A DNA stretch of 8,922 bases from an uncultured Bacteroidota bacterium. GTDB taxonomy: Bacteria; Bacteroidota; Bacteroidia; Bacteroidales; SZUA-534. The notes beneath the pieces were generated by a model. It was given only the letters and a program-made list of their open reading frames with translations, did no database searches and had not been told where the DNA came from. The DNA lies in NCBI GenBank assembly GCA_937885735.1, contig CALABN010000010.1, forward strand, positions 1-8,922, written 5' to 3'. Both the position numbers and the translations under genes were made by a program. Of this stretch, positions 1-8,922 are shown piece after piece (position 1 is the stretch's first letter; each line of letters opens with the position of its first letter).

Positions 1-103
1 AAACGATCCAGGCAGTTGCCCATTGTGGAAGGGTAATACGTCTGCGTTTTGAAATAAGCTTAACTGTCTTTGCGTCGATAGTTTCCACTTCTTTTCCTTT
101 CAT
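1..103 (-). CDS. N-terminal part of an unidentified protein (runs off the left edge)
   Basis: Only the first 34 codons are present, and the product is not recognised. The visible protein starts MKGKEVETIDAKTVKLISKR, is strongly basic to about residue 24, and ends at the edge with LPQWATAWIV, which could be the beginning of a hydrophobic segment; this is too little to call a membrane protein. An in-frame ATG also exists at 127 (MPEKNEIV before the chosen Met). The ATG at 103 is preferred because the sigma-54 promoter just upstream predicts a transcript start near 124, inside the earlier codon, leaving a short A-rich leader of about 20 bases. The gene is divergent from the sigma-54-type regulator at 571 and is the obvious candidate for its target. 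Genes beside such regulators are often transport or envelope genes, but nothing here proves that. Confidence 0.55.
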   Translation of the reverse strand, partial: MKGKEVETIDAKTVKLISKRRRITLPQWATAWIV

Positions 104-134
104 AACAATTTCATTTTTTTCTGGCATACCAACG

Positions 135-150
135 TGCCAAAACCGTGCCA
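135..150 (-). promoter_or_regulatory. Sigma-54 (RpoN) -24/-12 promoter
   Basis: Read on the minus strand, the site is TGGCACGGTTTTGGCA. It matches the RpoN consensus TGGCAC-N5-TTGCA: the -24 block is perfect, and the essential GG and GC pairs are separated by exactly 10 bases. The only deviation is G for T just before the -12 GC. Transcription would start near 124 and run leftward into the divergent gene at 103. A sigma-54 activator gene lies 420 bases away on the other strand, which strengthens the call. No transcript data are available, so this is a motif-based inference. Confidence 0.65.
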
Positions 151-203
151 CAAAATGTATGTTGTTGATTGGTAGTTGTTTGCTGTTTTGCAAGATGTGC
201 AGA

Positions 204-224
204 AGTGTCTATTTTTTTGACACT
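204..224. promoter_or_regulatory. Inverted repeat AGTGTC-N9-GACACT, candidate enhancer site
   Basis: The arms AGTGTC (204-209) and GACACT (219-224) are perfect 6-bp inverted repeats around a T-rich 9-base spacer. The centre (214) lies about 90 bases upstream of the predicted sigma-54 transcript start near 124, in the range where NtrC-type activators usually bind as dimers. The same TGTC-N9-GACA layout recurs at 490-508 and, degenerate, at 227-245. Binding by the regulator encoded at 571-1896 is inferred. Confidence 0.5.
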
Positions 225-226
225 AT

Positions 227-245
227 GTGTAAAAATTATTGACGG
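227..245. promoter_or_regulatory. Degenerate second copy of the TGTC-N9-GACA site
   Basis: GTGTA (227-231) and GACGG (241-245) flank a 9-base A/T spacer. Three of the four core bases of each half match the neighbouring perfect site. It lies exactly 22 bases, or two helical turns, from the site at 204-224, as expected for activator dimers bound side by side on one DNA face. On its own it would not be convincing. Confidence 0.35.
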
Positions 246-278
246 GTAAGGCGGTGAAAAGGGATAAGGCACAAGGGC

Positions 279-339
279 AAATTCTAAATCCTAAATCCCT
301 GAAGTTGGAATAGGCAAATCCTAAATTCTAAATCCTAAA
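279..339. repeat. 17-bp direct repeat AAATTCTAAATCCTAAA
   Basis: Exact copies lie at 279-295 and 323-339, 44 bases apart start to start. Between them are further fragments of the same A/T-rich word (CTAAATCC, AAATCCTAAA). The stretch is low-complexity and repetitive. No function is evident; it may be the residue of slipped replication or a small dispersed repeat. Confidence 0.6.
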
Positions 340-347
340 AGGCCCAT

Positions 348-396
348 GGGTATGTATTTGGCATTTTTTATTGCGTTTTAGGGTATGTATTTGGCA
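348..396. repeat. 16-bp direct repeat GGGTATGTATTTGGCA
   Basis: Exact copies occupy 348-363 and 381-396, with a period of 33 bases. Both end in TTGGCA, which resembles the -24 half of a sigma-54 site, but neither has GC at the required distance. The first has TGC one base too far downstream. Role unknown. Confidence 0.6.
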
Positions 397-489
397 ACTT
401 TATTAAGTTTATTGGTTTAAAATCAGCGAAATACTTCTATTTGTATTCCAAATGCAAAATCGTGGCTCCACAAAATATCATCACAAAAA

Positions 490-508
490 CTGTCAAAAAA
501 TTTGACAC
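490..508. promoter_or_regulatory. Inverted repeat TGTC-N9-GACA upstream of the response regulator gene
   Basis: TGTCAAA (491-497) and TTTGACA (501-507) form a perfect 7-bp inverted repeat around AAA. Written in the same register as the site at 204-224 it is CTGTC-N9-GACAC, the same half-sites at the same spacing. It lies about 63 bases upstream of the regulator's start codon, so it could serve autoregulation or act as a distal enhancer for the divergent promoter. Confidence 0.45.
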
Positions 509-570
509 TGCGCATCATCATATCTTCCCAAAAAATACTTTTACGGAATTGAAACAAAAAACATTGAAAA

Positions 571-1896
571 ATGAAAATTCTGGCTGTTGACGACAACAAA
601 AGCATCTTGAGCGCCATTGAGTTGCTTCTCTGCGGACGATACGAAAAGGTCAAGACGCTGGCTAACCCTAATATGCTTCTGTCGGAACTGGCCAACGACA
701 ACTACAGCGTGCTTCTGCTCGATATGAACTTCTCGGCGGGCATCAACACTGGCAACGAAGGCCTTTACTGGCTTCAGCGCGTTATGGAAGCAAAGCCGTC
801 CATCAGCGTAATTATGATTACCGCCTACGGCGATGTGGCGCTGGCCGTAAAAGCCATACAGATGGGCGCCACCGACTTTGTGCTGAAACCGTGGGAGAAC
901 GACAAACTGCTGGCCGTCATCAATTCGGCCTGCAAACTCAACGAGTCGCGCAACAAAGTGCACACCACCCATAAAAAGGCTGAAAACAACGTCATAGGGC
1001 AGTCAAGCGCCTGGCAAAACGTGATGCAGATAGTGGGCAAGGTGGCCTCAACCGATGCCAACGTGCTCATCACGGGCGAAAACGGAACTGGCAAGGAAGT
1101 GGTGGCAAAGGAACTTCACCGTCTTTCAAAACGCTCTGCACACCAAATGGTTACCGTCGATATGGGCTCCATAACCGAAACTCTTTTCGAGAGCGAACTG
1201 TTCGGACACCGCAAGGGCGCATTCACCGATGCCCACACCGACCGCGAAGGCAAAATAGAAACCGCCAACCAATCGACTCTCTTCCTTGACGAGATTGGAA
1301 ACCTCTCAATGCAGATGCAGGCCAAACTGCTTTCGGTCCTGCAGAACAGGTGCATCACCCGCGTGGGCGACAACAAGCCTATTCCTGTCGATATCAGGCT
1401 CGTGTGCGCCACAAACTGCAATCTTGAGCAAATGGTGGCCGAAGGGCGTTTCCGCGAAGACCTGCTCTACCGCATCAACACCATACACATTGAACTTCCG
1501 CCCCTGCGCGAACGCAAGGACGACATCCGACTGCTGGCCGAGTTCTTCCTGCAGAAATTCGCCGACCAATACAACAAAAACGGTTACTCGTTCTGCCAAC
1601 AGACTATCCAAAAACTTGAAGAATACACCTGGCCTGGCAATATCCGCGAACTCCAACACGCTGTGGAAAAGGCTGTAATATTGAGCAATAGCAACACTAT
1701 ACAACCGTCCGACTTTTTGTTCCGCAACAACGAGCCACAGATTTCATCGCCGTTTGAAGGCACGCTCGAAGATATGGAGCGAATGCTCATCGCCGACGCC
1801 ATCAACAAGAATAACGGCAATATGTCGTTGGTTGCCACACAGTTGGGAATAACACGCCAAACACTTTACAACAAACTGAAGAAATATGGTCTATAA
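571..1896 (+). CDS. Sigma-54-dependent response regulator, NtrC/AtoC family
   Basis: This cytoplasmic DNA-binding regulator activates RpoN promoters by ATP-driven remodelling after phosphorylation by its partner kinase. Its 441 residues follow the standard three-part plan. The receiver domain (1-120) has acidic pair D7/D8, phosphoacceptor D51, T84 and K106. The AAA+ domain (about 140-365) has Walker A GENGTGKE (169-176), Walker B LFLDEIGN (D240/E241) and arginine fingers in FREDLLYR (R295, R301). A Fis-type helix-turn-helix closes the protein (about 403-441, ending ITRQTLYNKLKKYGL). The sigma-54-contacting loop reads GAFTDA (216-221) rather than canonical GAFTGA, keeping the F and T that contact sigma-54. 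The stop overlaps the kinase start by 11 bases, so the two are very probably cotranscribed and translationally coupled. The signal sensed is unknown, so no gene symbol is given. The start is the first ATG after a long gene-free stretch, with an A-rich leader. Confidence 0.95.
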   Translation: MKILAVDDNKSILSAIELLLCGRYEKVKTLANPNMLLSELANDNYSVLLLDMNFSAGINTGNEGLYWLQRVMEAKPSISVIMITAYGDVALAVKAIQMGATDFVLKPWENDKLLAVINSACKLNESRNKVHTTHKKAENNVIGQSSAWQNVMQIVGKVASTDANVLITGENGTGKEVVAKELHRLSKRSAHQMVTVDMGSITETLFESELFGHRKGAFTDAHTDREGKIETANQSTLFLDEIGNLSMQMQAKLLSVLQNRCITRVGDNKPIPVDIRLVCATNCNLEQMVAEGRFREDLLYRINTIHIELPPLRERKDDIRLLAEFFLQKFADQYNKNGYSFCQQTIQKLEEYTWPGNIRELQHAVEKAVILSNSNTIQPSDFLFRNNEPQISSPFEGTLEDMERMLIADAINKNNGNMSLVATQLGITRQTLYNKLKKYGL

Positions 1897-3223
1897 GCAT
1901 TTCAACATAAAACTGTCACTCAAGATTGGACTGCTGACCGCGTCGGCCGTCCTTTTGGGCTTGTCGGTGTCTGGGAAGATAAATGTCTGGCTCTCGGCCG
2001 TTTTCGCTGTCCTGACAATTGCTTCGGCCGTCTCGCTCATTCGCTTTATGAACAGCACCAACCGACAGATAACATACTTCATCAGCGCCATCCGCAACAG
2101 CGACACCACGCTCAAATTTCCTACCCGCACCGACAACAAGATTATCGGCGACCTGCACGAAAGCCTCAACGAACTGAACCTGATTCTGCAGGATGCAAAA
2201 ATAAACTCTCAACTTAAAGACCAATATTTCAGTAAGATAATTGAACATATCGGCGTGGGTGTGCTTGTGTTCGACGAGAAGAACTTTGTCACAAACGCCA
2301 ACCAATCGGCCATCAACCTGTTCGGGCTTCAGGTCATCACGCACCTGTCGCAGATTGCGCAGATTGACAGCAACTTCTCCAATATGCTGGCATCGCTCGG
2401 CGACAACACTAAGCAGGTGCTTCCGCTCAACATCAACGGAACCGAAAAAAGCATAATGTCGCAGTGTTCCGTTGTCTCGCTGAGCGACAAGAGCGTGCAT
2501 CTGGTCACCCTCCAAGACATTCACGCCGAACTCGAGCGCAAGGAAGCAGATGCCTGGAAAAAACTGATTCGCGTGTTGAGTCACGAGATTATGAACTCGC
2601 TCACTCCTATCACTTCCATTGCACAGACGCTTGAAAGTCAATGGAATAGTTCTTCGGAGATAAGCGAAGACACCATCAGGAACTCCATAGGTGGACTATC
2701 GGTCATAAGCGAGCGCTGTTCGGGACTGGCAAAATTTGTGCAGTCGTACAGGGTTCTCACAAACATTCCAAAGCCTGTGCGCGCATCAATCGGAATAACA
2801 AGCCTTTTTGAGCGTTTCAGCATCTTCACATCGCCAATGAAAGCCCAATATGGCGTCGATATCCGCTTTATTCCGCCAAAGGCTGATTTCACAGTCAACA
2901 TCGATGAACAGATGTTTATGCAGGTGATTATCAATCTTGTGAAAAATGCGTCGGAGGCCCTGCGCAACAGCCAAACGCAGGCTCCCGCTGTTGAAATAAC
3001 CACGGCTAGGCTTGCCTCGGGCGAAACGGAAATAAACGTGAAGGACAATGGCCCTGGCATTCCTGAAAGCATCAGGAACGAGATTTTTGTGCCGTTCTTC
3101 ACCACAAAGGAGACTGGCTCTGGAATCGGCCTTTCATACTCGCAACAGGTTCTGCGCGCTCACGGAGGCTCCATTTCCTGCCAATCGGGTAGCAACGGAA
3201 CTGCGATGAGGCTGGTGTTTTAG
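1886..3223 (+). CDS. Membrane sensor histidine kinase, NtrY/NtrB-like
   Basis: This is the partner of the preceding regulator; it would autophosphorylate on a histidine and pass the phosphate to D51 of that protein. The 445 residues begin with two adjacent membrane helices (about 12-29 and 33-54). Only a few residues lie between them, so there is no sizeable external sensor domain. A HAMP-like/linker segment follows (about 55-110), then a PAS-like domain (about 115-215, containing GVLVFDEKN). The H-box is LSHEIMNSLTPI with H233. The ATPase domain has the N-box NLVKNASEAL (N350, N354), G1 DNGPGI (387-392), F-box FVPFFTTK and G2 GSGIGL (411-416), so the catalytic residues are complete. The W-K-x-LIRVLSHEIMNSLTPI wording resembles NtrY-type kinases. 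The lack of a periplasmic domain suggests that the signal is intramembrane or cytoplasmic, perhaps through PAS. It starts inside the last codons of the regulator and ends 16 bases from the convergent TatD gene. Confidence 0.95.
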   Translation: MVYKHFNIKLSLKIGLLTASAVLLGLSVSGKINVWLSAVFAVLTIASAVSLIRFMNSTNRQITYFISAIRNSDTTLKFPTRTDNKIIGDLHESLNELNLILQDAKINSQLKDQYFSKIIEHIGVGVLVFDEKNFVTNANQSAINLFGLQVITHLSQIAQIDSNFSNMLASLGDNTKQVLPLNINGTEKSIMSQCSVVSLSDKSVHLVTLQDIHAELERKEADAWKKLIRVLSHEIMNSLTPITSIAQTLESQWNSSSEISEDTIRNSIGGLSVISERCSGLAKFVQSYRVLTNIPKPVRASIGITSLFERFSIFTSPMKAQYGVDIRFIPPKADFTVNIDEQMFMQVIINLVKNASEALRNSQTQAPAVEITTARLASGETEINVKDNGPGIPESIRNEIFVPFFTTKETGSGIGLSYSQQVLRAHGGSISCQSGSNGTAMRLVF

Positions 3224-3239
3224 GCAGAACTTTAAGTAT

Positions 3240-4010
3240 TTACAGTCCAAACAGCCGTTCGGCATTTCGGGTGGTTTGCAAGGCCACATCGTCAATGGTT
3301 GTGCCCTTTATTTCGGCAAGTTTCTGGGCCACGCAAGGCAGAAAACTGCTCTCGTTGCGCTGTCCGCGATGCGGGACAGGTGCAAGATACGGGCAGTCGG
3401 TTTCCAAAATCAGTTTTTCAATATCGATGTTCTCCACAACAGCCGGCAATTCCGATTTCTTGAAGGTCAGAATACCGCCGACACCTAACAGAAAGCCCAT
3501 ATCAATAGCGCGTTCGGCCTGTTCAATATTGCCCGAAAAACAGTGAAACACACCGCGCAGACGGCTGTCGGCAAGAGGCTCAAGCGCGGATATGGTCTTG
3601 TCAATGGCATTGCGTATGTGTACGATTATTGGCAGGCCGAGCTCCTTAGCCCATTTCACCTGAGTGGCAAAGGCGTCGAACTGCTCACGTTCGTAAGTCT
3701 GGTCCCAATAAAGGTCGATGCCTATCTCGCCCACGGCGTAGAATTTCGTGCCACAGGAGAGCATCTTCTCAACAGCCTTGAGGTCTGCTTTGTAGTCGGC
3801 TCCAACCGATGTGGGATGCAGACCTGCGCAAGGAAAGAAGTGCTCCGGGTCCGACATCGCCATATCAAGCATTGCCTGACGCGAAGTGGCGTCGATGTCG
3901 GGCAGGATGAGGCGGTTCACTCCCGACTCAAAACAGCGTTTGACGGCTTCGGCGCGGTCGGCGTCAAACTCCTCGGCATAAAGGTGCGAGTGTGTGTCAA
4001 TGAATTCCAT
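3240..4010 (-). CDS. tatD: TatD-family metal-dependent hydrolase / DNase
   Basis: The 256-residue length is typical of TatD proteins, cytoplasmic TIM-barrel metal enzymes with 3'-5' exonuclease or related phosphodiesterase activity. The metal ligands are all visible: HSH at 7-9, E95 in GEIGIDLYWD, H131 in IVHIRNA, H156 in FHCFSG and D205 in LETDCPYLAP, followed by the family-typical PVPHRGQRNES. The C-terminus NAERLFGL is also usual for the family. It converges with the histidine kinase, only 16 bases separating the stops and no clear hairpin terminator between them, and is divergent from the acyltransferase gene. It looks complete and housekeeping-like. Assignment to tatD rather than its paralogue ycfH cannot be made firmly from sequence reading. 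Confidence 0.93.
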   Translation of the reverse strand: MEFIDTHSHLYAEEFDADRAEAVKRCFESGVNRLILPDIDATSRQAMLDMAMSDPEHFFPCAGLHPTSVGADYKADLKAVEKMLSCGTKFYAVGEIGIDLYWDQTYEREQFDAFATQVKWAKELGLPIIVHIRNAIDKTISALEPLADSRLRGVFHCFSGNIEQAERAIDMGFLLGVGGILTFKKSELPAVVENIDIEKLILETDCPYLAPVPHRGQRNESSFLPCVAQKLAEIKGTTIDDVALQTTRNAERLFGL

Positions 4011-4026
4011 TTCTGACTATTTTCCG

Positions 4027-4034
4027 CAAAAATA
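4027..4034 (-). promoter_or_regulatory. Possible -7 element (TATTTTTG) for the TatD gene
   Basis: On the minus strand TATTTTTG fits the Bacteroidota -7 consensus TAnnTTTG and would start transcription about 10 bases before the ATG at 4010. Candidate TTG -33 elements lie 16 and 22 bases upstream, neither ideal, so confidence is modest. Confidence 0.35.
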
Positions 4035-4070
4035 GCAATTGGCTGGCTTGCAATTCCAATATGCCGATTT

Positions 4071-4101
4071 TTTGTAAAACTGCGGTTATTTTTTACTTTT
4101 G
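4071..4101 (+). promoter_or_regulatory. Bacteroidota-type promoter for the acyltransferase gene
   Basis: TTTG at 4071-4074 is followed by 19 bases and TACTTTTG at 4094-4101, an exact match to the TTTG / TAnnTTTG pattern of the Bacteroidota primary sigma factor. Transcription would start around 4106-4109, leaving a leader of little more than ten bases before the ATG at 4120. The position rules out the in-frame TTG at 4099 as the start codon. Confidence 0.65.
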
Positions 4102-4119
4102 GAACATACTTTGTCAACA

Positions 4120-5244
4120 ATGGAAAACGAACGCTATTTCTACATCGACAGGTTGCGGGTTTTTCTAATCTGCTACATCATATTCCATCAGTCGCTGATT
4201 GCCTTTGGCGGTATAGGACCCTGGTACTATACATCGGCTGACCGGTTTGTTGGCACCTCGCTGATTGTGGTAAACACCGTCAAGACAATCAACATTTCAT
4301 TTATGATGGGCCTGTATTTCATTACAACGGCTATGCTGGCTTACGTTACATATCAGAAGCACGGCTTCAGGAATTTTGTCAAGACACGGCTGATAGTTCT
4401 AGGCATTCCTTTGTTGCTGTATGTAACTCTCTTTCACCCATCATACCTTTATTTTGTGGCAAAAACCAAAGGCAATGTTGAAATTGGCTGGTTGCAGTTT
4501 GTAATTGATTTCCTTTCTCACAAGCCAACATTCGGCTCGTTCTGGTTTGTAGCCTTGCTTTTGGTATTTGAGCTGGCCTACGCCTTCTTAAAGAAGTTTT
4601 ACCGGAAAAAAACTGAACGTGTACTGAGTATGTGGGACCACATTACGCCTTTCCGCACAACCCTGTTCATAATATGCATAGGCACCGTTTCTTTCATCAT
4701 CAGGCTGGTTTCACCGGCATCTACAATCGGACCTGGCATCAAATGGGGATTTTATACCCTTTACCTAGGCACATTCATTGTAGGACTTATCGGGCAAAGA
4801 TTCAACTGGATAAGCCAATTGCGGGTTAATAATTCTGTTCCCTGGCTGATTTTTTCATTCCTGTGCTTGCCGATGCTTTTGTTTTCGTTGCATTATGTCA
4901 AGGATTGGTCTGTCTTTACTGGCGGAATGAACTCGCAATCACTGTTTTACGCTCTTTGGGAACCTATGGTATGTGTAGGCATCTGTATGTTTCTTATGTC
5001 ATTCTTCCACTCCTACTTGAACCACCCTGGCAAACTGTCTGTCAAGCTTTCCGAAATGTCGTTTACAGCATATTTCTTCTACCCCGTTCCTATCGTATTG
5101 TTTACTTATCTGTTTGAATCAATGTCTATTCCATTGTTCTTTAAATGGTTGTTCACTGGTTCGCTGAGTTGCATCGCATCATTTGCATTGGCATACGTCA
5201 TTTACAGGATTTTGAAAAAATGGGTTCCTGCACTTGTTGAATGA
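4120..5244 (+). CDS. Membrane acyltransferase, Acyltransferase-3 family
   Basis: The 374-residue protein is very hydrophobic, with about ten predicted membrane helices running from residue 12 to near the C-terminus. Its start, YIDRLRVFLICYIIFHQSLI, is the family hallmark: a first helix with DxLR just before it and a histidine (H23) that is the likely catalytic residue. RLIVLGIPLLL and FGSFWFVALLLVF (about 138-150) match other conserved stretches. Family members move acyl groups, commonly acetyl or succinyl, from the cytoplasm onto surface polysaccharides, lipids or membrane-derived glucans. The acceptor here is unknown; no glycan genes are adjacent. The ATG at 4120 is chosen over an in-frame TTG at 4099 because the latter lies in the promoter. 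It has its own promoter, is divergent from tatD and convergent with fic, the two stops being 20 bases apart. Confidence 0.88.
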   Translation: MENERYFYIDRLRVFLICYIIFHQSLIAFGGIGPWYYTSADRFVGTSLIVVNTVKTINISFMMGLYFITTAMLAYVTYQKHGFRNFVKTRLIVLGIPLLLYVTLFHPSYLYFVAKTKGNVEIGWLQFVIDFLSHKPTFGSFWFVALLLVFELAYAFLKKFYRKKTERVLSMWDHITPFRTTLFIICIGTVSFIIRLVSPASTIGPGIKWGFYTLYLGTFIVGLIGQRFNWISQLRVNNSVPWLIFSFLCLPMLLFSLHYVKDWSVFTGGMNSQSLFYALWEPMVCVGICMFLMSFFHSYLNHPGKLSVKLSEMSFTAYFFYPVPIVLFTYLFESMSIPLFFKWLFTGSLSCIASFALAYVIYRILKKWVPALVE

Positions 5245-5264
5245 GATAGACATCGATTTATAAA

Positions 5265-6155
5265 TCAATATATTATCTTGAAATATTCAAGCATTTTCTT
5301 AAAATTGTCCTGTGCGGTCAAGCAGGTGTCTTTAAGGTAGCCTGGTATGGTTGGACAATTCTGAAGGCCTCGATAATAGAAGATTTTCAGTTCATCGGTA
5401 ATGATGAACGGGACAATGTCGTTGGCAAGACATTCCTTGAACATTATCAGTCTGCCTACACGCCCATTGCCGTCCTGGAACGGGTGAATAGCCTCAAAAC
5501 GCTTGTGAAAGTCTATAATGTCGTCAATGGACTTTTTCTTCTTTGAACCATACTCTTTAAGAAGCGCAACCATAGAACGATGCACCATTTCTGGACTGCA
5601 CGTTTCCATTCCGCCGACTTCGTTCGGAAGGGCCTTGTAGTCGCCGACTTTAAACCACGGCTTGATGCTGTCGGACGTTCCTGACTTCAGCATTCTGTGC
5701 AAATCCTTGACAAGCCCTTCTGTGAGCCTTTCCTGTGCCTTGTCGATTATATAGTCGATGCATCTGAAATGGTTCACTGTTTCAACAATGTCGTCCACAT
5801 TCAGCGCGCCACTTTCAACTCCAACTGTGTTTGTTTCAAATATATAGCGCGTTTGGTCGTGTGATATACGGCTACCCTCAATGTGGTTTGAATTATAGGT
5901 AAGGTCGATTTGTATCTTATGATAGATGCCACCCTTTAGTCGGCTTTTCTTCTCTTCCTGAAGCCTTTTCAGCAAAAGGCTGATGCGCTTTTCCTTAACA
6001 TTGATGCGTGGGGGGACGGAAGCGTCTGCAGGGACGTTCCACGTCTTGCCTGTAAGAAACGCTCCGTCAATCTTACCTGAAGCACACCAGTTTCTGGCGG
6101 TTCTTTCCGCCACATTGGTCCTTTGGGCAAATTCGTTTACTGAAATGTAATCCAT
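5265..6155 (-). CDS. Class II Fic protein with N-terminal helix-turn-helix
   Basis: The protein has 296 residues. Residues 1-45 resemble a MerR/excisionase-type DNA-binding domain (SVNEFAQRTNVAERTARNWC, then GKIDGAFLTGKTWNVP). The Fic domain follows. Its catalytic motif HPFQDGNGRVGR (224-235, H224) fits HxFx(D/E)GNGRxxR perfectly, so it should transfer AMP from ATP to hydroxyl side chains of target proteins. The inhibitory motif SNHIEG (S89 to G94, E93) lies N-terminal to the active site, which makes it class II and self-inhibited until activated. The target is unknown. Class II Fic proteins with their own DNA-binding domain are commonly single genes without a separate antitoxin, and no antitoxin gene is seen next to it. 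The promoter region contains repeated operator-like sites, including one over the start codon, suggesting autorepression. A role as toxin, stress regulator or in phage defence is possible but not shown. Confidence 0.93.
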   Translation of the reverse strand: MDYISVNEFAQRTNVAERTARNWCASGKIDGAFLTGKTWNVPADASVPPRINVKEKRISLLLKRLQEEKKSRLKGGIYHKIQIDLTYNSNHIEGSRISHDQTRYIFETNTVGVESGALNVDDIVETVNHFRCIDYIIDKAQERLTEGLVKDLHRMLKSGTSDSIKPWFKVGDYKALPNEVGGMETCSPEMVHRSMVALLKEYGSKKKKSIDDIIDFHKRFEAIHPFQDGNGRVGRLIMFKECLANDIVPFIITDELKIFYYRGLQNCPTIPGYLKDTCLTAQDNFKKMLEYFKIIY

Positions 6156-6167
6156 ATCGGCAAGAAA
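6154..6167. promoter_or_regulatory. Third operator half-site ATATCGGCAAGAAA over the fic start codon
   Basis: These 14 bases are identical to the right half (plus centre) of the palindrome at 6197-6220 and lie 53 bases away, about five helical turns. They overlap the first two bases of the fic start codon. A protein bound here and at the palindrome could loop or cooperatively block the fic transcript. Confidence 0.55.
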
Positions 6168-6185
6168 AACATCAATAATTCACCA

Positions 6186-6216
6186 CAAATGTAATATTTC
6201 TTGCCGATATCGGCAA
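6186..6216 (-). promoter_or_regulatory. Bacteroidota-type promoter for fic
   Basis: On the minus strand TTG at 6216-6214 is followed by 20 bases and TACATTTG at 6193-6186, a full match to TAnnTTTG. Transcription would start near 6180, giving a leader of about 25 bases. The 20-base spacer and the -33 element lie within or against the 24-bp palindrome, so occupancy of that palindrome should exclude RNA polymerase. Confidence 0.6.
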
Positions 6217-6220
6217 GAAA
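6197..6220. promoter_or_regulatory. Perfect 24-bp palindromic operator in the fic promoter
   Basis: The sequence is its own reverse complement over all 24 bases, with half-site TTTCTTGCCGAT centred between 6208 and 6209. It fills the space between the -33 and -7 elements of the fic promoter. The half-site recurs over the start codon (6154-6167). This geometry is typical of a repressor site; the helix-turn-helix of Fic itself is the nearest candidate ligand. As RNA it could also form a hairpin, but it lies upstream of the predicted transcript start. Confidence 0.7.
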
Positions 6221-6251
6221 CAAACATAAGTTGTAATGTTTTTGTTTGCAT

Positions 6252-6375
6252 AAATATTGGGCAAAGTTGTGGTTAACTACATTCTTTTTACCACTTAACC
6301 ACAACTTTGCTCGGTGTTTTTGGAGTCTTTTGTGTGGATAAGTGGTTTTTCAAGGCACTTAACCACAACTTTGCC
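6252..6375. repeat. 124-bp repeat with terminal inverted repeats, copy 1
   Basis: This is nearly identical to 7869-7991: one A/G difference (6324 against 7940) and a small change with one extra base in a T-rich loop near 6283. The core is bounded by perfect 17-bp inverted repeats, GGCAAAGTTGTGGTTAA (6260-6276) and its complement (6359-6375). An internal complement (6295-6310) allows a 16-bp stem with 6261-6276 and an 18-base loop. A second stem pairs 6334-6344 with 6356-6366 (one mismatch, 11-base loop). TGTGGATAA at 6333-6341 equals a consensus DnaA box. It lies 36 bases past the ATPase stop codon and just upstream of the fic promoter. No coding sequence is seen in it; it resembles a non-autonomous palindromic element. 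Confidence 0.85.
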
Positions 6376-6411
6376 ATATAAAAATTCAAAATATATGGAA
6401 TTGGAACCATT

Positions 6412-7836
6412 CTACCTTAAATCGACAAACAAATCGTCCAACACAACTTCCGACTGAACATTGCCGAAATATGCATTGCGACTCAACCCGTAGGTTGTCA
6501 CCATAGTGAGATGAACCGATTTCCGTGCTTTGGTAGCCTGCTTGAACACCGACACCTTCCTACGTAGCAGGGCATCATAATCCTTGTCAATTGCAAACAC
6601 GTCGTTGACAAATTTCATCTCGCAGACATTCACCACATTGTCGCCTCTGTCGATAAGCAAGTCTATTTGCGCGCCGTCGTGGCTTGCGGTAGCCTGTGTC
6701 CGCCACGAGTATACTTGCGACAACACGCCCGAAATGCCTAACGCCTGCTTGATTTGTGCTATATGCTGAAGACAAACTTGCTCAAAGGCAAGCCCCGCCC
6801 ACGTTGAATGTGTGCTGGTTGAAAGATTGTTGCTCCAAAAATGTCCGTCGTTATTGATGTTGCTTTTAACAAAACGGTTGTAGAACAAGGTGAAATTGTC
6901 CATTAACTGATATGTTGCACCGCGTTCTTTCTTGTCGTATGGGTAGTATTTGCGAATCATTGCGCTCTGTTCAAGCTCCTCCAGCACTTTGGCAAAGGCT
7001 GTGTTGTCAGTAAGTCTTGTGGTTTCCAGCAACTCCATTCGCGACATTCCCGCCGATTTTTGCGCCAGCGCCTCAACAACAGCTATATGTGATGCCGAAT
7101 TCTTGAACAACGATGCGTAAAGCGCTTGGTATTCCATTTTGAGCGGTGCGGTTTCTGCAAAGAGCATCTCGTCGATATTCTGGGCCAGGCTTTCTTCCTT
7201 TTTCAGATAGTTCCAATAATACGGAATGCCACCCAAAACCATATACGCCTCGGCAATATCCTTACGCGAAAGAGCCAGATTTCTGGCGTTGCAATATTCC
7301 TCGCACTCCGACAAAGTGAATGGCTTGAGTTGAATTTTCCTGGTCAGTCGGTTGTGCAACCCTCCATAATCCAAAATGATTTTTTTTACAATCCACGAAG
7401 TGGCACTGCCACATATTATCAGCACTATATCGGTGCGCATATTGGCCCACCCGTTCCAAAAATGCTCAAGTGCGCTTATGAATTTCGATTGAGGGGTGTC
7501 AAGCCACGGCATTTCATCGATAAACACCACCTTTTTCCCTTCTGGCTTCGACTCGAGCAGGTCTGACAAACGGTGGAACGCTTCCTGCCACGATGTGATT
7601 TTGCGGGATTTTTTCAACCCATATTTGCGCAACGACTCTTGAAACTCAAGCAGTTGCTCGGCCTTGTTGCCTTTTGCCAGCCCTGTATGCTGAAAAGCAA
7701 AATTTTCGTTGAAAGTCTGCCTTATCAAAAAAGTCTTACCTACGCGTCGACGACCGTAAACCGCCACGAATTGCGATTCATACGAATCCAGCGCTTCCAA
7801 CAGTTGTTTTTTCTCGTTTTCCCTTCCTATCAGCAT
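6412..7836 (-). CDS. Archaeal-type AAA ATPase with C-terminal PD-(D/E)XK-like (DUF234) domain
   Basis: The 474-residue protein opens with LIGRENEKKQLLEAL and a Walker A reading YGRRRVGKTFLI (27-38, K34/T35). Walker B is VVFIDEMPW (D107/E108), and a sensor-like segment ICGSATSW (141-148) follows. Middle residues (about 150-330) include a winged-helix-like region. The C-terminal part contains IDLLIDRG and then CEMKF: D392, E406 and K408 have the D-x13-ExK spacing of PD-(D/E)XK nuclease folds, which fits DUF234. Family members are common, often multicopy and poorly understood; ATP-dependent nuclease or selfish-element activity is proposed rather than proven. The gene is on the same strand as fic but separated by 256 bases with a strong fic promoter, so they are probably not one operon. 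Near-identical repeats flank it within 36 bases on each side, marking it as a possible mobile or excisable unit. Confidence 0.9.
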   Translation of the reverse strand: MLIGRENEKKQLLEALDSYESQFVAVYGRRRVGKTFLIRQTFNENFAFQHTGLAKGNKAEQLLEFQESLRKYGLKKSRKITSWQEAFHRLSDLLESKPEGKKVVFIDEMPWLDTPQSKFISALEHFWNGWANMRTDIVLIICGSATSWIVKKIILDYGGLHNRLTRKIQLKPFTLSECEEYCNARNLALSRKDIAEAYMVLGGIPYYWNYLKKEESLAQNIDEMLFAETAPLKMEYQALYASLFKNSASHIAVVEALAQKSAGMSRMELLETTRLTDNTAFAKVLEELEQSAMIRKYYPYDKKERGATYQLMDNFTLFYNRFVKSNINNDGHFWSNNLSTSTHSTWAGLAFEQVCLQHIAQIKQALGISGVLSQVYSWRTQATASHDGAQIDLLIDRGDNVVNVCEMKFVNDVFAIDKDYDALLRRKVSVFKQATKARKSVHLTMVTTYGLSRNAYFGNVQSEVVLDDLFVDLR

Positions 7837-7857
7837 ATTTAGTATCGTTTTTCAAGG

Positions 7858-7865
7858 CAAATATA
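7858..7865 (-). promoter_or_regulatory. Possible -7 element (TATATTTG) for the ATPase gene
   Basis: TATATTTG on the minus strand fits TAnnTTTG and lies 22 bases upstream of the ATG at 7836. The nearest upstream TTTG (7882-7879) is only 13 bases away, inside repeat copy 2, which is shorter than the usual 19-20, so this is tentative. If real, the repeat would contribute to ATPase expression. Confidence 0.3.
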
Positions 7866-7868
7866 TAA

Positions 7869-7991
7869 AAATATTGGGCAAAGTTGTGGTTAACTACATA
7901 TTTTTACCACTTAACCACAACTTTGCTCGGTGTTTTTGGGGTCTTTTGTGTGGATAAGTGGTTTTTCAAGGCACTTAACCACAACTTTGCC
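7869..7991. repeat. 123-bp repeat with terminal inverted repeats, copy 2
   Basis: This is the second copy of the element at 6252-6375, in the same orientation and offset by 1616-1617 bases. Its terminal inverted repeats lie at 7877-7893 and 7975-7991, and its consensus DnaA-box word is at 7949-7957. It begins 32 bases upstream of the ATPase start codon. A 13-base piece of the element, GTTTTTCAAGGCA, also occurs just outside it at 7847-7859 (inside at 7961-7973), hinting at a former tandem or partial third copy. No target-site duplication is evident around either copy; both are preceded by the same AAATATTG, which I count as part of the repeat. Confidence 0.85.
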
Positions 7992-8225
7992 TATACAGTT
8001 TTCAACATTTGCTCTTTGCCAATTCTAAATTATGGTGACTTCTATAAATTGCTTTGTGGTGATTTTGAAGATTTTGTCAGGCAGATTGATGATTTGAACG
8101 AAGGTGCAGTGCGGGCACTGTGACTGAATGAAAGTCATCAAGATGACGACAAAAATTCAAAAGCACGCAAAAGATTAAAGGTCAATTCATATTTGAAAAA
8201 AATTTTTAAATCGGGGAAATTATAG
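7992..8225 (+). pseudogene. Possible decayed coding remnant between repeat copy 2 and ileS
   Basis: One frame is open across most of this stretch. It reads ILNYGDFYKLLCGDFEDF at about 8019-8072, then VRQIDDLNEGAVRAL, a TGA at 8121-8123, and continues in frame as LNESHQDDDKNSKARKRLKV to a TAG at 8223. The composition is acidic then lysine-rich, like the end of a real protein. No start codon, promoter or recognisable family is seen, and the frame upstream runs into the repeat. It may be the tail of a gene cut off by insertion of the repeat/ATPase unit, or chance. Confidence 0.25.
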
Positions 8226-8234
8226 AAGTTACCT

Positions 8235-8242
8235 TATATTTG
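8235..8242 (+). promoter_or_regulatory. -7 element (TATATTTG) for ileS
   Basis: TATATTTG fits the TAnnTTTG consensus exactly and lies 47 bases before the ileS ATG, leaving a leader of about 40 A/T-rich bases. No TTTG is found at the expected 19-20 base distance (the sequence there is TCGGGG), so only half of the promoter is convincing. No T-box or other riboswitch-like fold is apparent in the leader. Confidence 0.45.
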
Positions 8243-8289
8243 TGGGTTTTTTGAAAATCGATTTTATAATAAAAACATCATATATAGTT

Positions 8290-8826
8290 ATGAGCGGTAA
8301 ATTTCCCGAACACAAGCAGTTAGACTTGTCACAAATCAACAAGGACGTACTTGCTGAATGGAACAAGGAAAACACATTCCAAAAGAGCATCGATGCCCGT
8401 GAAGGCCATCCAAAATTCATTTTCTTCGAAGGACCACCATCGGCCAACGGCAAGCCTGGCATTCACCACGTTATGGCACGTAGCATCAAGGATATCATTT
8501 GCCGTTACAAGACTCTGCAAGGATTCCTGGTGGACCGCAAGGCTGGCTGGGACACTCACGGACTGCCTGTCGAACTTGGCGTGGAAAAGCAACTTGGCAT
8601 TACTAAGGAAGACATTGGCAAGAAAATCAGCGTTGACGACTACAACCGCGCCTGTCGCGAGGAAGTCATGAAATACAAGGACTTATGGGACGACCTCACC
8701 CGCAAGATGGGCTATTGGGTCAACTTGGACAACCCCTACATCACTTTTAAGAACGAATATATAGAGACACTCTGGCACCTCCTTTCAATATTATATAAAA
8801 CTTCTCTCCCTTTTCCCAAAATCTGA
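8290..8826 (+). CDS. ileS: Isoleucyl-tRNA synthetase, N-terminal fragment (prematurely ended)
   Basis: IleRS charges tRNA-Ile with isoleucine in the cytoplasm and is essential. The start at 8290 (MSGKFPEHKQLDL) is preferred over an in-frame ATG at 8242 that lies in the -7 promoter element. The fragment has FFEGPPSANGKPGIHHVMAR (46-64; the class I HIGH signature reads GIHH), then RKAGWDTHGLPVELGVEKQL and KMGYWVNLDNPYITFKNEYI, all typical of Bacteroidota IleRS. After IETLWHLL (residue 165) the text becomes SILYKTSLPFPKI and stops. A full enzyme is over 1000 residues and continues with a conserved segment such as LYKGYTIQPYSP, so editing, anticodon-binding and KMSKS regions are all missing. Base use also shifts abruptly to A/T-rich codons near 8785. 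A 178-residue product cannot function, so this is either a broken copy or, equally likely, a join to unrelated sequence at a contig end. Confidence 0.85.
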   Translation: MSGKFPEHKQLDLSQINKDVLAEWNKENTFQKSIDAREGHPKFIFFEGPPSANGKPGIHHVMARSIKDIICRYKTLQGFLVDRKAGWDTHGLPVELGVEKQLGITKEDIGKKISVDDYNRACREEVMKYKDLWDDLTRKMGYWVNLDNPYITFKNEYIETLWHLLSILYKTSLPFPKI

Positions 8827-8922
8827 TAATAACATTATACTCTCAAGTTAACTAAAATCAATAGAAAAAACACAAGAGCAGCGCAGTTTTCTTCTTGATT
8901 TTTTAAATTTACCATGATAATA
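8785..8922. other. Unrelated A/T-rich sequence following the ileS break
   Basis: From about 8785 to the end the sequence is A/T-rich, has stops in the ileS frame and shows no recognisable gene, repeat or RNA. An ATG at 8914 runs only to the edge. It could be the end of an inserted element or mis-joined assembly sequence. I see no inverted-repeat end or intron boundary at the junction. Confidence 0.4.

Follow-up and report, generated by a model that had tools for sequence, protein, structure and literature searches.

Why should a single ATPase gene be framed by two nearly identical direct repeats? The locus that raises this question lies in a window of 8,922 nucleotides (the whole stretch of DNA that was analysed), which is Bacteroidales-like and carries genes for a response regulator, a histidine kinase, TatD, an acyltransferase, a Fic protein, the ATPase and a truncated ileS. 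The answer to which we give about an even chance is that the ~1.74-kb segment 6252-7995 is a one-gene mobile unit, the ends of which are predicted binding sites of its own product. The features of the segment, with their sources in brackets, are as follows.

6412-7836, minus strand: ATPase gene, 474 aa (ORF list, Pfam, PADLOC, homolog alignment, model)
7869-7995, minus strand: upstream repeat U, two imperfect palindromes (repeat search and gapped alignment)
6252-6380, minus strand: downstream repeat D, in the same orientation as U (repeat search and gapped alignment)
7972-7983, minus strand: U half-site 1, TGTGGTTAAGTG type (converted from offset -147)
7949-7960, plus strand: U half-site 2, inverted (offset -124)
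7908-7919, minus strand: U half-site 3, 64 bp from half-site 1 (offset -83)
7885-7895, plus strand: U half-site 4, inverted (offset -59)
6356-6367, minus strand: D half-site 1 (offset +44)
6333-6344, plus strand: D half-site 2, inverted (offset +67)
6292-6303, minus strand: D half-site 3, 64 bp from half-site 1 (offset +108)
6268-6278, plus strand: D half-site 4, inverted (offset +133)
7858-7865, minus strand: promoter-like TAnnTTTG between U and the start codon (sequence; family statistic)

A preliminary description of this DNA had reported direct repeats of 124 and 123 bp bracketing the ATPase gene, and the repeats are present. They were initially delimited as 6252-6375 and 7869-7991, with a 91-nt block of 99% identity, a 37-nt block of 95% identity and a start-to-start distance of 1616/1617. 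Gapped alignment over 129 columns extends them to 129 nt (D) and 127 nt (U) with three differing places, and puts the stop codon 31 bases away from D and the start codon 32 bases away from U. The identity of U and D is beyond chance, since the other direct repeats listed for the window are 20-27 nt long and 71-90% identical. D is absent from the nearest fetched relatives of the window protein (L001, L002 and L037, 67-68% identical). Taken with this absence of D, the close similarity of the two window repeats points to a recent duplication or homogenisation of the repeats, which is how their origin had been read before. Two further observations concern the surroundings of the segment. The perfect palindrome TTTCTTGCCGATATCGGCAAGAAA (6197-6220) lies 5' of the Fic gene and is a possible operator. 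In 8290-8922 the ileS frame stops at 8826 after about 180 residues, with AT-rich sequence beyond, which may be a contig-end artefact or a disruption.

The framed gene encodes a STAND-type ATPase with a STAND/NLR-like fold. According to the structure model, from which the domain limits are taken, it consists of an AAA/STAND ATPase domain (residues 1-240), a winged helix (about 248-311) and a PD-(D/E)XK domain (about 341-447). The residues D392, E406 and K408, singled out previously, do exist and, together with E352, are invariant in all 30 aligned homologs; the PD-(D/E)XK domain is apparently intact, with its catalytic motifs present. The label "DUF234-type" has to be given up: Pfam assigns the window protein to ATPase_2/AAA_14, with DUF4143 below threshold (27.2 bits, cut-off 28.1), and DUF234 is a weak match in six of the 30 aligned homologs and is not found by Pfam in the window protein itself. 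No strand-transfer, recombinase or transposase domain was found by Pfam in the window protein, and no transposase family in the 30 aligned sequences. In PADLOC the protein is a full-length match to the candidate PDC-S27 (PDLC04984, E 5.7e-205, residues 2-470), with ATPase_2 above its cut-off; it has the P-loop, the winged helix and the PD-(D/E)XK domain by which PDC-S27 and STAND ATPase_2 proteins are recognised. The neighbouring Fic gene is assigned to PDC-S04, and PDC-S01 occurs among some hot-spot neighbours. The archaeal ATPase_2 proteins with PD-(D/E)XK, of which 2QEN and 2FNA are solved relatives, belong to the same family (PADLOC; available text of PMC12988326). PDC-S27 is named there as an unvalidated defence candidate, and the available text of PMC4158269 describes arCOG03166 as an AAA+ ATPase carrying fused HTH and RecB nuclease domains and as a likely defence or plasmid gene; by our reading, arCOG03166 probably includes the subfamily of the window ATPase. 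Flanking cognate sites or mobility of the unit are not mentioned in the available portions of these two papers, and no description of such sites was recognised in searches of open-licence PMC literature. Relatives of the window ATPase are found at nine loci in viral contigs, in seven phage records and in 145 plasmid records. At L280 (2489-3952, Wolbachia phage WO) a family ATPase adjoins head-gene annotations, and no palindrome is present there.

The framing of the gene by matching sites is widespread among its relatives. One scan yielded 39 related loci; 29 related Bacteroidales genomes, searched with a homolog cut-off of E up to 1e-40, contain 1 to 25 homologs each. All compared genomes are MAGs, and the evidence for mobility comes entirely from relatives of the window unit. 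Upstream and downstream regions were compared for 90 genes whose flanks were long enough, most of them among the closest relatives of the window protein, from nine genomes in which 166 homolog matches were counted. When set against the fetched genes of the same genome, the upstream region of 69 of the 90 found its best match in the downstream region of the very same gene, and 68 own matches exceeded the 99th percentile of non-cognate pairs; the other 21 genes had no own best match. At a fixed threshold, a U/D match was found for 90 of 124 ATPase genes; in the control, made up of the remaining ORFs of these loci that reach 250 aa, it was found for 9 of 466. The presence of a palindrome by itself discriminates less well (upstream 98/124 vs 51/466, downstream 74/124 vs 87/466). 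This real-gene control was used in place of a weak shuffle control for the palindromes (0/159), and a first blastn table (82/111), which double-counts loci and takes in non-palindromic matches, was left out of the rates. The 127 family genes form 53 clusters at 75% identity, 37 of which have at least one member with matching U and D. Among 16 relatives that are more distant or are carried by viruses and plasmids, 11 have a palindrome upstream of the gene (score at least 11) and two have a U/D match. Judged by these matches, the window is one instance of a common architecture in related Bacteroidales.

The sites are private to each paralog. Half-sites differ between paralogs of one genome, and the mean site similarity is 0.86-0.94 for proteins above 75% identity and 0.51-0.58 below, where site similarity is unrelated to protein identity. 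The idea that specificity is seated in the winged helix was dropped: in pairs below 75%, no domain's identity correlates with site similarity (permutations reaching the observed value: winged helix 16/200, other domains 77-149). Genome-wide searches covered two site types, both from relatives of the window unit, in 8 and 14 genomes. The probe from the L154 unit has two copies in G004, G006 and G010, where the ATPase is present, one copy in G003, G008 and G027, where it is absent, none in G007, and in G009 a 31-bp partial match beside another family ATPase. In 14 of 14 genomes, every match of the second probe lay in the flank of a family ATPase. The repeat had been expected to lie beside other genes of the family, and a repeat found mostly far from them would have spoken against a unit; of the two types searched, every copy either adjoins a family ATPase or is a leftover.

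The arrangement of the half-sites suggests how they may be read. Half-sites of the same orientation are spaced by 63-64 or 51-54 bp, near whole helical turns, in 88 of 107 cases (related genes counted separately), and by 64 bp in both window repeats. In one cluster from 15 genomes, 54 palindromes were found (60 expected at four per gene) with a pattern allowing three mismatches per arm. Their arms do not covary: 544 of 594 pairs are complementary, the shuffled mean is 545.6 and 778 of 1000 shuffles are as good, in a test with essentially one variable half-site position, independent on the two arms, and with conservation partly imposed by the search pattern. For this one low-variation site family, the result favours recognition of duplex half-sites by a dimer over a base-paired hairpin. 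A hairpin or RNA reading of the repeats is not supported, as their strong folding (DNA z -6.1, RNA z -9.6) is expected of palindromes and the arms of the site family tested show no covariation; Rfam gave nothing at gathering score in 6000-8300 and 12 weak matches. A TAnnTTTG promoter, which we take to be the Bacteroidota -7 box, lies at most 60 nt upstream of 101 of the 127 family genes (4.5 in shuffled sequence), and the upstream palindrome ends about 23 bp before it (n=70). As the upstream sites abut the promoter, autoregulation of the family ATPase genes through these sites is likely. An upstream copy is present without a downstream copy in many relatives; since the upstream copy often stands alone and the repeat abuts the gene's promoter, the repeat is more than an element end.

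Comparison of matching loci revealed both occupied and empty states. The L189 unit separates a stop codon from what is, by eye, the terminator hairpin belonging to it. In G005, the only one of eight genomes in which both flanks adjoin, the flanks are 7 bp apart with zero half-sites. At the L172 locus, three of eight genomes (G003, G008 and G010) have a 60-61-bp spacer between the flanks and no half-site; the remaining five do not show both flanks together. The L154 locus is occupied in four genomes, G010, G006, G004 and G005 (the last with a different left flank). G003, G008 and G027 lack the unit there and retain a single repeat, bordered on the left by the flank of U and on the right by that of D. 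One palindrome is also left at the L144 locus in G003, which has neither the unit nor the neighbouring PDC-S01 gene. One-repeat loci free of the ATPase, which had been proposed as something to look for, are thus found in relatives. The L189 locus in G008 (L229 2729-2917, G008 C18) contains two L172/L189-type palindromes 152 bp apart with no ATPase between them, which means that loss need not leave a single site; altogether, one site is left in four cases and two close together in one. Turnover of the units is slow as judged from these alignments, because G003, G008 and G010 share most of the examined copies at the same loci. In G004 (L237, C6), the locus of the L189 unit of G009 holds, as judged by eye, a probable remnant of another family ATPase with an internal deletion, which would make it a reused insertion site.

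The edges of displaced copies were examined in 47 pairs, belonging to 13 protein clusters, in which both flanks are unrelated. The left edge of the shared sequence lies at most 15 bp from the outer edge of the upstream site in 11 of the 13 clusters, and both edges are exact in three. The clearest pair, L172/L189, is shared from -92 to +61, with palindromes at -92..-42 and +13..+61; L162/L168 is shared from -137 to +120, with outer site edges at -139/-136 and +116/+120. When all pairs and single sides are taken, many of them from one locus and so not independent, left edges fit in 101 of 138 cases (37 miss) and right edges in 30 of 47 (17 miss). Where no downstream palindrome was called, the shared sequence ends near the stop codon in 7 of 15 pairs. 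Genes that lack their own U/D match, L001, L002 and L037 included, are likewise found at unrelated loci. The G008 and G027 units are 96% identical, with 88-100% identity in 50-nt steps through the gene and less than 50% beyond the sites, and the G008 unit is only 78% identical to that of its sister G010. By this comparison, the G008/G027 pair is a recent transfer and a movement within a hot spot, since the same neighbourhood resumes further right, behind another inserted gene. The single MAG G021 contains a pair of copies, 95% identical, whose flanks are unrelated and whose shared sequence reaches up to 55 bp beyond the downstream site; the two copies may be a strain mixture. No target-site duplication was found (4.00 vs 3.61, n=37, with uncertain unit edges).

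In part of the family the units have, as far as alignments of flanks can tell, discrete ends, presence and absence at matching loci, and insertion at site-free loci; all three were found in relatives only, with both ends exact in 3 of 13 clusters. The earlier proposal of an excisable or mobile unit fared accordingly: it stood in relatives, where the shared unit ends at the repeats in several cases and one-repeat loci occur, and the part in which the nuclease acts on hairpins of the repeats is not supported, as the arms of the one site family tested do not covary. In the mobile-unit reading the family ATPase would itself move the unit, with binding, autoregulation and catalysis as its predicted activities. 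The winged helix would recognise the half-sites as duplex DNA, with dimers phased by whole helical turns. Bound at the upstream site, the ATPase would repress its own promoter, and binding at both U and D would draw the ends of the unit together. ATP-gated cleavage by the PD-(D/E)XK domain would then release the unit, or initiate repair from one direct repeat to the other, so that a single site stays behind; insertion may rely on the same protein together with host repair. The main weak point of the mobile-unit reading is the lack of a strand-transfer domain combined with the lack of a target duplication; deletion between the repeats could be the host's work. The case is further weakened by exact ends in only 3 of 13 clusters, by the two-site leftover and by the shared neighbourhood of the G008/G027 transfer.

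In a rival account, possible although rather unlikely in our judgement, the gene is autoregulated and its mobility passive. The sites would be operators, D would close a repression loop or act as an insulator, host recombination would delete between the direct repeats and ordinary horizontal transfer would spread the gene. Repeats of 70-130 bp are known to be recombined by the host, a TAnnTTTG promoter lies close upstream of the gene (101/127 genes, with the palindrome ending about 23 bp before it), and the distant relatives have the upstream palindrome far more often than a matching downstream copy (11/16 and 2/16). A pure operator, however, leaves the matched downstream copies of 69 of 90 genes unexplained, and random fragments would be expected neither to end at the outer site edges nor to bring both sites to site-free loci.

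That the gene serves anti-phage defence, as a STAND sensor with a nuclease effector located in defence hot spots and with the palindromes as its switch, is compatible with mobility; as an explanation of the locus we hold it to be quite improbable. Defence genes are not known to have sites specific to each paralog on both sides. The strong PDC-S27 match in PADLOC (E 5.7e-205), the PDC-S04 Fic neighbour, PDC-S01 at some hot spots and the STAND/NLR-like fold all speak for defence, with the candidate status given as unvalidated in the available text of PMC12988326. Very unlikely, finally, is that the units are moved in trans by an unrelated transposase, MITE-like, with the ATPase as cargo. The ATPase has no transposase domain, as this would have it, but each paralog has a site type of its own, matched to its own gene, and a shared transposase would have no need of this.

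Several known systems resemble the unit in part. RAYT genes encode a tyrosine transposase and are flanked by their own palindromes (REP), and the family ATPase gene is similarly framed by its own palindromes. Unlike RAYT, the ATPase has no transposase domain, and neither of the two site types searched is scattered through the genomes, each copy in the 8 and 14 genomes being a leftover or a neighbour of a family ATPase; REP ends are base-paired hairpins, whereas the one family site type tested shows no arm covariation (54 palindromes, essentially one variable position). Insertion sequences have terminal repeats and, in the minimal case, consist of one gene and two ends. The ATPase units share this plan, with probable recognition of the ends by the product, and differ in that Pfam finds no DDE, HUH, serine or tyrosine transposase gene in them, the ends are direct, and no target duplication was seen. 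In p-dif modules and integron cassettes, genes also lie between palindromic sites and loss can leave one site, but there one site type is common to the cassettes and a host or integron recombinase acts on it, whereas ATPase paralogs carry different sites. For the same reason, a resemblance to GTTRRRY, presumably the integron attC motif, was dropped. A homing endonuclease gene likewise pairs a nuclease with a presumed recognition site; its insertion destroys the target site, whereas occupied ATPase alleles keep intact sites on both sides, if those are the cleavage sites.

A broader proposal, which we make tentatively and with some doubt, is that the units form a new class of autonomous one-gene element, in which a STAND ATPase with a winged helix and a PD-(D/E)XK domain would move itself through the pairing of two paralog-specific palindromic sites, with no known transposase, recombinase or integrase; PDC-S27 in this lineage would be largely selfish, each element being insulated from its paralogs in one cell by a private code. 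Should the PDC-S27 genes of the lineage prove to be mobile units of one gene, each with its private ends, censuses of defence systems would be counting mobile elements, and a DNA-recognition code that has diverged over dozens of paralogs would be open to study. The capacity of a STAND ATPase-nuclease to move DNA becomes directly testable.

Other ATPase genes were noted in and around these loci. Several different ones occur in succession at L144, L146, L148, L154 and L156, and L154 also has two ORFs resembling (by eye) an AbiEi/AbiEii pair. At L254 (3514-4815, G003) a PDC-S01-type ATPase gene is flanked on either side by matching palindromes; the sister genome G008 (L104), which does not have the gene, keeps one. 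PDC-S01 was considered as a second instance of the architecture and rejected: 4 of 25 genes pass the U/D threshold, with clear palindromes (by eye) only at L254. ATPase genes of other families lie between direct duplications of 43, 157 and 51 bp at L083 (3621-4793), L084 (7906-9252) and L074 (2250-3845), respectively (coordinates on the strand read). These duplications contain the ends of neighbouring genes or a terminator (by eye), as if insertion had duplicated the target.
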